Below are positions 1 to 64,000 of a stretch of DNA of 64,000 nucleotides, one piece after another. Below the pieces are notes generated by a model. It made no database searches. It was not told where the DNA came from and worked only from the letters and a program-made list of their open reading frames with translations. Source of the stretch: Lachnospiraceae bacterium (lineage in GTDB: Bacteria > Bacillota_A > Clostridia > Lachnospirales > Lachnospiraceae); contig JAGZJD010000002.1 in the NCBI GenBank assembly GCA_018365895.1, positions 31,369 to 95,368 of the forward strand, read 5' to 3'. The translations under genes and the position numbers were made by a program. Position 1 is the stretch's first letter. Each line of letters starts with the position of its first letter.

Positions 1-998
1 ATTCGAATCACTTTCGCTGTAATTCCCGCTTCTTTTAAAATCGGAACTGCTCTCAGTGCAGCTTTTGTACCGGCTTCATCGCTGTCGTAAGTCAGATAAA
101 CTTCATTGACATACCGTTTGATCAGCTGTGCATGTCCTGCCGTCAGTGCCGTTCCAAGTGATGCCACCGCATTACTAAATCCTGCCTGATGCAGCGAAAT
201 CACATCCATATACCCCTCACAGATCAGAAAATACGGCTTTCTTGATGTTCTGGCGCGGTTCAGTCCATACAGATTCCGGCTTTTATCAAAAATCGGCGTC
301 TCCGGGGAGTTAAGATATTTTGGCTTTGCATCTCCCATGACTCTGCCGCCAAATCCAATTACTTTATTATTCACATCCATGATCGGAAACATAACACGAT
401 TCCAAAACTTATCATAAACGCCATTTCGTTCATCGATCGTAATGAGTCCCGCCTGTTGGAGCAATGTATCCGAATAACCTTTCATTTTCAGATAGCGGTA
501 CAGATCATCGCTGTATTTGTTAGAATAACCAAGCCCAAATGCAACAATTGTCTCATCACTCAGCTCCCGATCTTTCAGATAGCGGTACGCCTGCTGTCCA
601 TGTTCTGATTTTAATTGTGCATAATAGTACTTAGCAGCCAGCTTATTGATCTCCAGAAGCTGCATTCGCAGATCTGCCTTTGCTTTCGCCTCCTGAGAAT
701 ACTCTGCTTCCGGAAGATCGATTCCTGCCCGCTCGGCAAGCATTTTCAGAGCTTCCACAAAAGTAAAATTCTCATACTCCATAATAAAGGTAAATACGTT
801 TCCACCTGCTCCACATCCGAAGCAGTAATACATCTGCTTCTCCCGGCTCACAGAAAATGACGGAGATTTCTCATTATGGAATGGACACAGCCCAAAATAT
901 GAACTTCCTTTTTTCTGAAGTTTTACATATCCGGAAATCACATCTACAATATCATTTCTGGATCGCACTTCTTCAATAATCTCATCAGAATAGTACAC
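1..998 (-). CDS. dnaG: DNA primase DnaG, N-terminal part (cut by window edge)
   Basis: Makes RNA primers at the replication fork. About 332 residues are visible and the reading frame runs off the left edge. The CHC2 zinc finger is seen as C38-x2-H41 and C59-x2-C62, within GLCPFHNEKSPSF and MYYCFGCGAGG. The central primase fold follows (FGLGYS, FGGRVMGDAKPKYLNSPET), then the start of TOPRIM (ICEGYMDV, YDSDEAGTKAA). The start is taken as GTG at 998, giving V/M-YYSDEIIEEV, with GGAG 5-8 bases upstream; no ATG fits. It lies 96 bp downstream of dgt on the same strand. A sigma factor gene usually follows dnaG in Firmicutes but would lie outside the window. Confidence 0.95.
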   Translation of the reverse strand, partial: MYYSDEIIEEVRSRNDIVDVISGYVKLQKKGSSYFGLCPFHNEKSPSFSVSREKQMYYCFGCGAGGNVFTFIMEYENFTFVEALKMLAERAGIDLPEAEYSQEAKAKADLRMQLLEINKLAAKYYYAQLKSEHGQQAYRYLKDRELSDETIVAFGLGYSNKYSDDLYRYLKMKGYSDTLLQQAGLITIDERNGVYDKFWNRVMFPIMDVNNKVIGFGGRVMGDAKPKYLNSPETPIFDKSRNLYGLNRARTSRKPYFLICEGYMDVISLHQAGFSNAVASLGTALTAGHAQLIKRYVNEVYLTYDSDEAGTKAALRAVPILKEAGITAKVIR

Positions 999-1094
999 CA
1001 CTGTCTCCTTTCCGCTTATTTACGCTGAATTTCGAGAAGATCCTGATAAAAATCCCCTCTATATATTATATTCGACAAAAGTTCGTGATTTCCT

Positions 1095-2099
1095 TTAAAA
1101 ATTCCAAGATTCTGGAATAAAATTTTCCTGAAAGATTTTAATCGCATAAGTGTCCGTCATACCTGCGATATAATCACAGATCACCCGCTCCCGATGCTCC
1201 CCCGCATCGATCATGGCCAGATATTTATCCGGAAGCTTTTCGATATGTGTCTCATAGAAATGATACAGACTTTGAATCATATGAACTGCCTTTTCTTCTT
1301 CTCCCTTTGCCACCGGATTTTGATACACATGCTGAAACATAAATTTCCTCAGCCCCATCGTTGCCTCCTCAATATCCGGGGACATTCTGATAAACGGGCG
1401 GTTCATACTGTTGACAATCACATTATGTACCATCGTATTTAACCGTTCAGAAGATGTTTCGCCAAGCACACGCCTGTACATTTCCGGTATATCTGCTTCC
1501 ACAAGAACCCCGCCCCGTACTGCATCATCAATATCATGATTGATGTAAGCAATCTTATCTGACAGACGTACAATCTGTCCCTCCAGCGTCTGAGGAGTTC
1601 CGCTTGTCTTATGATTTAGTATTCCATCCAGCACTTCATAAGTCAAATTCAGCCCCTGTCCCTGCTTTTCAAGCTTTTCTACCACTCGGATACTCTGCTT
1701 ATTGTGCGAAAAGCCTTCCCGACAGACTGCATTCAGCGCACGCTCTCCTGCATGCCCAAACGGTGTGTGCCCAAGATCATGTCCTAGTGCGATTGCTTCT
1801 GCCAGATCCTCGTTAAGCCGCAATGCCTTGGCAATCGTTCGCGCATTCTGCGATACTTCCAGTGTATGCGTCAGCCGTGTGCGGTAGTGATCTCCTTTCG
1901 GCTGAAGAAATACCTGTGTTTTCTGCTTCAGCCTGCGAAATGCCTTTGAGTGAAGAATCCGGTCGCGATCCCGTTGAAACACCGGGCGGATATCACACTG
2001 CGGCTCCTCCCGTTTTCTTCCCTGTGAATCTTTGCTTTTCATAGCATAAAGACTCAAGTATTCATATTCTCTTTTTTCAAGCTGTTCCCGGATTGTCAT
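1095..2099 (-). CDS. dgt: dGTP triphosphohydrolase-like HD-domain protein
   Basis: Predicted to remove triphosphate from dGTP (or other dNTPs) and so help control the dNTP pool. It has 334 residues. The HD-domain metal ligands are visible as H78 (RLTHTLEVSQ), H107-D108 (GHDLGHTPFGHAGE) and a later Asp in DKIAYINHDIDD. A longer frame extends upstream, but ATG at 2099 (MTIREQLEKREYEYLS) is preceded by AAAGGAG at a good distance and matches the family's usual start. It has its own promoter and probably continues into dnaG. In this family the exact dNTP preference cannot be read from sequence. Confidence 0.93.
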   Translation of the reverse strand: MTIREQLEKREYEYLSLYAMKSKDSQGRKREEPQCDIRPVFQRDRDRILHSKAFRRLKQKTQVFLQPKGDHYRTRLTHTLEVSQNARTIAKALRLNEDLAEAIALGHDLGHTPFGHAGERALNAVCREGFSHNKQSIRVVEKLEKQGQGLNLTYEVLDGILNHKTSGTPQTLEGQIVRLSDKIAYINHDIDDAVRGGVLVEADIPEMYRRVLGETSSERLNTMVHNVIVNSMNRPFIRMSPDIEEATMGLRKFMFQHVYQNPVAKGEEEKAVHMIQSLYHFYETHIEKLPDKYLAMIDAGEHRERVICDYIAGMTDTYAIKIFQENFIPESWNF

Positions 2100-2159
2100 A
2101 CACTCGCTCCTTTCCCTTCCGTACGTTTCTTTTTTACACGATACGTTCCCATTACTCTT

Positions 2160-2187
2160 ATTATAGCGAAATTCCTTCTTTATGCAA
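2160..2187 (-). promoter_or_regulatory. Predicted sigma-A promoter of dgt(-dnaG)
   Basis: On the minus strand TTGCAT (2187-2182) is followed after 16 bp by a perfect TATAAT (2165-2160), about 60 bp upstream of the dgt start codon. It is divergent from the MATE promoter. Confidence 0.6.
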
Positions 2188-2229
2188 ACGATCCCCTCTT
2201 TAATTTTTTTATTTTTCCCAAAAAAAATC

Positions 2230-2259
2230 TTGAATCCATAAGCCATTTTCCTTTATAAT
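2230..2259 (+). promoter_or_regulatory. Predicted sigma-A promoter of the MATE transporter gene
   Basis: TTGAAT (2230-2235), an 18-bp spacer and TATAAT (2254-2259), about 46 bp upstream of the ATG at 2306. Confidence 0.6.
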
Positions 2260-2305
2260 AGCCTCTGGAATTTTTATACAAAATAAATTTAAGAAGGGTG
2301 ATACT

Positions 2306-3655
2306 ATGGAAAAAGATATGACTGCCGGAAGCCCGGCAAAGATGATACTGAATTTTACAATCCCTTTATTTCTCGGAAATGTATTTCAACAGTTTTACAG
2401 TATGGCAGATACCGTCATCGTCGGTAAGTTCGTAGGTACAAAAGCGTTGGCTGCCGTTGGTTCCACCGGTACGATCATGTTTCTCATTGTAACCAGCCTG
2501 ATTGGTATGACTGCCGGTTTTACTGTCCTGACTGCCCAGCGCTTTGGAGCCGGTGATCTTGCCGGAATGCGAAAATCTGTAGCCATGTCCGGGATTCTCT
2601 CTGCCATCATTTCAATCCTCATTACAATCATCAGTATGGCGGGAATGAAATCCCTTTTGACAATAATGAATACGCCACAAGACATATTTCATGATGCATA
2701 TGTATACATTATGATCATCTGTGGAGGAATCGTAGCACAGATTCTTTATAATCTGCTTTCCAGCATTTTAAGGGCCCTTGGAAACAGCAAAGTTCCTCTT
2801 TACTTTCTAATTTTTGCAGCGCTTATGAACATTATCTTGGATCTTGTATTTATTATCGGCTTTCATCTGGGCGCAGCCGGGGCAGCTTATGCCACCGTAA
2901 TCTCCCAGGGGCTCTCCGGCGTTCTTTGCCTGATTTATATTATTAAGAAAGTACCTATTCTGAAAATGCGAAAAGATGACTGGCGTATAGACTGGATTGT
3001 TGTAAAGTTTCAGTTGGCTATCGGGCTTCCAATGGCTTTCCAGTATTCGATCACAGCCGTAGGTACGCTCATGGTTCAGTCCGCTCTTAATATTCTCGGC
3101 TCTACTATGGTTGCTGCTTTCACAGCCGCATGCAAGATTGAACAGGTTGTAACACAAGCATTTGTTGCTATGGGAACTACTCTTTCTGTCTATTCTGCCC
3201 AGAACATGGGTGCCGGCAAAATCAAACGGATTCGACAGGGCTTTCGCGCTGCTACCTGGATGAGTTTCGTTTACGCCATTCTCAGCGGCCTTCTCATCAT
3301 GACTGTCGGCAAATATATGACCGTTTTCTTCGTCTCAGGAAATATTGGCGAAATTATGGATGCCGTAGATATTTATCTGAAATGTGTCGGCATCTTCTTC
3401 ATTCCACTGGCAGTAGTTAATCTCTACCGAAACGGAATTCAGGGAATGGGATTTGGACTTCTTCCGATGATGGCGGGAATTGCCGAATTGATTGGACGAG
3501 GCGTTACTGCCGTCATTGCTTCCCGACATGCAAGTTATCTCGGCATCTGTCTTGCAAGTCCTGCCGCCTGGATTCTTGCCGGGGCACTTCTTATTGTCAT
3601 GTATTTTTATATCATGAAACATAAAATGCCAATCCCAGAAGAAACTGCTCCTTAA
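2306..3655 (+). CDS. MATE family efflux transporter
   Basis: Membrane antiporter of the MATE family (DinF/NorM-like), expected to export drugs or metabolites using an Na+ or H+ gradient. The 449 residues hold about twelve hydrophobic helices in two repeats. The first repeat opens with the family-typical stretch KMILNFTIPLFLGNVFQQFY followed by DTVIVGKFVG, and the second with FQLAIGLPMAFQYSITAVG. The start is ATG at 2306 behind GAAGGGTG. It is a single-gene unit between its own promoter and a terminator at 3658-3695. The substrate cannot be inferred. Confidence 0.93.
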   Translation: MEKDMTAGSPAKMILNFTIPLFLGNVFQQFYSMADTVIVGKFVGTKALAAVGSTGTIMFLIVTSLIGMTAGFTVLTAQRFGAGDLAGMRKSVAMSGILSAIISILITIISMAGMKSLLTIMNTPQDIFHDAYVYIMIICGGIVAQILYNLLSSILRALGNSKVPLYFLIFAALMNIILDLVFIIGFHLGAAGAAYATVISQGLSGVLCLIYIIKKVPILKMRKDDWRIDWIVVKFQLAIGLPMAFQYSITAVGTLMVQSALNILGSTMVAAFTAACKIEQVVTQAFVAMGTTLSVYSAQNMGAGKIKRIRQGFRAATWMSFVYAILSGLLIMTVGKYMTVFFVSGNIGEIMDAVDIYLKCVGIFFIPLAVVNLYRNGIQGMGFGLLPMMAGIAELIGRGVTAVIASRHASYLGICLASPAAWILAGALLIVMYFYIMKHKMPIPEETAP

Positions 3656-3657
3656 CG

Positions 3658-3695
3658 AAAAAGCTTCCCTCCGTATCTTGGAAGGAAGCTTTTTT
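3658..3695. terminator. Bidirectional intrinsic terminator
   Basis: An 11-bp stem (AAAAAGCTTCC at 3658-3668 with GGAAGCTTTTT at 3684-3694) is flanked by a T run on the plus side and A run on the other side. It ends both the MATE gene and the convergent PPK2 gene. Confidence 0.85.
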
Positions 3696-3696
3696 A

Positions 3697-5208
3697 TTAT
3701 GATTCTTTATTTTTCTCTTTGGCAATACGCTTTTCAATTGCATCTGCCACTGTCTCCAGCACCTTGATTCTTGCAAAACGCTTGTCATTGCCTTCTACAA
3801 CAATCCACGGCGCATATGGCGTAGAAGTGCGGATCAGCATTTCATTTACTGCTTTTTCATAGGCATCCCATTTCTCACGGTTACGCCAGTCTTCTTCCGT
3901 AATCTTCCACTGTTTTTCCGGATTTTCCTGACGCTCACGGAATCGTCTCGCCTGTTCTTCCTTGTCAATATGCATCCAGAATTTCAGTACAATTGCACCT
4001 GCGTCTGCCAGGTCTTTCTCCATATCATTAATTTCCCGATAAGCGCGTTTCCATTCCTGTTCGGTGCAGAATCCTTCAATCCTTTCTACCATAACCCGCC
4101 CATACCATGTCCGATCATAGATTGCAATGTGTCCGGCCTTTGGCATTGTTTTCCAAAATCTCCAAAGATAATGATGTACTTTCTCGATATCATTCGGCGC
4201 ACAGACCGGATTGACAACAAATCCTCTCGGATCCATCTTCGCTGTCAACCTCCGGATAGCTCCTCCTTTTCCTCCGGCATCCCATCCTTCAAATCCAATC
4301 ACAACCGGAATCCTTCTGCGATATAATTCATTATGAAGCAATGCGATTTTTTTCTGAAGTTTTTTTAATTTCTTTTTATATGTCTCCCTCGGACAGGTCA
4401 GTGACAGATCTGTTTTTGAAAGCGTGGATACTTCCAGTTCTTTCCACAGGCCATCTTCCGCTTTCTGATGTTTTTCTTCCTGAATGCGTTCTTTCTGAAC
4501 TCTTTTTGCCGCTGTTTCCAACGCTTTATTCACAATTGATAAGATCTTTACCTCTGCAAATCTCTTATCAACTGCTTCTACAATATTCCACGGTGCATAA
4601 TCGGTATCTGTTTTCTGCAGCATCTCTTCATTCAGCGCTTCATACTGTTCAAAAGCTCTGTTCCGCTTCCAGTCTTCTTTCGTCACACGCCAGGCAGTCT
4701 CTTTGGATTTTTCCAGCTTCTCAAACCGTTGTTTCTGCTCTTTCTTATCAATATCCAAAAACAATTTAATCAATACCATACCGCCATCTGTAATCTGACG
4801 TTCAAATGACAGTATGGAACGAAAAGCATTCTCTACCGTATGCTCATCTGACTTTTTTTCAAAGCGTTCTGCCAATACTTTCTGATACCAGCTGCTGTCA
4901 AAAATGCTTATATTGCCATTCGCCGGCATCTTATCCCAGAATCTCCACAAAAACGGATGCATCCGTTCTTCTTCCGTTTCATTTTTTACTGCATAAACCC
5001 GAAAACCTCTTGGATCCAGATTCTGAATCATCCGACCAATCTGAACTCCTTTTCCGGAAGCATCATAGCCCTCAAATACAATCATTACCGGGATATCAAG
5101 CTGTCTGCACAAGCGCTGCAGTTCACCGAGCCGCTGTCCAAGCTGTGATACCCGCTTTTGATATTCATCTTTGTCCATTTTCTTTGTTAAGTCAATTTTC
5201 TCCAGCAT
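3697..5208 (-). CDS. pap: Two-domain PPK2 polyphosphate phosphotransferase (polyphosphate:AMP type)
   Basis: Transfers phosphate from inorganic polyphosphate to nucleotides; the fused two-domain architecture is that of polyphosphate:AMP phosphotransferases. The 503 residues hold two PPK2 domains, about 1-235 and 275-500. Walker A loops are GYDASGKG (47-54) and GWDAGGKG (308-315). The C-terminal domain keeps the DRTWYGRVMVERIEG motif. The N-terminal copy reads DSSWYQKVLAERFEK and has lost the Arg and Gly of that motif, so it may be weakly active or structural (inference). A coiled, charged linker lies around 236-260. The start ATG at 5208 has AGGAGG upstream. It lies 66 bp downstream of the ABC exporter genes. 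Confidence 0.92.
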   Translation of the reverse strand: MLEKIDLTKKMDKDEYQKRVSQLGQRLGELQRLCRQLDIPVMIVFEGYDASGKGVQIGRMIQNLDPRGFRVYAVKNETEEERMHPFLWRFWDKMPANGNISIFDSSWYQKVLAERFEKKSDEHTVENAFRSILSFERQITDGGMVLIKLFLDIDKKEQKQRFEKLEKSKETAWRVTKEDWKRNRAFEQYEALNEEMLQKTDTDYAPWNIVEAVDKRFAEVKILSIVNKALETAAKRVQKERIQEEKHQKAEDGLWKELEVSTLSKTDLSLTCPRETYKKKLKKLQKKIALLHNELYRRRIPVVIGFEGWDAGGKGGAIRRLTAKMDPRGFVVNPVCAPNDIEKVHHYLWRFWKTMPKAGHIAIYDRTWYGRVMVERIEGFCTEQEWKRAYREINDMEKDLADAGAIVLKFWMHIDKEEQARRFRERQENPEKQWKITEEDWRNREKWDAYEKAVNEMLIRTSTPYAPWIVVEGNDKRFARIKVLETVADAIEKRIAKEKNKES

Positions 5209-5274
5209 AATATCCTCCTGTCTTTATTCATCTGCATCTTTGAGGATAATTATACGCTTTTTTCAGAAAATTTT

Positions 5275-7104
5275 CTATGAATTCTTAACGGAATCTTTTT
5301 CCAATTCTTTTCTGAACTGGTGCGTATACAGATCATAATAATGACCTCTCTTTGCCATTAATTCTTCGTGACTTCCCCGCTCAATAATATCTCCGTCTTG
5401 AACGACAAGAATAATGTCTGCCTGCCTGATCGTGGAAAGGCGGTGTGCAATGATAAAAGAAGTCCGATCCTGGAGCAGATAGTCAACTGCTTCCTGAATT
5501 AACTGCTCTGTCTCTGTATCAATAGAAGCTGTAGCCTCATCAAGAATGAAAATAGCCGGATCTGCCAATACTGCGCGGGCAAAAGAAACAAGCTGCTTTT
5601 CTCCTGTAGAAAGGGAATCTCCGCCTTCTCCAACATCACTATTCCACCCCTGTTCCAAATGTCGCACGACTTTATCCGCAGATACTCTTGCCGCTGCCGC
5701 TTTTACTTCTTCATCTGTTGCTTCCAAACGTCCATAACGAATATTTTCCATGACACTTCCAGAAAACAGATGTGGATTCTGAAGTACATATCCAATATGG
5801 CTGTGAAGCCATAGCTGACTTCGTTCCCGGTAGTCTCGTCCATCAATTAAGATTCTGCCCTTTGTCGGTTCAAAAAATCTGCAGACAAGATTTACAATGG
5901 TACTCTTTCCGGCTCCTGTTTCTCCAACAATTGCCACTGTTGTTCCTGCCGGTACTTTTAAATTAAAATCTTTCAAAATATATTCGTTTCCATCCGGATA
6001 TTTAAAAGATACATGTTCAAACTCAATCTCCCCGCGGATTGGCTCAAAGTTTTCTGTTTTCGGTTCAAACACATCTCCATAAGTCTCTGTAACTTCTTTT
6101 GTATCGCGGATCTGCGGTTCCTCATCGAGAAGTCCCATTACCCGCTCAATATTCGCCTGAGCTGAAATTAATTCGGACAGGTTTCGGGCAATCTGCTGGA
6201 TAGGCTCAAACAAATTGACCGCGTACGCCGTAAAAGCCGACAGTGTTCCGATCTCAAGCGCATGATCAAGCACCATCATTCCTCCATTCTTAAGAATGAT
6301 TGCTGTAGCCACCGAGCCAAAGAGTACGATTAGGGAAATATAGACCGCATTTAGTCTTGCCCCGCGGATACCGCTCATTCTCATATCCGCTGTTACTTCC
6401 CGGAATTCCCGCGTGTTTTTCCCCTCAATCACAAGCGTTTTGGACGTCTTGGCTCCCATAATCCCTTCATTATAGGCGCTGGTAATTTTCGAATTCTGTT
6501 TTCGTATTCTTCTGTTCCAGTGCAGAATCCGTTTCTGAAAATATCCGGTCAGGAACACAATAAACGGAACAATCAGAATTACCCAGAGCGCCAATTTGAA
6601 ATTCAAAAATGACATAGCGATCAGTACGCCGATCACATAAGTCAGCGCCCATAAAATATCTACGAGATTCCATGCAATTAATCCGCTGATTCTTCCCGTA
6701 TCGCTCATAACGCGGGCCAGAATATATCCTACCGGCGTCACATTATAATAAGAAAATGACAATGTCTGCAAATGTTTAAAACATGCAAACCTCATATCTC
6801 TTAAGAGATTCAGCTCAATCCTTGTAGAACCCCTTGTAAATACAATTACGCTCAGTGACTGTATTAGAATTACAACGCCATAAACAGCGGCGAATCTCCA
6901 TATATGTTCTACCGTACCTGCTTCAATAAATTCATCTACTGCATACCGCTGAAACAGTGGCAGCATAATATCGATAAGCGCACATACAAGATTAAAAAAC
7001 AATACGATTGCAAATGTTTTATAAAATGGTTTAAAAAACGGAAGCAATCGTTTCCAGATTTTTAAATCAAATTCACTGCTGTATTCTTTTTCTTCTATCT
7101 TCAT
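5275..7104 (-). CDS. ABC exporter half-transporter, subunit 2 of a heterodimer
   Basis: Type IV (MsbA/LmrA-like) exporter subunit of 609 residues: six membrane helices in about 1-320, then a nucleotide-binding domain. Walker A GETGAGKST is at 394-402 and Walker B FILDEATAS has the catalytic Glu at 523. The H-loop His is at 554 (IIAHRLST). The ABC signature is LSTGE (498-502) instead of LSGGQ. Together with the Asp-for-Glu change in the neighbour, this marks an asymmetric heterodimer with one degenerate ATP site (known for BmrCD, LmrCD and TM287/288). It starts 6 bp after the partner gene ends, behind GGGAGG. The substrate is unknown; drugs, peptides or lipids are possible. Confidence 0.93.
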   Translation of the reverse strand: MKIEEKEYSSEFDLKIWKRLLPFFKPFYKTFAIVLFFNLVCALIDIMLPLFQRYAVDEFIEAGTVEHIWRFAAVYGVVILIQSLSVIVFTRGSTRIELNLLRDMRFACFKHLQTLSFSYYNVTPVGYILARVMSDTGRISGLIAWNLVDILWALTYVIGVLIAMSFLNFKLALWVILIVPFIVFLTGYFQKRILHWNRRIRKQNSKITSAYNEGIMGAKTSKTLVIEGKNTREFREVTADMRMSGIRGARLNAVYISLIVLFGSVATAIILKNGGMMVLDHALEIGTLSAFTAYAVNLFEPIQQIARNLSELISAQANIERVMGLLDEEPQIRDTKEVTETYGDVFEPKTENFEPIRGEIEFEHVSFKYPDGNEYILKDFNLKVPAGTTVAIVGETGAGKSTIVNLVCRFFEPTKGRILIDGRDYRERSQLWLHSHIGYVLQNPHLFSGSVMENIRYGRLEATDEEVKAAAARVSADKVVRHLEQGWNSDVGEGGDSLSTGEKQLVSFARAVLADPAIFILDEATASIDTETEQLIQEAVDYLLQDRTSFIIAHRLSTIRQADIILVVQDGDIIERGSHEELMAKRGHYYDLYTHQFRKELEKDSVKNS

Positions 7105-7110
7105 TGTTAA

Positions 7111-8883
7111 TTACCTCCCTTCTTCCTGCTGTCCCATCTGAATATCATGGATCTTCCGATAAGTTCCTCCAAGTTCCATTAATTCTTCATGAGATCCCAT
7201 TTCTGTAATTTTTCCATCCGAAAGTACCATAATCTTATCTGCCTGCATCAGCGTAGTAATTCGATGAGAGATCAAAATTACCGTTGCCTGATTCATCCGT
7301 TCTTTCAGTGCTGTACGAATCTTAATATCTGTCTCTGTGTCCACTGCTGAAAGCGAATCGTCAAAAATCATAATATCTGCATTTTGCATCAGCATCCGGG
7401 CAATCGCCACTCTCTGCTTCTGACCTCCGGAAAGTGTTACTCCCCTCTCTCCTACAATGGTGTCATAACCATCTGTAAAACTGTCGATGGCGCTGTCTAC
7501 ACATGCAATCTCACAAGCTTTCTTAATTTCTCCCAGAGTCGCTTCCTCCAATGTAATACCGATATTTTCCTGAATTGTCCGGGAATAGAGAAACGGTTCC
7601 TGCAGTACAAGTCCCACATGTTTTCTAAGATAGCTTTTCTGAATATTTCGGATATCGGTATCTCCGATTAAAATCCTTCCTTCTCCTTCTTTCAATTCAT
7701 ATAAACTGTTAATCAAATGTACAAGCGTACTTTTACCGCTTCCTGTCGTTCCCAGGATGGCAAATGTTTTGCCTGCTTCAATAGTAAAATTCAAGTCTTT
7801 TACAATTGGCTGCCCCTCTTCGTATCCAAATGTCACATGTTCAAAATGAATATCCTGATTCATCGGAGGTGTGCATGCGTCCGGAGCATCTTTCTCTGAT
7901 TCGCTGTCTAATATGTATGCCAGACGGTCAATAGAAACTCCTGCTTTACTCATTTCCGAGAGTACACGACCGAGACTTCTTACCGGCCAGATCAATGTCG
8001 CATTGTAAGACACCAAGGCCAGAAATTCTCCCAGCGTAATATTTCCATTCACTGTTGAAATTGTTCCCAGTGTGATAATCAACATCACCTGAAGACCGGT
8101 AATCAAATCTCCTGTTCCCCAGTACAGACTCATAATCTTCCCAAGACGGATCCACATATTAGAAAAATCAATATTTTTTTCCTGAAACCGTTCCGTTTCA
8201 TAACGCTCCCGTCCAAAAGCCCGAACGACACGGACACCAGTAAGGTTTTCCTGCACTTGTGTAGAAAGCCGTCCTTCCGCCTCATCTGCATCCAGAAATT
8301 TATTTCCGATCTTTCCATAAAAATAGCCGGAATAAAGTACAATAACCGGAATAAATATAATTGCGATCATCGTAATCTTTACACTCATTGAAAGCATTAC
8401 GCTGACTGAGAATAAAATCAAAAAGCAAATACGAAATACTTCCAGCAGCTGATTCGTGATAAAGTTTTTAACCACTTCTACATCCGAAGTACATCTCTGA
8501 ATAATCTCTCCGGTCTGGTGCTTCGTATGCCACTCGAACGGCAGCGTCTGGATATGTGCAAACAACGTATCTCTAAAATCTTTCACAAAATGCTCAGATC
8601 CTTTTGCGGTAAATGTTCTCGCCCAATAATTGCAAAGCATATTCAGACATGCGATGATAATAACCGCTGTTGCTGCGGCAGTCAGCATTGTCCCCGGATC
8701 AGAAAACACTTTCAGGCTCTGCGGAAGCGGCTCACTTCCGAGAATAGAATCTACACTCGTTCGAATGATCTGTGGAATAATCGCATTCAATACTGTATTG
8801 CCCATTGAAAATATAAGGGCTAATACAAAAAAATGTGTATTTCCTTTTAAAAAACGTAAGATAACTTTTGCCTTCCCCTTCAT
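7111..8883 (-). CDS. ABC exporter half-transporter, subunit 1 of a heterodimer
   Basis: A 590-residue membrane exporter subunit: six helices in about 1-315 and a nucleotide-binding domain. Walker A GTTGSGKST is at 378-386, a canonical signature LSGGQ at 484-488 and the H-loop His at 540. After Walker B the sequence is MIFDDSLSAVD, so the catalytic Glu is replaced by Asp509. Its own Walker A/B would pair with the partner's odd LSTGE signature to form the non-hydrolytic site, while its good signature completes the partner's active site. It is first in the two-gene operon and has AGGAGG before ATG 8883. Confidence 0.93.
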   Translation of the reverse strand: MKGKAKVILRFLKGNTHFFVLALIFSMGNTVLNAIIPQIIRTSVDSILGSEPLPQSLKVFSDPGTMLTAAATAVIIIACLNMLCNYWARTFTAKGSEHFVKDFRDTLFAHIQTLPFEWHTKHQTGEIIQRCTSDVEVVKNFITNQLLEVFRICFLILFSVSVMLSMSVKITMIAIIFIPVIVLYSGYFYGKIGNKFLDADEAEGRLSTQVQENLTGVRVVRAFGRERYETERFQEKNIDFSNMWIRLGKIMSLYWGTGDLITGLQVMLIITLGTISTVNGNITLGEFLALVSYNATLIWPVRSLGRVLSEMSKAGVSIDRLAYILDSESEKDAPDACTPPMNQDIHFEHVTFGYEEGQPIVKDLNFTIEAGKTFAILGTTGSGKSTLVHLINSLYELKEGEGRILIGDTDIRNIQKSYLRKHVGLVLQEPFLYSRTIQENIGITLEEATLGEIKKACEIACVDSAIDSFTDGYDTIVGERGVTLSGGQKQRVAIARMLMQNADIMIFDDSLSAVDTETDIKIRTALKERMNQATVILISHRITTLMQADKIMVLSDGKITEMGSHEELMELGGTYRKIHDIQMGQQEEGR

Positions 8884-8995
8884 GATATCCTCCTTTTCAC
8901 TTACCTTTTCTTATATATCATTTTTACATAATATTTTTTGGATGCCAGCTGATCTTGACACGCAAAAGAATATTTATGTTTCATAAATGCACGAA

Positions 8996-9025
8996 AAAAG
9001 AGTATTGCATATGCAATACTCTTTT
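8996..9025. terminator. Intrinsic terminator after the tRNA-Leu gene
   Basis: A perfect 30-bp palindrome (15-bp arms centred at 9010/9011) ends in A/T runs. It lies directly 3' of the tRNA-Leu gene on the minus strand. Confidence 0.85.
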
Positions 9026-9032
9026 CATATAG

Positions 9033-9117
9033 TGCGGAAGATGGGACTTGAACCCACACGATCGCATTGATCACAAGATCCTTAGTCTTGCTCGTCTGCC
9101 AGTTCCGACACTTCCGC
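9033..9117 (-). tRNA. tRNA-Leu, anticodon AAG
   Basis: An 85-nt class II tRNA. The acceptor arms GCGGAAG and CTTCCGC pair perfectly, with discriminator A at 9033. The anticodon arm is CAAGA-CTAAGGA-TCTTG, so the anticodon is A34-A35-G36 (reads CTT, and CTC/CTA if A34 is deaminated to inosine). A long variable arm contains a GATC/GATC stem, and the T arm contains TTCAAGT. CCA is not encoded. It has its own consensus promoter and terminator. Confidence 0.95.
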
Positions 9118-9138
9118 GTGCCTCATCGGTACTTGTAT

Positions 9139-9167
9139 ATAATACTATATATTCTTGCATATGTCAA
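9139..9167 (-). promoter_or_regulatory. Promoter of tRNA-Leu
   Basis: TTGACA (9167-9162), a 17-bp spacer and TATTAT (9144-9139) lie about 20 bp upstream of the mature tRNA 5' end. Confidence 0.8.
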
Positions 9168-9232
9168 CTACTTTTTTAATTTTTTTTATTTTTTTCTGTA
9201 GCTGCTGTATGCAAAGGTTTGGGGCAATCCAA

Positions 9233-9253
9233 CGACTCCCCAAAAGGGAGTCG
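9233..9253. other. Stable hairpin in the 3' region of the rplT transcript
   Basis: CGACTCCC (9233-9240) pairs with GGGAGTCG (9246-9253) across a five-base loop, about 50 bp downstream of rplT. No U run follows in either direction, so it is not a standard intrinsic terminator. It may protect the 3' end of the ribosomal-protein mRNA. The rest of 9168-9303 shows only an A/T-rich stretch and nothing recognisable. Confidence 0.5.
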
Positions 9254-9303
9254 CCCTCAAAACAATTTGACGTAAATCAAACCCCTATGAAGTGAAACTT
9301 CAA

Positions 9304-9660
9304 TTAAGCTAATTTTGATTTTGCAGTCTCTGCTAAAGCTGCAAATCCCTGTGCATCATTTACTGCTAATTCAGCAAGCATTTTTCTGTTGATTTCAACA
9401 CCTGCTAATTTTAATCCATGCATCATCTTGCTGTAAGATAATCCATTCATTCTAGCTGCAGCATTGATACGGGCAATCCATAATTGTCTCATCTGACGTT
9501 TACGCTGTTTTCTTCCTGCGTATGCACTTGTAAGTGCTCTCATTACAGACTGTTTTGCAACTCTATACTGTTTTGATCTGGCTCCTCTGTAACCTTTTGC
9601 CAGCTTTAATGTTCTATTGTGTTTCTTCTTTGCGTTCATTCCGCCTTTAATTCTTGCCAT
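9304..9660 (-). CDS. rplT: 50S ribosomal protein L20
   Basis: Primary 23S rRNA-binding protein needed early in 50S assembly, and in Bacillus the repressor of its own operon. It has 118 residues, the normal length, with a very basic N-terminal helix ([20 protein letters not shown]) and the conserved globular C-terminus ([17 protein letters not shown]). It is last in infC-rpmI-rplT, 30 bp after rpmI, behind GGAGGA. Confidence 0.98.
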
Positions 9661-9690
9661 CTCTTAATCCTCCTTCAATCTTTCCATTAC

Positions 9691-9888
9691 CTACAGATAT
9701 GGTAAAATCTTCTTCATGTTCTTTACGTTAGTAGCATCTGTGATTGTTGCATGTCTAAGATTTCTTTTTCTCTTAGCTGATTTCTTTGTTAAGATATGGC
9801 TCTTATAAGCTTTGTTTCTTTTTAATTTTCCTGTACCTGTTACTTTGAAACGTTTTGCAGCAGCTCTGCTTGTTTTTATTTTTGGCAT
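9691..9888 (-). CDS. rpmI: 50S ribosomal protein L35
   Basis: Small basic 50S protein of 65 residues, full length for L35. It begins [20 protein letters not shown] and contains [12 protein letters not shown] 9888 is preferred to an in-frame ATG 18 bp upstream because GAGGAAC lies just before it and MPKIKT is the universal L35 start. It is the middle gene of the infC operon. Confidence 0.98.
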
Positions 9889-9943
9889 AATGTGTTCCTC
9901 CTTCATTCTGGTTCACTTTTGTAAACCTGTAAATAATTTATTT

Positions 9944-10450
9944 TTAACGTTTTTCAGTTAAAACCATACTCATGCTTCTGCCTTCAAGCTTAGCAGGTTT
10001 TTCAATAGATGCAACATCTTTCAACAATTCTGCGAAATCATCAAGAATATGCTTACTTGTCTGCATATGTGCCATCTCTCTTCCGCGGAAACGAAGTGTA
10101 ACTTTTACTTTATTTCCTTTTTCAAGGAATTTTCTCGCATTGTTCACCTTTGTATTTAAGTCATTTCCTTCAATGTTTGGTGACAGACGCACTTCCTTTA
10201 CTTCGACAGTCTTCTGTTTCTTCTTTGCTTCTTTCTCTTTTCTCGCCTGTTCATAACGATACTTTCCGTAATCAATAATTTTGCAAACCGGCGGTTTTGC
10301 TGTCGGAGCAATTTTAACCAGATCCAGTTCCGCTTCTTGCGCAAGCTTCATAGCCTCTCTCGCAGACATAATCCCAAGCTGGTCTCCATTTTCTCCAATA
10401 AGACGGACTTCTTTGTCTCTGATTTGTTCGTTGATCATTAATTCGCTAAT
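9944..10450 (-). CDS. infC: Translation initiation factor IF-3, ATT start
   Basis: Binds the 30S subunit and checks start-codon pairing. It has 168 residues (M/I-SELMINEQIRDKEV...), with the N-domain, the lysine-rich linker (ARKEKEAKKKQK) and the C-domain (KVTLRFRGREMAH). The best start is ATT at 10450: GGGGTG stands 7 bases upstream, while the ATG at 10438 has no ribosome-binding site and would cut the conserved N-terminus. AUU starts are the known autoregulatory device of infC in other bacteria. The frame is open further upstream, but that part runs through the terminator of the leader and is not coding. Stop at 9944. Confidence 0.95.
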   Translation of the reverse strand: MSELMINEQIRDKEVRLIGENGDQLGIMSAREAMKLAQEAELDLVKIAPTAKPPVCKIIDYGKYRYEQARKEKEAKKKQKTVEVKEVRLSPNIEGNDLNTKVNNARKFLEKGNKVKVTLRFRGREMAHMQTSKHILDDFAELLKDVASIEKPAKLEGRSMSMVLTEKR

Positions 10451-10635
10451 TGTAGTGCACCCCCATCTAATCTCTATGCTTTCATTACTAGACACAAAAA
10501 AAGCGGATAGACAAACTATCCACATATACATCCATAATACTATCTTCTGTCAGACACTATTATATCAATATCAAACCATTAGTCACTCACTTGTGCTAAG
10601 GTGAGAGCGGATACTCTGCTTTCTTTTTTCATGCA
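10451..10635 (-). ncRNA. infC operon leader (L20-leader type attenuator)
   Basis: About 185 nt of untranslated leader between the promoter and the infC start. It holds the hairpin CTCAC/GTGAG (around 10584-10605) and, 5' of it, TATCCGC (minus strand, 10613-10607). That heptamer can pair with GTGGATA in the 5' arm of the terminator at 10496-10523 and repeats the terminator's own 3' arm. So an antiterminator and a terminator compete for one strand. In Bacillus subtilis the infC-rpmI-rplT leader is attenuated by L20 in this way; the same role here is inferred. Confidence 0.7.
10496..10523 (-). terminator. Intrinsic terminator inside the infC leader
   Basis: The minus-strand stem GTGGATAG (10523-10516) and CTATCCGC (10510-10503) has a five-base loop and is followed by seven T. 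It lies 45 bp upstream of the infC start codon, so it acts as an attenuator and not as the end of an upstream gene. Confidence 0.8.
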
Positions 10636-10641
10636 CGTCAT

Positions 10642-10670
10642 ATACTATCACATACATATATAACTGTCAA
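10642..10670 (-). promoter_or_regulatory. Promoter of infC-rpmI-rplT
   Basis: TTGACA (10670-10665), 17-bp spacer, TAGTAT (10647-10642). It places the transcript start near 10635 and the attenuator in the leader. Confidence 0.8.
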
Positions 10671-10713
10671 GTACTTTTCTAATTTTATATGAAATATTTT
10701 TTAATCTTATTGA

Positions 10714-10884
10714 GATGTTACCGGAACCGGCATCGGATTCCATGATGCCGACTGGCAGACAGCTTTCGGAGGCTCCAGATATCTTTATTACGATCCTCAC
10801 GGATGTATTAATATGCGTCCTTTCGATGCTGCCGCCTTTTATGATATGATTTCTGTAGGAGATCCCGTCATTATTCATAACTGA
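10714..10884 (+). pseudogene. Relic of an L,D-transpeptidase (YkuD) C-terminus
   Basis: An open stretch of 56 codons reads VTGTGIGFHDADWQTAFGG..., then PHGCINM and ISVGDPVIIHN followed by TGA. This matches the end of a YkuD-type L,D-transpeptidase, including the catalytic HGC motif (usually SHGC, here PHGC) and the upstream HDADW. There is no start codon or ribosome-binding site, and an in-frame TGA stands at 10711. The N-terminal several hundred residues are missing and nothing of them is visible upstream. It is a non-functional fragment left by deletion. Confidence 0.8.
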
Positions 10885-11031
10885 TTATTCGTGACGAATT
10901 CTCTGTAACCGATAATCACAATCCAAAACCAGAGCGAATTTAACATAACAAGATAAATTTGTCACTTGTTTGAACTTTCTTCTACTGTCATAATTATGTA
11001 TTAGTACTAAATGAATGGGGGCAACATTATT

Positions 11032-12387
11032 ATGAAAGAAAGAAGTAATTTTTCTAGCAAGATCGGCTTTGTTCTGGCAGCAGCCGGTTCTGCTGTCGGA
11101 CTTGGAAATTTGTGGCGGTTCCCATATCTTGCCGCCCAATATGGAGGAGGCACGTTCCTTCTTGTCTATGTTATATTGGCACTTACGTTTGGATTCACAC
11201 TCATGATTGCAGAAATTGCAATCGGACGTAAGACAGGGCTCAGCGCAATCGGCGCTTTCAAAGCACTTGATAAACGCTTTAATTTTCTTGGAATCCTGGC
11301 TTCCATCGTTCCGATCATCATATTCCCATACTACTCTGTTATTGGAGGCTGGGTAATTAAATATCTCGTGACATTTGCTCAGGGACAGGCGAACGCTGCC
11401 GCACAGAACGATTACTTTACAGGATTTGTGTCAACAGCCACTGAACCAGTTGTCTGGTTTTCCATTTTCCTTGGCATTACAGCAATTGTTGTTATGTTCG
11501 GTGTGGAAAAGGGTGTAGAAAATGTCAGCAAATTCATGATGCCGGTTCTTGTCCTGCTTACAATTGGAATCGCCGCCTATACTTGTACGATCGATGGCGC
11601 AGGCGAAGGCATCAAATACTACCTTCAGCCACATATGAAAGATTTTTCAGCGAAAACAATCCTCGCTGCTATGGGACAGTTGTTCTATTCTATGTCACTT
11701 GCAATGGGCATTATGGTTACATATGGTTCTTACATGAAGAAAGACAACAACCTGGAACGCTCTGTTCATCAAATTGAAATTTTTGATACCGGAATCGCAT
11801 TTTTCGCAGGATTAATGATTATCCCTGCAGTATTTGCATTCTCAAACGGAGATACTTCCAATTTAAAGGCTGGTCCAAGTTTAATGTTCGTTACACTTCC
11901 AAAGGTATTCGACAGCATGAAAGCCGGAAATCTGATTGGATTCGTTTTCTTTCTGCTTGTATTATTTGCAGCATTAACCTCTTCGATTTCATTGATGGAG
12001 ACCATCGTTTCTATCTTAATAGATAAATTCCACCTGAAACGCCGTACAACCTGTGTCGGTGTCGCAATCGGAGCATTAATCCTCGGTATCCCTTCTTCTC
12101 TTGGATTTGGCGTACTGAGCCATATTTCCTGGAGAAATATGACCATTCTTGATATCATGGACTTCATCAGCAACAGTATCCTGATGCCGATCGTTGCCTT
12201 CTTTACATGTATTTTTGTTGGATTTGTGATTTCACCGAAAGTCATTTCCGATGAGATCAAAGCGACCAACGGGCGCTTCAAATTAGAAAAAATGTTCACA
12301 ATCATTATCAAATGGGTTGCACCTATTATTCTGGTATTGATTTTAGTAAGTTCTATCTTGAACGCACTTGGAATTTATACCCTTTAA
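11032..12387 (+). CDS. Sodium-dependent transporter, NSS/SNF family
   Basis: Na+-coupled amino-acid (or amine) symporter of the LeuT/NSS fold. It has 451 residues with about eleven or twelve helices. TM1 holds the sodium and substrate site GSAVGLGNLWRFPYL. Another family stretch is FYSMSLAMGIMVTYGSYM. The start is ATG at 11032 (MKERSNFSSKIGF), ten bases after GGGGG; an in-frame ATG 21 bp upstream is less well placed. It is a single-gene unit ended by the hairpin at 12415-12471. Substrate not predictable; bacterial relatives carry tryptophan, tyrosine or leucine. Confidence 0.92.
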   Translation: MKERSNFSSKIGFVLAAAGSAVGLGNLWRFPYLAAQYGGGTFLLVYVILALTFGFTLMIAEIAIGRKTGLSAIGAFKALDKRFNFLGILASIVPIIIFPYYSVIGGWVIKYLVTFAQGQANAAAQNDYFTGFVSTATEPVVWFSIFLGITAIVVMFGVEKGVENVSKFMMPVLVLLTIGIAAYTCTIDGAGEGIKYYLQPHMKDFSAKTILAAMGQLFYSMSLAMGIMVTYGSYMKKDNNLERSVHQIEIFDTGIAFFAGLMIIPAVFAFSNGDTSNLKAGPSLMFVTLPKVFDSMKAGNLIGFVFFLLVLFAALTSSISLMETIVSILIDKFHLKRRTTCVGVAIGALILGIPSSLGFGVLSHISWRNMTILDIMDFISNSILMPIVAFFTCIFVGFVISPKVISDEIKATNGRFKLEKMFTIIIKWVAPIILVLILVSSILNALGIYTL

Positions 12388-12414
12388 TAGACATACTTTT
12401 CAGTACAAACAGTA

Positions 12415-12471
12415 AAAGCCGAAGATACAGTTAATTTCATCTTTCAAAATTCTAACTGTAACTTCGGCTTT
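12415..12471. terminator. Intrinsic terminator between convergent genes
   Basis: A long imperfect stem: AAAGCCGAAG (12415-12424) with CTTCGGCTTT (12462-12471), extended by TACAGTTA/TAACTGTA. It serves the NSS gene and possibly also the convergent degV gene. Confidence 0.75.
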
Positions 12472-12496
12472 CATTAATTTCTCATATAAAATCTAT

Positions 12497-13360
12497 TTAT
12501 CTCTTCTCACCCATACAGAATACAGCCACTACACCCGGTCCTGTATGTGTTCCAATCACAGTACCGATTCCATTAATTACAACATCTTGAATTCCATATT
12601 TCTTTTGAATCTGTGACTTTACATATTCTGCATCCTCCAGACAGTCCCCATGAGTTACCATTACAAGATCATTCTCATATCCTTCCATCTGTTTTCCCAT
12701 CATATCTACAATCGTATTCAGGGCTTTCTTTCTTCCGCGCTCTTTACCAATTACAATAAGTTTTCCTTCATCATTCATGTGAATAATCGGTTTGATCTGG
12801 ACGAGTGTTCCAAGCACTGCTGTCGTCTTGGATATTCGACCTCCGCGATATAAATGATTTAAATCATCCACTGTTACATTATGACAAATATGAAGCTTAT
12901 TCTCTTCCAGCCACTGTGCCAATTCTTCCAATGTCATTCCTTCCCGCTGTTTCTTCAGCGCTTTTGCTAAAAGCAATCCTTGTCCCATGCTTGCACAGAG
13001 TGAATCTATTACGATAATCTTAGTATCCGGATATTCTTCTGACAGCTCTTCTGCTGCAATTCTTTCACTATTATACGTTCCGCTTAATCCTGAGCTAAAC
13101 CCAATACAAAGAATATCCTTTCCTTCTTTCACAAATGATTCAAAAAATTCTCTTGCCTGTTCCGGATTTACTTGAGAAGTCGTAGGCATGGATCCTTCCC
13201 GAAGCTTATCAAAAAACTCTCTTCCGGAAAGTCCTTTTCTATCTTCATAAGTCTTGCCATCTAATACATAATTTAACTGGAGCACCGGAATTCCCTGCTC
13301 CTCCAGCATACTTTCGGGCAGATCTACTGTACTATCTGTTACGATGATAAAATCTCTCAT
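12497..13360 (-). CDS. DegV family fatty-acid-binding protein
   Basis: DegV proteins bind a fatty acid between two domains and, in some Firmicutes, act as FakB subunits that present host or free fatty acids to the kinase FakA. It has 287 residues, normal length. The family landmarks are FIIVTDSTVDLP at the N-terminus, TTSQVNPEQ and GFSSGLSGTYNSERIA, and a GIGTVIGTHTGPGVVAVFC end. It lies downstream of spoVAF-like on the same strand with a 67-bp gap. No fakA is in the window, so the partner is unknown. Confidence 0.93.
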   Translation of the reverse strand: MRDFIIVTDSTVDLPESMLEEQGIPVLQLNYVLDGKTYEDRKGLSGREFFDKLREGSMPTTSQVNPEQAREFFESFVKEGKDILCIGFSSGLSGTYNSERIAAEELSEEYPDTKIIVIDSLCASMGQGLLLAKALKKQREGMTLEELAQWLEENKLHICHNVTVDDLNHLYRGGRISKTTAVLGTLVQIKPIIHMNDEGKLIVIGKERGRKKALNTIVDMMGKQMEGYENDLVMVTHGDCLEDAEYVKSQIQKKYGIQDVVINGIGTVIGTHTGPGVVAVFCMGEKR

Positions 13361-13427
13361 GTTATTCCTCCCTGTATATATCTATGCACATTATACACGA
13401 AAACAAAGAGCTGGTACAGTTTTTCTT

Positions 13428-14783
13428 TTAATTCAACTTAATATTTAGATAATTGCGCCCTGACAGTGTTTTATTAAATGCAAGCGAACAAAAAATAATC
13501 ACACATCCTATTCCAAAGCCTGCCACGTTGAACATCGCTGTCAGTACGAGCAATAACAATCGCATAAACTTAAGCGCATAACCAAGTTCAAAATTAGGCT
13601 GCGTATAATTTGAAACTGCTACAAACGCCATATAAAGCATCACTTCTGAATTAAACCAGCCGGATTTTACTGAAAACTCTCCCATCACAATACCTGCGAT
13701 CACACTGAGCGGCGTACTTAACATACTCGGCGTATTCATTGCCGCCAGCCTTAATCCATCAATACCAAGTTCCAACATCAACATCTGATAAATAAGCGGA
13801 ATATTGATCTCATCCTGCACTTGAATAAATGCGAACATATCGGGAATCCACTCCGGGTTCTGCATAAACAACAAGAACAGCGGCGTAAAAAATACCGTCA
13901 GAATTGTTATAATTGCTCTTGAAATCTTCAGATAAATTCCTGTCAAAGTTGGAAAATAATAATCATTCGCCTCTTCAATCATATCAAGAATTGATGTTGG
14001 CAAAATCATTGCAGAAGGCGAGTTATCAACAAGAATCACAACTTTCCCTTCCAGAAGACAGGCTGCCGCTGTATCCGGCCGTTCAGTGAACTTAAATTTC
14101 GGAAAAGGATTAAACCATTTCCGTTTAAACAATGCTTCTGCTAAACTCTGCTGATTCATCCGAAGATCATCAATTTCAAGAGATTCAATCCGATTCAGCA
14201 GATTTTTCAATAACTCCTGATCCACTCTGTCTTCCATATAACTTACTACAACATCAGAACGGGAGCTTTTCCCTACTTCCAGCATTTTCATCACAAGATG
14301 CGGATCTCTGATTCTTCTTCTCATTAATGCGGTATTAAATACAATTGTTTCTACAAAACCATCTCGTGATCCCCGGAGAGATTTGTCCTTGTCAGGTTCA
14401 TCCACTCCCCTTGCCGGATAGGTGCGTGTGTCGATGGCAATACATTCTTCATATCCGTCAATAAAAAGGCAGGTGACTCCTGAAAGAATATTTCGTATAA
14501 TATCATCAAAATCATTTATAATATCTACTTCCACATAAGAAACAACCTTTTCTGAAAATGCTCTTGCAGAATCAGGCATATTTTTCTCTGTCACTGCAAA
14601 AAATGATGCCATAATCTTGACCATCGCTTCATCTTTCATAAAACCATCAATAAAATAAAAAGAAGACGCCCTGCCTCCGATCTCAATATCTCTTTGCAGC
14701 ACGTCAAAACTTTCCTCAATTGGAAGCTGCATTGATAAATAGCGCCGGTTCTCTTCTATAAGTCTGCTAACTTTCTTCGCCAT
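13428..14783 (-). CDS. SpoVAF/GerA-family spore membrane protein
   Basis: Spore inner-membrane protein of the GerA/SpoVAF family (germination signalling or dipicolinate release). It has 451 residues: a soluble N-terminal half with the family stretch SFDVLQRDIEIGGRASSFYF and FIDGFMKDE, then a conserved segment DNSPSAMILPTS, and four to five hydrophobic helices from about residue 275 to the end. ATG 14783 is chosen because AGGAGG lies just before it; an in-frame start 33 bp upstream has no such site. The DIEIGG/YFIDGF pattern is closer to SpoVAF than to receptor A subunits. No other spoVA or ger gene is adjacent. It indicates a spore-former. Confidence 0.85.
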   Translation of the reverse strand: MAKKVSRLIEENRRYLSMQLPIEESFDVLQRDIEIGGRASSFYFIDGFMKDEAMVKIMASFFAVTEKNMPDSARAFSEKVVSYVEVDIINDFDDIIRNILSGVTCLFIDGYEECIAIDTRTYPARGVDEPDKDKSLRGSRDGFVETIVFNTALMRRRIRDPHLVMKMLEVGKSSRSDVVVSYMEDRVDQELLKNLLNRIESLEIDDLRMNQQSLAEALFKRKWFNPFPKFKFTERPDTAAACLLEGKVVILVDNSPSAMILPTSILDMIEEANDYYFPTLTGIYLKISRAIITILTVFFTPLFLLFMQNPEWIPDMFAFIQVQDEINIPLIYQMLMLELGIDGLRLAAMNTPSMLSTPLSVIAGIVMGEFSVKSGWFNSEVMLYMAFVAVSNYTQPNFELGYALKFMRLLLLVLTAMFNVAGFGIGCVIIFCSLAFNKTLSGRNYLNIKLN

Positions 14784-14843
14784 AGAACTCCTCCTCGAAC
14801 TGTTGCTACTTATCATGCCCGCTTCTTTTCATTTTCATTCTCT

Positions 14844-15362
14844 TTATTTTGTTGTACTTCCGAATCCGCCGTTTCGGATCTCGTCTACATCATCATCTAC
14901 TGTGATACCATACTCTACAAAAATTCCCTGCATAAATCCGGTTCCTTCCGGAATCTCGACCGTCTTGTCTTCCTTTGTATCATTTGTAATCTTAGCAAAA
15001 ATATGCCCTTCATTATCTGAATAAAAATAATCACTGTCAATGATTCCGACGGTGTTGTTCAACTGTAAACGATACTTAAATCCAAGTCCGCTCCTCGGAT
15101 AACATTTCAGCACCCAGTCATACTCCATTTCTACCCGGATCCCTGTTGGAATCTTAACTGTCTCGCCCGGTTTTAATGTGAAAGCAGCCGGCGCAAAAAA
15201 ATCATATCCCGCGCTGCCTTTCGTAGCACGTTTCGGAAGCCGGATTGCGTCATAAATTTCACCAATCGGCTTCTGCCCTTCCACAGCTTCTCCAAATGTA
15301 TCCGTCCAGTCGGATTCAAACCGTTCTTTACTTACTTTATGAAATCTCGCAATTCTTCTCAT
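14844..15362 (-). CDS. dut: dUTP diphosphatase (trimeric type)
   Basis: Hydrolyses dUTP to dUMP, keeping uracil out of DNA and supplying dTMP synthesis. It has 172 residues. The five trimeric dUTPase motifs are visible: KGSAGYDFFAPA (1), PRSGLG (2), GIIDSDY (3), PEGTGFMQGIF (4) and RNGGFGSTTK (5). The N-terminus carries about 35 extra residues before motif 1. It follows nrdG by 27 bp, so ribonucleotide reduction and dUTP removal are in one transcription unit. Confidence 0.94.
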   Translation of the reverse strand: MRRIARFHKVSKERFESDWTDTFGEAVEGQKPIGEIYDAIRLPKRATKGSAGYDFFAPAAFTLKPGETVKIPTGIRVEMEYDWVLKCYPRSGLGFKYRLQLNNTVGIIDSDYFYSDNEGHIFAKITNDTKEDKTVEIPEGTGFMQGIFVEYGITVDDDVDEIRNGGFGSTTK

Positions 15363-15389
15363 GTCTGTTCTTTCCTCTTCTTCTATTGG

Positions 15390-15878
15390 TTATGCATGCA
15401 GTACGACTGTTCCGGCTTTCTGCGTTGCAGGAACATCTATTACCCGCTGATTCGCACTTCCCTTCCAATGCAGGTTTGCATCAAACTTCTCAATCTGGAA
15501 CTCCCCGTCTACAATTACATCTACATACTTAACAATTTCCATCGTTCTAATCTCTTCCCATGTACACCCGGTATAAAGCCAGATTGTTTTCTCCGGAAAT
15601 TTTGTACGGATTTCTTTTGCCAGTTCTTTGATTTCGTATATATTGTTTGCATGAAGCGGATCTCCGCCGCTAAATGTAATTCCACTGACATAACTTTTCT
15701 CTAATTCATCAAAAAGTTCTTTCTTTGCAGATTCATCAAAAATAAGTCCACTGTTCGGATCCCATGTGATCGGATTCTGACATTCTTTACAGCAATGATC
15801 GCATCCGGATACCCACAGTACTACCCGGAGTCCGTCTCCATTTAACATATCATCCTTTGTGATATTATGATAACGCAT
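15390..15878 (-). CDS. nrdG: Anaerobic ribonucleotide reductase activating protein
   Basis: Radical SAM activase that installs the glycyl radical on NrdD. It has 162 residues. The [4Fe-4S] motif C-x3-C-x2-C is seen in SGCDHCCKECQNP near residue 26, and the SAM-binding GG segment as TFSGGDPLH. The start ATG overlaps the nrdD stop by one base (TAATG), so the two are translationally coupled. dut follows. Confidence 0.95.
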   Translation of the reverse strand: MRYHNITKDDMLNGDGLRVVLWVSGCDHCCKECQNPITWDPNSGLIFDESAKKELFDELEKSYVSGITFSGGDPLHANNIYEIKELAKEIRTKFPEKTIWLYTGCTWEEIRTMEIVKYVDVIVDGEFQIEKFDANLHWKGSANQRVIDVPATQKAGTVVLHA

Positions 15879-17998
15879 TACATACTTTTCCTTTCCGCAA
15901 TTTCTGCCATTTTCGCGTCATTCAGACGAGTATCGCCCTTTACGCGGGAATAGGATAAATATCCGTTCATTCGGTCAATTTTTGTTAGATTTGAACTTCC
16001 ACAAACCGGACATACATCCATCGAAAGCTCTTCATGACCACAGTCATCACAGTAAGCCAATGACAGATTCACACCTTCATAAAATCCAAGTTCCATTGCA
16101 CGGCGTACAAGGGATTTAATCGCCTCTTTATTATAATTGATCGGATATTTTACATACTGAATTTTCCCGCCATTGAGAAGATCCCAGAATCTTCCTTCCA
16201 GATTCTGTTTTTCAATCGGCGTAATCTCTTCTGTTACATGACAGTGGAAACTGTTACTTACATATGAACGGTCAGAAACATTTTCAATGATCCCATATTT
16301 CTTGCGGAACTGCTGAACCTGAACACCACAGAGATTCTCTGCCGGAGTGCCGTAAATTGCATACAGATGTCCGTCTTCTTCTTTAAATTCATTAATGCGC
16401 TTGTTAATGTATTCCATTGTCTCAAGTGCAAAAGCACCGTCCTTCACAAGAGATTTCTTGTTGTGAAGCTGCTGCAGCTCATTCAGCGCTGTGATCCCAA
16501 AGGATGCTGTTGCGGATTTTAAAAGCGGTTTAATCTTATCATACAATCCAAGATTACCACCGTAGAATCCTCCTTCACAATAAGCCAGCGGATTCGTTGA
16601 CGCTTTCATTTCTCCAAGATATTCATAAGTACGAATATGGAGCTGGCGGATCAATTCCAGATAATAGTCAAGCACTTTGAAGAAATCTTTGCTCTCCTGT
16701 TTCGCTTTCGCATAAATCATCGGAAGGTGAAGGCTGATCGCACCAATATTAAATCTTCCAACAAAAACCGGTTTATCATTATCATCTGCCGGACTCATGC
16801 CGCCTCTCTCATACCATGGAGAAAGGAATGCACGGCATCCCATTGGACTGATGACTTTGCCATAGCGTTTGTACATACTTGCCACATATCCCTTACCGGT
16901 CAGACTTAACCAATCCGGATACATTGTCTTACTGGAGCACTCAATTCCTGCTTCAAATACATCTTCCAACTCTTTCCCCGGTCCATGAAGGTTCTCATCA
17001 TACAAAAATACAATCTTCGGAAATAATACCGGTTTTTTATGTCCCGGTTTGCCCTGTCCGTTTTGGCGCACTCTCAGCATCGTAATTGTTGCCAGCTTAC
17101 CATACTTGGAAGTATTGATTCCGGCTGTTACTGTAATAAATGGATAATCACCGCGGCTTGAAGATACGGAGTTAAATTTATACTCCCATCCCTGGAATCC
17201 CTGTTCCATTTCCTTCTCAAGATCTTTCCATGCCATCTGCTCTACAACTTCTTCATCCAATCCCAGGCTTCTGTATTTTTCAATATATTTTTTATGGGAT
17301 TTTCTTGCATACGGTTCAAGAATATCATCCACGCTCGGAACAGTAAAGCCGCCATATTGCTGACTTGCAGCACTCAGTACGATATCCCCGATAACATCAA
17401 ATGCCGTATCCAGTGTCTTCGGTTCGTTATACCAGAGATTTCCCATCTCAAATCCGCCGGACAGTACATTCTGCACATCAAACAGACAGCAGTTCATTGT
17501 ATCGCGTCTTGCAGACATATCATGAATATAAATATAACCGTCACGGATCGCCTGAACTTCCTCAACTGTCAGGAAGAACTTCTTGTAGAGCTCTTTATTC
17601 AGCTCATTAAAGATCAGACTCCGTTTTGTAGAAACAAGAGCGCTGTCCGTATTACTGTTTTCTTTGTCTCCGATATACATAATCGACTGGCTTTTCTTAT
17701 ATACTTCATCCAGCATCTGAACAAAGTCCTGCTTATAATTGCGATAATCCCGATAGCTCTTCGCCACAAGCGGATTCACTCGCTCAAGCGCGCCTTCGAC
17801 AATATTGTGCATCTGCGGAATATGTACTTCATCTACACCCATCTCTTTTACTTTTTCTTCTACAAATCGGCAGATATCCTGTAATTCTTCTTCTGTAAAT
17901 TTTACAAGTACACGATAGGCAGACTTATTAACTGCCACAACAACCTTCTGTACATTAAACTCTTCTGCAGTACCGTCTTTCTTGATTACTTTCAGCAT
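15878..17998 (-). CDS. nrdD: Anaerobic ribonucleoside-triphosphate reductase (class III)
   Basis: Reduces NTPs to dNTPs under anaerobic conditions with a glycyl radical. It has 706 residues: an ATP-cone at about 1-95 (KKDGTAEEFNVQKV), the barrel domain with the probable radical-accepting Cys in SPMGCRAFLS, a C-terminal zinc site (CDDCGHEE...CPVCGSS) and the glycyl-radical loop DRMNGYLSYSR. It is first gene of nrdD-nrdG-dut and perhaps of the downstream spore and degV genes. Its promoter carries NrdR-like boxes. Confidence 0.97.
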   Translation of the reverse strand: MLKVIKKDGTAEEFNVQKVVVAVNKSAYRVLVKFTEEELQDICRFVEEKVKEMGVDEVHIPQMHNIVEGALERVNPLVAKSYRDYRNYKQDFVQMLDEVYKKSQSIMYIGDKENSNTDSALVSTKRSLIFNELNKELYKKFFLTVEEVQAIRDGYIYIHDMSARRDTMNCCLFDVQNVLSGGFEMGNLWYNEPKTLDTAFDVIGDIVLSAASQQYGGFTVPSVDDILEPYARKSHKKYIEKYRSLGLDEEVVEQMAWKDLEKEMEQGFQGWEYKFNSVSSSRGDYPFITVTAGINTSKYGKLATITMLRVRQNGQGKPGHKKPVLFPKIVFLYDENLHGPGKELEDVFEAGIECSSKTMYPDWLSLTGKGYVASMYKRYGKVISPMGCRAFLSPWYERGGMSPADDNDKPVFVGRFNIGAISLHLPMIYAKAKQESKDFFKVLDYYLELIRQLHIRTYEYLGEMKASTNPLAYCEGGFYGGNLGLYDKIKPLLKSATASFGITALNELQQLHNKKSLVKDGAFALETMEYINKRINEFKEEDGHLYAIYGTPAENLCGVQVQQFRKKYGIIENVSDRSYVSNSFHCHVTEEITPIEKQNLEGRFWDLLNGGKIQYVKYPINYNKEAIKSLVRRAMELGFYEGVNLSLAYCDDCGHEELSMDVCPVCGSSNLTKIDRMNGYLSYSRVKGDTRLNDAKMAEIAERKSM

Positions 17999-18068
17999 TG
18001 CCTTACTCCTTCCTCTACTATAATCAAATCTATGATTCGCATATGTTGTATACTTTTCTCCCCTTTAA

Positions 18069-18128
18069 ACACAATATAGTGTATAAAGACCATGTAATAT
18101 AGTACCTTATACACTATAGGAAAGTCAA
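18069..18128 (-). promoter_or_regulatory. nrdD promoter with NrdR-like boxes
   Basis: TTGACT (18128-18123), 18-bp spacer, TACTAT (18104-18099). A perfect 12-bp inverted repeat TATAGTGTATAA (18075-18086) / TTATACACTATA (18107-18118) has one arm in the spacer and one just downstream of the -10. The sequence at 18069-18084 matches the published NrdR-box consensus (acaCwAtATaTwGtgt) at 14 of 16 positions by hand count. Binding here would block the promoter. Confidence 0.75.
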
Positions 18129-18162
18129 TATACAAATGCACCAAATTTTTCACTGCTTCTGT

Positions 18163-18936
18163 CTAATTTCCGCATTCTATACTGATCTCATTAAACTGTT
18201 TTAGAATATCATCAATCGTAAGAACTGCCTTTTCCTTACCTTTTTTATCCAACACACACTGCCCCTGATGCATCATCAAAAGGCGGCTTCCATATTCCAC
18301 CGCATAACGAAGATTATGAGTAACCATTATCGTTGTGATATGCTTCTCTTTCACAATCTGATCTGTCAACGCCATAATTAAGTCTGCTGTCTTTGGATCT
18401 AATGCTGCCGTATGCTCATCTAAAATCAGAAAATCAATCGGCGTCATAGTAGACATTAAAAGCGCCATCGCCTGACGCTGTCCCCCAGAAAGCGCTCCTA
18501 CTTTTGTATCCAGTTTTTGTTCCAGTCCAAGATTCAACTGGCGAAGCAGTTCCCGGTAATGTTCTATCTGCTTTCGGTTTGTTCCTCTTTGCAGTCCAAA
18601 AAAACTTCCTTTATGATCTGCCAACGACATATTTTCCAAAATCGTCATGTCCGGACAAGTTCCAAGCGCCGGATTCTGGTACACTCTTCCAATTCTGCGG
18701 CTGCGCTGGAACTCCTTTTCCTTTGTAATATCTTTCCCATTTATAAAAATTTTACCGGATTCCACCGGAATACTTCCACAGATAATGTTTAACATAGATG
18801 TTTTACCGGAACCGTTACTTCCGACAACCGAAACAAATTCTCCATCCTCAATCTGCAGATTAAAATGTTCAAAAAGGCACATCTCATTTAATGTTCCCGG
18901 ATTATAATATTTGTCAATTTCTTTAAGCTCCAGCAT
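18163..18936 (-). CDS. ABC importer ATPase, TrpZ type
   Basis: ATP-binding subunit of the three-gene importer that sits behind a Trp T-box. It has 257 residues: Walker A GSNGSGKTS near residue 39, Q-loop VYQNPALGT, signature LSGGQRQA and Walker B FLILDEHTAALD, the DEHTAAL form typical for this transporter type. The start overlaps the permease gene by 14 bp. It is last in the operon; the short gap to the nrdD promoter follows. Confidence 0.9.
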   Translation of the reverse strand: MLELKEIDKYYNPGTLNEMCLFEHFNLQIEDGEFVSVVGSNGSGKTSMLNIICGSIPVESGKIFINGKDITKEKEFQRSRRIGRVYQNPALGTCPDMTILENMSLADHKGSFFGLQRGTNRKQIEHYRELLRQLNLGLEQKLDTKVGALSGGQRQAMALLMSTMTPIDFLILDEHTAALDPKTADLIMALTDQIVKEKHITTIMVTHNLRYAVEYGSRLLMMHQGQCVLDKKGKEKAVLTIDDILKQFNEISIECGN

Positions 18937-19810
18937 GTTTCTTTACCCTCTTCTTTCTGTCCATACTAATGATTAAAATCACAAGAAACAGTACCGCCGT
19001 GATCAATTTCATATCCTGCGGCTCAAAATTCCGGATTGCCAGCGCCGCACAGGCTTTATAGATCACTGCACCGATCAGAACCGTTGTTGTTGTCTGAAGT
19101 AACGATATGTTTTTAAACAGGCTTGTTCCGATAATCACACTTGCCAGACCGATCACAATTGCTCCGGTACCCATAGAAATTTCAAAAACTCTTTCCTCCT
19201 GACAGAAAATACAGCCAGCCATTGACACAAGCCCATTGGCAATCGCAAGTCCGAGAATTTTCACATTTCCCGCATCTTTTGCAAGGGATGTAACAAGCGT
19301 TTCATTGTTACCAACCGCCCGCAGAAGGTATCCGGAACGGGTTTTCATATACAGATCAAGCAGAATTTTTGCAATCACTGCGACAATAACAATGATAAGC
19401 AATGTGCGATACGGAAGTAATCCTTTCGGAACAATCTTGTTCAGCAATTCATTGGAAAAAATGGTTTTCTGCGAAAACAGCGGAACATTTGACGTCCCTG
19501 CAATTCTGAGATTGATCGTCCAGAGCGCTGTCATCATAATAATTCCGGACAGCAGATCACGCACTTTGCATTTCACATGGATCAGTCCTGTACAGATTCC
19601 TGCAGCTGCTCCTGCTGCAAAAGATATAAAAAGTGTCAAAAATGGATTAAGTCCCCGCGTAAGCATTGCCGCACTAATGGCAGCGCCAAGCGGAAAACTT
19701 CCGTCTACCGTCAGATCCGGAAAATCCAGTATTTTGTATGTGATATAAACTCCCAGCGCCAGAATTCCGTAAATGAATCCCTGCTCCAGAATTGATATGA
19801 TCAGATTCAT
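18923..19810 (-). CDS. ABC importer permease, TrpY type
   Basis: Integral membrane subunit (295 residues, about eight helices) of the branched-chain-permease-like family. Recognisable segments are LDFPDLTVDGSFPLGAA near the N-terminus and the coupling stretch GNNETLVTSLAKD. It sits between the lipoprotein and ATPase genes. Together they form a transporter predicted in comparative T-box studies to import tryptophan; the substrate here is inferred from the T-box specifier. Confidence 0.9.
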   Translation of the reverse strand: MNLIISILEQGFIYGILALGVYITYKILDFPDLTVDGSFPLGAAISAAMLTRGLNPFLTLFISFAAGAAAGICTGLIHVKCKVRDLLSGIIMMTALWTINLRIAGTSNVPLFSQKTIFSNELLNKIVPKGLLPYRTLLIIVIVAVIAKILLDLYMKTRSGYLLRAVGNNETLVTSLAKDAGNVKILGLAIANGLVSMAGCIFCQEERVFEISMGTGAIVIGLASVIIGTSLFKNISLLQTTTTVLIGAVIYKACAALAIRNFEPQDMKLITAVLFLVILIISMDRKKRVKKHAGA

Positions 19811-19860
19811 GTTGATTGTCCCCCATTCCTTCGATATCTGTTTTTCTACAGGTTTCCCTT

Positions 19861-20883
19861 CTATTTGGAAATTGTCTCGAACACTTCTGCTGCTCTTTCA
19901 TTCAGTGACTCCGGAATCTGAATACCAAGCGCTTCTGCTGCTTCTGTGTTGATATAAAGACTGCTTCCTTCGATGACTTCTGCCGTCATTTCACTTGCTT
20001 TTGATTCACCTTTCAGCACTTTTGCCGCCATACGGCCTGTCTGTTTGCCAAGTTCCACATAATCCAGTCCCTCTGCTGCCAGGCATCCAAGTTTTATCTG
20101 TTCAATCTCACTTCCAAATACCGGAATAGTTTTCTTTGTTGCTTTTTCTAAAATTGTGGTAAGCGAGTTTACTACTGTATTGTCTGTCAGATTTGTCATG
20201 CAGTCTACTTTTGACAACAGGCTTTCTGTTGCCAGAGGAATATCTGCTGTTGCTGTAATACCTGCCTTTTCAATCGTAAATCCATACTCCGGCGCCAGTT
20301 TTTCATAAGTTTCAATGGCTGAAATAGAGTTCGCTTCACTTGTTGTATACATAATTCCAATGGTCTTCGCCTCCGGAAGCATTTCACGGATCATTTTCAA
20401 TTGCTCTTCAATCGGAAGCTGATCACTTGTTCCCGTCACTTCTCCAACCGGATTTCCTTCTTCATCCGTTAATTGAGCGGCCGCTGTATCTGTCACAGCA
20501 GTATAAATTACCGGAATTCCCATATCCATAGCTGCATTATAGGCTGTTTGAGCGCTCGGTGTTGCTATGGCGCAGATCAGATCTGCCTGATCCGATACAA
20601 ACGTATCTGCAATCTGTCCTGCCGTTCCCATATCTGCTGCTGCATTTTTATAGGTAATTGTAAGATTCTTTCCTTCTTCAATCCCTTCTTCTTTCAGACC
20701 TTCCAAAAAGCCTTCCCGGCAGTTGTCAAGAGAGCCATGTTCTGCAAACTGTGATATTCCGATCTGATATTCTTCTGCCTTGCTTTGACTGTCCTTTGCT
20801 TCATTTTTTGCATTTCCGCACCCTGTGAATACTCCCATTGTGAATGCTACTGCCAATAAAATTGCTGTTACTTTTCTCTTCAT
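19861..20883 (-). CDS. ABC importer substrate-binding lipoprotein, TrpX type
   Basis: Extracellular solute-binding protein (340 residues) with a lipoprotein signal peptide: basic start MKRKV, hydrophobic core and lipobox FTGC with Cys at about residue 22. The mature part follows the ABC_sub_bind family (IGISQFAEHGSLDNCREGF, IYTAVTDTAAAQL, GIMYTTSEANS, PVFGSEIEQIKLG). It is the first gene after the T-box and is followed after about 50 bp by the permease. Confidence 0.92.
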   Translation of the reverse strand: MKRKVTAILLAVAFTMGVFTGCGNAKNEAKDSQSKAEEYQIGISQFAEHGSLDNCREGFLEGLKEEGIEEGKNLTITYKNAAADMGTAGQIADTFVSDQADLICAIATPSAQTAYNAAMDMGIPVIYTAVTDTAAAQLTDEEGNPVGEVTGTSDQLPIEEQLKMIREMLPEAKTIGIMYTTSEANSISAIETYEKLAPEYGFTIEKAGITATADIPLATESLLSKVDCMTNLTDNTVVNSLTTILEKATKKTIPVFGSEIEQIKLGCLAAEGLDYVELGKQTGRMAAKVLKGESKASEMTAEVIEGSSLYINTEAAEALGIQIPESLNERAAEVFETISK

Positions 20884-20995
20884 AATTCATTCTCCTTCTT
20901 TATTCTGCATTTTCGCGTTTTCCAACCAAAGAGTTCTATGCCTCACTCTCTGATTCATGTCAGTTCAGAAGGGGCTGTCAATGGTCGATACAACG

Positions 20996-21029
20996 AAAAA
21001 ACCGCCCCAGGCTATTCGCCTGAGACGGT
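20996..21029 (-). terminator. T-box regulated terminator (Trp leader)
   Basis: The GC-rich stem ACCGTCTCAGGC/GCCTGGGGCGGT with a short loop GAATA is followed by six T on the minus strand. Its 5' side competes with the T-box antiterminator. Confidence 0.85.
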
Positions 21030-21250
21030 AATAAAATCTTATTATCGCGGTACCACTCAACTTGACAATCTGTCCACTTTCTCATGTACTAACATACATT
21101 CCTAATTGGTAACGGGTTCGGTTCCCGTCAGCGTCTACTTAAATGAAATCTCATCTGTTCAAGCTGCCCTCGAAAGTCCATTCAGTCATCTGCTCTATAC
21201 AGCAATCCCACCATCTGCTGCTCTCTGTAATATTACCTGATCACTTACTC
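20996..21250 (-). ncRNA. T-box riboswitch, specifier UGG (Trp)
   Basis: A leader on the minus strand with all landmarks: stem I with AGAGAG and GGTGGGATTGC distal parts, the specifier region GAATGGAC with UGG at 21180-21178, the T-box proper GAGTGGTACCGCG around 21057-21045, and the intrinsic terminator at 20996-21029. UGG is the tryptophan codon, so uncharged tRNA-Trp should allow transcription of the ABC importer downstream. Confidence 0.92.
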
Positions 21251-21280
21251 CTCTTTCTCAACGGTTTTTCTATGTTCTAC

Positions 21281-21309
21281 ACTTTACCACGGTAAATTAT
21301 ATTTGTCAA
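21281..21309 (-). promoter_or_regulatory. Promoter of the Trp T-box transcript
   Basis: TTGACA (21309-21304), 17-bp spacer, TAAAGT (21286-21281), about 35 bp upstream of stem I. Confidence 0.75.
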
Positions 21310-21374
21310 TATATCTTATGCAATTTTCTGAAAATGTGTGTCTGCACAGCATTTTTTTCAAAACAATATCTTAA

Positions 21375-23027
21375 TTATTTTAATTTCTCAATGCAGGCAC
21401 GCACACGGGCTTCAAAAATGTCTTTGCCGACAAACTGAATAATAGAATACAGATCCGGCGTATTTTTATGTCCTGTTACCGCAACGCGGAGCATACCGCA
21501 GGCGTCTGCGATCATTCCTTTATACGCTTCCGGATTCGCCTTATATTCCTTCTTATTTGCACAGTAGTTTTTCGCTCCTGCGATTACTTTCACATCTTCA
21601 AACCATTTTTCCGCATCTGTATCAAACTCATACCCTTCCAGATAAGCGTCCAGAAGCTCAATAATGTCTTCTTTCGGTCTTGTCTCGTCAAATTCATAGG
21701 CATCAATCGTCTTCTCCAGATTGTAGAGGTATGGATACATTTCTGACAGATCAGACCATTTTCCAACGTCACGGCGCACTTTATTGCCATTATATTTCCA
21801 AAGCTTAATGCTGCCTTTGAACTTTTCCTCATCGGCTTCAATGATTGCTGAAAGTTTCTCATCGTAGTTTGCTGCCCAGGCTTTGATTTCTTCAAATAAC
21901 TGCTCTTCTGTCTTCTCTGCAATGACACGCTTGCTGATATCATTTAATTTCACAATGTCAAACAGCGCTCCGCTGACACTCATTTTGGAAAGTCGGAATT
22001 CAAATTCAGAATTATCTGCCTCCGGATTATCACGTCTCCACTCTTCATAGTCAGAGTTGGCAATCGTCAGCATATATTCTATCAGAGATTCCTTCGGATA
22101 TCCCTGCTCACTGTAATAGCTCACTGCTGCTTCCGGATCTTTTCTCTTACTGAGTTTTCTCTTAGAACCATTCTCGCTCTTCATAATCGGAGCAATATGC
22201 GCATAAGCCGGAAGCGGGAAGCCAAACGCTGCAAATAACTGTTCGTGGATCGGATAAGAAGAAATCCACTCATCTCCGCGGATAACGTGTGTTGTTCCCA
22301 TCAGGTAATCGTCGATGGCATGGGCTGCATGGTAAGTCGGAATCCCATCTGTCTTTAAGAGTACAACATCATTGATGTTCTCCGGCAGTTCAATATCTCC
22401 TTTGATCAGGTCATGGCAAACTGCCTTCTTCTCTTTATCCCCATTGGAACGAAGACGCACAACAAACTTATCCCCACGTTTTACTCTCTCATAAGCTTCT
22501 TCCGGAGATAACTTTCTGCATGCGGCGTATTCTCCGTAATAACCCATATCTTCTTTCTTCTCTTCCTGCTCCTTACGGATTGCAGTAAGCGCTTCTTCTG
22601 TACAGAAACACGGGTATGCTCCGCCTTCTTCCATCAGACGTTTCACATAGGCACGATAAATCTGTTTTCTGTGACTCTGAATATACGGACCATAAACGCC
22701 TCTTTCCGGTTCAAAAGGTCCCTCGTCAAACTCAATCCCATACTGATGTAAAGCAGAAACAATCTGTCCGATTCCGTCTTCAATCTCACGCTTCGCGTCG
22801 GTATCTTCAATTCTTAAATAAAACACACCGTCAGACTGCGCTGCCATTCTCCATGAAACAAGTGCTGCATACAGTCCTCCTACATGCATATATCCTGTCG
22901 GGCTTGGTGCGAATCTTGTCACACATGCCCCCTCTTTTAAGTTTCTTCTTGGATAAGCAGCTTCAATCTCTGCTGCCTCTTTCTCTACATCGTCAAAAAT
23001 CAACGCTGCAACTTCTCTCCAGTCCAT
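21375..23027 (-). CDS. gltX: Glutamyl-tRNA synthetase
   Basis: Charges tRNA-Glu (and possibly tRNA-Gln, although a glnS is also present). It has 550 residues. The class I motifs are PSPTGYMHVGG (HIGH form) near residue 40 and KRKLSKRKD (KMSKS form) near residue 293. The Cys and the flanking YPCFCTEE segment are as in bacterial GluRS. ATG 23027 has AGGAGG upstream. An extended -10 (TGCTACAAT, 23084-23076) about 50 bp upstream may be its promoter, without a good -35. Confidence 0.95.
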   Translation of the reverse strand: MDWREVAALIFDDVEKEAAEIEAAYPRRNLKEGACVTRFAPSPTGYMHVGGLYAALVSWRMAAQSDGVFYLRIEDTDAKREIEDGIGQIVSALHQYGIEFDEGPFEPERGVYGPYIQSHRKQIYRAYVKRLMEEGGAYPCFCTEEALTAIRKEQEEKKEDMGYYGEYAACRKLSPEEAYERVKRGDKFVVRLRSNGDKEKKAVCHDLIKGDIELPENINDVVLLKTDGIPTYHAAHAIDDYLMGTTHVIRGDEWISSYPIHEQLFAAFGFPLPAYAHIAPIMKSENGSKRKLSKRKDPEAAVSYYSEQGYPKESLIEYMLTIANSDYEEWRRDNPEADNSEFEFRLSKMSVSGALFDIVKLNDISKRVIAEKTEEQLFEEIKAWAANYDEKLSAIIEADEEKFKGSIKLWKYNGNKVRRDVGKWSDLSEMYPYLYNLEKTIDAYEFDETRPKEDIIELLDAYLEGYEFDTDAEKWFEDVKVIAGAKNYCANKKEYKANPEAYKGMIADACGMLRVAVTGHKNTPDLYSIIQFVGKDIFEARVRACIEKLK

Positions 23028-23098
23028 TTATCTTCCTCCTAAAAATGATTTTACTCATTGCTATTCACTTCTGTTATTGTAGCAAATATCGTTCCGAT

Positions 23099-23443
23099 TT
23101 AAAAGGATTTTTTCGCTATTCTAATATTCTTCTTTCCTGCCATTTCGTAAACAAGCACTGCAAACAGTGCAATGTTTCTGATCAGAGCGCCTTCCTCCCC
23201 TAATTACATCGCTGTTGCACACATTCCAAGCGCTACTTCTGATAAAAGTGACAGCATTTCTACCTCATGCATAGAAGTAAAACCAAGCCCGTGAATTCCA
23301 AGCCCTCCCAGACAGTAAGGTCCAATCAATACACCTGCGATCAAATACGCTGTCACATCCGGCAGTCTCATTTTCGTAAATACTCTCATCATCAGAAGTC
23401 CTGCTAACAACGCAATTGATACATTCAATAATACATAACTCAT
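23099..23443 (-). pseudogene. Internally deleted cation:proton antiporter (CPA2) gene
   Basis: The frame opens MSYVLLNVSIALLAGL..., with LPDVTAYLIAGVLIGPYC and LLSEVALG, which is the N-terminus (about 75 residues) of a CPA2-type Na+/H+ antiporter. It hits TAA at 23206-23204. In the same frame it resumes GEEGALIRNIALFAVLVYE..., which looks like the C-terminal helix of the same family, and stops at 23099. The roughly 300 residues in between are gone. The ribosome-binding site is weak. An inactive remnant of an internal deletion is the simplest reading. Confidence 0.78.
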
Positions 23444-23534
23444 TTTTCTCATTCTTTTATTTCTATATTTCGTGTCTGAATCACAAGTATACGCCTGAAC
23501 ACGCAAAAACACAAGGAAGAAAAATTATTTACCG

Positions 23535-24008
23535 CTATTCTAAAATCAGTTCCATGTGCGTTTTCTTTGGTTTCATTCCCATTTTTTCATAAAAATGCTT
23601 CGCACTCTCATTGCCTTCCCACACATTTAATGTCACTTCATAACATTCCAGGCGTTTTGCCTCCTGTTTGACGAATTCAAACAACTGTCTGCCAATATAT
23701 TTTCCCCGAATTGTACTGTCTACACAGAGATCATCCACATACAAAATCCGGAACGGAATCATATTATTAGACTGTATCGGTTCCTGAATTTTACAAAATA
23801 CATATCCAAGCACTTCATCATTCTCATCAACTGCCACATAAACAGGTTTTTGCTCATCCATAATTTTTACTTTTAATTCTTCATCAGTATATTTGGTTGT
23901 TCCCGGAATGAAAATATCCGGACGCAGATTTGCATGGATTTCTAGCACCTGACTTAGTAACTCTTTTATTTTTTTAATATCTTTTTCTTCTGCTCTTCTG
24001 ATTTCCAT
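23535..24008 (-). CDS. GNAT family N-acetyltransferase
   Basis: A 157-residue acetyltransferase using acetyl-CoA; substrate unknown. The fold elements are visible in order: IRRAEEKDIKKIKELL, the central strand VLGYVFCKI, the acetyl-CoA loop RGKYIGRQLFEFVKQEA (R/Q-x-x-G-x-G/A type) near residue 117, and the closing NVWEGNESAKHFYEKMGMK. It is 33 bp downstream of the cyuA-like gene and may be co-transcribed. Confidence 0.9.
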   Translation of the reverse strand: MEIRRAEEKDIKKIKELLSQVLEIHANLRPDIFIPGTTKYTDEELKVKIMDEQKPVYVAVDENDEVLGYVFCKIQEPIQSNNMIPFRILYVDDLCVDSTIRGKYIGRQLFEFVKQEAKRLECYEVTLNVWEGNESAKHFYEKMGMKPKKTHMELILE

Positions 24009-24040
24009 AGTCGTTTTCCTTTTTTATCCATATATAATTG

Positions 24041-25366
24041 CTATGACTTCGCTTCCATAATTTCCAAAATCACAGTATCCGTATCTGCCATACCTTTTTT
24101 CCCAATAAGCGCCATGTTAGAAATGCATTCTTCCGGAGTATTTCCGCAAATACCATCACTTGCCCTGAGCGGTGCATCATAAACCGCGGTAATTGCTGAC
24201 ATGAGCGCTGCCGTCGATCCTGTTGCTACTTTCATGGAACATCCTACCTTTCCTCCGTCGCAGAGCATTCCGGTTACCGTTCCTGTCATATTGCGAACCG
24301 CATATCCGATCTGCTCATTTGTCCCTCCGAAAAGATATGCCATTCCTGCCGCCGCTGCTGTTGATGCTGCCATTACACAAGTACACATCGGTGATAATTT
24401 TCCAATCTTTGCATTGATATAACGATTCACAAGATGAGAAAGCGCAAGTGCGCGCACCTCCTGCTCCGGTGATGCTCCAACCGCCATCGCTGTCTCACTT
24501 ACCGGCAGAATTGCAACCAGACCTTTTGTTCCCGCACCGGAACTACTCATCGTAGGAAGCGGGCAGCCATCGAGACGACTCTCTGCCGCTGAAGCAACTT
24601 TCGTAATGATCCGCGCCATCAGGTCATTCCCCAGAAGAGCTTTTCCTGATATGTTTTCAGTTCCCGTTTCTTCTGAGCGAAATGCATCTGCAATCCCGAC
24701 ACCTGTTTTCTTTGTCTCAGAATATTTTGCAAGCTCTACATTCATTTCCACACCATCAAGCAAAAAATGCAGTTCTTCTTCCGTTACCGTGTCAACCAGA
24801 TCCCGCATGTCTGAAATCCTCATCTGACAGAGCTTCTCCACAAGTGGATGCTCTCCTCCTGCACTTCCATTCACTGCCTGTTCCAGAATTGATCTGTCAT
24901 TTTTTGCAAGATACACTACGTTTGTATGTGCGCCTCGTATTTCGCAGATAGATGTTTCTTTGCCGGAAATCATTTCACAACACACGAAAATACTCTTCTC
25001 CTCCTTGGCAACTTTAACATGCACCCGATCTTTTTCAATCAGTTTAAATGCCTGTTCCAGTGTCTCATTCGTGACATCTTCTAATAATTCCAGTCCCTTT
25101 TCCGGATTTTTCAGAACTGCTCCCAGTGCCGCTGCATAGGGAAGTCCTACTTCTTTGCAGTTTGGAATTCCTGCTGACATGCCATTCTTGTAAATTCCTG
25201 CATTTACCCTGATTTCTATCTGATCCGGTATTTCTCCCAGAACTTTTCCGGCGTTTGCCGCACAGAGCGCAACACAAACCGGCTCTGTACAGCCAAGAGC
25301 CGGTATTACATCTCCTTTAAGTAAAGTCAGCATTTCTTCTTTTGTCATTTGAATCTGTTGTTTCAT
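24041..25366 (-). CDS. cyuA: L-cysteine desulfidase family protein (CyuA/UPF0597)
   Basis: An iron-sulfur enzyme of the UPF0597/YhaM family, related to the L-serine dehydratase alpha chain, that degrades cysteine to pyruvate, sulfide and ammonia in characterised members. It has 441 residues. The [4Fe-4S] cysteines are expected in GCTEPVCVALC (near residue 26) and at CGNTPEECISN close to the C-terminus. A glycine-rich TMSSSGAGTKGLVAILPVS segment is typical. It is preceded by a half-size EamA gene and followed by a GNAT gene. In many relatives a serine/threonine transporter is adjacent; here the EamA protein could export the product or the amino acid (inference). Confidence 0.88.
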   Translation of the reverse strand: MKQQIQMTKEEMLTLLKGDVIPALGCTEPVCVALCAANAGKVLGEIPDQIEIRVNAGIYKNGMSAGIPNCKEVGLPYAAALGAVLKNPEKGLELLEDVTNETLEQAFKLIEKDRVHVKVAKEEKSIFVCCEMISGKETSICEIRGAHTNVVYLAKNDRSILEQAVNGSAGGEHPLVEKLCQMRISDMRDLVDTVTEEELHFLLDGVEMNVELAKYSETKKTGVGIADAFRSEETGTENISGKALLGNDLMARIITKVASAAESRLDGCPLPTMSSSGAGTKGLVAILPVSETAMAVGASPEQEVRALALSHLVNRYINAKIGKLSPMCTCVMAASTAAAAGMAYLFGGTNEQIGYAVRNMTGTVTGMLCDGGKVGCSMKVATGSTAALMSAITAVYDAPLRASDGICGNTPEECISNMALIGKKGMADTDTVILEIMEAKS

Positions 25367-25419
25367 AATTATTATTACCTCATCTATTCATACCCTCGTC
25401 CACGTGTTACTTTATTTGT

Positions 25420-25833
25420 TTATAACACCATAAGCAATGTTCCGGCACAAATCAACACACAGCCAATCAATGACTTTACTGTGAATGTTTCATGCAAAAA
25501 GGCAAATGCCAGCACCAATGTAATCACAATGCTTAATTTATCAATGGACACAACTTTTGATACATCTCCAATCTGCAGCGCCCTATAATAACATAGCCAG
25601 GATGCACCTGTTGCCAAACCGGATAAAATCAGAAACATCCAGCTTTTCTTGCTGATTTCTGAAATTCCGCTCTGCGCATTCGTTAGGAACACCATTCCCC
25701 ATGCCATAAATACCACTACTACTGTTCGGATTGCTGTGGCAAGATTGGAATTGACTCCATTAATACCAATCTTGGCTAATATCGACGTGAGCGCCGCAAA
25801 TACTGCTGACAAGAGAGCAAATAAAAACCACAT
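25420..25833 (-). CDS. Half-size EamA transporter
   Basis: A 137-residue membrane protein with four to five helices, one EamA (DMT superfamily) repeat (MWFLFALLSAVFAALTSILA, LATGASWLCYYRALQIGD, FAFLHETFTVKSLIG). Full EamA proteins have two such repeats, so this one would act as a dimer. It probably forms an operon with the cyuA-like gene 53 bp downstream. Substrate unknown. The 25834-25981 interval upstream holds no clear promoter. Confidence 0.85.
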   Translation of the reverse strand: MWFLFALLSAVFAALTSILAKIGINGVNSNLATAIRTVVVVFMAWGMVFLTNAQSGISEISKKSWMFLILSGLATGASWLCYYRALQIGDVSKVVSIDKLSIVITLVLAFAFLHETFTVKSLIGCVLICAGTLLMVL

Positions 25834-25981
25834 TTTACCACATCCTTAATTGTAAACTACAACTATCATTTTTCACTTTCTAATTTACTCTTTTTTCTAT
25901 CTGCCTGCAAGCTTTATTCCAACAACTTCTTCTATCTTTGATTTCTTATAAAGCTATCACAATAAACTTTTTTCTATATAC

Positions 25982-26012
25982 AAAAACCCCACCGCATATT
26001 TGCGATGGAGCT
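25982..26012 (-). terminator. Terminator of the P-II/pot operon
   Basis: The minus-strand stem CTCCATCGCA/TGCGGTGGGG with loop AATA is followed by TTTTTG, 19 bp after the potD stop. Confidence 0.85.
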
Positions 26013-26030
26013 TTCATATAACATATTTCT

Positions 26031-27113
26031 CTATCGAGCACTTTTTACTTCTGTCATTGCATCAATCATATAACCAATTCCCTCTCCATCAAAAGAATTT
26101 AACATATAAAGTCTGTTTTTCAAATCTTCTGACAGAACAATCATTGGGCTATTGGCAAGATTTTCAGGAAGATACTCCACTGCTGCCTGATTAAAGCATA
26201 CATAAGGAAACGCTTCTATTAATTTTGCGCTTACCTCTGGTCTTAACAAATAATTTAAAAACAATTCTGCTTCTTTTACGTGTTTAGACCCTTCCAGAAT
26301 TACAAACGTATCTACTGACAAGGATGCCTGTTCTTCTTCAAGTGCAAGCTGTATATCGCTGTTTTCCTCCATTGCCTGCATAATATTTCCAGAATACATA
26401 TATGCAACCGTTGTTTCTCCTTTAATCATAGAATCTCGTACATCTGCCGGTAAGGAATATGCTTTTATTTGCTCATTCATATCTAAAAGCCATTCTTTCG
26501 CAAGCTGAATATCTTCAAAACTTGTGCTTGTTGGATCTTTCCCACTTGCTGCAAGAGCCTGACAAATATTCCCCTGTGCGTCATCCGAGATAAGAATATC
26601 TCCCGCTAACGCTGGATTTTTCAAATCTTCAAAAGTATCTGCTTTCAAACCTTTTTCAGCAAGTCGAGAAGTATTTGCAACCCATGTACACACCGTTCCC
26701 ATATATGGGATTGTATACTTCCCTTCCGGATCATAAGACATGCTGCGATAATCAGGATCGATATTTTCAATATTTGGAATATTATCATAATTCAATGGTT
26801 GAATCAAATTATTTTCGACCATAGCATCAATATAAAAATTAGAAGGAACCGCAATATCATATTCTCCGTTATTTCCAGCAAGAAGCTTTGCAAGCATTTC
26901 ATCATTAGATTCAAATGTTGTTTCAATAACTTTAATGCCGTATTCCTCTTCAAATCCATCCAACACTTCCTGACTCATATACTCTGACCAATTGTAAAGA
27001 TAAATTTCTTTCGCATATCCATCAGCTGTTTTCTCTTCTTCTTTTTCTCCACATCCTGCAATAAATGTACTGCAAAGCATTAAAGCAGAAGCAGTCAAAA
27101 TTAATTTTTTCAT
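26031..27113 (-). CDS. potD: Polyamine ABC transporter substrate-binding lipoprotein
   Basis: Binds spermidine/putrescine outside the membrane for the PotABC importer. It has 360 residues with a lipoprotein signal (MKKLILTASALML..., lipobox IAGC). The PotD features are IYLYNWSEYMSQEVLDGFEEEYG at the mature N-terminus (position of the binding-site Trp and Tyr), NFYIDAMVENNLIQPLNYDN and the C-terminal FLNYLLRPEVSA. It is last in the operon, 3 bp after the amidohydrolase gene. Confidence 0.92.
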   Translation of the reverse strand: MKKLILTASALMLCSTFIAGCGEKEEEKTADGYAKEIYLYNWSEYMSQEVLDGFEEEYGIKVIETTFESNDEMLAKLLAGNNGEYDIAVPSNFYIDAMVENNLIQPLNYDNIPNIENIDPDYRSMSYDPEGKYTIPYMGTVCTWVANTSRLAEKGLKADTFEDLKNPALAGDILISDDAQGNICQALAASGKDPTSTSFEDIQLAKEWLLDMNEQIKAYSLPADVRDSMIKGETTVAYMYSGNIMQAMEENSDIQLALEEEQASLSVDTFVILEGSKHVKEAELFLNYLLRPEVSAKLIEAFPYVCFNQAAVEYLPENLANSPMIVLSEDLKNRLYMLNSFDGEGIGYMIDAMTEVKSAR

Positions 27114-27116
27114 TCC

Positions 27117-28766
27117 TTATTCTCCTTCATTAAAATACACACAAACTCCATCAATAAATGTTTTTTCAATCTGACACATAAAAAGATTTTCCGGATTTAA
27201 ACAATACGGATCTTTATCTATAAATGCGAAGTCTGCCTTCTTTCCAACTTCTATTGAACCAATCAGATGTTCCAAACGAAGCGAATATGCACCACCTATC
27301 GTTAAAATGCATAATGCTGTTGTTAAATCCAGACATTCCTTCTCATTCAGGCAATTCTTTGTCTGTGGTTCCGCACGATTTACCATAAAATGCAGTGAAT
27401 CCATTGAAGTCGGCGGCATCGTGATAGGAAAATCCGATGCCTGCCCCATCGGGATATTTCTGTCTGCTAAACTCTTCATCGGATATTGTTTTTCTGCCCT
27501 TTCTTTTCCAATGAAGGGAAGTTCCACCTGTTCAAAATAAAGCGGATTTTTAGAATGCCAATACGGATTTGTAACAGCTACAATCTGATGCTTTGACATT
27601 TCATTTATCTGACATGGCTTTGCAATCTGTAAATGCGTAAATACATTTCGAAACTCTATATCTTTTTCTTCTTCTTTTCTTTTATTCTGTACTTTTATAT
27701 ATGCTTTCAGTGCCATATCAAGCGCTCCATCTCCTATCACATGAGCATGCAGATCATAACCATGCCTCAGTGCATAAAGAGCTGTTTCTTCTAACCATTC
27801 TTGAGAACATGTTGGTTTTCCTTTCTCCTCTGGTTGATCTGTATACGGTTCCGAAAGATACGCTGTATGACATTCGATTACACCATCCACAAAAAATTTA
27901 GCCGAAGACAATTTTACTTTCTGACAGTCTGAAAGAAGCTGAGAAATCTGCTCCATATTTTGAAACGCCCTTTTCACGTCATCATTTGCCTCAATGCTAT
28001 AACCAAGACGGGACATCAGCTTAAGTGTATGTTCTTTTTCTAAAATTCTCCAGCCTTCTGCCCGTATAATATAATCTTTTTTTGCATCATACATCGGTTC
28101 ATACACAGCTGTTACTCCATTTTTCAGAGCAATCTCCTGATAATATGCAATTGCCTGTGCATACTCCTCAGCTGTCGTTTCCGGAATAATATGTGAGGTA
28201 AAACTTCCTGCACTCTCTTTCAACCACCCTGTAGCCCTTCCATCCAGATATCTCACAATTTCTCCTGCTTCCGGATTCGGTGTATCGTTAGTAATACCGG
28301 TAAGTTCCAACGCCGCACTATTTAGCCATCTGGAATGATGATCTGAAGAAATCATCACAATTGGAATATCTTTTGTAATACAATCCAGAAGTTCTGCCGT
28401 AGGACCGATTTTTCCAAATGCTCCATTATCATATCCGGAACCGGTAATTACTTTCACATTTGGATGGTTCTTCCAATATTCTCTAATCTCCTCCAAATAC
28501 ACATGGTAATCATTACAAAGCGGTGGCAGCATAACTCCCTTTGTAAATTCTGTTGCACAGCTTACATGGGCGTGACTTTCCACAATCCCCGGAATGACAA
28601 GACCTTTCGCCTTTTCTATCGCTGTTTTCTTTCCAATATATCCTTTTATTTCCTCTTCTGTTCCTACTGCAAGAAATTTTCCATCCTTAACAGCTACAGC
28701 TTGTGCAAACAGACATTTTTTATCTGCCGTAAAAATCTTTCCTTTTATAACTAAATCTGCTGTCAA
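27117..28766 (-). CDS. YtcJ-type amidohydrolase inside the pot operon
   Basis: A metal-dependent amidohydrolase (Amidohydro_3) of 549 residues. The metal motif H-x-H is in ESHAHVSCATEF near residue 65; further ligands are in LHAHVIGDGALDMAL and the Asp in ASDFPITMPP. It has the TIM-barrel strands and the family ending ADFAFIDKDPYCLNPENL. It lies between potC and potD with gaps of 14 and 3 bp, so it is co-transcribed with the polyamine importer. The position suggests it removes an acyl group from an imported amine or cleaves an amide such as a carbamoyl- or acyl-polyamine (inference). No signal peptide is seen, so it should act in the cytoplasm. Confidence 0.88.
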   Translation of the reverse strand: MTADLVIKGKIFTADKKCLFAQAVAVKDGKFLAVGTEEEIKGYIGKKTAIEKAKGLVIPGIVESHAHVSCATEFTKGVMLPPLCNDYHVYLEEIREYWKNHPNVKVITGSGYDNGAFGKIGPTAELLDCITKDIPIVMISSDHHSRWLNSAALELTGITNDTPNPEAGEIVRYLDGRATGWLKESAGSFTSHIIPETTAEEYAQAIAYYQEIALKNGVTAVYEPMYDAKKDYIIRAEGWRILEKEHTLKLMSRLGYSIEANDDVKRAFQNMEQISQLLSDCQKVKLSSAKFFVDGVIECHTAYLSEPYTDQPEEKGKPTCSQEWLEETALYALRHGYDLHAHVIGDGALDMALKAYIKVQNKRKEEEKDIEFRNVFTHLQIAKPCQINEMSKHQIVAVTNPYWHSKNPLYFEQVELPFIGKERAEKQYPMKSLADRNIPMGQASDFPITMPPTSMDSLHFMVNRAEPQTKNCLNEKECLDLTTALCILTIGGAYSLRLEHLIGSIEVGKKADFAFIDKDPYCLNPENLFMCQIEKTFIDGVCVYFNEGE

Positions 28767-28780
28767 TTTCTTTACTCCTA

Positions 28781-29578
28781 TCAGTTATCTCGAATACGTT
28801 TTGTCCATTGCCTCATGATAAACATATATATCAGATAAAACAGTATGCATCCTGTTATCATTAATGTAGAAACAACGTACACATTTGTAGAAATTTTTCC
28901 TCTTACCATTCCGTAAACTTTTACTGGAAAGGTGATCTGTCCTGCTCCTGATACAAAGTAACTGATAATTACATCATCAATAGACAATGTAACAGACATA
29001 AATGCTCCGGAAAGAATCCCTGGTGCGAGAAGCGGCAATGTCACTCTCCGTAATGTACTCCATTGATTAGAACCAAGATCCATAGCCGCTTCTTCAAGTG
29101 ATGAATCAAAATCTGCAATTCTTGCTCTCAGTGTGATAATAACAAACGGAAGACAAAACGTCACATGAGAAAACACAAGTGTTGCAAAGCCCAATTTCAT
29201 TCCCATTTTTGTAAATGCAGCAAGTGAAGCAAGTCCAATAACTAACTCCGGAATGACAAGCGGAATATATAATAACCCATTAATGTATTTTTTTAGTTTA
29301 AATTCATAACGATAAGTACCTATTGTCGCAAATATCCCAAGCATACACGAAATGACCGTAGATACAACTGCAAGCTTGATTGATAACCATAAGTTGCTAA
29401 ATAATGGATCGCCTCCAAACACTTCTTTATACCAATGCAGTGTAAATCCCTGAAAGGTTAAGTTATCCCCACTTCTATTGAAAGAATACATAATAATAAC
29501 AAAAATTGGCATGTAAAGAAATAAATAAACTAATGACATAAATAAAATAAGACCAAATTCCTTTTTCTTATGTTTCAT
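28781..29578 (-). CDS. potC: Polyamine ABC transporter permease PotC
   Basis: One of the two membrane subunits of the PotABCD importer. It has 265 residues with six helices, and the EAA coupling loop reads EEAAMDLGSNQWSTLRRVTLP. ATG 29578 (MKHKKKEFG) is chosen because GGAGGT stands immediately upstream; a start 24 bp earlier would overlap potB and has no such site. Ends 15 bp before the amidohydrolase. Confidence 0.94.
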   Translation of the reverse strand: MKHKKKEFGLILFMSLVYLFLYMPIFVIIMYSFNRSGDNLTFQGFTLHWYKEVFGGDPLFSNLWLSIKLAVVSTVISCMLGIFATIGTYRYEFKLKKYINGLLYIPLVIPELVIGLASLAAFTKMGMKLGFATLVFSHVTFCLPFVIITLRARIADFDSSLEEAAMDLGSNQWSTLRRVTLPLLAPGILSGAFMSVTLSIDDVIISYFVSGAGQITFPVKVYGMVRGKISTNVYVVSTLMITGCILFYLIYMFIMRQWTKRIRDN

Positions 29579-29588
29579 ATGTACCTCC

Positions 29589-30449
29589 TTACGCCAAATC
29601 ATCTAACGAGCCAACTTTAGAATAGGCTTTTAGAACAATTAATGTGAATACAATAAGTAATACAGAAAACACTGCTCCCAGAGGCCAGTTTCTTGCTACA
29701 AGAAACTGATTCTGAATCAGATTTCCCAAATATACAGATGATCCGCCTCCCATAACATCTGCAACGAAAAAGGCTCCCAGAGATGGAATGAACACTTGAA
29801 TCGTTCCTGCAAAAATACCAGGTAACGTCTGTGGAATAATCACTCTAAAAAAAGTTTTTACCTTTCCCACTCCCAGATCATACGATGCTTCTACAATCTG
29901 AGGATTCAGTTTCGAAATATTGGTATGTAACGGCAAAACCATAAACGGAAAAAAACAATAAACCATTCCAAAAAGTACTGCTCCGTCAGTATACATCATT
30001 TCAATTGGTTTTGATATCCATCCAAATTCCATTAACACTGTATTTACAAGACCGCTGTCTCGAAGGATATTGCTCCACCCATTAAGACGAATCAAACCAT
30101 TTATCCAAAACGGAAGCATGAGCAGCAGCATAAGCATACCACGTATATTTCTATTTATTTTACTAAGGGCATACGCAAATGGATAGGCAATTACAAGACA
30201 GATGACTGACGTCTGAAAGGCCATAACGATACTTTTCCATATGACTCCCATGTATAAGGAGGAAAAGATACTTTTATAATTATTCAATGTAAGCTTTCCT
30301 GTCACCCCGCCATAGAGTCCCTTCGTGCAAAAACTGATGTAAATCACATAAATCATCGGCACAAAAACAAAAAGTAACAACCAGATTGCCGTAGGGCTGA
30401 CCATTGCAATAATTTGCCAGTAATTTTTCTTTCTCCTTTTATTTTTCAT
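29589..30449 (-). CDS. potB: Polyamine ABC transporter permease PotB
   Basis: The second membrane subunit of the importer. It has 286 residues with six helices, N-terminal KNKRRKKNYWQ and the coupling loop EASYDLGVGKVKTFFRVIIPQ. Its start overlaps the potA end by 11 bp, so translation is probably coupled; potC follows after 10 bp. Confidence 0.94.
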   Translation of the reverse strand: MKNKRRKKNYWQIIAMVSPTAIWLLLFVFVPMIYVIYISFCTKGLYGGVTGKLTLNNYKSIFSSLYMGVIWKSIVMAFQTSVICLVIAYPFAYALSKINRNIRGMLMLLLMLPFWINGLIRLNGWSNILRDSGLVNTVLMEFGWISKPIEMMYTDGAVLFGMVYCFFPFMVLPLHTNISKLNPQIVEASYDLGVGKVKTFFRVIIPQTLPGIFAGTIQVFIPSLGAFFVADVMGGGSSVYLGNLIQNQFLVARNWPLGAVFSVLLIVFTLIVLKAYSKVGSLDDLA

Positions 30450-31584
30450 TGACTTCGAGGCCCCCTTGACTATTTAAAAGTCCAAACTCAATTGCATCAT
30501 AGACTGTATCTTCTGTCGTATGCATAATAACTGCTTTATCCACATCCCAGGATATATTCACAAGAGAGCCTATCTCTAACGGCGTTTCCATCGGATGGGT
30601 ATTCACTTTCACAACATCTCCATTTGGCAGATGAATAATCGTCCGCATCACACTTCCTGCATAAATCTGATCTGCTACAAATCCTTTTAATGTAAATCCT
30701 TCTACGATCTCTTTTGTAATACGCACATTTTCAGGTCGTACACAAATATAAACGATTTCTTCATTTTTAAAGCCTGTACCATTAGCTTTTACATGACCAT
30801 TTTCCATCATCAGTGTAAGCGTTTCTTCTTCATTTGCTACAACACTCGCTTCAAAAATGTTCGATTCCCCGATAAAATCTGCAACAAATTTCGTTTTTGG
30901 CTGCTCATAAATTTCTTTTGGTGTTCCAATCTGCTCCAAATTTCCTTTATTCATAACAACAATCCTATCACTCATCGTAAGCGCCTCTTCTTGGTCGTGT
31001 GTTACAAATACAAAGGTAATTCCTAAACTTTTCTGCAATGCTTTTAATTCCAACTGCATTGTTTGACGAAGTTTCAGGTCTAATGCTGCCAATGGCTCAT
31101 CCAATAAAAGAATCTTCGGTTCATTTGCCAGTGCTCTTGCAATTGCAACGCGTTGTTTTTGCCCACCGGACAATTGATTCGGCATGCGTCCCTCCATCTT
31201 ACCCAACTGCACCATTTCTAATAATTTTGTGACACGCTCTTTAATCTCTTTTTTAGATATTTTTTTCTCTACAAGACTGTATGACACATTTTTAAATATA
31301 TTCATATGCGGAAATAGCGCATAATTCTGAAAAACAGTATTTACATTTCGCTTATAAGGAGGTAATGAAGTCACATCCTGTTCTTCAATCAGCACTTGTC
31401 CTGTTGTTGCTTCTTCAAAGCCGGCAATAATTCTTAATGTTGTCGTTTTTCCACATCCAGACGGACCCAGTAACGTAACAAACTCACCTTCATATATATC
31501 CAGATCAGTTGATTTTAAAACTTGTCCTTCTTCGAATTCTTTCGTTACGCCTCGTAATTTCAAGATAACCTTTTTTTCTTTCAT
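30439..31584 (-). CDS. potA: Polyamine ABC transporter ATPase PotA
   Basis: Drives polyamine uptake. It has 381 residues: Walker A GPSGCGKTT near residue 39, signature LSGGQKQR, Walker B ILLLDEPLAALD, H-loop VTHDQEEA, then a C-terminal TOBE/OB regulatory region (ICVRPENVRITKE) from about residue 235. It is the first transporter gene, 19 bp after the P-II gene. Confidence 0.95.
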   Translation of the reverse strand: MKEKKVILKLRGVTKEFEEGQVLKSTDLDIYEGEFVTLLGPSGCGKTTTLRIIAGFEEATTGQVLIEEQDVTSLPPYKRNVNTVFQNYALFPHMNIFKNVSYSLVEKKISKKEIKERVTKLLEMVQLGKMEGRMPNQLSGGQKQRVAIARALANEPKILLLDEPLAALDLKLRQTMQLELKALQKSLGITFVFVTHDQEEALTMSDRIVVMNKGNLEQIGTPKEIYEQPKTKFVADFIGESNIFEASVVANEEETLTLMMENGHVKANGTGFKNEEIVYICVRPENVRITKEIVEGFTLKGFVADQIYAGSVMRTIIHLPNGDVVKVNTHPMETPLEIGSLVNISWDVDKAVIMHTTEDTVYDAIEFGLLNSQGGLEVNEK

Positions 31585-31603
31585 TTTTACGGTCTCCTAA
31601 TAC

Positions 31604-31942
31604 TTAAAGTACATTTTTGCCATGTTCACCTGTACGGATGCGAACAACGTCCTCAATATTCGAAATAAAAATCTTACCATCACCTACTGTATTGGTAGAA
31701 AGCTTTGCCACAATTTCTGCAAGAATATCATCAAGATCTTCGTCCCATACTACTGTCATTACATAAAGTCTTGGTAAAAGATTAATTTCAATTCCTAATT
31801 TCTGGAATTCCTCACTATTGCCTTTTTGCTGACCAGCACCCATAGCAGACATAACTGTAAAACCTGAATATTCATATCTTGTAAGAATTGTTTTTAATGG
31901 TTCTAATTTTTCTGGGCGAATAATAAGTTCAATTTTTTTCAT
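31604..31942 (-). CDS. P-II family signalling protein, variant T-loop
   Basis: Trimeric sensor protein that binds ATP/ADP and 2-oxoglutarate and controls targets, usually nitrogen transporters or enzymes. It has 112 residues. The core is clear: KKIELIIRPEKLEPLK, the Walker-like GDGKIFI and the C-terminal VVRIRTGE. The T-loop reads GQQKGNSEEFQKLG and position 51, which is the uridylylated Tyr in enteric GlnB, is Ile. So modification by uridylylation is not expected. It heads the pot operon instead of the usual amtB or glnA. An effect on PotABC is inferred only from position. Confidence 0.93.
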   Translation of the reverse strand: MKKIELIIRPEKLEPLKTILTRYEYSGFTVMSAMGAGQQKGNSEEFQKLGIEINLLPRLYVMTVVWDEDLDDILAEIVAKLSTNTVGDGKIFISNIEDVVRIRTGEHGKNVL

Positions 31943-31960
31943 GGTACATTTCTCCTTCTA

Positions 31961-32007
31961 ATCAAAAAATAAAAAGCAAGTAATGTTAAAAAACACATTA
32001 CTTGCTT
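31961..32007 (-). terminator. Intrinsic terminator in front of the P-II gene
   Basis: A perfect 12-bp stem (AAGCAAGTAATG on both strands, 31974-31985 with 31996-32007) and a ten-base loop is followed on the minus strand by TTTTATTTTTT. It lies between the operon promoter and the P-II start codon with no complete gene in between, so it is a leader attenuator. Confidence 0.88.
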
Positions 32008-32249
32008 AGAACACATAAATACATACAGATTAGAATCTATAGATTTTCAGGACAAGCCCTCTTACCAATCTTATTATTGACCGTTTTACAAGTTGTGTGT
32101 TTCTTAAACACTGGTTTATAGTAACCAACTTACAAAATTTGAGCTTCTAACTCAATCAATAACGCAACACGACGTGCTGCAAATCGGCATTTGACCTGGC
32201 TGTCCGTATGGCCATATTGTTTTAAATAGTGGTCGATAAAATTTAATTT
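32008..32249 (-). ncRNA. Structured leader RNA of the P-II/pot operon, class not recognised
   Basis: About 240 nt between promoter and terminator. A 12-bp stem (UUUUGUAAGUUG from 32137-32126 with CAACUUGUAAAA from 32095-32084) encloses two hairpins, GGUU-ACUAUA-AACC (32126-32113) and GUGUUU-AAG-AAACAC (32111-32097), forming a three-way junction. A 5' hairpin GCAGCAC/GUGUUGC lies near 32181-32165, and another, GUCAAU/AUUGGU, lies just 3' of the junction. ACUUGU in the 3' arm of the long stem is complementary to GCAAGU in the terminator, so the two could exclude each other. It fits no riboswitch or T-box that I recognise. The rest of this 400-bp gap holds nothing else. Confidence 0.6.
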
Positions 32250-32255
32250 AGTACA

Positions 32256-32284
32256 TATATATCACATCTAAAAACCCTTGTCAA
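32256..32284 (-). promoter_or_regulatory. Promoter of the P-II/pot leader
   Basis: TTGACA (32284-32279), 17-bp spacer, TATATA (32261-32256). The transcript would start near 32249. Confidence 0.75.
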
Positions 32285-32347
32285 TATTTTTTATTTTATT
32301 TTACCTCCTTTTTTCATAATATAATCTCTTTCTAGTTCTAGTTTTTT

Positions 32348-33748
32348 TTAATCCTGCTGCAGTTCTTCCTGCTCTTTTACCGGTACATATGTCCCATCAT
32401 CTGTTACATAACTCTTATTATCATAACACTGCGTTCTTGTCGGCAGATTCCGTTTCTCTAATTTGTAATTAATCAACATCTCGACAATATAGTAAATTAC
32501 TGCAAATGTCGGAACACCCATTACCATTCCTATAAATCCAAAAAGTCCTCCGCCAAGCAAGATAGAAAAAATAACCCAAAAAGCTGACAAACCTGTAGAA
32601 TCTCCAAGAATTTTCGGTCCGATCACATTTCCATCTAGCTGCTGCAGCAATAAAATAAAAATAGCAAAATACAGTCCTTTTAACGGATCTGCTAACCCAA
32701 TCAAAATAATACAAGGAATTGCTCCGATATATGGTCCAAAAAATGGGATCACATTTGTTACACCTACAATCACACTGACAAGCAATGCATATGGCATTTT
32801 CAGAATTGCTGTTCCTATGTAACAAAGTACCCCTATGATCATAGAGTCAATTACCTTTCCGATCATGAAGCCGCCAAAAATCTGATTACTTTTTGTAACA
32901 ATATGGAGTGTCAGATTCGCATGCGGAGGAGTCATTAATGCGTAAACCGCTTTTTTTGCCTGCGCGTTAAATTTTTCTTTGCTAAATAATACATATACAG
33001 AAACAATAATTCCAATCAAAACATTCATCACTTCATTCACAATGTTAATAACTCCTGATGTTAGATTGCTCATAAGGATATTTGTCTGACTTAGAAGATC
33101 TGTCCTCAGCCAATTCTGCAGCGCTTCTGTTCCCTCCCGCAAAGCTTGATCAAAAATTTTACCTGTTGTAGAATCATCAATCTGAATTTCATTCAGCCAT
33201 GCAAGCCCTTCATTCAACTGATCTGGAAGTGTGTAAACCATATCACGGATACTCGTATAAAGCTCCGGAATTACCATGTTGCAAAGGGTTGCTACTATCG
33301 TAAGACCAATACAGATTGAAGCAATAATTCCTGTTGTTCTGCCAATCTTCTCAATTGTTTTTTGTTTCTTTGTATAAATCTTTAAAAGAGGCTGCAACAA
33401 TTTTTCAATTTGCTTACATAATGGATTCAATAAATAGGCAATGACCAACCCATAAATGATCGGTTTCGATACTTCCACAATCTTACCAATCACACTGGAC
33501 AGATTACTTACTCTTAACAATGCAAAATAGAACAAAATCGCAGCTGCAATTACAAGAAAACTCGTCATACCTCTGCTAAACTGCTCCCGTATTTTGGACG
33601 GACCTTTCCCTTTCAGATTCGGGCGCTTCTCATAATATGCTTTTTCACGCTCTTCTCCTCCGTCATTTATTTTTCTCTCTGCAGCAGCGGACTGCTGCTC
33701 TTTTTCCAACTCTTCTTGATTTTTACTTGATTTTTCCATATATTTCAC
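32348..33748 (-). CDS. AI-2E family transporter
   Basis: A membrane protein of the AI-2 exporter/permease superfamily (TqsA, YdiK, YhhT); in other members it carries the AI-2 signal or other small molecules or ions. It has 466 residues: a charged N-terminal region of about 65 residues, then eight helices. Typical parts are YGLVIAYLLNPLCKQIE, VVGVTNVIPFFGPYIGAIP and DGNVIGPKILGDSTGLSAFWV. GTG 33748 with AGAGGA just upstream is the best start; ATG three codons in is the alternative. The substrate is not predictable. Confidence 0.88.
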   Translation of the reverse strand: MKYMEKSSKNQEELEKEQQSAAAERKINDGGEEREKAYYEKRPNLKGKGPSKIREQFSRGMTSFLVIAAAILFYFALLRVSNLSSVIGKIVEVSKPIIYGLVIAYLLNPLCKQIEKLLQPLLKIYTKKQKTIEKIGRTTGIIASICIGLTIVATLCNMVIPELYTSIRDMVYTLPDQLNEGLAWLNEIQIDDSTTGKIFDQALREGTEALQNWLRTDLLSQTNILMSNLTSGVINIVNEVMNVLIGIIVSVYVLFSKEKFNAQAKKAVYALMTPPHANLTLHIVTKSNQIFGGFMIGKVIDSMIIGVLCYIGTAILKMPYALLVSVIVGVTNVIPFFGPYIGAIPCIILIGLADPLKGLYFAIFILLLQQLDGNVIGPKILGDSTGLSAFWVIFSILLGGGLFGFIGMVMGVPTFAVIYYIVEMLINYKLEKRNLPTRTQCYDNKSYVTDDGTYVPVKEQEELQQD

Positions 33749-33827
33749 CGCTGTCCTCTAATGGTACCTCCTTCCAACTGTCTCCGCTTATTATAACGCG
33801 CTGATTCTAACCGAGTCAACCAGATAA

Positions 33828-33866
33828 TGAAAGAGCATCCCTTCATTTTCATGAAGAGATGCCCAT
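33828..33866 (-). terminator. Probable terminator after the DUF1540 gene
   Basis: The minus-strand hairpin GCATCTCTTCAT/ATGAAGGGATGC with loop GAAA is followed by a modest T-rich tail TTTCATTAT, about 30 bp after the DUF1540 stop. Confidence 0.55.
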
Positions 33867-33896
33867 CCGCTCACAGCCGTCCGACGGTTTTCATAT

Positions 33897-34211
33897 TTAC
33901 TTGTATTCGAAACTTGCACACTGTGTCTGACCGCATTCACAGGCGCTGCTTCCTTCCACGCTGATTTTTCCTGCTTCGCATTTACAATCATGATTATAAC
34001 AACATTCTTTTGCTTTGCAGTCAATCATTGCTGTCGGTGTTGCTTCTCCTGTTACATCGCTGTAAGTGTTGCCTTTTCGCTCTTCAAAGCTTTTACAACA
34101 AGTATCTGCCGCATTTTTTGCAGTATCACCGCCAACTTTAATCGTATCTAATGCACAATAGTTCTGTTTATTGTGCAGACAAGTCTGTACTGTACATCTT
34201 AATTCTGGCAT
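33897..34211 (-). CDS. DUF1540 cysteine-rich protein
   Basis: A 104-residue cytoplasmic protein with two DUF1540 units: CTVQTCLHNKQNYCALDTI (about 6-24) and CKAKECCYNHDCKCEAGKI (about 66-84), each followed by a C-x-C/CxSF closing segment (CCKSFEE, CASFEYK). The spaced cysteines suggest a metal-binding fold. No function is established for this clostridial family. It has GGAGATAGG-type spacing before ATG and stands alone between the AI-2E and thrS genes. Confidence 0.88.
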   Translation of the reverse strand: MPELRCTVQTCLHNKQNYCALDTIKVGGDTAKNAADTCCKSFEERKGNTYSDVTGEATPTAMIDCKAKECCYNHDCKCEAGKISVEGSSACECGQTQCASFEYK

Positions 34212-34328
34212 AATCCTATCTCCTTTTTCATTATTTTCTCTGATAGTATTTGCCCGATCTCTTAAAATTATTCCATTTTCAAAAAAATTAATGATATGCC
34301 CTGAAATAGATAATATAACTAACTTGAT

Positions 34329-36251
34329 TTATTTTTCTTCTACGTTTCTGATTGCTCTTTTAGCAATCTCTTCTTTCACTGCATCCACAAACTCACTGAG
34401 TGTTTTCTGACCTTCATCCCCGGCAAATCTGCTTCTGACTGCAACTACTCCTTCTTCCTCTTCTTTTGCACCGACAACAAGCATATACGGAATCTTATTC
34501 ATCTGTGCCTCGCGGATTTTGTATCCGATTTTTTCTGCTCTTGTATCAATCTCTGCACGAATTCCGGCTTCTTTTAATTCTGCCAGAACTTTTTCGCCGT
34601 ATTCCAGATATTTGTCAGAAATCGGAAGTACCTTTACCTGTACCGGAGATAACCATGTCGGGAATGCTCCTGCAAAATGCTCGATCAGAATACCGATAAA
34701 ACGTTCGATAGAGCCAAATGCAACACGATGGATCATAATCGGTCTATGTTTTTCTCCATCTGCTCCAATATATTCCAGTTCAAATCGAAGCGGAAGCTGG
34801 AAGTCAAGCTGAATTGTTCCGCACTGCCATGTTCTTCCAAGACAATCCTCCAAATGGAAATCAATCTTAGGACCATAGAATGCGCCATCGCCTTCATTTA
34901 CCACATAATCAAGTCCAAGTTCGTCCAGCGCATTACGAAGTGCCTCTGTTGCTACTTCCCAGTCTTCATCGCTTCCCATGCTGTCTTCCGGACGTGTAGA
35001 TAGCTCCACATGATACTTAAATCCAAACAATGTATAAACTTCATTAATCAGTTTTGCTACACCCTTGATCTCATCTTTAATCTGCTCCGGTGTCATGAAA
35101 ATATGCGCATCATCCTGTGTAAAGCAGCGCACACGCATCAGTCCGTGAAGCTGTCCTGATTTCTCATGACGGTGAACCAGTCCAAGTTCTCCCAGACGCA
35201 GCGGAAGATCTTTGTAGGAGCGCGGCTCAGATTTGTATACAAGCACTCCACCAGGACAGTTCATTGGTTTGATCGCAAAATCTGTTTCATCAATCTCTGT
35301 TGTATACATATTATCTTTGTAGTGATCCCAGTGACCGGATGTCTCCCACAGATGACGGCTCAGCATAATCGGTGTAGAAATCTCTACATAGCCTGCTTTA
35401 TTATGAATCTCTCTCCAATAATCCAACAGTGTATTCTTCAACACCATTCCCTTTGGCAGGAAGAATGGGAATCCAGGTCCTTCTTCTGTCATCATAAACA
35501 GACCAAGTTCTTTTCCGATCTTTCTGTGATCGCGTTTCTTTGCTTCCTCGATCATTGTCAGATATGCTTCCAGGTCGGCTTTCTTTGGATATGCTGTTCC
35601 GTAAATACGTGTCAGCATTTTATTCTTCTCACTTCCACGCCAGTAAGCACCTGCAAGACTTGTCAGTTTCAGAGCCTTTACTGCTTTTGTATTCATTAGA
35701 TGCGGTCCTGCACACAGATCCACAAATTCACCCTGCTGATAGAAACTGATGACTGCATCTTCCGGAAGATCCTGGATCAATTCTACTTTATATGGTTCAT
35801 TTTTTTCTTCAAAATAAGCAATTGCTTCTTCTCTTGGTTTTGTAAAGCTTGTAATCGGAAGTGCTTCTTTTACAATCTTCTTCATCTCTGCTTCAATCTT
35901 CTCAAGATCTTCTGCTGTAAACGGTGTCTCTCTATCCAAATCATAGTAGAAACCATCTGCAACAGACGGTCCGATTGCAAGTTTTGTCTCCGGATAGAGA
36001 CGTTTTACTGCCTGCGCAAGAATATGTGAGGCAGTATGTCTGAACGCCCCCTGTCCCGCTTCATTCTGGAATGTAAGGATACTGAGTTCACAATCCTCAG
36101 AAACCATCGTTCTCAGATCAACAACTTCTCCATTCACTTCTCCTGCCGTTGCATTTCTCGCAAGTCCTTCACTGATATCTTCTGCAATTTCAAGGACTGA
36201 TCTTGGCTCTGCATATTCTCTGACAGATCCATCTTTTAACGTAATCTTCAT
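34329..36251 (-). CDS. thrS: Threonyl-tRNA synthetase
   Basis: Charges tRNA-Thr with threonine and edits mischarged Ser-tRNA-Thr. It has 640 residues with the complete architecture: TGS (1-60), the editing domain with HTASHILAQAVKRLYP (about 72-90), the class II catalytic core with the zinc Cys in PMNCPGGVLVYK and VHRHEKSGQLHGL, and the anticodon-binding domain (PVQVKVLPISDKYLEYG) from about 535. It starts 3 bp after the thioesterase stop and is governed by the Thr T-box upstream of that gene. Confidence 0.97.
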   Translation of the reverse strand: MKITLKDGSVREYAEPRSVLEIAEDISEGLARNATAGEVNGEVVDLRTMVSEDCELSILTFQNEAGQGAFRHTASHILAQAVKRLYPETKLAIGPSVADGFYYDLDRETPFTAEDLEKIEAEMKKIVKEALPITSFTKPREEAIAYFEEKNEPYKVELIQDLPEDAVISFYQQGEFVDLCAGPHLMNTKAVKALKLTSLAGAYWRGSEKNKMLTRIYGTAYPKKADLEAYLTMIEEAKKRDHRKIGKELGLFMMTEEGPGFPFFLPKGMVLKNTLLDYWREIHNKAGYVEISTPIMLSRHLWETSGHWDHYKDNMYTTEIDETDFAIKPMNCPGGVLVYKSEPRSYKDLPLRLGELGLVHRHEKSGQLHGLMRVRCFTQDDAHIFMTPEQIKDEIKGVAKLINEVYTLFGFKYHVELSTRPEDSMGSDEDWEVATEALRNALDELGLDYVVNEGDGAFYGPKIDFHLEDCLGRTWQCGTIQLDFQLPLRFELEYIGADGEKHRPIMIHRVAFGSIERFIGILIEHFAGAFPTWLSPVQVKVLPISDKYLEYGEKVLAELKEAGIRAEIDTRAEKIGYKIREAQMNKIPYMLVVGAKEEEEGVVAVRSRFAGDEGQKTLSEFVDAVKEEIAKRAIRNVEEK

Positions 36252-36254
36252 AAC

Positions 36255-36761
36255 TTATTCCTCCACTTTTTCTTTCTTATTATCTTTTTCATCTATCTGA
36301 GGTTCTGCTGCTGTCTCCAACTTATCCGATTCCTCAGTTTCTTCCGGTTCCATGCATGAAATAAACTTCTCATGGTATACCGGATAATTCTTCTTCAGAG
36401 AGATCGGTTTCCCAAGTTCTGTCAGGAAACAGTGCGAAGTCTCTCCTTTACAGTGAATCATATTTGTTTTCTTGTTCACAACCTGATAGCTGATCACAAG
36501 CTTGATTCCATTATATTCTTTGATCGTCAGGTCAATTCTGGCTGTATCGCCAAATTTCAACATCCGAAGATATTTTGCACTGGCTTCCAGCACCGGACAA
36601 AGAATTCCTTTCTTTTCCAGTTCTTCGTAAGGAAGACCAATCTGTCTCATAAAATCTGTTCTCGCCTCTTCAAACCAGCGAATATAATTTGAATGATGCA
36701 CCACCTTCATCTGATCTGTCTCGTAATACTGTATCTGATGTTCATACGGACGAAGCTGCAT
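36255..36761 (-). CDS. Acyl-CoA thioesterase (hot-dog fold, YbgC/FadM type)
   Basis: A 168-residue single hot-dog protein that would hydrolyse a (hydroxy- or short-chain) acyl-CoA. The signature is YETDQMKVVHHSNYIRWFEEAR (residues about 14-35), with Asp in the place of the catalytic residue and the His-Ser-Asn turn. About 30 charged residues at the C-terminus are extra and likely disordered. It is the first gene after the Thr T-box and 3 bp before thrS, so it is made under threonine starvation along with thrS; no functional link is obvious. Confidence 0.88.
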   Translation of the reverse strand: MQLRPYEHQIQYYETDQMKVVHHSNYIRWFEEARTDFMRQIGLPYEELEKKGILCPVLEASAKYLRMLKFGDTARIDLTIKEYNGIKLVISYQVVNKKTNMIHCKGETSHCFLTELGKPISLKKNYPVYHEKFISCMEPEETEESDKLETAAEPQIDEKDNKKEKVEE

Positions 36762-36787
36762 GTCATTTCACTCCTTCATTTCCAAAT

Positions 36788-37030
36788 AAAAAATCCCCTG
36801 CAATGAATCACTTCACTGCAAGGGACGAGTTGATATGGTAACTCGCGGTTCCACCCCGCTTGTACCAGTCCTCTGACTGGAACCACTTATTCTGATGATA
36901 ACGGAATCACCGTGCAGTTTTGCTGCCGCTCAGAGGTAGTCTTCAGATGCTTCTGTGATAAAGAACTTCCAGCCACCGGTTCTTCTCTCTGGATCTTTTC
37001 ACATCTTACTCGTCTCGTCAACGCTTTTCA
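36788..37030 (-). ncRNA. T-box riboswitch (Thr)
   Basis: Minus-strand leader with the T-box proper GGTGGAACCGCGAGT (about 36858-36841), the terminator TCCCTTGCAGTGAA/TTCATTGCAGGGGA followed by TTTTTT (36825-36788) and a stem I with a specifier region GACTACCTCTGAG (about 36945). The Thr codons ACT or ACC lie there; which is read cannot be fixed by eye (TAC, Tyr, also overlaps). Assignment to Thr rests on thrS downstream. Confidence 0.88.
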
Positions 37031-37041
37031 TATATGCTCCT

Positions 37042-37069
37042 ATTATAACACGGCGACTTGATTTGTCAA
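37042..37069 (-). promoter_or_regulatory. Promoter of the Thr T-box transcript
   Basis: TTGACA (37069-37064), 16-bp spacer and a perfect TATAAT (37047-37042), just upstream of stem I. Confidence 0.85.
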
Positions 37070-37788
37070 CGAACAAATTTGAATAATACTCGTTTCCCCT
37101 CCGCAAAAAACTCTCTCATCATATAATTGGGCAATACAATTGGTTTTGTACTGGCTGCCAGTCCATATACCTTTCCATATCCGACATTTTCTGCCAGTTT
37201 CATGGCACGGTAAATATGAAAGTTATTCGTCACAATTCCTATTTTCTGCCCTCGCATTTCTCCAATAATCTTCTTACTGTTCATCAGATTCTCATAAGTG
37301 GATACTGATGCATCTTCAAGAAAAATATCTCTTTCCGGCACACCTCTCTTCTTCAGATATTCTGCCATAGCTTCTGCTTCACTGACTTCTTCGCCGATTC
37401 CCTGACCACCTGACACAATAATTCTGTTTCCAGGATGTGTCCTATAATAGTTCAAAGCCCGATCAAGCCGTCTGCGAAGAGCATCTGTCACTTTTTTTCC
37501 ACGCACCTGAGCTCCTAGTACAATCATCCAGTTAAGACTGTCCGGCTCCTGCTGCGCCATAGCCTTTATAACTTTTCCTTCTACGATCACAACAGCTATT
37601 CCTGTCAAAATTCCAATACATCCAATTACTGTCTGAATATATTCCGGTAAATATTCCCACCCTCTCCCAAGCATCAAAAACATAAATCCAAGAAAAATCC
37701 AAAAACCTGAGAAGGTCATATTCCATATTCTGGAAGAAATTACCATCGCAAAATAATATATAAAACAAATACACCCAAATAAAATCAC
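37066..37788 (-). CDS. YdcF/SanA family membrane protein
   Basis: A 240-residue protein with two to three N-terminal helices (about 1-75) and a DUF218 domain. The domain shows LNWMIVLGAQVRGKKVTDAL, RIIVSGGQGIGEEVSEAEAMAEYL and GIVTNNFHIYRAM. Members such as ElyC and SanA affect envelope or peptidoglycan integrity. GTG 37788 is chosen because AGGAGG stands 7 bases upstream. A GTG 45 bp earlier lies inside the terminator of the SEC-C gene and is rejected. Its last codons overlap the promoter of the Thr T-box transcript by a few bases. Confidence 0.85.
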   Translation of the reverse strand: MILFGCICFIYYFAMVISSRIWNMTFSGFWIFLGFMFLMLGRGWEYLPEYIQTVIGCIGILTGIAVVIVEGKVIKAMAQQEPDSLNWMIVLGAQVRGKKVTDALRRRLDRALNYYRTHPGNRIIVSGGQGIGEEVSEAEAMAEYLKKRGVPERDIFLEDASVSTYENLMNSKKIIGEMRGQKIGIVTNNFHIYRAMKLAENVGYGKVYGLAASTKPIVLPNYMMREFFAEGKRVLFKFVR

Positions 37789-37803
37789 ATCTTTTCCTCC
37801 TGA

Positions 37804-37842
37804 AACAAAAAAGAAGCCAGATACAATCCGCACCTGACTTCC
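37804..37842 (-). terminator. Terminator of the SEC-C gene
   Basis: The stem GAAGTCAG/CTGGCTTC with a 13-base loop is followed by TTTTTTG on the minus strand. It lies between the SEC-C stop and the YdcF ribosome-binding site. Confidence 0.75.
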
Positions 37843-37850
37843 CCATCTAA

Positions 37851-38351
37851 CTATCTGCCGCAGCAGTGTTTATATTTCTTTCCGCTTCCGCACGGGCACG
37901 GATCATTTCTTCCGATTTTTTTCGGCTTTCTGATCGTTCCTGAGTTCTTCTGAATCTTGTAGAGCTCTCTCTTTTTCTCCGCTGTAAAAATCTCATCCCA
38001 CTGCGGAAGTTCATAAAGCCACTCTGCCTTTGCATCTACCATGTTCATGTATAACTTCTCTTTATCAAATGCAAGGCTGACAACTGTATCTTCATCCATC
38101 GTTTCAATCGGATTCTCTGTCTTCAGACTTTCATTGATACCATCAAGGAATCCAACCATTGTCAGAACTTCTACACCATATTTTGCTGCCAGTTCTTTCA
38201 CAGTTCCTTTCACTTCTTCATCCGGATTGGAAAGAAGCTGCTCATAAATTCCTTTTTCTGTTAAAAAATATGCATTCCAGAACTTCTGTAATGCTGCTCT
38301 GTCCATTTCTTTTGAATATGCTATTTCATGCCATTGCTCTAATAAACTCAT
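37851..38351 (-). CDS. SEC-C metal-binding domain protein
   Basis: A 166-residue protein. The C-terminal 20 residues form a SEC-C zinc motif, [17 protein letters not shown] (C-x-C...C-C/H), as found at the end of SecA and many small proteins. The preceding 140 residues are helical and charged, with no family recognised. It is a single-gene unit with a predicted promoter interleaved with that of the divergent small gene. Function unknown. Confidence 0.88.
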
Positions 38352-38392
38352 TTCAAAATACTCCTTTGTATATTTTCATTCTTTACTCGCAT

Positions 38393-38421
38393 ATTATATA
38401 CCATTTCTTGCAGTTTTCCAA
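38393..38421 (-). promoter_or_regulatory. Promoter of the SEC-C gene
   Basis: TTGGAA (38421-38416), 17-bp spacer, TATAAT (38398-38393). Its -35 lies inside the spacer of the divergent promoter at 38408-38436, so the two overlap. Confidence 0.6.
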
Positions 38422-38436
38422 GATTCTTTATATAAT
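38408..38436 (+). promoter_or_regulatory. Promoter of the small membrane-protein gene
   Basis: TTGCAG (38408-38413), 17-bp spacer, TATAAT (38431-38436), about 35 bp before the ATG at 38471. It overlaps the SEC-C promoter on the other strand. Confidence 0.6.
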
Positions 38437-38470
38437 ATCCTTAAAAATTCTTATAAAAAGGATGATCATC

Positions 38471-38692
38471 ATGAAAAAATTCAAAAGAATCGCAGCGGGA
38501 ACTGGTGTTTTTCTGCTTGTTGGAATGTATCTGTGTACTTTAATCTTTGCACTTCTGGATAATCCAAAGACAATGCTTATGTTCAAGTTCTCGATCGCAC
38601 TGTCGCTCATTGTCCCGGTTCTATGTTATGGTATTGTACTTTTTACCCGGCTTTCTGACCGAAACAAACCAGATTCTTCAGATGACAATTAG
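38471..38692 (+). CDS. Small two-helix membrane protein, unknown
   Basis: A 73-residue protein: MKKFKRIAAG start, a first membrane helix (about 11-30), a short turn LLDNPKTMLMFK, a second helix (about 43-62) and a charged tail. ATG 38471 follows AAAAAGG at a workable distance and sits behind a good promoter. A longer frame is open upstream but has no ribosome-binding site. No family recognised. The transcript ends at the hairpin 38723-38752. Confidence 0.7.
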   Translation: MKKFKRIAAGTGVFLLVGMYLCTLIFALLDNPKTMLMFKFSIALSLIVPVLCYGIVLFTRLSDRNKPDSSDDN

Positions 38693-38714
38693 ACAATCTC
38701 TGTTACTCCATTGC

Positions 38715-38861
38715 TCAAATATAAAGTTCTGCAAGCATCAGCGCAGAACTTTTTCTGTTTTCTTCTCCTATCTGACGTTTCGTTAAATTCTCTTTTCTTT
38801 TTTTCAGGTATTCTTCAATTGATATAACACCTTTTACTGTCTGTTTTTCATTTTGCTTCAT
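38715..38861 (-). CDS. Small charged protein, unknown
   Basis: A 48-residue basic protein starting MKQNEKQTVKGVISIEEYL, without membrane segments. GGAGGT stands exactly 7 bases before ATG 38861, which is the main support. Its last ten codons (SSALMLAELYI region) are made of the terminator hairpin of the convergent small membrane-protein gene. No family recognised. It could be an unstudied small protein or a chance frame behind a good ribosome-binding site. The 38862-39064 interval upstream is AT-rich with no clear promoter. Confidence 0.5.
   Translation of the reverse strand: MKQNEKQTVKGVISIEEYLKKRKENLTKRQIGEENRKSSALMLAELYI
38723..38756. terminator. Bidirectional intrinsic terminator
   Basis: A perfect 10-bp stem (AAAGTTCTGC 38723-38732 / GCAGAACTTT 38743-38752) and a ten-base loop is followed by TTCTGTTTT on the plus strand. 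It ends the small membrane-protein gene and lies inside the 3' end of the 48-residue minus-strand gene. Confidence 0.75.
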
Positions 38862-39064
38862 ATGCTGTACCTCCTTATTTTCGAATACCGACATTATCAT
38901 CTATATGATTCAAATATAAAAAATATTCCTTTTATTTTCTCTTCCCTCACTCTATATTCTGATTTTAACAAGCATTTGTGACCCCCTTATGACTGAACTC
39001 TAAAGCCTTTCTAATTTGTTTCTTAAAAATAATTTATAATTTTTTAGAAAACCATAAAAATTAC

Positions 39065-39094
39065 TTGACATTCAAACAGAGCGAATTCTATATT
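39065..39094 (+). promoter_or_regulatory. Promoter of asnA
   Basis: TTGACA (39065-39070), 18-bp spacer, TATATT (39089-39094), 40 bp before the asnA start. Confidence 0.7.
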
Positions 39095-39133
39095 ATTAGG
39101 TATATAAAAATAATAGAAAGGAAGTATGCTGTT

Positions 39134-40144
39134 ATGGAACATTTATACATTCCAGATCACTACATTTCTCCACTGAATATTAGAGAAACCGAAGTTGCCA
39201 TCAAAGAGGTAAAAGACCATTTTGAACATGCCCTTGCGAAATCGCTTCACTTGACTCGTGTATCTGCCCCGCTTTTTGTGAATCCAAGCACCGGTCTAAA
39301 TGATAACCTCAACGGCATTGAACGCCCTGTCTCCTTCGGTGTACGCGAGCAAAACGATACTGAATTTGAGATTGTTCACTCTCTTGCCAAATGGAAACGT
39401 ATGGCGTTAAAGCGCTATAATTTCCATTCCGGAGAAGGTCTTTACACGGATATGAATGCAATCCGCCGTGACGAAGATACTGATAATATTCATTCCATTT
39501 TTGTAGATCAATGGGATTGGGAGAAAATTATTTCCCGTGAGGAGCGCAATACCGAAACACTGGAATACACTGTTCGAAAAGTCTACTCTGCTCTAAAAGA
39601 TACGGAGCAGTATATTTCAAGACGTTACAATTATATTGAACCGCTTCTTCCGGATGAGATTACATTTATCACATCACAGGAACTGGAAAATCTGTACCCT
39701 GACTGCACACCAAAAGAAAGAGAATATAAAATTACCAAACAAAAGAAAGCAGTATTTATTTCCCAAATTGGTAAAACGCTTGCTTCCGGTGAAAAACATG
39801 ACGGACGTGCACCAGACTATGATGATTGGGATTTAAACGGCGATATCATCGTTTACTACCCTATACTGGATATCGCCTTAGAACTGTCTTCTATGGGTAT
39901 CCGCGTAGATGAACGTTCACTTGCGCGTCAGTTAAAACTTTCTGGCTGTGAAGACAGAGCAGAATTAGACTTCCAAAAATCTCTCTTAAATGGTGAACTT
40001 CCTTATACTGTCGGCGGTGGAATCGGGCAGTCGCGTATCTGTATGTTTTATCTGCGTAAAGCACATATTGGAGAAGTACAATCTTCCGTATGGCCGGATA
40101 AAATTGCCCAAGAGGCACTGGCACATGGCATTCAACTTCTTTAG
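39134..40144 (+). CDS. asnA: Aspartate-ammonia ligase (asparagine synthetase A)
   Basis: Makes asparagine from aspartate and ammonia with ATP to AMP; class II synthetase fold. It has 336 residues (E. coli AsnA 330). Visible parts: LTRVSAPLFVNPSTGLNDNL, FEIVHSLAKWKRMAL, GEGLYTDMNAIRRDED, HSIFVDQWDWEK and the closing TVGGGIGQSRICMFYL. ATG 39134 (MEHLYIPDHYIS) follows AAAGGAAG; the frame upstream passes through the promoter. It is a single-gene unit. Confidence 0.96.
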   Translation: MEHLYIPDHYISPLNIRETEVAIKEVKDHFEHALAKSLHLTRVSAPLFVNPSTGLNDNLNGIERPVSFGVREQNDTEFEIVHSLAKWKRMALKRYNFHSGEGLYTDMNAIRRDEDTDNIHSIFVDQWDWEKIISREERNTETLEYTVRKVYSALKDTEQYISRRYNYIEPLLPDEITFITSQELENLYPDCTPKEREYKITKQKKAVFISQIGKTLASGEKHDGRAPDYDDWDLNGDIIVYYPILDIALELSSMGIRVDERSLARQLKLSGCEDRAELDFQKSLLNGELPYTVGGGIGQSRICMFYLRKAHIGEVQSSVWPDKIAQEALAHGIQLL

Positions 40145-40181
40145 ACACATGATAAACTGACAATGATACATAGATGCAAAA

Positions 40182-40235
40182 ATCCCCTGACCATTTCGGC
40201 AAATCCTTTTGCCTCAACAATCAGGGGATATTTTA
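40182..40235. terminator. Intrinsic terminator between asnA and ybjQ-like gene
   Basis: ATCCCCTGA (40182-40190) pairs with TCAGGGGAT (40221-40229) across a 30-base loop holding a small inner hairpin. It is followed by ATTTTATTTT on the plus strand. Confidence 0.7.
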
Positions 40236-40239
40236 TTTT

Positions 40240-40560
40240 CTACTCCACTACAACAGCTGTTCCGCTTGCTGTAACCATTAACATTCCATTGTCCGTACCG
40301 AGTACCTCATAATCAATATCAACGCCTACTACTGCATTTGCTCCTCGATCTATCGCACGTTGCTCCAGTTCGATCAGTGCATTCTGCCTTGCTTTCACAA
40401 GTTCTTCTTCGTAACTTCCGGATCTTCCCCCAAAGAAATTGCTGAAAGACGCTGCAATATCTCTCACAAAATTCACACCGGAAATCACTTCTCCAAATAC
40501 AATTCCACGATACTCAACGATTCTTCTTCCTTCTACGGATGGTGTTGTTGTAATAATCAT
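40240..40560 (-). CDS. YbjQ/UPF0145 family protein
   Basis: A 106-residue protein of the YbjQ family, pentameric in solved members, with no known activity. It shows [25 protein letters not shown] at the N-terminus and [16 protein letters not shown]. It is last in xpaC-telA-ybjQ, 16 bp after the telA stop. Confidence 0.9.
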
Positions 40561-40576
40561 ATGCTTTTCTCCTTTC

Positions 40577-41713
40577 TTAACGATGGATCTGAAGTAATTT
40601 CTGCTTCAGATCTTGCTCAAGCTGATACATTTCCTGTTCTGCTTCTTTGCGCTTCTGTCTTCCTTCTTCCTGTATCTTCATCACTTCATCAAACGTCTCG
40701 ATCAAGGACTCATTCGTTTGTTTCAATGTCTCCATATCTACAATTCCCCGCTCAGACTCTCTCGCCGTTTCTACAGATGCCATTTTCAATGCCTGTGCGT
40801 TCTTCTTCAACAACTCATTCGTCATATCTGTCACTGCTCTCTGAGCCTGAGAAGCTTTCAACGAATCTTCCACTCCGAGGGCAATTACCATCTGGCTCTT
40901 CCATAATGGAATCGTATTGACAATCGTAGACTGAATCTTTTCTACCATCATCGTATCATTCCCCTGCACAAGACGAATCTGTGGCGCTGTCTGCATCGCG
41001 ATCATCTTCGTTAATTCAAGGTCATGGATTTTCTTTTCAAATCGGTTGCAAAATGCTTCTAAATCTTTGGCTGCCTGTGCATCTTCCGGTAAATTCGTTC
41101 TTGTCGCTTTATCCAACAGCTGTTTCAGATCATTTTCACGAATCTGCACCAGCTTTTTCTTTCCAGCCACTACATACATTGTCAGCTCTTTAAAATAAGT
41201 CAAGTTTGTCTCATACATTTTATCAAGAATTGCAATGTCTTTCATCAATTTTACTTGATGTTCTTCCAAATCAGACGTAATCTTCTCAATGTTTACTTCC
41301 ACTTTATCATATCTGGCTTTCATAACCTCCATTTTGTTAGAAGCTTTTTTAAAGAATCCAAAGAATCCTTTTTCTTTCTCTTCTTCATCAAAATTCTTCA
41401 ATTCACCGATAACTCCTTCGAGAAGTGTACCGATTTCTCCCAGATCTTTTGTTCTTACATTTTCCAGCGCTGCCTCCGAAAAATCTGCCATTTTCTTCTG
41501 TGTTCCTGCACCGTACTGCAAAATCATATTTGTATTCGTAATATCAATCTGCTGGGCAAACAATTCTGCCTGCTTCTGTTCTTCTTCTGTCAGAACACTA
41601 TCGTTCCATGTTTCTTCTGTCTTTATAACTTCTGCCGGAGTTTCTTCTTCGGCAAATGGTTCTAACGTCAATGTAGGTGTATCTGTAAATGCTTCAAACT
41701 TCTTCTCTTCCAT
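40577..41713 (-). CDS. TelA-family protein (toxic anion resistance)
   Basis: A 378-residue cytoplasmic coiled-coil protein of the TelA/KlaA/YceH family, named for tellurite resistance but of general envelope-stress association in Firmicutes. It begins [20 protein letters not shown] and shows the family core [35 protein letters not shown] and [13 protein letters not shown]. It starts 3 bp after the xpaC-like stop; the xpaC-telA pair is conserved in Firmicutes. Confidence 0.92.
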
Positions 41714-41716
41714 CTC

Positions 41717-42901
41717 TTATTTATTCCTTTCTGTAAAATCATTCTTTGTCAATCCTTCTTGAGCAAGCATTATATGCAGTACGGAAATATCTGAAGACAC
41801 GTCCCAGGCTGTATCCTGAAACAGACCGTCTAACATTTTCTCAAATGCTTCATTTAATGTATCCAACGTTGCTTCTATTTCTTTCTTAGAATTCTGGATC
41901 GTTTCTGTATCAACAGACTGACTCTCAAGCTCCGCATATGCCTGCAGCAATTTTACTGTTGTCGGAAGATAATATTTCAAAAGCCGGCGAATATCATCTA
42001 TCTGCTCCGGATGTTGTTCAATTCTCTCAAAGATTTTTTTTACAAGAAACTCCATTCTGGAAATCTTTCTTGAAATTTCTTCTCCCGGAATTCTGTCATT
42101 CCACCTCCGGATTTCTTCGATATAGTCCTGTCCACTTTGAATGATCTGCTGTGCTTCTTCACTGAGTTTTTTCGCTGTCTTCTTCTCTGCTTTCTCTTGA
42201 TCTGATGTCAAGTCAGCTGCTTGAACTGCCTGTTTTTGTTTCTCAAGCATAAGATACTCTTCGTATACTTTATCTGATGTCATAAAACAAGTTTTACTTC
42301 GATCAAAATGCCCTTCCCGAAACCATCCTTTTTCAATCATTTTCTGAATATCTTTTCTTATATAACCAACAGATTTTCCTGTATATGTAGCCAAATCCTC
42401 CAGATTACAGTATTGCGTATCCTGCAATTTCTGCAGATATTTTCGAAATCTGGTGATTCCTTTCATCTTTCTGCGTCCGCCTGTTACCAGACAGAACAGC
42501 AAAAATGTAATAACACCAAGCAGTATTGCACCAATTTTAATCGCCGGATAAAACATCTCTCCAATTATCATCAGTAAAAGCAAGGATAATAAGCCAAAAC
42601 CAAAAATCCCTCCCAAAATTGCCCCGGGAATGACCATTCCAAGTCCACTGCTCCAGACCTTCTTATCATTGATGTACAGTCTTGCTTTTTCTCTTTCTTT
42701 CTGCAATGCTAATTCTTGCTGTTCTCTCTGTTGCTTCGCGTACTTTGTCTGACGCATTATATTTCCTGTAATATTGTCGGCTGCACTGCTTACGACATTA
42801 CTGATTGTCTGATTTAATTTTTGAAAATCTTGTGAATTTACCGCATTTTCCACGATATCCCGCACAGAATTTCCTATTTTTTCCCATTCTTTTTTGTCCA
42901 T
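41717..42901 (-). CDS. XpaC family protein
   Basis: A 394-residue protein of the XpaC family (5-bromo-4-chloroindolyl phosphate hydrolysis). It has a helical N-terminal part rich in Gln/Lys (about 1-80), two membrane helices (about 80-135, GMVIPGAILGGIFGFGLLS and MIGEMFYPAIKIGAILLG), then a winged-helix-like segment YTGKSVGYIRKDIQKMIEKGWF (about 170-195) and a long C-terminal coiled coil. It is first in xpaC-telA-ybjQ. The molecular role is unknown. Confidence 0.88.
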   Translation of the reverse strand: MDKKEWEKIGNSVRDIVENAVNSQDFQKLNQTISNVVSSAADNITGNIMRQTKYAKQQREQQELALQKEREKARLYINDKKVWSSGLGMVIPGAILGGIFGFGLLSLLLLMIIGEMFYPAIKIGAILLGVITFLLFCLVTGGRRKMKGITRFRKYLQKLQDTQYCNLEDLATYTGKSVGYIRKDIQKMIEKGWFREGHFDRSKTCFMTSDKVYEEYLMLEKQKQAVQAADLTSDQEKAEKKTAKKLSEEAQQIIQSGQDYIEEIRRWNDRIPGEEISRKISRMEFLVKKIFERIEQHPEQIDDIRRLLKYYLPTTVKLLQAYAELESQSVDTETIQNSKKEIEATLDTLNEAFEKMLDGLFQDTAWDVSSDISVLHIMLAQEGLTKNDFTERNK

Positions 42902-42977
42902 GCCATCTTCCTGTCACTTTCTTTCATTTGCTTCGTGTGTTTTTTTCATTATACCTTTAATACATGCAAATTACAAC

Positions 42978-43018
42978 AAAAAGAGAGCCGCTGTTCTCAA
43001 TTACAGCGACTCTTTGAC
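42978..43018 (-). terminator. Terminator of purA and the small anchor-like frame
   Basis: The minus-strand stem AAAGAGTCGCTG/CAGCGGCTCTCTTT has one bulge and a ten-base loop and is followed by TTTTTGTT. It lies downstream of purA. Confidence 0.75.
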
Positions 43019-43048
43019 TCTTATTTTATGAGCAGGAAAATCAATTTC

Positions 43049-43156
43049 TTATTTAAAAAATCTCTTTCTGACAGATACGACTACAACTGCTGCTGCCAAC
43101 AGCATGCACAGTACAATTACAGATATATTGGTATGATCGCCGGTCTCATCTTGCAT
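43049..43156 (-). pseudogene. Cell-wall anchor tail fragment (sortase-substrate-like)
   Basis: A 35-codon frame just after purA reads MQDETGDHTNISVIVLCML, then an Ala/Val-rich helix, and ends VRKRFFK. This is the layout of a sortase sorting signal: x-x-TGD motif, hydrophobic helix, positive tail. The large extracellular part that normally precedes it is absent, and purA begins 24 bp upstream. There is no good ribosome-binding site. It is best seen as the stub of a lost surface protein, though a small membrane peptide cannot be excluded. Confidence 0.55.
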
Positions 43157-43179
43157 AGAACTTTTTCTGACTTTTCTTT

Positions 43180-44460
43180 TTATTTCTGACGATAAATAAT
43201 ATCGTCTCTTCCCGGTCCATTAGAAATCATTGTAATCGGATATCCGAGTTTCTCTTCAACAAATTCAATATATTTACGGCAATTCTCCGGCAGATCTTCA
43301 TATTTCTTAATTCCTCGAATATCGCAATTCCACCCCGGAAGAATCTCATATACCGGTTTCGCCTTTTCCAGTAAATGTGTTGTTGGGAAGTCTGTTGTGA
43401 TCTCTCCGTCAATCTCATAAGCAACACATACCGGAATTTCTTCCAGATATCCCAACACATCCAATACGGTAAATGCAACATCTGTCGTTCCCTGCATTCT
43501 ACATCCGTATTTGGAAGCAACACAATCAAACCAGCCCATACGTCTCGGACGTCCTGTTGTTGCTCCGTATTCACCACCGTCTCCACCGCGACGTCTCAAT
43601 TCATCTGCTTCTTCTCCAAAAATTTCACTTACAAAAGCACCTGCACCAACCGCGCTTGAATATGCTTTGCAAACAGTAATGATTTTCTGAATCTCATATG
43701 GCGCAATACCGGCTCCGATAGCTCCATATGCCGCCAGTGTCGAGGACGATGTTACCATTGGGTAAATTCCATGATCCGGATCTTTTAAAGTACCAAGCTG
43801 CCCTTCCAGAAGTACTTCTTTTCCTTCTTTTAATGCGTTATAGAGGAAAAGTGACACATCACACACATATGGACGGATTGTATCACGATATCCATGAAGC
43901 TCTTCTAACAAAGTTTCCGGTGTAAGGAGCGGTTTATGATAAAGGTGCTCAAGAAGTACATTTTTCTGTTCACAAATACGTACAACTTTTTCTTTTAACA
44001 GTTCTTCATCAAACAATTCGCTAACCTGAAATCCAATCTTTGCAAACTTATCAGAATAAAACGGAGCAATGCCGGATTTGGTAGAACCAAATGATTTTCC
44101 TCCCAGTCTTTCTTCTTCATACTGATCAAATAAAATATGATATGACATAACAATCTGCGCCCTGTCTGACACAAGAATTTTCGGCATTGGAACGCCTTTC
44201 TCAACAATAGACTGGATCTCATTCATAAGAACCGGAATATTTAAAGCAACACCATTTCCGATAACACTTGTTGTATGACTATAAAACACACCGGATGGAA
44301 GCGTGTGCAGTGCAAATTTTCCATAATCATTTATAATTGTGTGTCCGGCATTGGCACCACCCTGAAAACGAACAATAATATCTGCCTGCTTTGCAAGCAT
44401 GTCTGTAATCTTGCCTTTTCCTTCATCTCCCCAGTTAGCTCCTACTACTGCTTTTACCAT
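43180..44460 (-). CDS. purA: Adenylosuccinate synthetase
   Basis: First committed step from IMP to AMP: GTP-dependent addition of aspartate. It has 426 residues. The P-loop-like GANWGDEGKGKITDML is at the N-terminus, the catalytic segment FQGGANAGHTI and the IMP-binding loop TTGRPRRMGWFDCV are present, as is GYPITMISNGPGRDDII at the C-terminus. AGGAGG stands 8 bases before ATG 44460. It is a single gene with its own promoter. Confidence 0.97.
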   Translation of the reverse strand: MVKAVVGANWGDEGKGKITDMLAKQADIIVRFQGGANAGHTIINDYGKFALHTLPSGVFYSHTTSVIGNGVALNIPVLMNEIQSIVEKGVPMPKILVSDRAQIVMSYHILFDQYEEERLGGKSFGSTKSGIAPFYSDKFAKIGFQVSELFDEELLKEKVVRICEQKNVLLEHLYHKPLLTPETLLEELHGYRDTIRPYVCDVSLFLYNALKEGKEVLLEGQLGTLKDPDHGIYPMVTSSSTLAAYGAIGAGIAPYEIQKIITVCKAYSSAVGAGAFVSEIFGEEADELRRRGGDGGEYGATTGRPRRMGWFDCVASKYGCRMQGTTDVAFTVLDVLGYLEEIPVCVAYEIDGEITTDFPTTHLLEKAKPVYEILPGWNCDIRGIKKYEDLPENCRKYIEFVEEKLGYPITMISNGPGRDDIIYRQK

Positions 44461-44489
44461 ACAACGTTACCTCCTGTTTTACATCACCG

Positions 44490-44517
44490 CCGGCATCGGC
44501 TTTTTGCGCCTCGCCGG
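44490..44517 (-). other. GC-rich hairpin in the purA 5' UTR
   Basis: CCGGC/GCCGG closes an inner GGC/GCC stem with loop GCAAAAA-type. It lies between the predicted start point (about 44530) and the ribosome-binding site (about 44472). It stands out in an AT-rich region and could affect translation; no known regulator motif was recognised. Confidence 0.45.
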
Positions 44518-44536
44518 ATTATTTTTTTACGGAGAA

Positions 44537-44565
44537 ATTATACTCTCATCTTTTTTTATTGACAA
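44537..44565 (-). promoter_or_regulatory. Promoter of purA
   Basis: TTGTCA (44565-44560), 17-bp spacer, perfect TATAAT (44542-44537). Confidence 0.75.
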
Positions 44566-44654
44566 TAGTAATTTTCCACAAAATAAAATTTTATATGCTT
44601 TTATTCTTGTAGATTCCCAATATAGTAATAGCTTCTCATAACGATACAGCTCTA

Positions 44655-46241
44655 TTACATAAGAGGAGCCACCAACCGAAGAATCTCTCCTGCTGCTTTG
44701 GAAATAAATGGTCTTGTCCTTACATCTGTGATAGAAATCTTCTGACACTTCTTTAGTGTATTCTGGAAATCTTCCTCAATATCATATACCACTGCATTCT
44801 GATAAATAAATGTTCCACATTCGAAATGAAGGTACAGACTCCGATAATCCAGATTGATCGTTCCTACCGTTGCTGTATCATCATCAGCTACAAACACTTT
44901 CGCATGTACAAATCCCGATGTATATTCATAAATTTGTACCCCTGCTTCCAAAAGTTCTTCATAGTAAGTTTTTGCAAGCGCAAACGCATATTTTTTGTCA
45001 GGAATATGCGGCATGATAATAATTACTTCAATATTGCTTTTCGCTGCCCGTGTCAACGCTGTAATCATCTCTCCATCCAAAATTAAGTATGGAGTCATAA
45101 TGTGTACGTATTTTTTAGCATGGTTTAAAATGTGAAAATACACTTCTTCTCCAACATTTTCATGGTCATATGGACTGTCGCCATACGGAAGCACAAATCC
45201 CAGTTCTCTTCTAAGTCCTGTTGTTGAAGGCGTCAGATAGGCATCGAAGTTTTCTTTTACTGTCTCATCTACATTCCACATCTGCAGAAACATCACGGTC
45301 AGACTCTGAACCGCATCTCCCCGTAACATCACTGCAGTATCTTTCCAATGTCCAAACCGTTCTTTACGGTTAATATATTCATCAGCCAGATTGATACCGC
45401 CTGTAAATCCAACCTTTCCATCGATAACACAGATTTTCCGGTGGTCACGATTGTTCTGATGTGTTGATAGCACCGGATGCACCGGGCTGAACATTTTGGC
45501 TTTCAAGCCTTTCTTCTGGAGTGTTTTCGGATAGCGATATGGCAACAACGCAATACTGCACATTCCATCATACATAAAGCGTACCTCTACTCCTTCTGCC
45601 GCTTTACGCTCAAGCACTTCCAGAATTGTATTCCACATATAGCCCTCATCTACAATAAAATACTCCATAAAAATAAATTTTTCTGCCTGTTCCATCTGTC
45701 GTATCATCTCTTCAAATTTATCTTCTCCGAGCGGGAAATAGGTCACCTCCGTATTGCGATAGGTCGGAAATCCAATCTGATGCGACATATAATAAGCAAG
45801 ATTGGCATTTGAAGGCTTATTGGCTCTTAATGCCTGTACTATTTCTTTATTTTCTTCCATATAAGGAGCTGTTTCTATTTTAAGTTCGCTGAGACGCTTT
45901 CCGATATATCTGGTACTAAATTCTGTCTTAACAAAAAGATAAAACAGTGTTCCAAACACCGGAAATAACATTACGCATAAAATCCATGTCATCTTAAATT
46001 CTGGATTTCCTTTTTCATTCAAAATATAAATGATCATTACTGCGCTAAAAATAGCCAGCATGAAGTAAATTGCAGACATGTATTTCTGCAGATAATTTAC
46101 CATCGCGATCATAAACATTACCTGTGCAAGCAACAGTACAACAACAACCGCTGTCCGACTGTAGATCAGATAGGACGCACCCTTTTTAGCTTTTTTTGCC
46201 GTGTCCTGCGCTTTATTTTTTACAAGGTCAACTCGATCCAT
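44655..46241 (-). CDS. cls: Cardiolipin synthase
   Basis: Condenses two phosphatidylglycerols to cardiolipin at the membrane. It has 528 residues: a signal-like helix pair and further helix in about 25-130, then two phospholipase-D motifs, HRKICVIDGKVGFTGGINLA (about 270) and HAKVFVADDDTATVGTINLD (about 445), each with H-x-K-x4-D. It follows the MocR gene by 4 bp on the same strand, suggesting a two-gene operon. Confidence 0.95.
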   Translation of the reverse strand: MDRVDLVKNKAQDTAKKAKKGASYLIYSRTAVVVVLLLAQVMFMIAMVNYLQKYMSAIYFMLAIFSAVMIIYILNEKGNPEFKMTWILCVMLFPVFGTLFYLFVKTEFSTRYIGKRLSELKIETAPYMEENKEIVQALRANKPSNANLAYYMSHQIGFPTYRNTEVTYFPLGEDKFEEMIRQMEQAEKFIFMEYFIVDEGYMWNTILEVLERKAAEGVEVRFMYDGMCSIALLPYRYPKTLQKKGLKAKMFSPVHPVLSTHQNNRDHRKICVIDGKVGFTGGINLADEYINRKERFGHWKDTAVMLRGDAVQSLTVMFLQMWNVDETVKENFDAYLTPSTTGLRRELGFVLPYGDSPYDHENVGEEVYFHILNHAKKYVHIMTPYLILDGEMITALTRAAKSNIEVIIIMPHIPDKKYAFALAKTYYEELLEAGVQIYEYTSGFVHAKVFVADDDTATVGTINLDYRSLYLHFECGTFIYQNAVVYDIEEDFQNTLKKCQKISITDVRTRPFISKAAGEILRLVAPLM

Positions 46242-46245
46242 GTCT

Positions 46246-47655
46246 TCACATCCTTTCTTCTTTTTTCCAGATTCTCACAAGAATCTCCGTTGCTTCACGA
46301 ATCTGCTCCTCGCTCATATTCGCATATCCAAGAAGGATTGTTGTTCCTCCCATTTCCCACGGTCTTGTATAATATTCAGATAATCCATATACTTTAATAT
46401 CCTGCTCCGCCGCAGTTTGAAGCAACTCTTCTTCTGTCCATCTATCATCAAATGTCAAAAGCAAATGCACTCCTGCATGTTCCCCTGATACCTGGCAGAT
46501 CTGTTCCATTGGTTTCAGACATTCAAGCAATTTGTCATGTCTCCCCCGGTAAAGCGCACGCATTTTATTGAGATGCCTCTCAAAATATCCCTTTTCGAGA
46601 AAATGTTCAACAACTTTTTGCTCAATACGCGGAACAGTACAGTTGAGAAAACGACTTTTCTCCCGATAAACTGCAAGCAGCTCTTTGGGCAGAACAAGGT
46701 ACCCCATTCGTATCGCAGGTGCAATGGATTTCGAAAAAGTTCCGAGGTAAATGACTTTTGCATTTCTATCATATCCTTGAAGAGCCGGAATCGGCTTCCC
46801 TTTATAACGAAATTCACTGTCGTAATCATCTTCAATAATATAGCGATTTTTGTCCTGCTTCGCCCATTCAAGAAGCTCCAGGCGCCGTCGCAGAGGCATG
46901 ACAATTCCAAGTGGATACTGGTGCGACGGCATGACATAAGCAATCTGTGCGCCACATTCCTCCAACTCATCAATCTTCATTCCGCTCTTGTCCAAATTTA
47001 CCGTTTCTGTTTCATGACCAAGACTTTTGAAAATTCGATAAGCCTGCCGATAGGTTGGATTTTCAAATGCGATCTTCCTGCTGCCCAAAATCACCGAGAG
47101 CAACATCAGAAGATAATCATTTCCCGCCCCTATAATAATCTGTTCCGGACTGCAGTTCACTCCTCTAGCCTGATGGAGATAATTACTGATCTCTGCACGG
47201 AGACTGTATTCTCCCTGAGATTCTCCTGACGCAAATAATTCTGAATTATCAACAGACAGTACCTCTCTTGATAGTTTTCTCCATACAGAATAGGGAAAAC
47301 TTCCAAGGTCGATTCCATTTGGTGTAAAATCATAACAATAGGTCCGTACCTTCGAATTCAAAAGTTCTGGCATCTCCTGTTCTTCCGGTTCAATCTGATA
47401 CAGCCCTTCGATCGATGCAACAAAAAATCCACTGCACGGTCTCGCTTCAATGTAACCTTCTGACAACAGCTGTTCATAGGCAAGCTCAACTGTACTTCTG
47501 CTGACTTCCAGATAGCGTGCCAATGCTCTTGTAGACGGAAGCCGCTCTTCCACCTCAAGAGTTCCCTGACGGATTTCTTTTCGAATGTAGTCATATATCT
47601 GTTCATAAAGCGGCTGCTTCAATTCCGGATTCAAATGTATCGTCAGCTCATTCAT
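46246..47655 (-). CDS. MocR/GntR-type regulator with aminotransferase domain
   Basis: A 469-residue MocR regulator. The N-terminal winged helix is GntR type (IYDYIRKEIRQGTLEVEERLPSTRALARYLEVSRSTVELAYEQL, residues about 15-60). From about 110 it is a fold-type I aminotransferase: PLP Lys in YLGTFSKSIAPAIRMGYL near residue 310, Asp in IIEDDYDSEFRY. Family members such as PdxR and GabR sense PLP or PLP-bound amines. Its target is unknown; cls directly downstream is the nearest candidate. Confidence 0.92.
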   Translation of the reverse strand: MNELTIHLNPELKQPLYEQIYDYIRKEIRQGTLEVEERLPSTRALARYLEVSRSTVELAYEQLLSEGYIEARPCSGFFVASIEGLYQIEPEEQEMPELLNSKVRTYCYDFTPNGIDLGSFPYSVWRKLSREVLSVDNSELFASGESQGEYSLRAEISNYLHQARGVNCSPEQIIIGAGNDYLLMLLSVILGSRKIAFENPTYRQAYRIFKSLGHETETVNLDKSGMKIDELEECGAQIAYVMPSHQYPLGIVMPLRRRLELLEWAKQDKNRYIIEDDYDSEFRYKGKPIPALQGYDRNAKVIYLGTFSKSIAPAIRMGYLVLPKELLAVYREKSRFLNCTVPRIEQKVVEHFLEKGYFERHLNKMRALYRGRHDKLLECLKPMEQICQVSGEHAGVHLLLTFDDRWTEEELLQTAAEQDIKVYGLSEYYTRPWEMGGTTILLGYANMSEEQIREATEILVRIWKKEERM

Positions 47656-47696
47656 CCTGTTTTATGCCTCTCTGTCTGAAAATATTTTTAAAAGCA

Positions 47697-47748
47697 AAAG
47701 AGGACTTCTCACACGCATGTCTCTTTGGACAGTCTGAGTCATCCTCTA
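47697..47748 (-). terminator. Terminator of glnS
   Basis: The minus-strand stem AGAGGATGACTCA/TGAGAAGTCCTCT (imperfect, with an inner TGTC/GACA stem) is followed by TTTTGCTTTT, about 10 bp after the glnS stop. Confidence 0.65.
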
Positions 47749-47757
47749 CTTGTTCTG

Positions 47758-49437
47758 CTATTTTGGTAACTTAAAAGAACTCTTCAGAGACACGATGCGG
47801 TTAAATACAAGTGCATCCGGTCTTGAATCTTTTGCGTCTATACAATAGTAACCATTTCTCACAAACTGGTAGCTGTCATATGCTTTTGCATCTTCAAAAC
47901 TCGGTTCCAGATACGCATCTTTTATGATTGTAAGGGAATTCGGGTTCAAATTCAATGAACCATCTTCTTTGTTATAAACTCCCTTCTCCTCGTCTACAAG
48001 ATTCTCATAAAGTCTGACTTCTGCTTTACATGCATACGGAGCCGGTACCCAGTGGATTGTTCCTTTTACTTTTCTTCCGGTAAATCCGCTTCCGCACTTT
48101 GTCTCCGGATCATAAGTACAATGTACTTCTACTACATTCCCATTTTCATCCTTTACGAAACTCTCGCATTTTACAAAGTATGCATGCATCAGGCGAACTT
48201 CATTTCCCGGGAAAAGACGGAAATACTTCTTCGGCGGTTCCTCCATAAAGTCTTCCCGTTCAATATATAACTCTCGACAGAATGGTACTTTGCGGAAGCC
48301 CAGTTCTTCATTCTCCAGATTATTCTGAACATCGAGATATTCTACCTGTCCTTCAGGATAATTATCAATCACAAGCTTAATCGGATCAAGCACTGCCATC
48401 ATACGCGGACGCTTCATCTTCAAGTCCTCACGGATACAGTATTCAAGAGCCGCATAATCAACAGAACTCTGGCTCTTAGATACACCGCACATCTCCATGA
48501 ACATCTTCAGGGATTCCGGTGTGAATCCACGGCGGCGAAGCGCTGCAATCGATACAAGACGCGGATCATCCCATCCATCTACAATTCCATCTTCTACAAG
48601 ACGGCGGATATATCTCTTACCTGTCACCACGTTTGTTAAATATAATTTTGCAAACTCAATCTGACGCGGCTTGTTCTCAAATTCACATTCCTTTACAACC
48701 CAATCATAAAGCGGACGATGATCTTCAAATTCCAATGTACAGATAGAATGAGTAATCCCTTCCACTGCATCTTCAATTGGATGAGCGAAGTCATACATCG
48801 GATAAATGCACCACTTATTTCCTGTATTGTGATGCTCCATCCGTGCCACGCGATAAATAATCGGGTCACGCATATTAATATTCGGAGACGCCATATCAAT
48901 CTTCGCACGAAGTACTTTCTCTCCGTCCGCAAATTCACCGTTCTTCATCTTCTCAAACAATTCCAGATTCTCTTCTACAGAGCGTTCCCGATACGGGCTG
49001 TTCTTTCCAGGTTCTGTTAATGTTCCACGGTATTCGCGGATCTCATCTGGTGTCAGATCACACACATAAGCTTTGCCTTTCTGAATAAGCTTTACCGCAC
49101 ACTCATACATCACATCAAAATAATCTGATGCGAAATATAAATGATCTTTCCAGTCTGCCCCAAGCCACTTAATATCTTCTTTGATTGATTCAACAAACTC
49201 TACCTTCTCCTTTGTCGGGTTCGTATCATCAAAACGCATATGAAATTCTCCATGATATTTCTGTGCCAGACCATAGTTTAATAAAATAGATTTTGCATGT
49301 CCGATATGAAGATATCCGTTCGGCTCTGGTGGAAACCGCGTACAGACATGATCGTAAACGCCTTCCTGTAAATCTTTATCTATCTCCTGCTCAATAAAGT
49401 TTTTAGATACAACAGTTTCATTATTATTATTCTCCAT
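47758..49437 (-). CDS. glnS: Glutaminyl-tRNA synthetase
   Basis: Charges tRNA-Gln directly. It has 559 residues. HIGH is intact in [16 protein letters not shown] (44-47). The region that in most GlnRS is VMSKRKL reads [15 protein letters not shown], so the KMSKS loop is altered to TGKR; the following [18 protein letters not shown] is normal. The anticodon-binding barrels fill the C-terminal 200 residues. ATG 49437 follows GAGGAGG. It has its own promoter with an inverted repeat and a terminator. Confidence 0.95.
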
Positions 49438-49476
49438 GAGAATCCATCCTCCTCATTTGGTTCATTCGTATCAGAT

Positions 49477-49518
49477 ATTCTATCATAACATACACTTGAC
49501 TGTCAATTTCCAGTCAAG
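49477..49518 (-). promoter_or_regulatory. glnS promoter with an inverted repeat over the -35
   Basis: TTGACA (49506-49501), 18-bp spacer, TAGAAT (49482-49477). A perfect 8-bp inverted repeat CTTGACTG (49495-49502) / CAGTCAAG (49511-49518), spaced by eight bases, covers the -35. It has no T tail, so an operator is more likely than a terminator of nrdB. Confidence 0.6.
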
Positions 49519-49570
49519 ACATTTTGCGATACATTTCTCCATCGCTTTCATTCTCTCTTCCTTTCTTCCT

Positions 49571-50614
49571 TTACAGATCATCAATCAATGCGGTACTCTT
49601 TGCATATGCGGTACTTCTCGCCTCAAAGAAATCTGTTTTAATCATATTCGCATTGCTGTACTGACTTACCCAGCCCATGCTCTCCGGCTCTTCAAGATGT
49701 CCCTCGTAAATCGGTTCCAATCCGAGATTCTGGCAGCGGAGATTTCCGAGATACTGAATATAATCTGTAATCATCTGTTTTGTCAGACCTGAAATTCCAT
49801 CGCCGATCACATAATGGCCCCATTTGATTTCCTGCTCGCATCCGGTACGGATCATCTGGCGGTACTCTTCTGTCCTTTCTTCTGTAAATAACTCCGGCTC
49901 TTCCTTCTGAAGCTCCCGGATCATATTACGAAACAGCCAGAGATGCGTATTTTCATCCCGATTGATATAGCGGATTTCCTGCGCAGATCCCGGCATTTTC
50001 TGATTCCGGCCAAGATTATAGAAAAACATAAAACCACTGTAGAAATAGATTCCTTCCAGAATATAATTTCCGATCACTGTTTTCATAAAGTTTTCTGCGC
50101 TTCGCTCTTCGAGAAATGCATTGTAAATATTTCCGATAAATGTGTTTCGCTCTAAAAGATGCACATCATTCTTCCACTGATAAAGCACTTCATTTCGTTT
50201 CTGCGGCTCGCAGATCGTATCCAACATATAGCTATAACTCTGACTGTGTACCGCTTCCTGAAATGCCTGGATCGTTAAACAGAGATTAATTTCATTCGCC
50301 GTAATAAATTCCCCAAGCGCCGGAAGATTGGCAGTCTGGATACTATCCAGAAACACAAGAAAGGACAAAATCTTATCGTATGCCCTTCGCTCTTCCTCTG
50401 TCAGCTTTGGATAATCCTTCACATCTGCTCCGAGATTAATTTCCTCCGGTACCCAGAAATTATTCATTGCCTGACGATACCAGTCACTTACCCATGTGTA
50501 TTTCATATGATTAAAATCATTCAGATTTGTTGTATTGCCATTGATGATCCGGCGATTTCTCACGTCTGTGTCTCCCTCCGGACAAAACAATGGTCTTCTT
50601 TTTAATTTGTTCAT
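49571..50614 (-). CDS. nrdB: Class I ribonucleotide reductase, beta subunit
   Basis: Carries the metal/tyrosyl-radical cofactor for NrdA. It has 347 residues. The ligands are visible: Asp in FLVFLDSIQT, Glu and His in AFQEAVHSQSY, Glu in NYILEGIYFYSGF, and Glu/His in RDENTHLWLF. The Tyr after HSQS is in the radical position. It lies 12 bp after nrdA; a NrdI-like activator is not in the window. Confidence 0.95.
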   Translation of the reverse strand: MNKLKRRPLFCPEGDTDVRNRRIINGNTTNLNDFNHMKYTWVSDWYRQAMNNFWVPEEINLGADVKDYPKLTEEERRAYDKILSFLVFLDSIQTANLPALGEFITANEINLCLTIQAFQEAVHSQSYSYMLDTICEPQKRNEVLYQWKNDVHLLERNTFIGNIYNAFLEERSAENFMKTVIGNYILEGIYFYSGFMFFYNLGRNQKMPGSAQEIRYINRDENTHLWLFRNMIRELQKEEPELFTEERTEEYRQMIRTGCEQEIKWGHYVIGDGISGLTKQMITDYIQYLGNLRCQNLGLEPIYEGHLEEPESMGWVSQYSNANMIKTDFFEARSTAYAKSTALIDDL

Positions 50615-50626
50615 TGTTCCTCCATT

Positions 50627-52834
50627 TTAGCTTGAGCAAACTTCGCACTCTTCTACTTCCAGGCTTCTTGATCTTACATAATAGATTGTCTTAACCTTCT
50701 CTTCCCATGCTCTGATATAAAGATTCAGCACACCTCGCAGCGTATATTCATTTGTAATATAAAGATTCATACTCTGAGCCTGATCAATGTGTCTTTGCCG
50801 AACACCACAGGCACGGACAGACCATGTCTGGTCAATCAAATATGCATTCTGGTAATACCAAAATGTCTCGGCCGAAAGTTCCGGCGCAAGACGAGGCACA
50901 ATAGAATTCTTCTTTTCTTCCAGATAAAACCGACTCATGACCGGATCTAACCCTGCCGTTGTTCCGGCGATCATACTTGTACTGCTTGTAGGTGCTGTCG
51001 CCATCAGATATCCATTGCGAAGCCCGTAACAGTTTACTTCTTCTGCCAGCTTCTTCCAGCATTCACTTTTATAACCGCGGCGTTCAAAATATTTTCCATT
51101 TTCCCACTCACTTCCCGGAAAATATGTATATGCCCCTTTCTCCTTTGCAATTTCCATACTCGCTTGGACTGCCGCATAATTAATCGTCTCAAACACACGA
51201 TCCACATAAGAAAGATGTTGTTCTGATTCCCAGTCAATTTCCCGTTTGGCAAGCATATGGTGATATCCACTCACGCCAAGCCCGATCGGGCGGTATTTCA
51301 GATTGTTCAGCTTTGCATATGGTACCGGAAAATAATTCAGATCAATCACATTATCCAGCGCCCGGACAGCATTTGCCGTAATGTCCATCAGTTCTTTCGG
51401 ATCATCGGTATTAATCCTTCCAAGAGACAGACTTGCAAGATTACACACAACAAATTCACCCGGTTTTGTCACTGTTACAACGACTTCTTCTCCATCGATC
51501 GTCTCAATCCTCTGTTCTACATCAAGAATCTCTGACATATTCTGCGCAATTTCTGTACAGAGATTGCTGCAGTAAATCATCCCACGGTGTTTATTCGGAT
51601 TCGCTTCATTTACCGCATCCCGGTTAAAGGTAAACGGAGTTCCGGTCTCCACTGCACTTTTCAAAATGAGCCGGATCAAATCTTTCATTGGTATGATACG
51701 TTTGTGAATCCTTTCATCAGCTATGCAGTCGAAATATTTCTCCTTCCATTCTTCTCCGTAACTATCCTCAAGCGCATATCCTTTTACTGTCAAAATTTCA
51801 TGGGGACACATCAAATACCAGTCCTCTTCGATATGATCTCTTGCCATTTTCCAGAAATAATCAGGATAACACACTGCCGGAAATACATCGTGTGCCTTCA
51901 GGCGGTCATCTCCATTATTGGTGCGAAGCGCCAAAAATTCCGGAAGATCTCTATGCCATGCATCTAAATACACAGCCACTGCACCCTGACGTACGCCGAG
52001 CTGATCAACAGCTACTGCTGTATCATTTGCCAGCTTAATCCAGCGTATTACCCCACCGGCTGCTCCTTCGAATCCCCGGATCGTACTTCCATTCGCCCGA
52101 ACCTTTCCGAAATACAAGCCCATGCCGCCTCCGAATTTGCTTACCTTTGCAAAGTTATCAATGCTGCGGTAAATGCCGTTCAGACTGTCCGGTACCGTAT
52201 CAATAAAACAAGAAGATAGCTGATGATACGGTTTTCGCGCATTAGAAAGCGTTGGTGTTGCCATCGTTACCTTCAATGTACTTAACATATCATAAAATTT
52301 CTTTACCCAGAGAGTTCTGTCTTTCTTTTCTTTCATTGCAAGATGCATGGCAATTCCAAGAAACATTTCCTGTGGTGTCTCCAAAGGGACACCCTGTCTG
52401 CTTCGGATAACATAGCGCTCTAAAATCAGCATCAGCCCGGAATAATTCAGTAATTTATCCCTCTGTGATTCCATGTATTGTTCAAATTCATCAATTTCTT
52501 CTTTCGTGTATGCTTCCAGCATATATGCTCCGTAAAGCTTTTCTTCTGTGAGATAACGCAGTTTTTCATAGAAAGAATGAACCCCTGCCTTCTCCTCTGC
52601 CGCCTTCATCTCCCCCCGGAAATGCCAAAGACAAATTCGGGCAGCTACAAATTCCCACTTTGGTTCTTCCACTTTCGTAAGTTCTGCCGCTGCTTTCAAA
52701 AGCATCTGAACTTGTTCTTCTTCTGTCATATTTTCGCGGTACAATGTCTGAAACTTTTCTCTCAGCTTTTCCACAGCATATTCTTGTTCCGGGAAATCCT
52801 TCTCAAGTTCTTTATATAATCGTTCAAAATCCAC
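50627..52834 (-). CDS. nrdA: Class I ribonucleotide reductase, alpha subunit
   Basis: Catalytic subunit for NDP reduction, supporting DNA synthesis when oxygen blocks NrdD. It has 735 residues. Active-site parts are SSCFIDTVPDS (first redox Cys), CSNLCTEIAQN (Asn-x-Cys-x-Glu) and the C-terminal shuttle CEVCSS. The N-terminus has only about 45 residues before LLKAAAELTKVEEPKWEFVAARI, where E. coli NrdA has a full ATP-cone of about 95 residues; the allosteric activity domain appears to be missing. Its promoter carries a palindrome. Confidence 0.95.
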   Translation of the reverse strand: MDFERLYKELEKDFPEQEYAVEKLREKFQTLYRENMTEEEQVQMLLKAAAELTKVEEPKWEFVAARICLWHFRGEMKAAEEKAGVHSFYEKLRYLTEEKLYGAYMLEAYTKEEIDEFEQYMESQRDKLLNYSGLMLILERYVIRSRQGVPLETPQEMFLGIAMHLAMKEKKDRTLWVKKFYDMLSTLKVTMATPTLSNARKPYHQLSSCFIDTVPDSLNGIYRSIDNFAKVSKFGGGMGLYFGKVRANGSTIRGFEGAAGGVIRWIKLANDTAVAVDQLGVRQGAVAVYLDAWHRDLPEFLALRTNNGDDRLKAHDVFPAVCYPDYFWKMARDHIEEDWYLMCPHEILTVKGYALEDSYGEEWKEKYFDCIADERIHKRIIPMKDLIRLILKSAVETGTPFTFNRDAVNEANPNKHRGMIYCSNLCTEIAQNMSEILDVEQRIETIDGEEVVVTVTKPGEFVVCNLASLSLGRINTDDPKELMDITANAVRALDNVIDLNYFPVPYAKLNNLKYRPIGLGVSGYHHMLAKREIDWESEQHLSYVDRVFETINYAAVQASMEIAKEKGAYTYFPGSEWENGKYFERRGYKSECWKKLAEEVNCYGLRNGYLMATAPTSSTSMIAGTTAGLDPVMSRFYLEEKKNSIVPRLAPELSAETFWYYQNAYLIDQTWSVRACGVRQRHIDQAQSMNLYITNEYTLRGVLNLYIRAWEEKVKTIYYVRSRSLEVEECEVCSS

Positions 52835-52863
52835 CGTTGTTTCTCCTTTCTGTCACTGTACCA

Positions 52864-52892
52864 GTTATACCACAACATATAGTATGTTGCAA
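52864..52892 (-). promoter_or_regulatory. nrdAB promoter with palindrome in the spacer
   Basis: TTGCAA (52892-52887), 17-bp spacer, TATAAC (52869-52864). A perfect 17-bp palindrome CAACATA-TAG-TATGTTG (52873-52889) occupies the spacer. It matches the NrdR-box consensus at 12 of 16 positions (52872-52887) by hand count. Confidence 0.7.
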
Positions 52893-52960
52893 TATTTTTT
52901 TATCATTTTATATCTATATATATTACTATTTTCATATAAGAAACATTTAAAACATTGGAA

Positions 52961-53003
52961 AAGGCAGGTATCACTCATATGAGTCACACCTGCCCCTGTA
53001 TTT
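52961..53003 (-). terminator. Terminator after the NUDIX gene
   Basis: A strong hairpin GGCAGGT (52963-52969) / ACCTGCC (52988-52994) with an inner CACTCAT/ATGAGT stem. A T stretch follows in the plus direction (TATTTTT) and a shorter one on the minus strand. Confidence 0.6.
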
Positions 53004-53714
53004 TTAATCATTCATTCTCTCTCTCAGAATCCACAGCGCATGAACAATGATTGCTGCATGATCTACTGCGATCTCACCGCCGTCTTCTACTGTAAAATCC
53101 CATTCCCGAATCAGTCCGATCCGCTCTTTCTGCCGTACTACTGCCCGCAGTGTAACCGCTTTCTCCTGACACGCAGCCAGCAGCTCATATCTGCGCACAT
53201 TTTTGTCTTCCTCCCGGATTTCTTCCAACAAGTTCAGCCGGATGGAAAACCATGCGGCATCTGCAGCATCATCTCCCGCTTCTATTTGAAGATCATCCTG
53301 CTTTACAAGAGCCATATAGGCTGTTGTGATGACTCTCGTGCGTGGATCGCGGTTCATCTTCCCATAAGTGGCGAACTGTTCCATCGAAAGTCCTGTCACA
53401 TTTGTTTCTTCTTCCAGCTCTCGCTTCGCTGTCACATCCAGATCTTCTCTCATATTTGCAAATCCTCCCGGAAGCGCCCAATAACCGATAGAAGGGTGAT
53501 TCCCCCGGCGGATCAAAAGCAGTTTCCATCCCGGAAAATCTTTTCTTAAATCTTCTTCTTTTTTATAAGAAAAGATGACTGCATCTGTTGTGCAACTTGG
53601 CGTCTCGTATCTGGCAGGATCATACTGCTCCAGAAATTCCTCCAGTGTCTTTCCCTCTGCATTTTTTTGCCCCGTTCCTAAAAACGGGGCAACATTTTCT
53701 AAAAATCTACTCAT
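53004..53714 (-). CDS. NUDIX hydrolase
   Basis: A 236-residue protein. The Nudix box GGFANMREDLDVTAKRELEE-ETNVTG is complete around residue 85 (G-x5-E-x7-R-E-x2-E-E-x2-G). The remaining C-terminal part of about 90 residues is a winged-helix-like extension seen in ADP-ribose pyrophosphatases and NrtR-type regulators. The substrate is unknown; ADP-ribose or a nucleotide sugar is plausible. Its start overlaps the EF-G paralogue stop by one base (TAATG), so it is translationally coupled. Confidence 0.88.
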   Translation of the reverse strand: MSRFLENVAPFLGTGQKNAEGKTLEEFLEQYDPARYETPSCTTDAVIFSYKKEEDLRKDFPGWKLLLIRRGNHPSIGYWALPGGFANMREDLDVTAKRELEEETNVTGLSMEQFATYGKMNRDPRTRVITTAYMALVKQDDLQIEAGDDAADAAWFSIRLNLLEEIREEDKNVRRYELLAACQEKAVTLRAVVRQKERIGLIREWDFTVEDGGEIAVDHAAIIVHALWILRERMND

Positions 53715-55789
53715 TATTCTTCTGCCTGACGGTTCGCAATCTCTTTCTCTTGTACATCTGACGGGGCCTGTTCATAGCGAACAAATTCATACTCATAAGA
53801 ACCGCGTCCTGCTGTCATAGAGCGAAGCACTGTACAGTAACCGAACACACCTGTCATCGGGATCTCAGCTTCAATTACCTGTTTGCCGTTACCGACCGGA
53901 TTCATTCCCATAACACGACCGCGGCGCTTATTCAGATCACCCATGACATCACCTGTGTTCTCATCAGGAACTGTTACTTTTAAGTTGGCGATCGGCTCTA
54001 ATAATACTGGGGATGCCTCCAGAATTCCTTTCTTAAATGCCTGAATTGTAGCTGTCTTAAATGCCATCTCTGAAGAATCCACCGGATGATAAGAACCATC
54101 GTACAGCACTGCTTTCACACCAACAACCGGATAACCAGCCAACGGTCCTTTCACAACAGATTCCTGAAGTCCTTTCTCAACTGCCGGGAAATAGTTCTTC
54201 GGAACAGCTCCTCCTACAACTTCTTCTTCAAATACATACGGTGTTTCCAAATCTCCTGAAGGCTCAAAGCGCATCTTTACATGTCCATACTGTCCATGAC
54301 CTCCGGACTGTTTTTTATATTTAGAATCTACATCTGATTTCTTACGAATTGTCTCACGGAATGCAACCTTTGGTGTTTCCAATGTCACATCCACTTTATA
54401 TCTGGAAGCAAGTTTGCTCACTGCAATCTCAAGATGCTGATCTCCCATACCATAGAGCAGTGACTGACGATTCTCGCTGTCATTGACTGCTTTCAATGTT
54501 ACATCTTCTGCCATCATCTTAGAAAGCGCCTGAGAAACTTTGTCCTCATCCCCTTTTGTCTTAACAACATATTTCATATATGTATACGGAACAGAGTATT
54601 CTGTCTTTCCGTACATAATCTGCGTTGATTTTGTAGAAAGTGTATCTCCTGTCTTAGTAGATGCCAGTTTTGCGATAGCTCCGATATCACCTGCATGAAG
54701 TTCAGATACTTCAATCGGCTTATTACCGCTCATCACATATAGCTTTCCGAGCTTCTCATCTGCATCTGCTGACGCATTGTAAAGCGTATCTTCTCCTTTT
54801 AATACTCCGGAACATACTTTAATAAAGGAATACTTTCCAATAAACGGATCCACCATTGTCTTAAATACATATGCACTCTTTGATTTTGCGAAATCATAGT
54901 TCGCTTCAAAAATCTCATTCGTTGTGCGCTTAATACCTGCACATTCTCTCTTATCCGGACTCGGGAAAAATCTTACACTATCAGATAATAAGTTTGCAAC
55001 ACCCTGAGCCTCAAGATTTGATCCCATACCAACCGGAACAATGCTTCCATCCATAACATTGGAACGAAGCGCAGCTCTTACTTCTTCTGTAGAGAATTCT
55101 TCGCCATTGAAATAGCGTTCCATAAATTCTTCACTCGTTTCAGCTACTGCTTCCAATAATTTCTCGCGGTATTTCTCCACATACGGAACGATATAATCCG
55201 GCATCTCACACTCTTCACGCTCTGCAATTCCGGTAAATCTTCTTGCCGCATTTTTAATAATATTGACATATCCTACAAGTTTTTCATTCTCACGGAACGG
55301 AACAGCTCTCGGGGCAATTACCTTTCCGTATTTCGCTGTCAATTCTTCCACTACTTCACGGAAACTTGCATCATCAACATCCATCTCCGTTACATAGATC
55401 ATACGCGGTAAATGATATTTCTCACAGAGTTCCCACGCCTTCTCTGTTCCAACCTGCACGCCGGCTTTACCGGATACAACAATGATTGCTGCATCTGCAG
55501 CACTGACTGCTTCTTCTACTTCTCCGACAAAGTCAAAATATCCAGGAGCATCGAGAATATTGATCTTTGCTTTCTCCCACTCCAGGGGAATCAAACTTGT
55601 GCTGATAGAAAATTCGCGTTTCTGTTCCTCTTTATCAAAATCACTGACAGTATTGTGGTCTGTAATTTTACCCATGCGGTTTGTCGCTCCGGATACATAC
55701 AGCATTGCCTCAACAAGACTTGTTTTACCGCTTCCACCATGTCCTAAAAGTACCACGTTTCTGATCTCATCGGTTCTATACACTTTCAT
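53714..55789 (-). CDS. EF-G paralogue (EF-G2/FusA2 type)
   Basis: A 691-residue GTPase with the full five-domain EF-G plan, but the G-domain motifs differ from canonical EF-G. The P-loop is GHGGSGKTS (16-24) instead of GHIDAGKTT. G3 is DAPGYFDF (80-87) with Tyr84 where EF-G has the catalytic His, and G4 is TEMD (134-137) instead of NKMD. Domains IV/V are normal (KKQSGGHGQYGHVKMRF, MNPVGNGKQVIEAEIP). Such paralogues exist beside a standard fusA and their role is not settled. It is first in an operon with the NUDIX gene. Confidence 0.92.
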   Translation of the reverse strand: MKVYRTDEIRNVVLLGHGGSGKTSLVEAMLYVSGATNRMGKITDHNTVSDFDKEEQKREFSISTSLIPLEWEKAKINILDAPGYFDFVGEVEEAVSAADAAIIVVSGKAGVQVGTEKAWELCEKYHLPRMIYVTEMDVDDASFREVVEELTAKYGKVIAPRAVPFRENEKLVGYVNIIKNAARRFTGIAEREECEMPDYIVPYVEKYREKLLEAVAETSEEFMERYFNGEEFSTEEVRAALRSNVMDGSIVPVGMGSNLEAQGVANLLSDSVRFFPSPDKRECAGIKRTTNEIFEANYDFAKSKSAYVFKTMVDPFIGKYSFIKVCSGVLKGEDTLYNASADADEKLGKLYVMSGNKPIEVSELHAGDIGAIAKLASTKTGDTLSTKSTQIMYGKTEYSVPYTYMKYVVKTKGDEDKVSQALSKMMAEDVTLKAVNDSENRQSLLYGMGDQHLEIAVSKLASRYKVDVTLETPKVAFRETIRKKSDVDSKYKKQSGGHGQYGHVKMRFEPSGDLETPYVFEEEVVGGAVPKNYFPAVEKGLQESVVKGPLAGYPVVGVKAVLYDGSYHPVDSSEMAFKTATIQAFKKGILEASPVLLEPIANLKVTVPDENTGDVMGDLNKRRGRVMGMNPVGNGKQVIEAEIPMTGVFGYCTVLRSMTAGRGSYEYEFVRYEQAPSDVQEKEIANRQAEE

Positions 55790-55828
55790 AATTCACGCTG
55801 CCTCCTTGCATGTCATCTTAATAGCTAT

Positions 55829-55857
55829 ATTGTACTAAATTTTTTATGATTTTACAA
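55829..55857 (-). promoter_or_regulatory. Promoter of the EF-G paralogue
   Basis: TTGTAA (55857-55852), 17-bp spacer, TACAAT (55834-55829). Confidence 0.65.
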
Positions 55858-55919
55858 CTATTTTATGAAAAATATACAATTTTTCTTTTTACACTTTCTC
55901 ACTTTAAAGTGGCGTTGCA

Positions 55920-55948
55920 TTGACAAATGCAGCAAAATACAATAAAAT
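55920..55948 (+). promoter_or_regulatory. Promoter of tyrA-aroA
   Basis: TTGACA (55920-55925), 17-bp spacer, TAAAAT (55943-55948); a 5-bp inverted repeat GCATT/AATGC overlaps the -35. The 5' UTR of about 90 nt shows no hairpin that I recognise. Confidence 0.7.
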
Positions 55949-56048
55949 AACAGTACATAGCTTAATTCCGGCATCTGAAAGAAACGATTCTCACACAATC
56001 TGGAAAAGATGTCCGGAAAACGGCGCACAAAGAAAGGACTCAACACCT

Positions 56049-57145
56049 ATGACACTTAACAAAATCGGATTTATCGGACTTGGCCTGATCGGCGGCTCCA
56101 TCGCCAAAGCAGTCCGGCAATACTATCCTGACTGTGAAATTACAGCCTTTGACAAAAGCAAAGAGACGCTGGCGCTGGCGCTGCAGGAAAATGTCATAAC
56201 AGCATCCTGCAGTACGATAGACGACAGTTTCCGGGGATGTGACTTTGTATTTCTCTGTACTCCGGTTTCTTATAATAATGCATATTTAAAACAAATCTGC
56301 CGATATCTTGATGAAAATACACTCCTTACAGATGTCGGCAGTGTAAAAACTTCTATCCATGAAGAAGTGAAGGCCCTCGGACTTGACAGACAGTTTATCG
56401 GTGGTCATCCAATGGCCGGCTCCGAAAAAGCGGTTACAGCAACTCCAAGGCGTTCCTTATTGAAAATGCCTACTATGTCATCACTCCTTCTGACACGGTA
56501 CCGGAAGAGCGGATTCAGACCTTTCAGGAGCTGATTTTATCCTTACGGGCAATTCCGATCCGGCTCAATTACCGGCAGCATGATCAAATTACCGGAATGA
56601 TCAGCCATCTTCCCCATATTATTGCATCCGGCCTTGTAAATTTCGTAAAGGAACAGGATGACAGCAATCAGCTTATGAAAATGCTTGCTGCAGGAGGATT
56701 TAAAGATATTACAAGGATTGCTTCTTCCTCTCCAACAATGTGGGAGCATATCTGTCTTCTGAATCAGGAATATCTTTCCGAAATTCTTTCCGAATACATT
56801 GCTTCCCTTGAGAAAATAAAAGCACTTGTAGATACATCTGATGCAGATAGACTCCATTCTTTTTTTTCCGAAGCAAGAGAATATCGCAATTCCATGCCGG
56901 AACTTTCTGCCGGACCTATTAAGAAATCTTTCTCAATCTATTGTGATCTGATCGACGAAGCCGGAGGAATTGCTGCCATTGCAACCATTCTTTCTGCATC
57001 CAGTATCAGTATTAAGAACATTGGTATTCTGCATAACCGGGAATTTGAAGACGGAGTCCTGCATATTGAATTTTACGACGAGGCAGCATCAGATCATGCC
57101 GCTGCCCTGCTGGAGAAATATCATTATATTATATACAGACGTTAA
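56049..57145 (+). pseudogene. tyrA: Prephenate dehydrogenase TyrA, frameshifted
   Basis: Converts prephenate to 4-hydroxyphenylpyruvate in tyrosine synthesis. The first frame (from ATG 56049) gives the NAD-binding part, GFIGLGLIGGSIAKAV to GGHPMAGSEK (residue 127), then leaves the family sequence. The -1 frame resumes GYSNSKAFLIENAYYVITPS and continues through the catalytic helical part (ISHLPHIIASGLVNF) to an ACT domain (GGIAAIATILSASSISIKNI). The break is at the run of five A at 56425-56429. With one more A the protein would read SEKSGYSN and be 365 residues, normal length. As it stands, translation ends at 56534 after 161 residues. Could be a real mutation, phase variation or a sequencing error. 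Confidence 0.88.
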
Positions 57146-57159
57146 AGGAGGACACACTG

Positions 57160-58449
57160 ATGAAGTTTCATCCGATTTCTCATCTGTCCGGTACCGTAAC
57201 GGTTCCGGGCGACAAATCCATTTCCCACCGTGCTGTTATGTTCGGCTCACTTGCACAGGGAAATACAACAATTACAAATTTTCTGCCAGGTGCTGACTGC
57301 CGCTCTACCATCCAGTGTTTTCGCAGTATGGGAATCGAAATCGAGCATAGCGGTACCAATGTAACCGTTCATGGACAGGGATTGCATGGGCTGCGAAAGC
57401 CGGAAACGCTGCTGGATGTCGGTAACAGCGGAACAACTACCCGTCTTCTGTCCGGAATTTTGGCAGGACAGAAATTTTCTTCTGTTCTTTCCGGCGACCA
57501 TTCTCTGAACAGCCGTCCCATGGGACGAATCATACGTCCGCTTTCAGAGATGGGAGCTTCTATTAAGAGCCTGAAAGGAAATGGGTGCGCCCCTCTTCAG
57601 ATTGATCCGGGAACACTTCACGGAATTCACTATCTTTCTCCCGTTTCTTCTGCTCAGGTAAAATCTGCCGTACTTCTGGCAGGACTTTATGCAGACAGCG
57701 AAACAAAAGTAACGGAACCGGCACTTTCCAGAGATCATACGGAACGAATGCTGAAATCTTTTGGCGCTGATATCACTTCGATAGTACACAGCGACGGCAG
57801 TGCCAGTGCATCCATCTTTCCTTGCAGCGAACTGTATGCACAGAACATTTGTGTACCGGGAGATATTTCTTCTGCCGCTTATTTTATCGCAGCAGGTCTT
57901 CTCGTACCGGATTCTGAGATTCTGATCCGCAATGTGGGTATCAATCCTACCAGAGCTGGAATTCTTGATGTATGCCGGAATATGGGCGCTGACATTACCT
58001 TTGTCAACAAACATACAGAGCAGGAACCAACTGCTGATCTGCTTGTCCGTACAAGCAAACTCCACGGAACAACCATCGAAGGAGCACTCATTCCATCTCT
58101 CATTGATGAAATTCCAATGATCGCAGTCATGGCAGCTGCCGCAGAAGGAGTTACCGTCATCAAAGATGCACAGGAATTAAAAGTAAAAGAGACTGACCGG
58201 ATTGCAACAGTAACTGAAGGACTTCAGGCAATGGGCGCTGACATTACCCCGACAGAAGACGGTATGATTATCCGGGGCGAACAGCCGCTCCACGGCGCAC
58301 AGATCAACAGCTATCTGGATCACCGCATTGCAATGGCATTTTCCATTGCCGGACTAATTGCAGATGGAACTACCTCCATTGACAGCAGTCACTGTGTTGA
58401 TGTATCTTATCCGACATTTTTTGAAACACTGCGCTCACTTAGCCAGTAA
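57160..58449 (+). CDS. aroA: 3-phosphoshikimate 1-carboxyvinyltransferase (EPSP synthase)
   Basis: Joins shikimate-3-phosphate and phosphoenolpyruvate, the sixth step of the shikimate pathway. It has 429 residues. Motifs: VPGDKSISHRAVM (near 17), LDVGNSGTTTRLLSG (near 91), LNSRPMGRIIRPLSEMGA and KVKETDRIATVTEGL (near 342). It starts 14 bp after tyrA with AAAGGAGG upstream and is followed after 16 bp by a radical SAM gene. The shikimate genes before this step are not in the window. Confidence 0.97.
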   Translation: MKFHPISHLSGTVTVPGDKSISHRAVMFGSLAQGNTTITNFLPGADCRSTIQCFRSMGIEIEHSGTNVTVHGQGLHGLRKPETLLDVGNSGTTTRLLSGILAGQKFSSVLSGDHSLNSRPMGRIIRPLSEMGASIKSLKGNGCAPLQIDPGTLHGIHYLSPVSSAQVKSAVLLAGLYADSETKVTEPALSRDHTERMLKSFGADITSIVHSDGSASASIFPCSELYAQNICVPGDISSAAYFIAAGLLVPDSEILIRNVGINPTRAGILDVCRNMGADITFVNKHTEQEPTADLLVRTSKLHGTTIEGALIPSLIDEIPMIAVMAAAAEGVTVIKDAQELKVKETDRIATVTEGLQAMGADITPTEDGMIIRGEQPLHGAQINSYLDHRIAMAFSIAGLIADGTTSIDSSHCVDVSYPTFFETLRSLSQ

Positions 58450-58465
58450 TCTGAAAGGAGTTTTT

Positions 58466-59356
58466 ATGACACGAGAAGAACTATACGCATCTATTTATAC
58501 CCACGACACCATTTATCAGCCACCCTGGGAAGAAGGTGTTCCTGCGCTGGAAGTAGCCCTTGGCTGCAGTTGGCACAAATGCCTTTTCTGTGATTTCGCC
58601 AAAGATCCGTTTCAGATTCATCCTCTGGATAAAATTGAGCATAATATGAAAATCCTCGGACAGCTCCGTCCTGACGCCGAACGGCTCTTTCTATTAGGAG
58701 AAAATGCATTCGCAATCTCTTCTGATATTCTTTGTCAGATTTTCGATATGACTGACAAGTATATGCCTCATGTATATGAATTCTCTATGTATGCACGCAT
58801 TGACGATGTTCTGCGCAAGACCGATGAAGAGCTCCAAATGCTGCATAAAATGGGATTATCTATGCTTCACATCGGCGTAGAATCCGGAAGTGATCCAATT
58901 CTTGCACTAATGAACAAAGGAATAACATCTTCGCAGACAGTTTCTGCCCTGAACCGTCTGGACAGAATCGGCATTGATTACTGTGTTACTGTAATTCTTG
59001 GCCTTGGAGGACGTACTTACCGAAATCTCCATGCCATCGAAACCGCCCGTATGCTGAACCGTACACATCCAAAGAATATCTGGTGCCTGAAATTAAAAGT
59101 ATGGGAACATACGCCTCTGGAAAAAATGGTAAAAAGAGGAGAATTTGATCCTATGACACCGGAAGAAATCCTTCTGGAAGAACGTATTCTTCTGGAGAAT
59201 CTTCATGTAACCGGATGCAGTTATGTAGATTCCACTGTTCTTGATACTTACACAATCCAGGGAGATCTTCCTGAACAAAAAGAATCTATGCTGCGTGCAA
59301 TCAATAATTTACTTGCCTTCAATTGGGGAAAAACAACTCCAATTGTTATTCGCTAA
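58466..59356 (+). CDS. Radical SAM protein, function unknown
   Basis: A 296-residue Elp3/MiaB-like radical SAM enzyme. The [4Fe-4S] motif is GCSWHKCLFCDF (C-x4-C-x2-C, near residue 36), longer by one residue than the classic C-x3-C-x2-C. Further family parts are IGVESGSD and VILGLGGRTY. The rest, RTHPKNIWCLKLKVWEHTPLEKM, is as in uncharacterised HemN-like proteins. ATG 58466 follows AAAGGAG. It is last in tyrA-aroA-rSAM, with no obvious link to aromatic synthesis. Confidence 0.88.
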   Translation: MTREELYASIYTHDTIYQPPWEEGVPALEVALGCSWHKCLFCDFAKDPFQIHPLDKIEHNMKILGQLRPDAERLFLLGENAFAISSDILCQIFDMTDKYMPHVYEFSMYARIDDVLRKTDEELQMLHKMGLSMLHIGVESGSDPILALMNKGITSSQTVSALNRLDRIGIDYCVTVILGLGGRTYRNLHAIETARMLNRTHPKNIWCLKLKVWEHTPLEKMVKRGEFDPMTPEEILLEERILLENLHVTGCSYVDSTVLDTYTIQGDLPEQKESMLRAINNLLAFNWGKTTPIVIR

Positions 59357-59389
59357 CTCCGGATTACTTTTTACCTAAAAACTTTGTAA

Positions 59390-59430
59390 AAGAGCCAGAC
59401 CTTAATCTGATCATGGTCTGGCTCTTATGA
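59390..59430. terminator. Intrinsic terminator between convergent genes
   Basis: A perfect 12-bp stem (AAGAGCCAGACC 59390-59401 / GGTCTGGCTCTT 59415-59426) with a 13-base loop. The T tail is short, so efficiency may be modest. Confidence 0.65.
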
Positions 59431-59452
59431 TATAAGTTCAATGATTTCTTAC

Positions 59453-60337
59453 CTATCCTTGTTTTAGCTCTTCTTCCAGCAGTCTCATAATTTCCTTTGC
59501 TTCTTTTGAGAGCACTTTCTTTTTATGGTGGATCACATGAAATCGTCTCCTGAAATAAGCGTCTGACAATTTCAAAACTCCTACTTGTTCCTCCATATGT
59601 TCCATTTTCAGAAACTGCTGTGGAATAATGGTAATCCCGATTCCTTTCGCCGCTGCCTGCAAAAGCGCCACTGTGCTGGTACTCTCCCAGAGTGGTGTTA
59701 CTGAAAAATTGTGCAGAAGAAATACACTGTCTATCACAGCCCTCGTTCCACTGTTCTTTTCCCGCAGAAGAAAGTTCTCTTCTGCAAGATCTTTCAGCAG
59801 CAAATGTTCTTTTTGCAGCAACGGATGTTCCCTGTGACAGACAATGCAAAGTTCTTCTTCCCGAAGCATCTCCACCGCCAAATGCTCTGAGTGTACCGGT
59901 CCCTCAACAAAACAAAAATCCAGCTCATTTTCCAGAAGCGCTGCCTCCAAAAGCTCTGTACTGTTCACCTGTGCCTGAATCCGAAGATCCGGAAACTGTT
60001 TCATTGCCTTCGCAATGGTATTGGGCATATAGTAGACACCCATCGTCATGCTGGCGCCAATCCGGATTTTCTTCTGAAAGGTATCTCTTCTAAGTGTCTG
60101 TTCCATCTCTCCCATCAATTCTAAAATAGATGATGCATACTGATATGCAGTCTCGCCCGCCTCTGTAATAAAAAGTTTTCTGGAAATTCGTTCAAACAGC
60201 TGCTGTCCATAATATTCTTCCAGCTCTCTAAGTGCAAGACTGACTGCCGGCTGAGACATATAGAGTTCTCTGGCTGCTCCTGTCACACTTTTCTGCCTGC
60301 AAATTTCCACAAAAATCCGCAAATGTTTCAAAGTCAT
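59453..60337 (-). CDS. LysR family transcriptional regulator
   Basis: A 294-residue LTTR, divergent from the sulfatase gene, which it probably controls. The winged helix is at residues 1-60 (LKHLRIFVEICRQKSVTGAARELYMSQPAVSLALREL), followed by a linker helix and a periplasmic-binding-like effector domain (IRIGASMTMGVYYMPNTIAK). Relatives of the CysL type respond to sulfur or anion compounds; the effector here is unknown. ATG 60337 (MTLKHL) lies after GGAGGG; a start 18 bp earlier is possible. Confidence 0.92.
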   Translation of the reverse strand: MTLKHLRIFVEICRQKSVTGAARELYMSQPAVSLALRELEEYYGQQLFERISRKLFITEAGETAYQYASSILELMGEMEQTLRRDTFQKKIRIGASMTMGVYYMPNTIAKAMKQFPDLRIQAQVNSTELLEAALLENELDFCFVEGPVHSEHLAVEMLREEELCIVCHREHPLLQKEHLLLKDLAEENFLLREKNSGTRAVIDSVFLLHNFSVTPLWESTSTVALLQAAAKGIGITIIPQQFLKMEHMEEQVGVLKLSDAYFRRRFHVIHHKKKVLSKEAKEIMRLLEEELKQG

Positions 60338-60493
60338 TTCTATTTTCCCTCCCATGACATATCACGCCCATTCTTTTATACAGATTAATTTATATTATTT
60401 TTCATATATATATTATATTATAATACTATTTTACTTATAGAACAAGAAAGGTTATGATAAGAACAGAGTAAAAACTGAGGAGGCAGATATCAT
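60338..60493. promoter_or_regulatory. Divergent regulatory region lysR / sulfatase
   Basis: A 156-bp AT-rich interval with TATAAT-like sequence at 60417-60423, facing the sulfatase gene, and an inverted CTTAT...ATAAG pair spanning about 60433-60459. It is the expected place of an LTTR operator, but no clear T-N11-A box can be fixed by eye. Confidence 0.4.
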
Positions 60494-62005
60494 ATGAAAC
60501 AGCCAAATATTTTATGGATTACAAGCGATCAGCAACATTTTTCAACTCTCGGTATCTTGAATGACAAGATCAAAACTCCGAATCTTGACCGGCTTGCAAG
60601 AGAAGGGATGCTCTTTGACCGCACCTATTGTCCAAACCCAACCTGTACACCGACGCGGGCATCTTTGATCACCGGAAAGTATCCATCCCAGCACGGCGGA
60701 TGGACGTTGGGAACAAAAATGCCGGAAACTGAACCAACAATAGGCTCCTATTTAGCAAAAGAAGGCTATCAGACAGCGCTTGTCGGCAAAGCACATTTCC
60801 AGCCGAATCTGACAACAGATGAATTTCCTTCCCTGGAGTCTATGCCGCTCCTTCAGGATCTTGATTTCTGGAAGAATTTTCACGATCCATTCTATGGGTT
60901 TGACCATGTAGAGCTTGCACGAAACCATACAAACGAATTTCTTGTCGGACAGCACTACGCACTCTGGATGGAGGAAAAGGGCTGCAAAAACTGGCGCGAC
61001 TACTTTACTGCACCAACGGGAACTATGCCGAAAGATCAAAAATATCACTGGGATATTCCGGAAGAATTCCATTATGACACATGGATTGCCGAACGAAGCA
61101 ATGCTCTTTTAGAAGAATACAGCAAATCTGACAAACCATTCTTCCTCTGGAGCAGTTTCTTTGATCCGCATCCGGACTATCTTGCACCTTCTCCGTGGGA
61201 TACCATGTATGATGATATTGATCTGGACGTACCGGACGTTGTTCCCAGAGAACACGATCACAATCCGCCGCATTTTCAGCTGACGCAAGATCCGAATGCT
61301 GATTTTTCTTCCTGGCAGGAAAGTGGTTTCTTCTGCCACGGAATGCATTCCCATGCAAATATTTCCAGAGAAACGGCTCGAAAGAATATGTCTGTCTACT
61401 ACGGAATGGTCTCTCTAATGGATAAATACATCGGAAAAATTCTCGATAAATTGGATGAACTGGGACTTACAGATAATACCCTTGTCATCTTCACAACAGA
61501 CCACGGACATTTCTTTGGTCAGCATGGTCTCCACGCCAAAGGACCTTTCCTGTACGAAGATATGATCAAAGTACCGATGATCGCGCGTTTCCCGGGACAG
61601 ATCCCTGCCGGTACAAGAAATACTGCTATCCAGTCACTTGTGGATATCGCTCCAACCTGCCTGGACTTCTGCGGGCTTCCGGTTCCCCGCACAATGGCCG
61701 GTCTCAGCGAAAAAGATGTCTGGTGTGGGCAGAAGGACTTTGTCCGTGATCACGCCATCTGCGAACATCACCATGAACCTACGACAATTCATCTGAAGAC
61801 TTATGTAGATACGCGCTATAAACTGACGGTCTACTATAACCAGACATATGGGGAACTGTTTGATCTGGAAAATGATCCGCAGGAACTCCATAATCTCTGG
61901 GATGATCCGAATTCACAGTCATTAAAACAGGAACTTTTATTGAAATATATCTGGGCAGAACTTGGCAAAGAAATTATGTGGATGCCTCGCATTTCAAATG
62001 CATAA
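60494..62005 (+). CDS. Sulfatase (Cys-type, formylglycine enzyme)
   Basis: Cleaves a sulfate ester. It has 503 residues, no signal peptide, so cytoplasmic. The modified residue is Cys51 in C-T-P-T-R (51-55, consensus C-x-P-x-R). Metal ligands include Asp12 in WITSDQQ and the Asp/His pair in TTDHGHFFGQHG. Cys-type sulfatases need an anSME (anaerobic) or FGE maturase, which is not in the window; the radical SAM gene at 58466 does not look like one. It is first in a three-gene operon with two CHR transporters. The substrate is unknown; choline sulfate or sulfated sugars are possible. Confidence 0.92.
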   Translation: MKQPNILWITSDQQHFSTLGILNDKIKTPNLDRLAREGMLFDRTYCPNPTCTPTRASLITGKYPSQHGGWTLGTKMPETEPTIGSYLAKEGYQTALVGKAHFQPNLTTDEFPSLESMPLLQDLDFWKNFHDPFYGFDHVELARNHTNEFLVGQHYALWMEEKGCKNWRDYFTAPTGTMPKDQKYHWDIPEEFHYDTWIAERSNALLEEYSKSDKPFFLWSSFFDPHPDYLAPSPWDTMYDDIDLDVPDVVPREHDHNPPHFQLTQDPNADFSSWQESGFFCHGMHSHANISRETARKNMSVYYGMVSLMDKYIGKILDKLDELGLTDNTLVIFTTDHGHFFGQHGLHAKGPFLYEDMIKVPMIARFPGQIPAGTRNTAIQSLVDIAPTCLDFCGLPVPRTMAGLSEKDVWCGQKDFVRDHAICEHHHEPTTIHLKTYVDTRYKLTVYYNQTYGELFDLENDPQELHNLWDDPNSQSLKQELLLKYIWAELGKEIMWMPRISNA

Positions 62006-62018
62006 TCGGAGCAGACTT

Positions 62019-62654
62019 ATGAAAAATTATTTAGAAAATTCAAAAACAACGACCTCTTCCGCTCTTCCGTGCGGACTTCGCACCTGCCTTACGCTTTTCT
62101 GGTCGATGCTGACAATCAGCACCTTTACCTTTGGAGGCGGCTTTATCATTATCTCGTTAATGAAGAAAAAATTTGTAGAAGATCTCCACTGGCTTACAGA
62201 AGAAGAAGTGCTGGATCTGACTGCCATCGCGCAGTCAGCTCCCGGTGCACTGGCAGTCAATGCCGCTATTATCTTTGGATATCGTATCAAAAAACTTCCC
62301 GGTGCCATTGCCGCAGTACTTGGCACGATCATTCCACCGGTAGCTATTATTTCTCTGATTTCCATCTGTTATGAACAGTTCCGTGATAATCGCATTATCG
62401 CACTGGCACTTCAAGTTATGAGAGCTGGTGTAGCAGCCGTTATTTTCGATGTTGTGATCACTCTGATTGAAAATCTGTTTCATGCAAAACAGCCGTTTCT
62501 TATCATTCTGGCTGCTGCAGCATTTACAGCTTCCTTTTTCTTTCAAGTTAGTTCCATCGTCATCATTCTGATCTGTGCAGTCATCGGACTTCTGATGACA
62601 CTTCGAAAGAAATACCACACCAACACCGTTGAGAAAGGGGGAAGGGCATCATGA
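62019..62654 (+). CDS. CHR (chromate transporter family) half-transporter A
   Basis: A 211-residue membrane protein with one CHR domain, one half of a two-protein ChrA-type transporter. The domain shows FTFGGGFIIISLMKKKFVEDLHWL, the segment AIAQSAPGALAVNAAIIFGYRIK and PGAIAAVLGTIIPPVAII. ATG 62019 follows GGAG by 7 bases; the frame upstream overlaps the sulfatase end. The ATGA overlap at 62651 couples it to the partner. CHR proteins move chromate or sulfate. Confidence 0.92.
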   Translation: MKNYLENSKTTTSSALPCGLRTCLTLFWSMLTISTFTFGGGFIIISLMKKKFVEDLHWLTEEEVLDLTAIAQSAPGALAVNAAIIFGYRIKKLPGAIAAVLGTIIPPVAIISLISICYEQFRDNRIIALALQVMRAGVAAVIFDVVITLIENLFHAKQPFLIILAAAAFTASFFFQVSSIVIILICAVIGLLMTLRKKYHTNTVEKGGRAS

Positions 62655-63226
62655 TTTTAGCAGAACTGTACGCATGCTTTTTTCAAATCGGTCTGTTCAG
62701 CTTCGGTGGCGGCTATGCTGCAATGTCTCTCATTCAGAACCTTGTTGTCAATACCCATCACTGGCTTGCAATGGACGAGTTTGTAGATTTGATTACCATT
62801 GCAGAAATGACTCCCGGGCCCATCGCAGTAAATGCCGCAACCTTTGTCGGACAGCGTCTTGGCGGTATGACAGGCGCCATTGTCTGTACTCTTGGATGCA
62901 TTACGCCATCTCTTATCATCGTACTGCTCCTGTCATGGCTGTACTGTAAATACAAGAACCTGGACATTGTTCAAGGCGTTCTTGGCGGTCTTCGTCCGGC
63001 TATTATTTCTATGATCGCAGGCGCTGCCTGTACCATTTTCATTCTTGCAGTTTTTAATTCCGACCTTGCCGGAATTCAATTAGATCATTTTCACGGAATC
63101 GAATTTCTGCTTTTTGCAGTCGGACTCTTCCTTCTCCGGAAATTCCGTCTAAATCCAATTCTCATTATTTTTGGAAGCGGTATCGCCGGAACTCTTTTAT
63201 ATGCAGCTGCAGATTTATTTTCTTAA
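62651..63226 (+). CDS. CHR (chromate transporter family) half-transporter B
   Basis: A 191-residue partner of the preceding CHR protein. It has FSFGGGYAAMSLIQNLVV, AEMTPGPIAVNAATFVGQRLGG and GAIVCTLGCITPSLIIVLL, the second conserved CHR repeat. The two short proteins in the same operon form the heterodimeric version of ChrA known in Firmicutes. Together with the sulfatase the pair may carry away or take up sulfate or a sulfated substrate (inference). Confidence 0.92.
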   Translation: MILAELYACFFQIGLFSFGGGYAAMSLIQNLVVNTHHWLAMDEFVDLITIAEMTPGPIAVNAATFVGQRLGGMTGAIVCTLGCITPSLIIVLLLSWLYCKYKNLDIVQGVLGGLRPAIISMIAGAACTIFILAVFNSDLAGIQLDHFHGIEFLLFAVGLFLLRKFRLNPILIIFGSGIAGTLLYAAADLFS

Positions 63227-63245
63227 CTGCATTTCATTCATAAGC

Positions 63246-63302
63246 AAACAGGCAGAGCGCCTGCCGGAATTTATTTCATTCCGACGCGTTCTGCCTGTTT
63301 TT
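63246..63302. terminator. Bidirectional intrinsic terminator
   Basis: AAACAGGCAGAGCG (63246-63259) pairs with CGTTCTGCCTGTTT (one G-T) across an inner GGAAT/ATTCC stem, with TTTT on the plus side. It separates the CHR genes from the convergent kbl-like gene. Confidence 0.8.
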
Positions 63303-63321
63303 TCTTTATATAATACGAACC

Positions 63322-64000
63322 TTATTTATTCAATCCCATTTCTTCTCTTACTTCGATGAAGCATTTTACGATGAAATCAATATCTTCTTTTGTATGGCTT
63401 GCGCAAACCTGTGTACGGATTCTTGCTTTTCCCTTCGGTACTACCGGATAAGAGAACGCTACTACATAAACACCTTTTGCTCTCATACGTTTTGCAAATT
63501 CAGCTGCTGTTACTTCATCATATAACATAACCGGTACACATGGATGTGTTCCCATGATAATATCAAATCCGTTATCTACCAGTTTCTGACGATAGTAAGC
63601 TGTTGTTTCTTCCAGATGATCGCGAAGCTCTGTACTTTCTTCTAACATATTGAACATCTCAATACTTGCACCTGCAATTGCCGGAGCAAGAGAGTTAGAG
63701 AATAAGTACGGACGGCTTCTTTGACGGAGAAGATCAATGATTTCTTTACGTCCTGATGTGTATCCGCCTGATGCTCCACCAAGCGCTTTTCCTAAAGTAC
63801 CTGTGATAATGTCAACACGTCCTTCAACACCACAGTGTTCTGCTGTTCCACGTCCATGCGCTCCGACAAATCCAACTGCATGGCTGTCGTCAACCATAAC
63901 AAGAGCATTATATTTGTCAGCCAGATCACAAACACCTTTTAAGTTACAAATGATACCGTCCATAGAGAACACACCATCTGTAGCGATTAATTTGATTCTT
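63322..64000 (-). CDS. kbl: 2-amino-3-ketobutyrate CoA ligase family protein, C-terminal part
   Basis: A PLP-dependent alpha-oxoamine synthase, which in threonine breakdown forms glycine and acetyl-CoA from 2-amino-3-ketobutyrate. About 225 residues are visible; the N-terminus lies beyond the right edge. Seen are [27 protein letters not shown] (Asp and His of the PLP site), [14 protein letters not shown] (PLP Lys) and the C-terminal [16 protein letters not shown]. Related 8-amino-7-oxononanoate synthase cannot be fully excluded, but HTKEDI and the spacing fit Kbl. Confidence 0.9.

What the first reader, a model, noticed from the sequence alone, without database searches (positions are those of the whole stretch)
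31961..32284. Unclassified structured leader with attenuator in front of a P-II/polyamine operon
A consensus promoter, about 240 nt of leader with a 12-bp stem that closes two small hairpins (a three-way junction), and then a perfect intrinsic terminator precede the P-II start codon. No complete gene lies between promoter and terminator, so the only job of the terminator is attenuation. It carries none of the landmarks of a T-box, purine, SAM, lysine, glutamine (glnA) or guanidine riboswitch that I know. ACUUGU in the junction stem is complementary to GCAAGU in the terminator, so a switch is possible. A nitrogen or polyamine signal would fit the operon.
Basis: partly seen in the sequence, partly recalled or inferred. 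Interest (0 to 1): 0.75.

Follow-up and report, generated by a model that had tools for sequence, protein, structure and literature searches.

The report
Widespread polyamine-gene attenuator RNA leader
The stretch is the start of a messenger RNA that folds into a shape shared by many gut and soil bacteria in front of their polyamine genes, and it most likely works as an RNA switch that stops these genes being made when polyamines such as spermidine are plentiful.

Summary
52 nt match RF02440, a 54-nt pneumococcal "sRNA". Relatives show that this is a fragment of a ~210-nt RNA class of Bacillota that Rfam does not model as a whole: 118 exact-core loci, scan stopped at its limit. In 103 of 118 a gene for Orn/Lys/Arg decarboxylase, SpeD, carboxynorspermidine synthase or an ABC-transporter ATPase follows. 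A covariance model built without the window hits it at 85.5 bits. Six members lack the RF02440 module, match no Rfam family and still precede polyamine genes. A relaxed finder sees terminators in 78 of 96 loci; their 5' arm pairs with the junction strand, and partners match outside Bacilli (0 of 5000 permutations as good) but not within. Best reading: an OFF-type attenuator, probably a polyamine riboswitch; ligand and sign are inferred. The window copy is divergent (no P1/P2). P-II relatives precede such transporter genes without this RNA. Ten literature searches found no report of the class; the source of Rfam's name "ldcC RNA" was not found.

The parts
32279..32284 (-). -35 box TTGACA
   Evidence: sequence
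32256..32261 (-). -10-like TATATA, 17 nt after the -35 box; start of transcription expected near 32249
   Evidence: sequence; the start site is inferred
32184..32235 (-). RF02440 (SpF59, 'ldcC RNA') module: P3 GACC/GGUC (32234-32231/32196-32193), P4 GGC/GCC (32213-32211/32200-32198) around CAUACGGACA
   Evidence: (47.7 bits); the invariance of this core in L001-L118 is by construction (pattern)
32164..32180 (-). P5 hairpin GCAGCAC/GUGUUGC
   Evidence: sequence and alignment
32032..32162 (-). conserved core matched by covariance model R1 (P6 to P9)
   Evidence: 85.5 bits, E 2e-14; window not among the 41 training sequences
32074..32162 (-). P6: UUAUUGAU (32162-32155) with GUCAAUAA (32081-32074)
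   Evidence: nearly invariant, so not tested by covariation
32141..32153 (-). P7 GAGU/GCUC
32084..32137 (-). P8, stem of the three-way junction (32137-32127/32094-32084), with P8a 32126-32123/32116-32113 and P8b 32111-32106/32102-32097
32033..32070 (-). P9 equivalent, GAUU (32070-32067) ... AUUC (32036-32033); GAGU/ACUC in the 41 model members; one pair broken here
32088..32093 (-). ACUUGU, antiterminator strand (also P8 3' strand)
32000..32005 (-). GCAAGU, partner of ACUUGU inside the terminator 5' arm
31974..32007 (-). intrinsic terminator stem-loop, followed by TTTATTTTTT
31604..31942 (-). P-II family protein, 112 aa; ribosome-binding site GAAGGAGA at 31958-31951
   Evidence: PF00543
30439..31584 (-). 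PotA-type ATP-binding protein, 381 aa
   Evidence: (TIGR01187 above cut-off)
29589..30449 (-). PotB-type permease
   Evidence: (below the equivalog cut-off)
28781..29602 (-). PotC-type permease
   Evidence: (below the equivalog cut-off)
27117..28766 (-). amidohydrolase (PF07969) between potC and potD
26031..27113 (-). PotD-type substrate-binding protein
   Evidence: (below the equivalog cut-off)

Best explanation
The leader is a divergent member of a large, widespread RNA class that attenuates polyamine synthesis and uptake genes in Bacillota; RF02440 models only a fragment of it. Proposed mechanism: the nascent RNA either folds into the conserved core (P3-P8), which holds ACUUGU in the three-way-junction stem and leaves the terminator free to form, or ACUUGU pairs with GCAAGU of the terminator 5' arm, which blocks the terminator and lets RNA polymerase reach P-II/potABCD. 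A polyamine, most likely spermidine or a close relative, stabilises the core, so the RNA is an OFF switch. Shown by comparison: the class, its gene company, most of its stems, the terminators and the alternative pairing. Inferred: direct ligand binding, ligand identity, sign of regulation, and that the divergent window copy still works.
For: RF02440 at 47.7 bits; R1 at 85.5 bits over its full length, window not in training. Gene company: in 92 of 118 loci the nearest downstream ORF chosen by my script is codirectional and >=150 aa: 30 OKR_DC_1, 30 AdoMet_dc, 19 Sacchrp_dh_NADP, 12 ABC_tran (11 TOBE_2), together 91 of 92 if no protein is counted twice; second gene in 73: 26 OKR_DC_1, 21 spermidine synthase, 14 Orn_DAP_Arg_deC, 10 BPD_transp_1; 12 of 18 ORFs from the other 26 loci; 41 of 41 from further loci. 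NCBIfam on examples: nspC, speE, SpeD and potA above cut-off, carboxynorspermidine synthase hit but below its cut-off. Structure: 12 of 35 predicted pairs with changes on both sides; R1 alignment 94.3% of cells paired (shuffled 93.0) and covariation 0.091 (0.074), 0 of 500 shuffles each, 32-50% paired with slid partners; P1/P2 matched -17.6 against permuted -14.3 sd 0.27, 0 of 5000 (93 loci); P4 is GCC/GGC in L243. Switch: terminator in 78 of 96 loci; 54 of 72 5' arms hold CARGY against 4.1 in shuffled arms; pairing matched -12.2 against permuted -10.6 sd 0.26, 0 of 2000. In the window, before the terminator 3' arm exists, core and antiterminator states weigh the same (-51.8 and -51.9 kcal/mol); in the full RNA core plus terminator wins (-67.5 against -60.1).
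Against: No binding or expression data. The window copy lacks P1/P2, its P9 has a broken pair, its antiterminator duplex is weak (-7.8 kcal/mol, 65th of 72), and the energy model prefers other folds to both proposed states: -57.4 for the partial and -73.2 for the full RNA, the latter pairing GGACAGCC with GGCUUGUCC. Both permutation tests fail within Bacilli (antiterminator 1752 of 5000; P1/P2 4049 of 5000), where sequences are alike. P6 and P9 hardly vary, P8b pairs at two positions in only 44% of cells, and the count of extra pair types is reached by 25 of 500 shuffles. CARGY was chosen after looking at the terminators. 18 of 96 loci show no terminator, and only 40 of 96 pass the strict finder. 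None of 30 fetched loci around P-II relatives carries the RNA.
Confidence: 0.68

Rival explanations
1. The RNA is a cis attenuator controlled by a protein or other factor (RNA-binding antiterminator, ribosome, general termination factor), not by a metabolite.
For: The antiterminator/terminator pair works with any trigger; the window copy lacks part of the conserved architecture, as a lighter requirement might allow.
Against: Many near-invariant positions over ~210 nt, also outside simple stems, look more like an aptamer than a protein site. The Pfam tallies of the first two downstream genes list no regulator family; upstream genes were not annotated.
Confidence: 0.17
2. It is a trans-acting small RNA, as the pneumococcal name SpF59/srn235 implies, and the terminator is simply its end.
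For: F59 was listed as an 82-nt sRNA (PMC3395615, passages) and as a conserved putative sRNA in 2025 (PMC12323649, passages); terminated transcripts of any attenuator look like sRNAs.
Against: 103 of 118 loci have a polyamine-type gene downstream on the same strand, and terminator arms match the junction strand of their own element outside Bacilli. A free sRNA needs neither.
Confidence: 0.06
3. Translation of a leader peptide controls it.
For: An AUG precedes CCG in 50 of 118 loci, as in the window (AAAUGCCG).
Against: 68 of 118 lack that AUG; only 8 of 118 elements hold any SD-like motif plus start codon.
Confidence: 0.03
4. The window copy is a decaying relic that no longer switches, although the class does.
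For: P1/P2 absent, antiterminator -7.8 kcal/mol, a broken P9 pair; of the 30 best BLAST places of the leader in Lachnospiraceae genomes none extends past query position 192 of 290.
Against: The 131-nt core still scores 85.5 bits and the terminator and its partner strand are kept; L006, before a decarboxylase gene, has a similar 3' part and 88.3 bits.
Confidence: 0.15

Closest known systems
RF02440 SpF59_sRNA (Streptococcus sRNA SpF59, 'ldcC RNA')
   Same: The window matches its 54 positions above the gathering score, as do 10 of 10 element loci scanned. In L243 the RF02440 match (1411-1482) lies next to the R1 match (1501-1641) and an Orn/Lys/Arg decarboxylase gene follows.
   Different: Rfam types it as an sRNA gene of 54 nt. 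The conserved element is about four times longer, and six members lack the Rfam part.
Spermidine riboswitch, a SAM-I aptamer variant (Salvail 2023, PMC10853860; abstract start and passages seen)
   Same: Works alike in the proposed reading: spermidine-triggered terminator in front of polyamine genes such as ldcC and speE.
   Different: No SAM-I match among the element loci scanned. That consensus rests on 13 representatives; here 118 loci were found before the scan stopped.
odc1 motif (Brewer 2021, PMC8632094; passages seen)
   Same: Structured leader of polyamine-synthesis genes.
   Different: Alphaproteobacteria; hairpin with pseudoknot; labelled uORF-25-1 by its authors.
T-box leaders of the same window (21018-21270, 36818-37030)
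   Same: Terminator/antiterminator attenuators (recalled for T-boxes in general).
   Different: The finding has no T-box match.

Membership tests
RF02440 SpF59_sRNA / ldcC RNA | covariance-model score above the gathering score | tested here: met
   47.7 against 37.2 bits
RF02440 SpF59_sRNA / ldcC RNA | acts as a trans sRNA | not testable with these tools
   needs expression data; placement argues for cis action
Full-length polyamine-gene RNA class defined here (model R1) | P6-P9 core | tested here: met
   85.5 bits, full model
Full-length polyamine-gene RNA class defined here (model R1) | closing stems P1/P2 | tested here: not met
   window arms do not form P2; best duplex lies elsewhere
Full-length polyamine-gene RNA class defined here (model R1) | polyamine genes downstream | tested here: met
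   potABCD in the operon, behind P-II as first gene
Full-length polyamine-gene RNA class defined here (model R1) | terminator whose 5' arm pairs with the P8 3' strand | tested here: met
   weak, -7.8 kcal/mol
Spermidine riboswitch (SAM-I variant) | SAM-I-like aptamer | tested here: not met
   no SAM-I family match at E<=1
T-box leader | T-box model match | tested here: not met
   none at E<=1 in 31900-32350
Riboswitch (any) | direct ligand binding that changes expression | not testable with these tools
   needs biochemistry
uORF-controlled leader | conserved start codon and ribosome-binding site | tested here: not met
   AUG in 50 of 118, SD plus start in 8 of 118

The most novel reading that the evidence does not exclude
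A second, structurally unrelated and apparently far commoner class of natural polyamine riboswitch: a ~210-nt RNA with an optional SpF59 module that switches off spermidine synthesis (decarboxylases, SpeD, SpeE, carboxynorspermidine enzymes) and uptake (PotABCD) across Bacillota and includes the pneumococcal 'sRNA' F59/srn235. The window holds a pared-down form that puts a P-II signalling protein and the transporter under one polyamine switch.
Probability: 0.55. Interest if true: 0.88.

Novelty: new variant of a known kind. Interest (0 to 1): 0.77.

Why it matters
Salvail et al. [quoted passage not shown] This class is a strong, directly testable candidate, present in many gut Clostridia and in Paenibacillus and Bacillus relatives, and would re-label a pneumococcal sRNA as the leader of a polyamine gene. 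It also shows that the Rfam entry covers an optional piece and misses the core. If true, polyamine feedback in many gut bacteria runs through RNA, and the window links it to P-II and transport.

Tried and rejected
Known classes: Rfam over the window gave, besides RF02440, only two T-boxes and a tRNA elsewhere, and over the leader only RF02440; raiA, considered from recall because the element is long and conserved, did not appear in 10 element loci. Viral contigs: 0 matches of the core pattern. Leader peptide: rejected. P-II as the natural partner of the RNA: 30 loci around P-II relatives (20 from the class search, 10 from the family search, where 9 of 250 genomes had a match at E<=1e-30) give no R1 match at E<=1 within the stretch held, up to about 1.5 kb on each side. 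G732, the nearest P-II in the class search, lies in a family where 146 genomes gave only 5 short stray matches. Covariation of P6 and P9 is uninformative. The window's own genome is not held; ThrS neighbours place it in Lachnospiraceae.

Literature: ten searches and passages of PMC10853860, PMC8632094, PMC11477304, PMC12335538, PMC3395615, PMC12323649, PMC11109978 and PMC2864571 (no paper was read whole, and in PMC11109978 the polyamine terms had no occurrence) gave no description of RF02440 as a polyamine-gene regulator. Most subscription papers and preprints are not held, and supplements could not be opened.

Full report
What was checked. The window's minus strand reads: promoter (TTGACA 32284-32279, 17 nt, TATATA), a leader from about 32249, a terminator at 32007-31974, then P-II (ATG at 31942), potA, potB, potC, an amidohydrolase and potD. 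The leader is more stable than all 200 shuffles (z -4.04).

It is in Rfam, but only in part. RF02440 hits 32235-32184 with 47.7 bits, gathering score 37.2; no other family reaches E 1 in 31900-32350. Rfam calls the 54-nt family an sRNA gene of Streptococcus, 'ldcC RNA'. In the pneumococcal papers F59 is an 82-nt clone between SP0915 and SP0916 (PMC3395615, passages seen) and a conserved putative sRNA (PMC12323649, passages seen); the passages seen assign no function.

The whole element. They come from Paenibacillus, Bacillus, Neobacillus, Kurthia, Acidaminococcus, Phascolarctobacterium, Faecalibacterium, Ruminococcus, Blautia, Lachnotalea and many Clostridia metagenome bins. Two bins are labelled Spirochaetes (L049) and Synergistaceae (L079), which may be binning errors; the core model R1 finds L079 at 49 bits but L049 only weakly, 23.7 bits over part of the model. 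Conservation runs far beyond the Rfam model, about 60 nt upstream to 170 nt downstream of the core. RNAalifold on 88 loci plus the window predicts 35 pairs, 12 with changes on both sides; the pattern's own columns are invariant there by construction. P1/P2 join the two ends: duplex energy -17.6 for true partners against -14.3 (sd 0.27) for permuted ones, 0 of 5000 (93 of 118 loci; the other 25 were dropped because the script could not place an anchor). Split: 70 non-Bacilli loci 0 of 5000; 23 Bacilli 4049 of 5000, no discrimination.

A model independent of the window. R1 (126 positions, 35 pairs) was built from 41 of the 60 diverse sequences found, from P6 to P9, without the window. It finds the window at 32162-32032, 85.5 bits, E 2e-14, and nothing else in the 64 kb at E<=1. 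On its alignment 94.3% of cells pair (shuffles 93.0) and the covariation score is 0.091 (0.074), with 0 of 500 shuffles reaching either; sliding the partners drops pairing to 32-50%. Less good: the number of extra pair types is reached by 25 of 500 shuffles, P6 and P9 barely vary, and one part of P8b pairs in only 44% of cells. R1 finds 23 of 398 genomes of the phylum of a Lachnospiraceae and 24 of 299 of the class of a Bacillus, the two sets overlapping (stricter filters lose weak ones). BLAST of the window leader hits 91 of 397 Lachnospiraceae genomes at E<=0.001, a few only through short stretches. Among 14 well-known control genomes RF02440 rings only in Lactococcus lactis.

Two architectures. 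L148, L151, L158, L159, L161 and L197 match R1 at 113-135 bits (three of them were in its training set) but have no RF02440 module; no Rfam family reaches its gathering score in these six loci, and all six have an OKR_DC_1 or AdoMet_dc gene downstream. So RF02440 describes an optional module and the core is absent from Rfam. Five of the six carry GUAUGG 31-64 nt upstream of P6, against 0 of 116 module-bearing loci searched over a similar upstream stretch; unexplained.

Gene company. In 92 of 118 loci the nearest downstream ORF kept by my script is codirectional and has at least 150 aa: 30 Orn/Lys/Arg decarboxylase, 30 AdoMet decarboxylase, 19 saccharopine-dehydrogenase-like, 12 ABC transporter with TOBE_2 in 11. 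That is 91 of 92 if no protein is counted twice. Second genes, 73 scanned: 26 decarboxylase, 21 spermidine synthase, 14 Orn_DAP_Arg_deC, 10 permease, 1 ABC, 1 AdoMet_dc. NCBIfam names on single examples: L014 carboxynorspermidine synthase (418 bits, under its cut-off of 800) followed by nspC (above cut-off), L006 speE (above), L003 potA (above), L151 adenosylmethionine decarboxylase (above). Of the 26 other loci, 18 gave a same-strand ORF of 60 aa or more starting within 900 nt, of which 12 are polyamine-type and 6 (65-107 aa) match nothing; 8 had no such ORF or no room. In sum 103 of 118. A further set of 41 ORFs (of 45; dropped were L137, a twin of L136, L143 and L150, repeats of earlier loci, and L156, whose ORF was taken on the wrong strand) gave 41 of 41; at least L191 and L200 repeat pattern loci.

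Switch. Of 96 loci (window included) with a codirectional ORF of 100 aa or more within 700 nt, a strict finder sees an intrinsic terminator in 40 and a relaxed one in 78. For the 72 with dG -15 or better and a recognisable P8 strand, 54 terminator 5' arms contain CARGY against a mean of 4.1 (largest 12) in 200 sets of shuffled arms; the motif was picked after seeing the arms. The arm pairs with the 3' strand of P8: matched -12.25, permuted -10.61 (sd 0.26), 0 of 2000 as low; shuffled strand -6.2. Split: 53 non-Bacilli -11.5 against -9.3, 0 of 5000; 19 Bacilli -14.26 against -14.15, 1752 of 5000. Among the non-Bacilli, 14 of 17 members with CAGACUUG have a UUG/CUG-type continuation after CARG in the arm and none GAUG; of 12 with AUCAACUUG, 4 have GAUG and none UUG/CUG. 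A folded core therefore frees the terminator, and an opened P8 blocks it. In the window, before the terminator 3' arm is made, the two states weigh the same (-51.8 and -51.9 kcal/mol, unconstrained minimum -57.4); in the full RNA core plus terminator is favoured by 7.4 kcal/mol, while the unconstrained minimum (-73.2) is another fold that keeps the terminator and pairs GGACAGCC with GGCUUGUCC.

What is peculiar to the window. It lacks P1/P2; its 3' part reads AAUAAUAAGAUUGGUAAGAG where most others have AAUAAGAGURGUAAAAGU. By the pattern used, L006 is the only other fetched element with a similar form; it precedes a decarboxylase gene. The window's first gene is P-II. The 30 fetched loci around P-II relatives carry no R1 match, but 11 of 11 P-II genes looked at precede an ABC-transporter ATPase gene (10, TOBE_2 in 8 at the cut-off used; L218 potA above cut-off), so the pair exists without the RNA. 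The host is a Lachnospiraceae: among the ThrS relatives that bear a name, Faecalicatena sp. Marseille-Q4148 is 100% and Coprococcus sp. AF21-14LB 99% identical.

Verdict. Membership in this RNA class is close to certain; cis attenuation of polyamine genes is very likely; that the RNA itself senses a polyamine is the best reading but untested; that the window copy still switches is probable. I found no description of the class in ten literature searches, but Rfam's synonym 'ldcC RNA' suggests that someone has noticed the link with lysine decarboxylase, and its source was not found.

Noticed in passing
31604-31942 and L210-L219, L162: P-II genes directly upstream of an ABC-transporter ATPase (PotA-like) gene recur in Lachnospiraceae and in one other family (11 of 11 looked at), without the RNA; a possible P-II control of polyamine uptake.
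   Followed up: partly
L148, L151, L158, L159, L161 (31-64 nt upstream of P6): Module-less elements carry GUAUGG near the presumed transcription start (5 of 6), absent upstream of 116 module-bearing ones. It resembles the UACGGA of the module, as if moved outside.
   Followed up: partly
32198-32205 and 32050-32058: GGACAGCC of the core can pair with GGCUUGUCC and does so in the minimum-energy fold; not looked for in other loci.
   Followed up: no
36818-37030 and 21018-21270: Two T-box leaders on the minus strand (95.7 and 109 bits), the first upstream of a thioesterase-like gene (36255-36761) and thrS.
   Followed up: no
27117-28766: An amidohydrolase (PF07969) sits inside the pot operon between potC and potD; its substrate is unknown.
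   Followed up: no
L243:1409-3141: A member in a 2.1-Mb Bacilli genome has P4 as GCC/GGC instead of GGC/GCC, a compensatory change in the otherwise nearly invariant module, in front of an Orn/Lys/Arg decarboxylase gene.
   Followed up: partly
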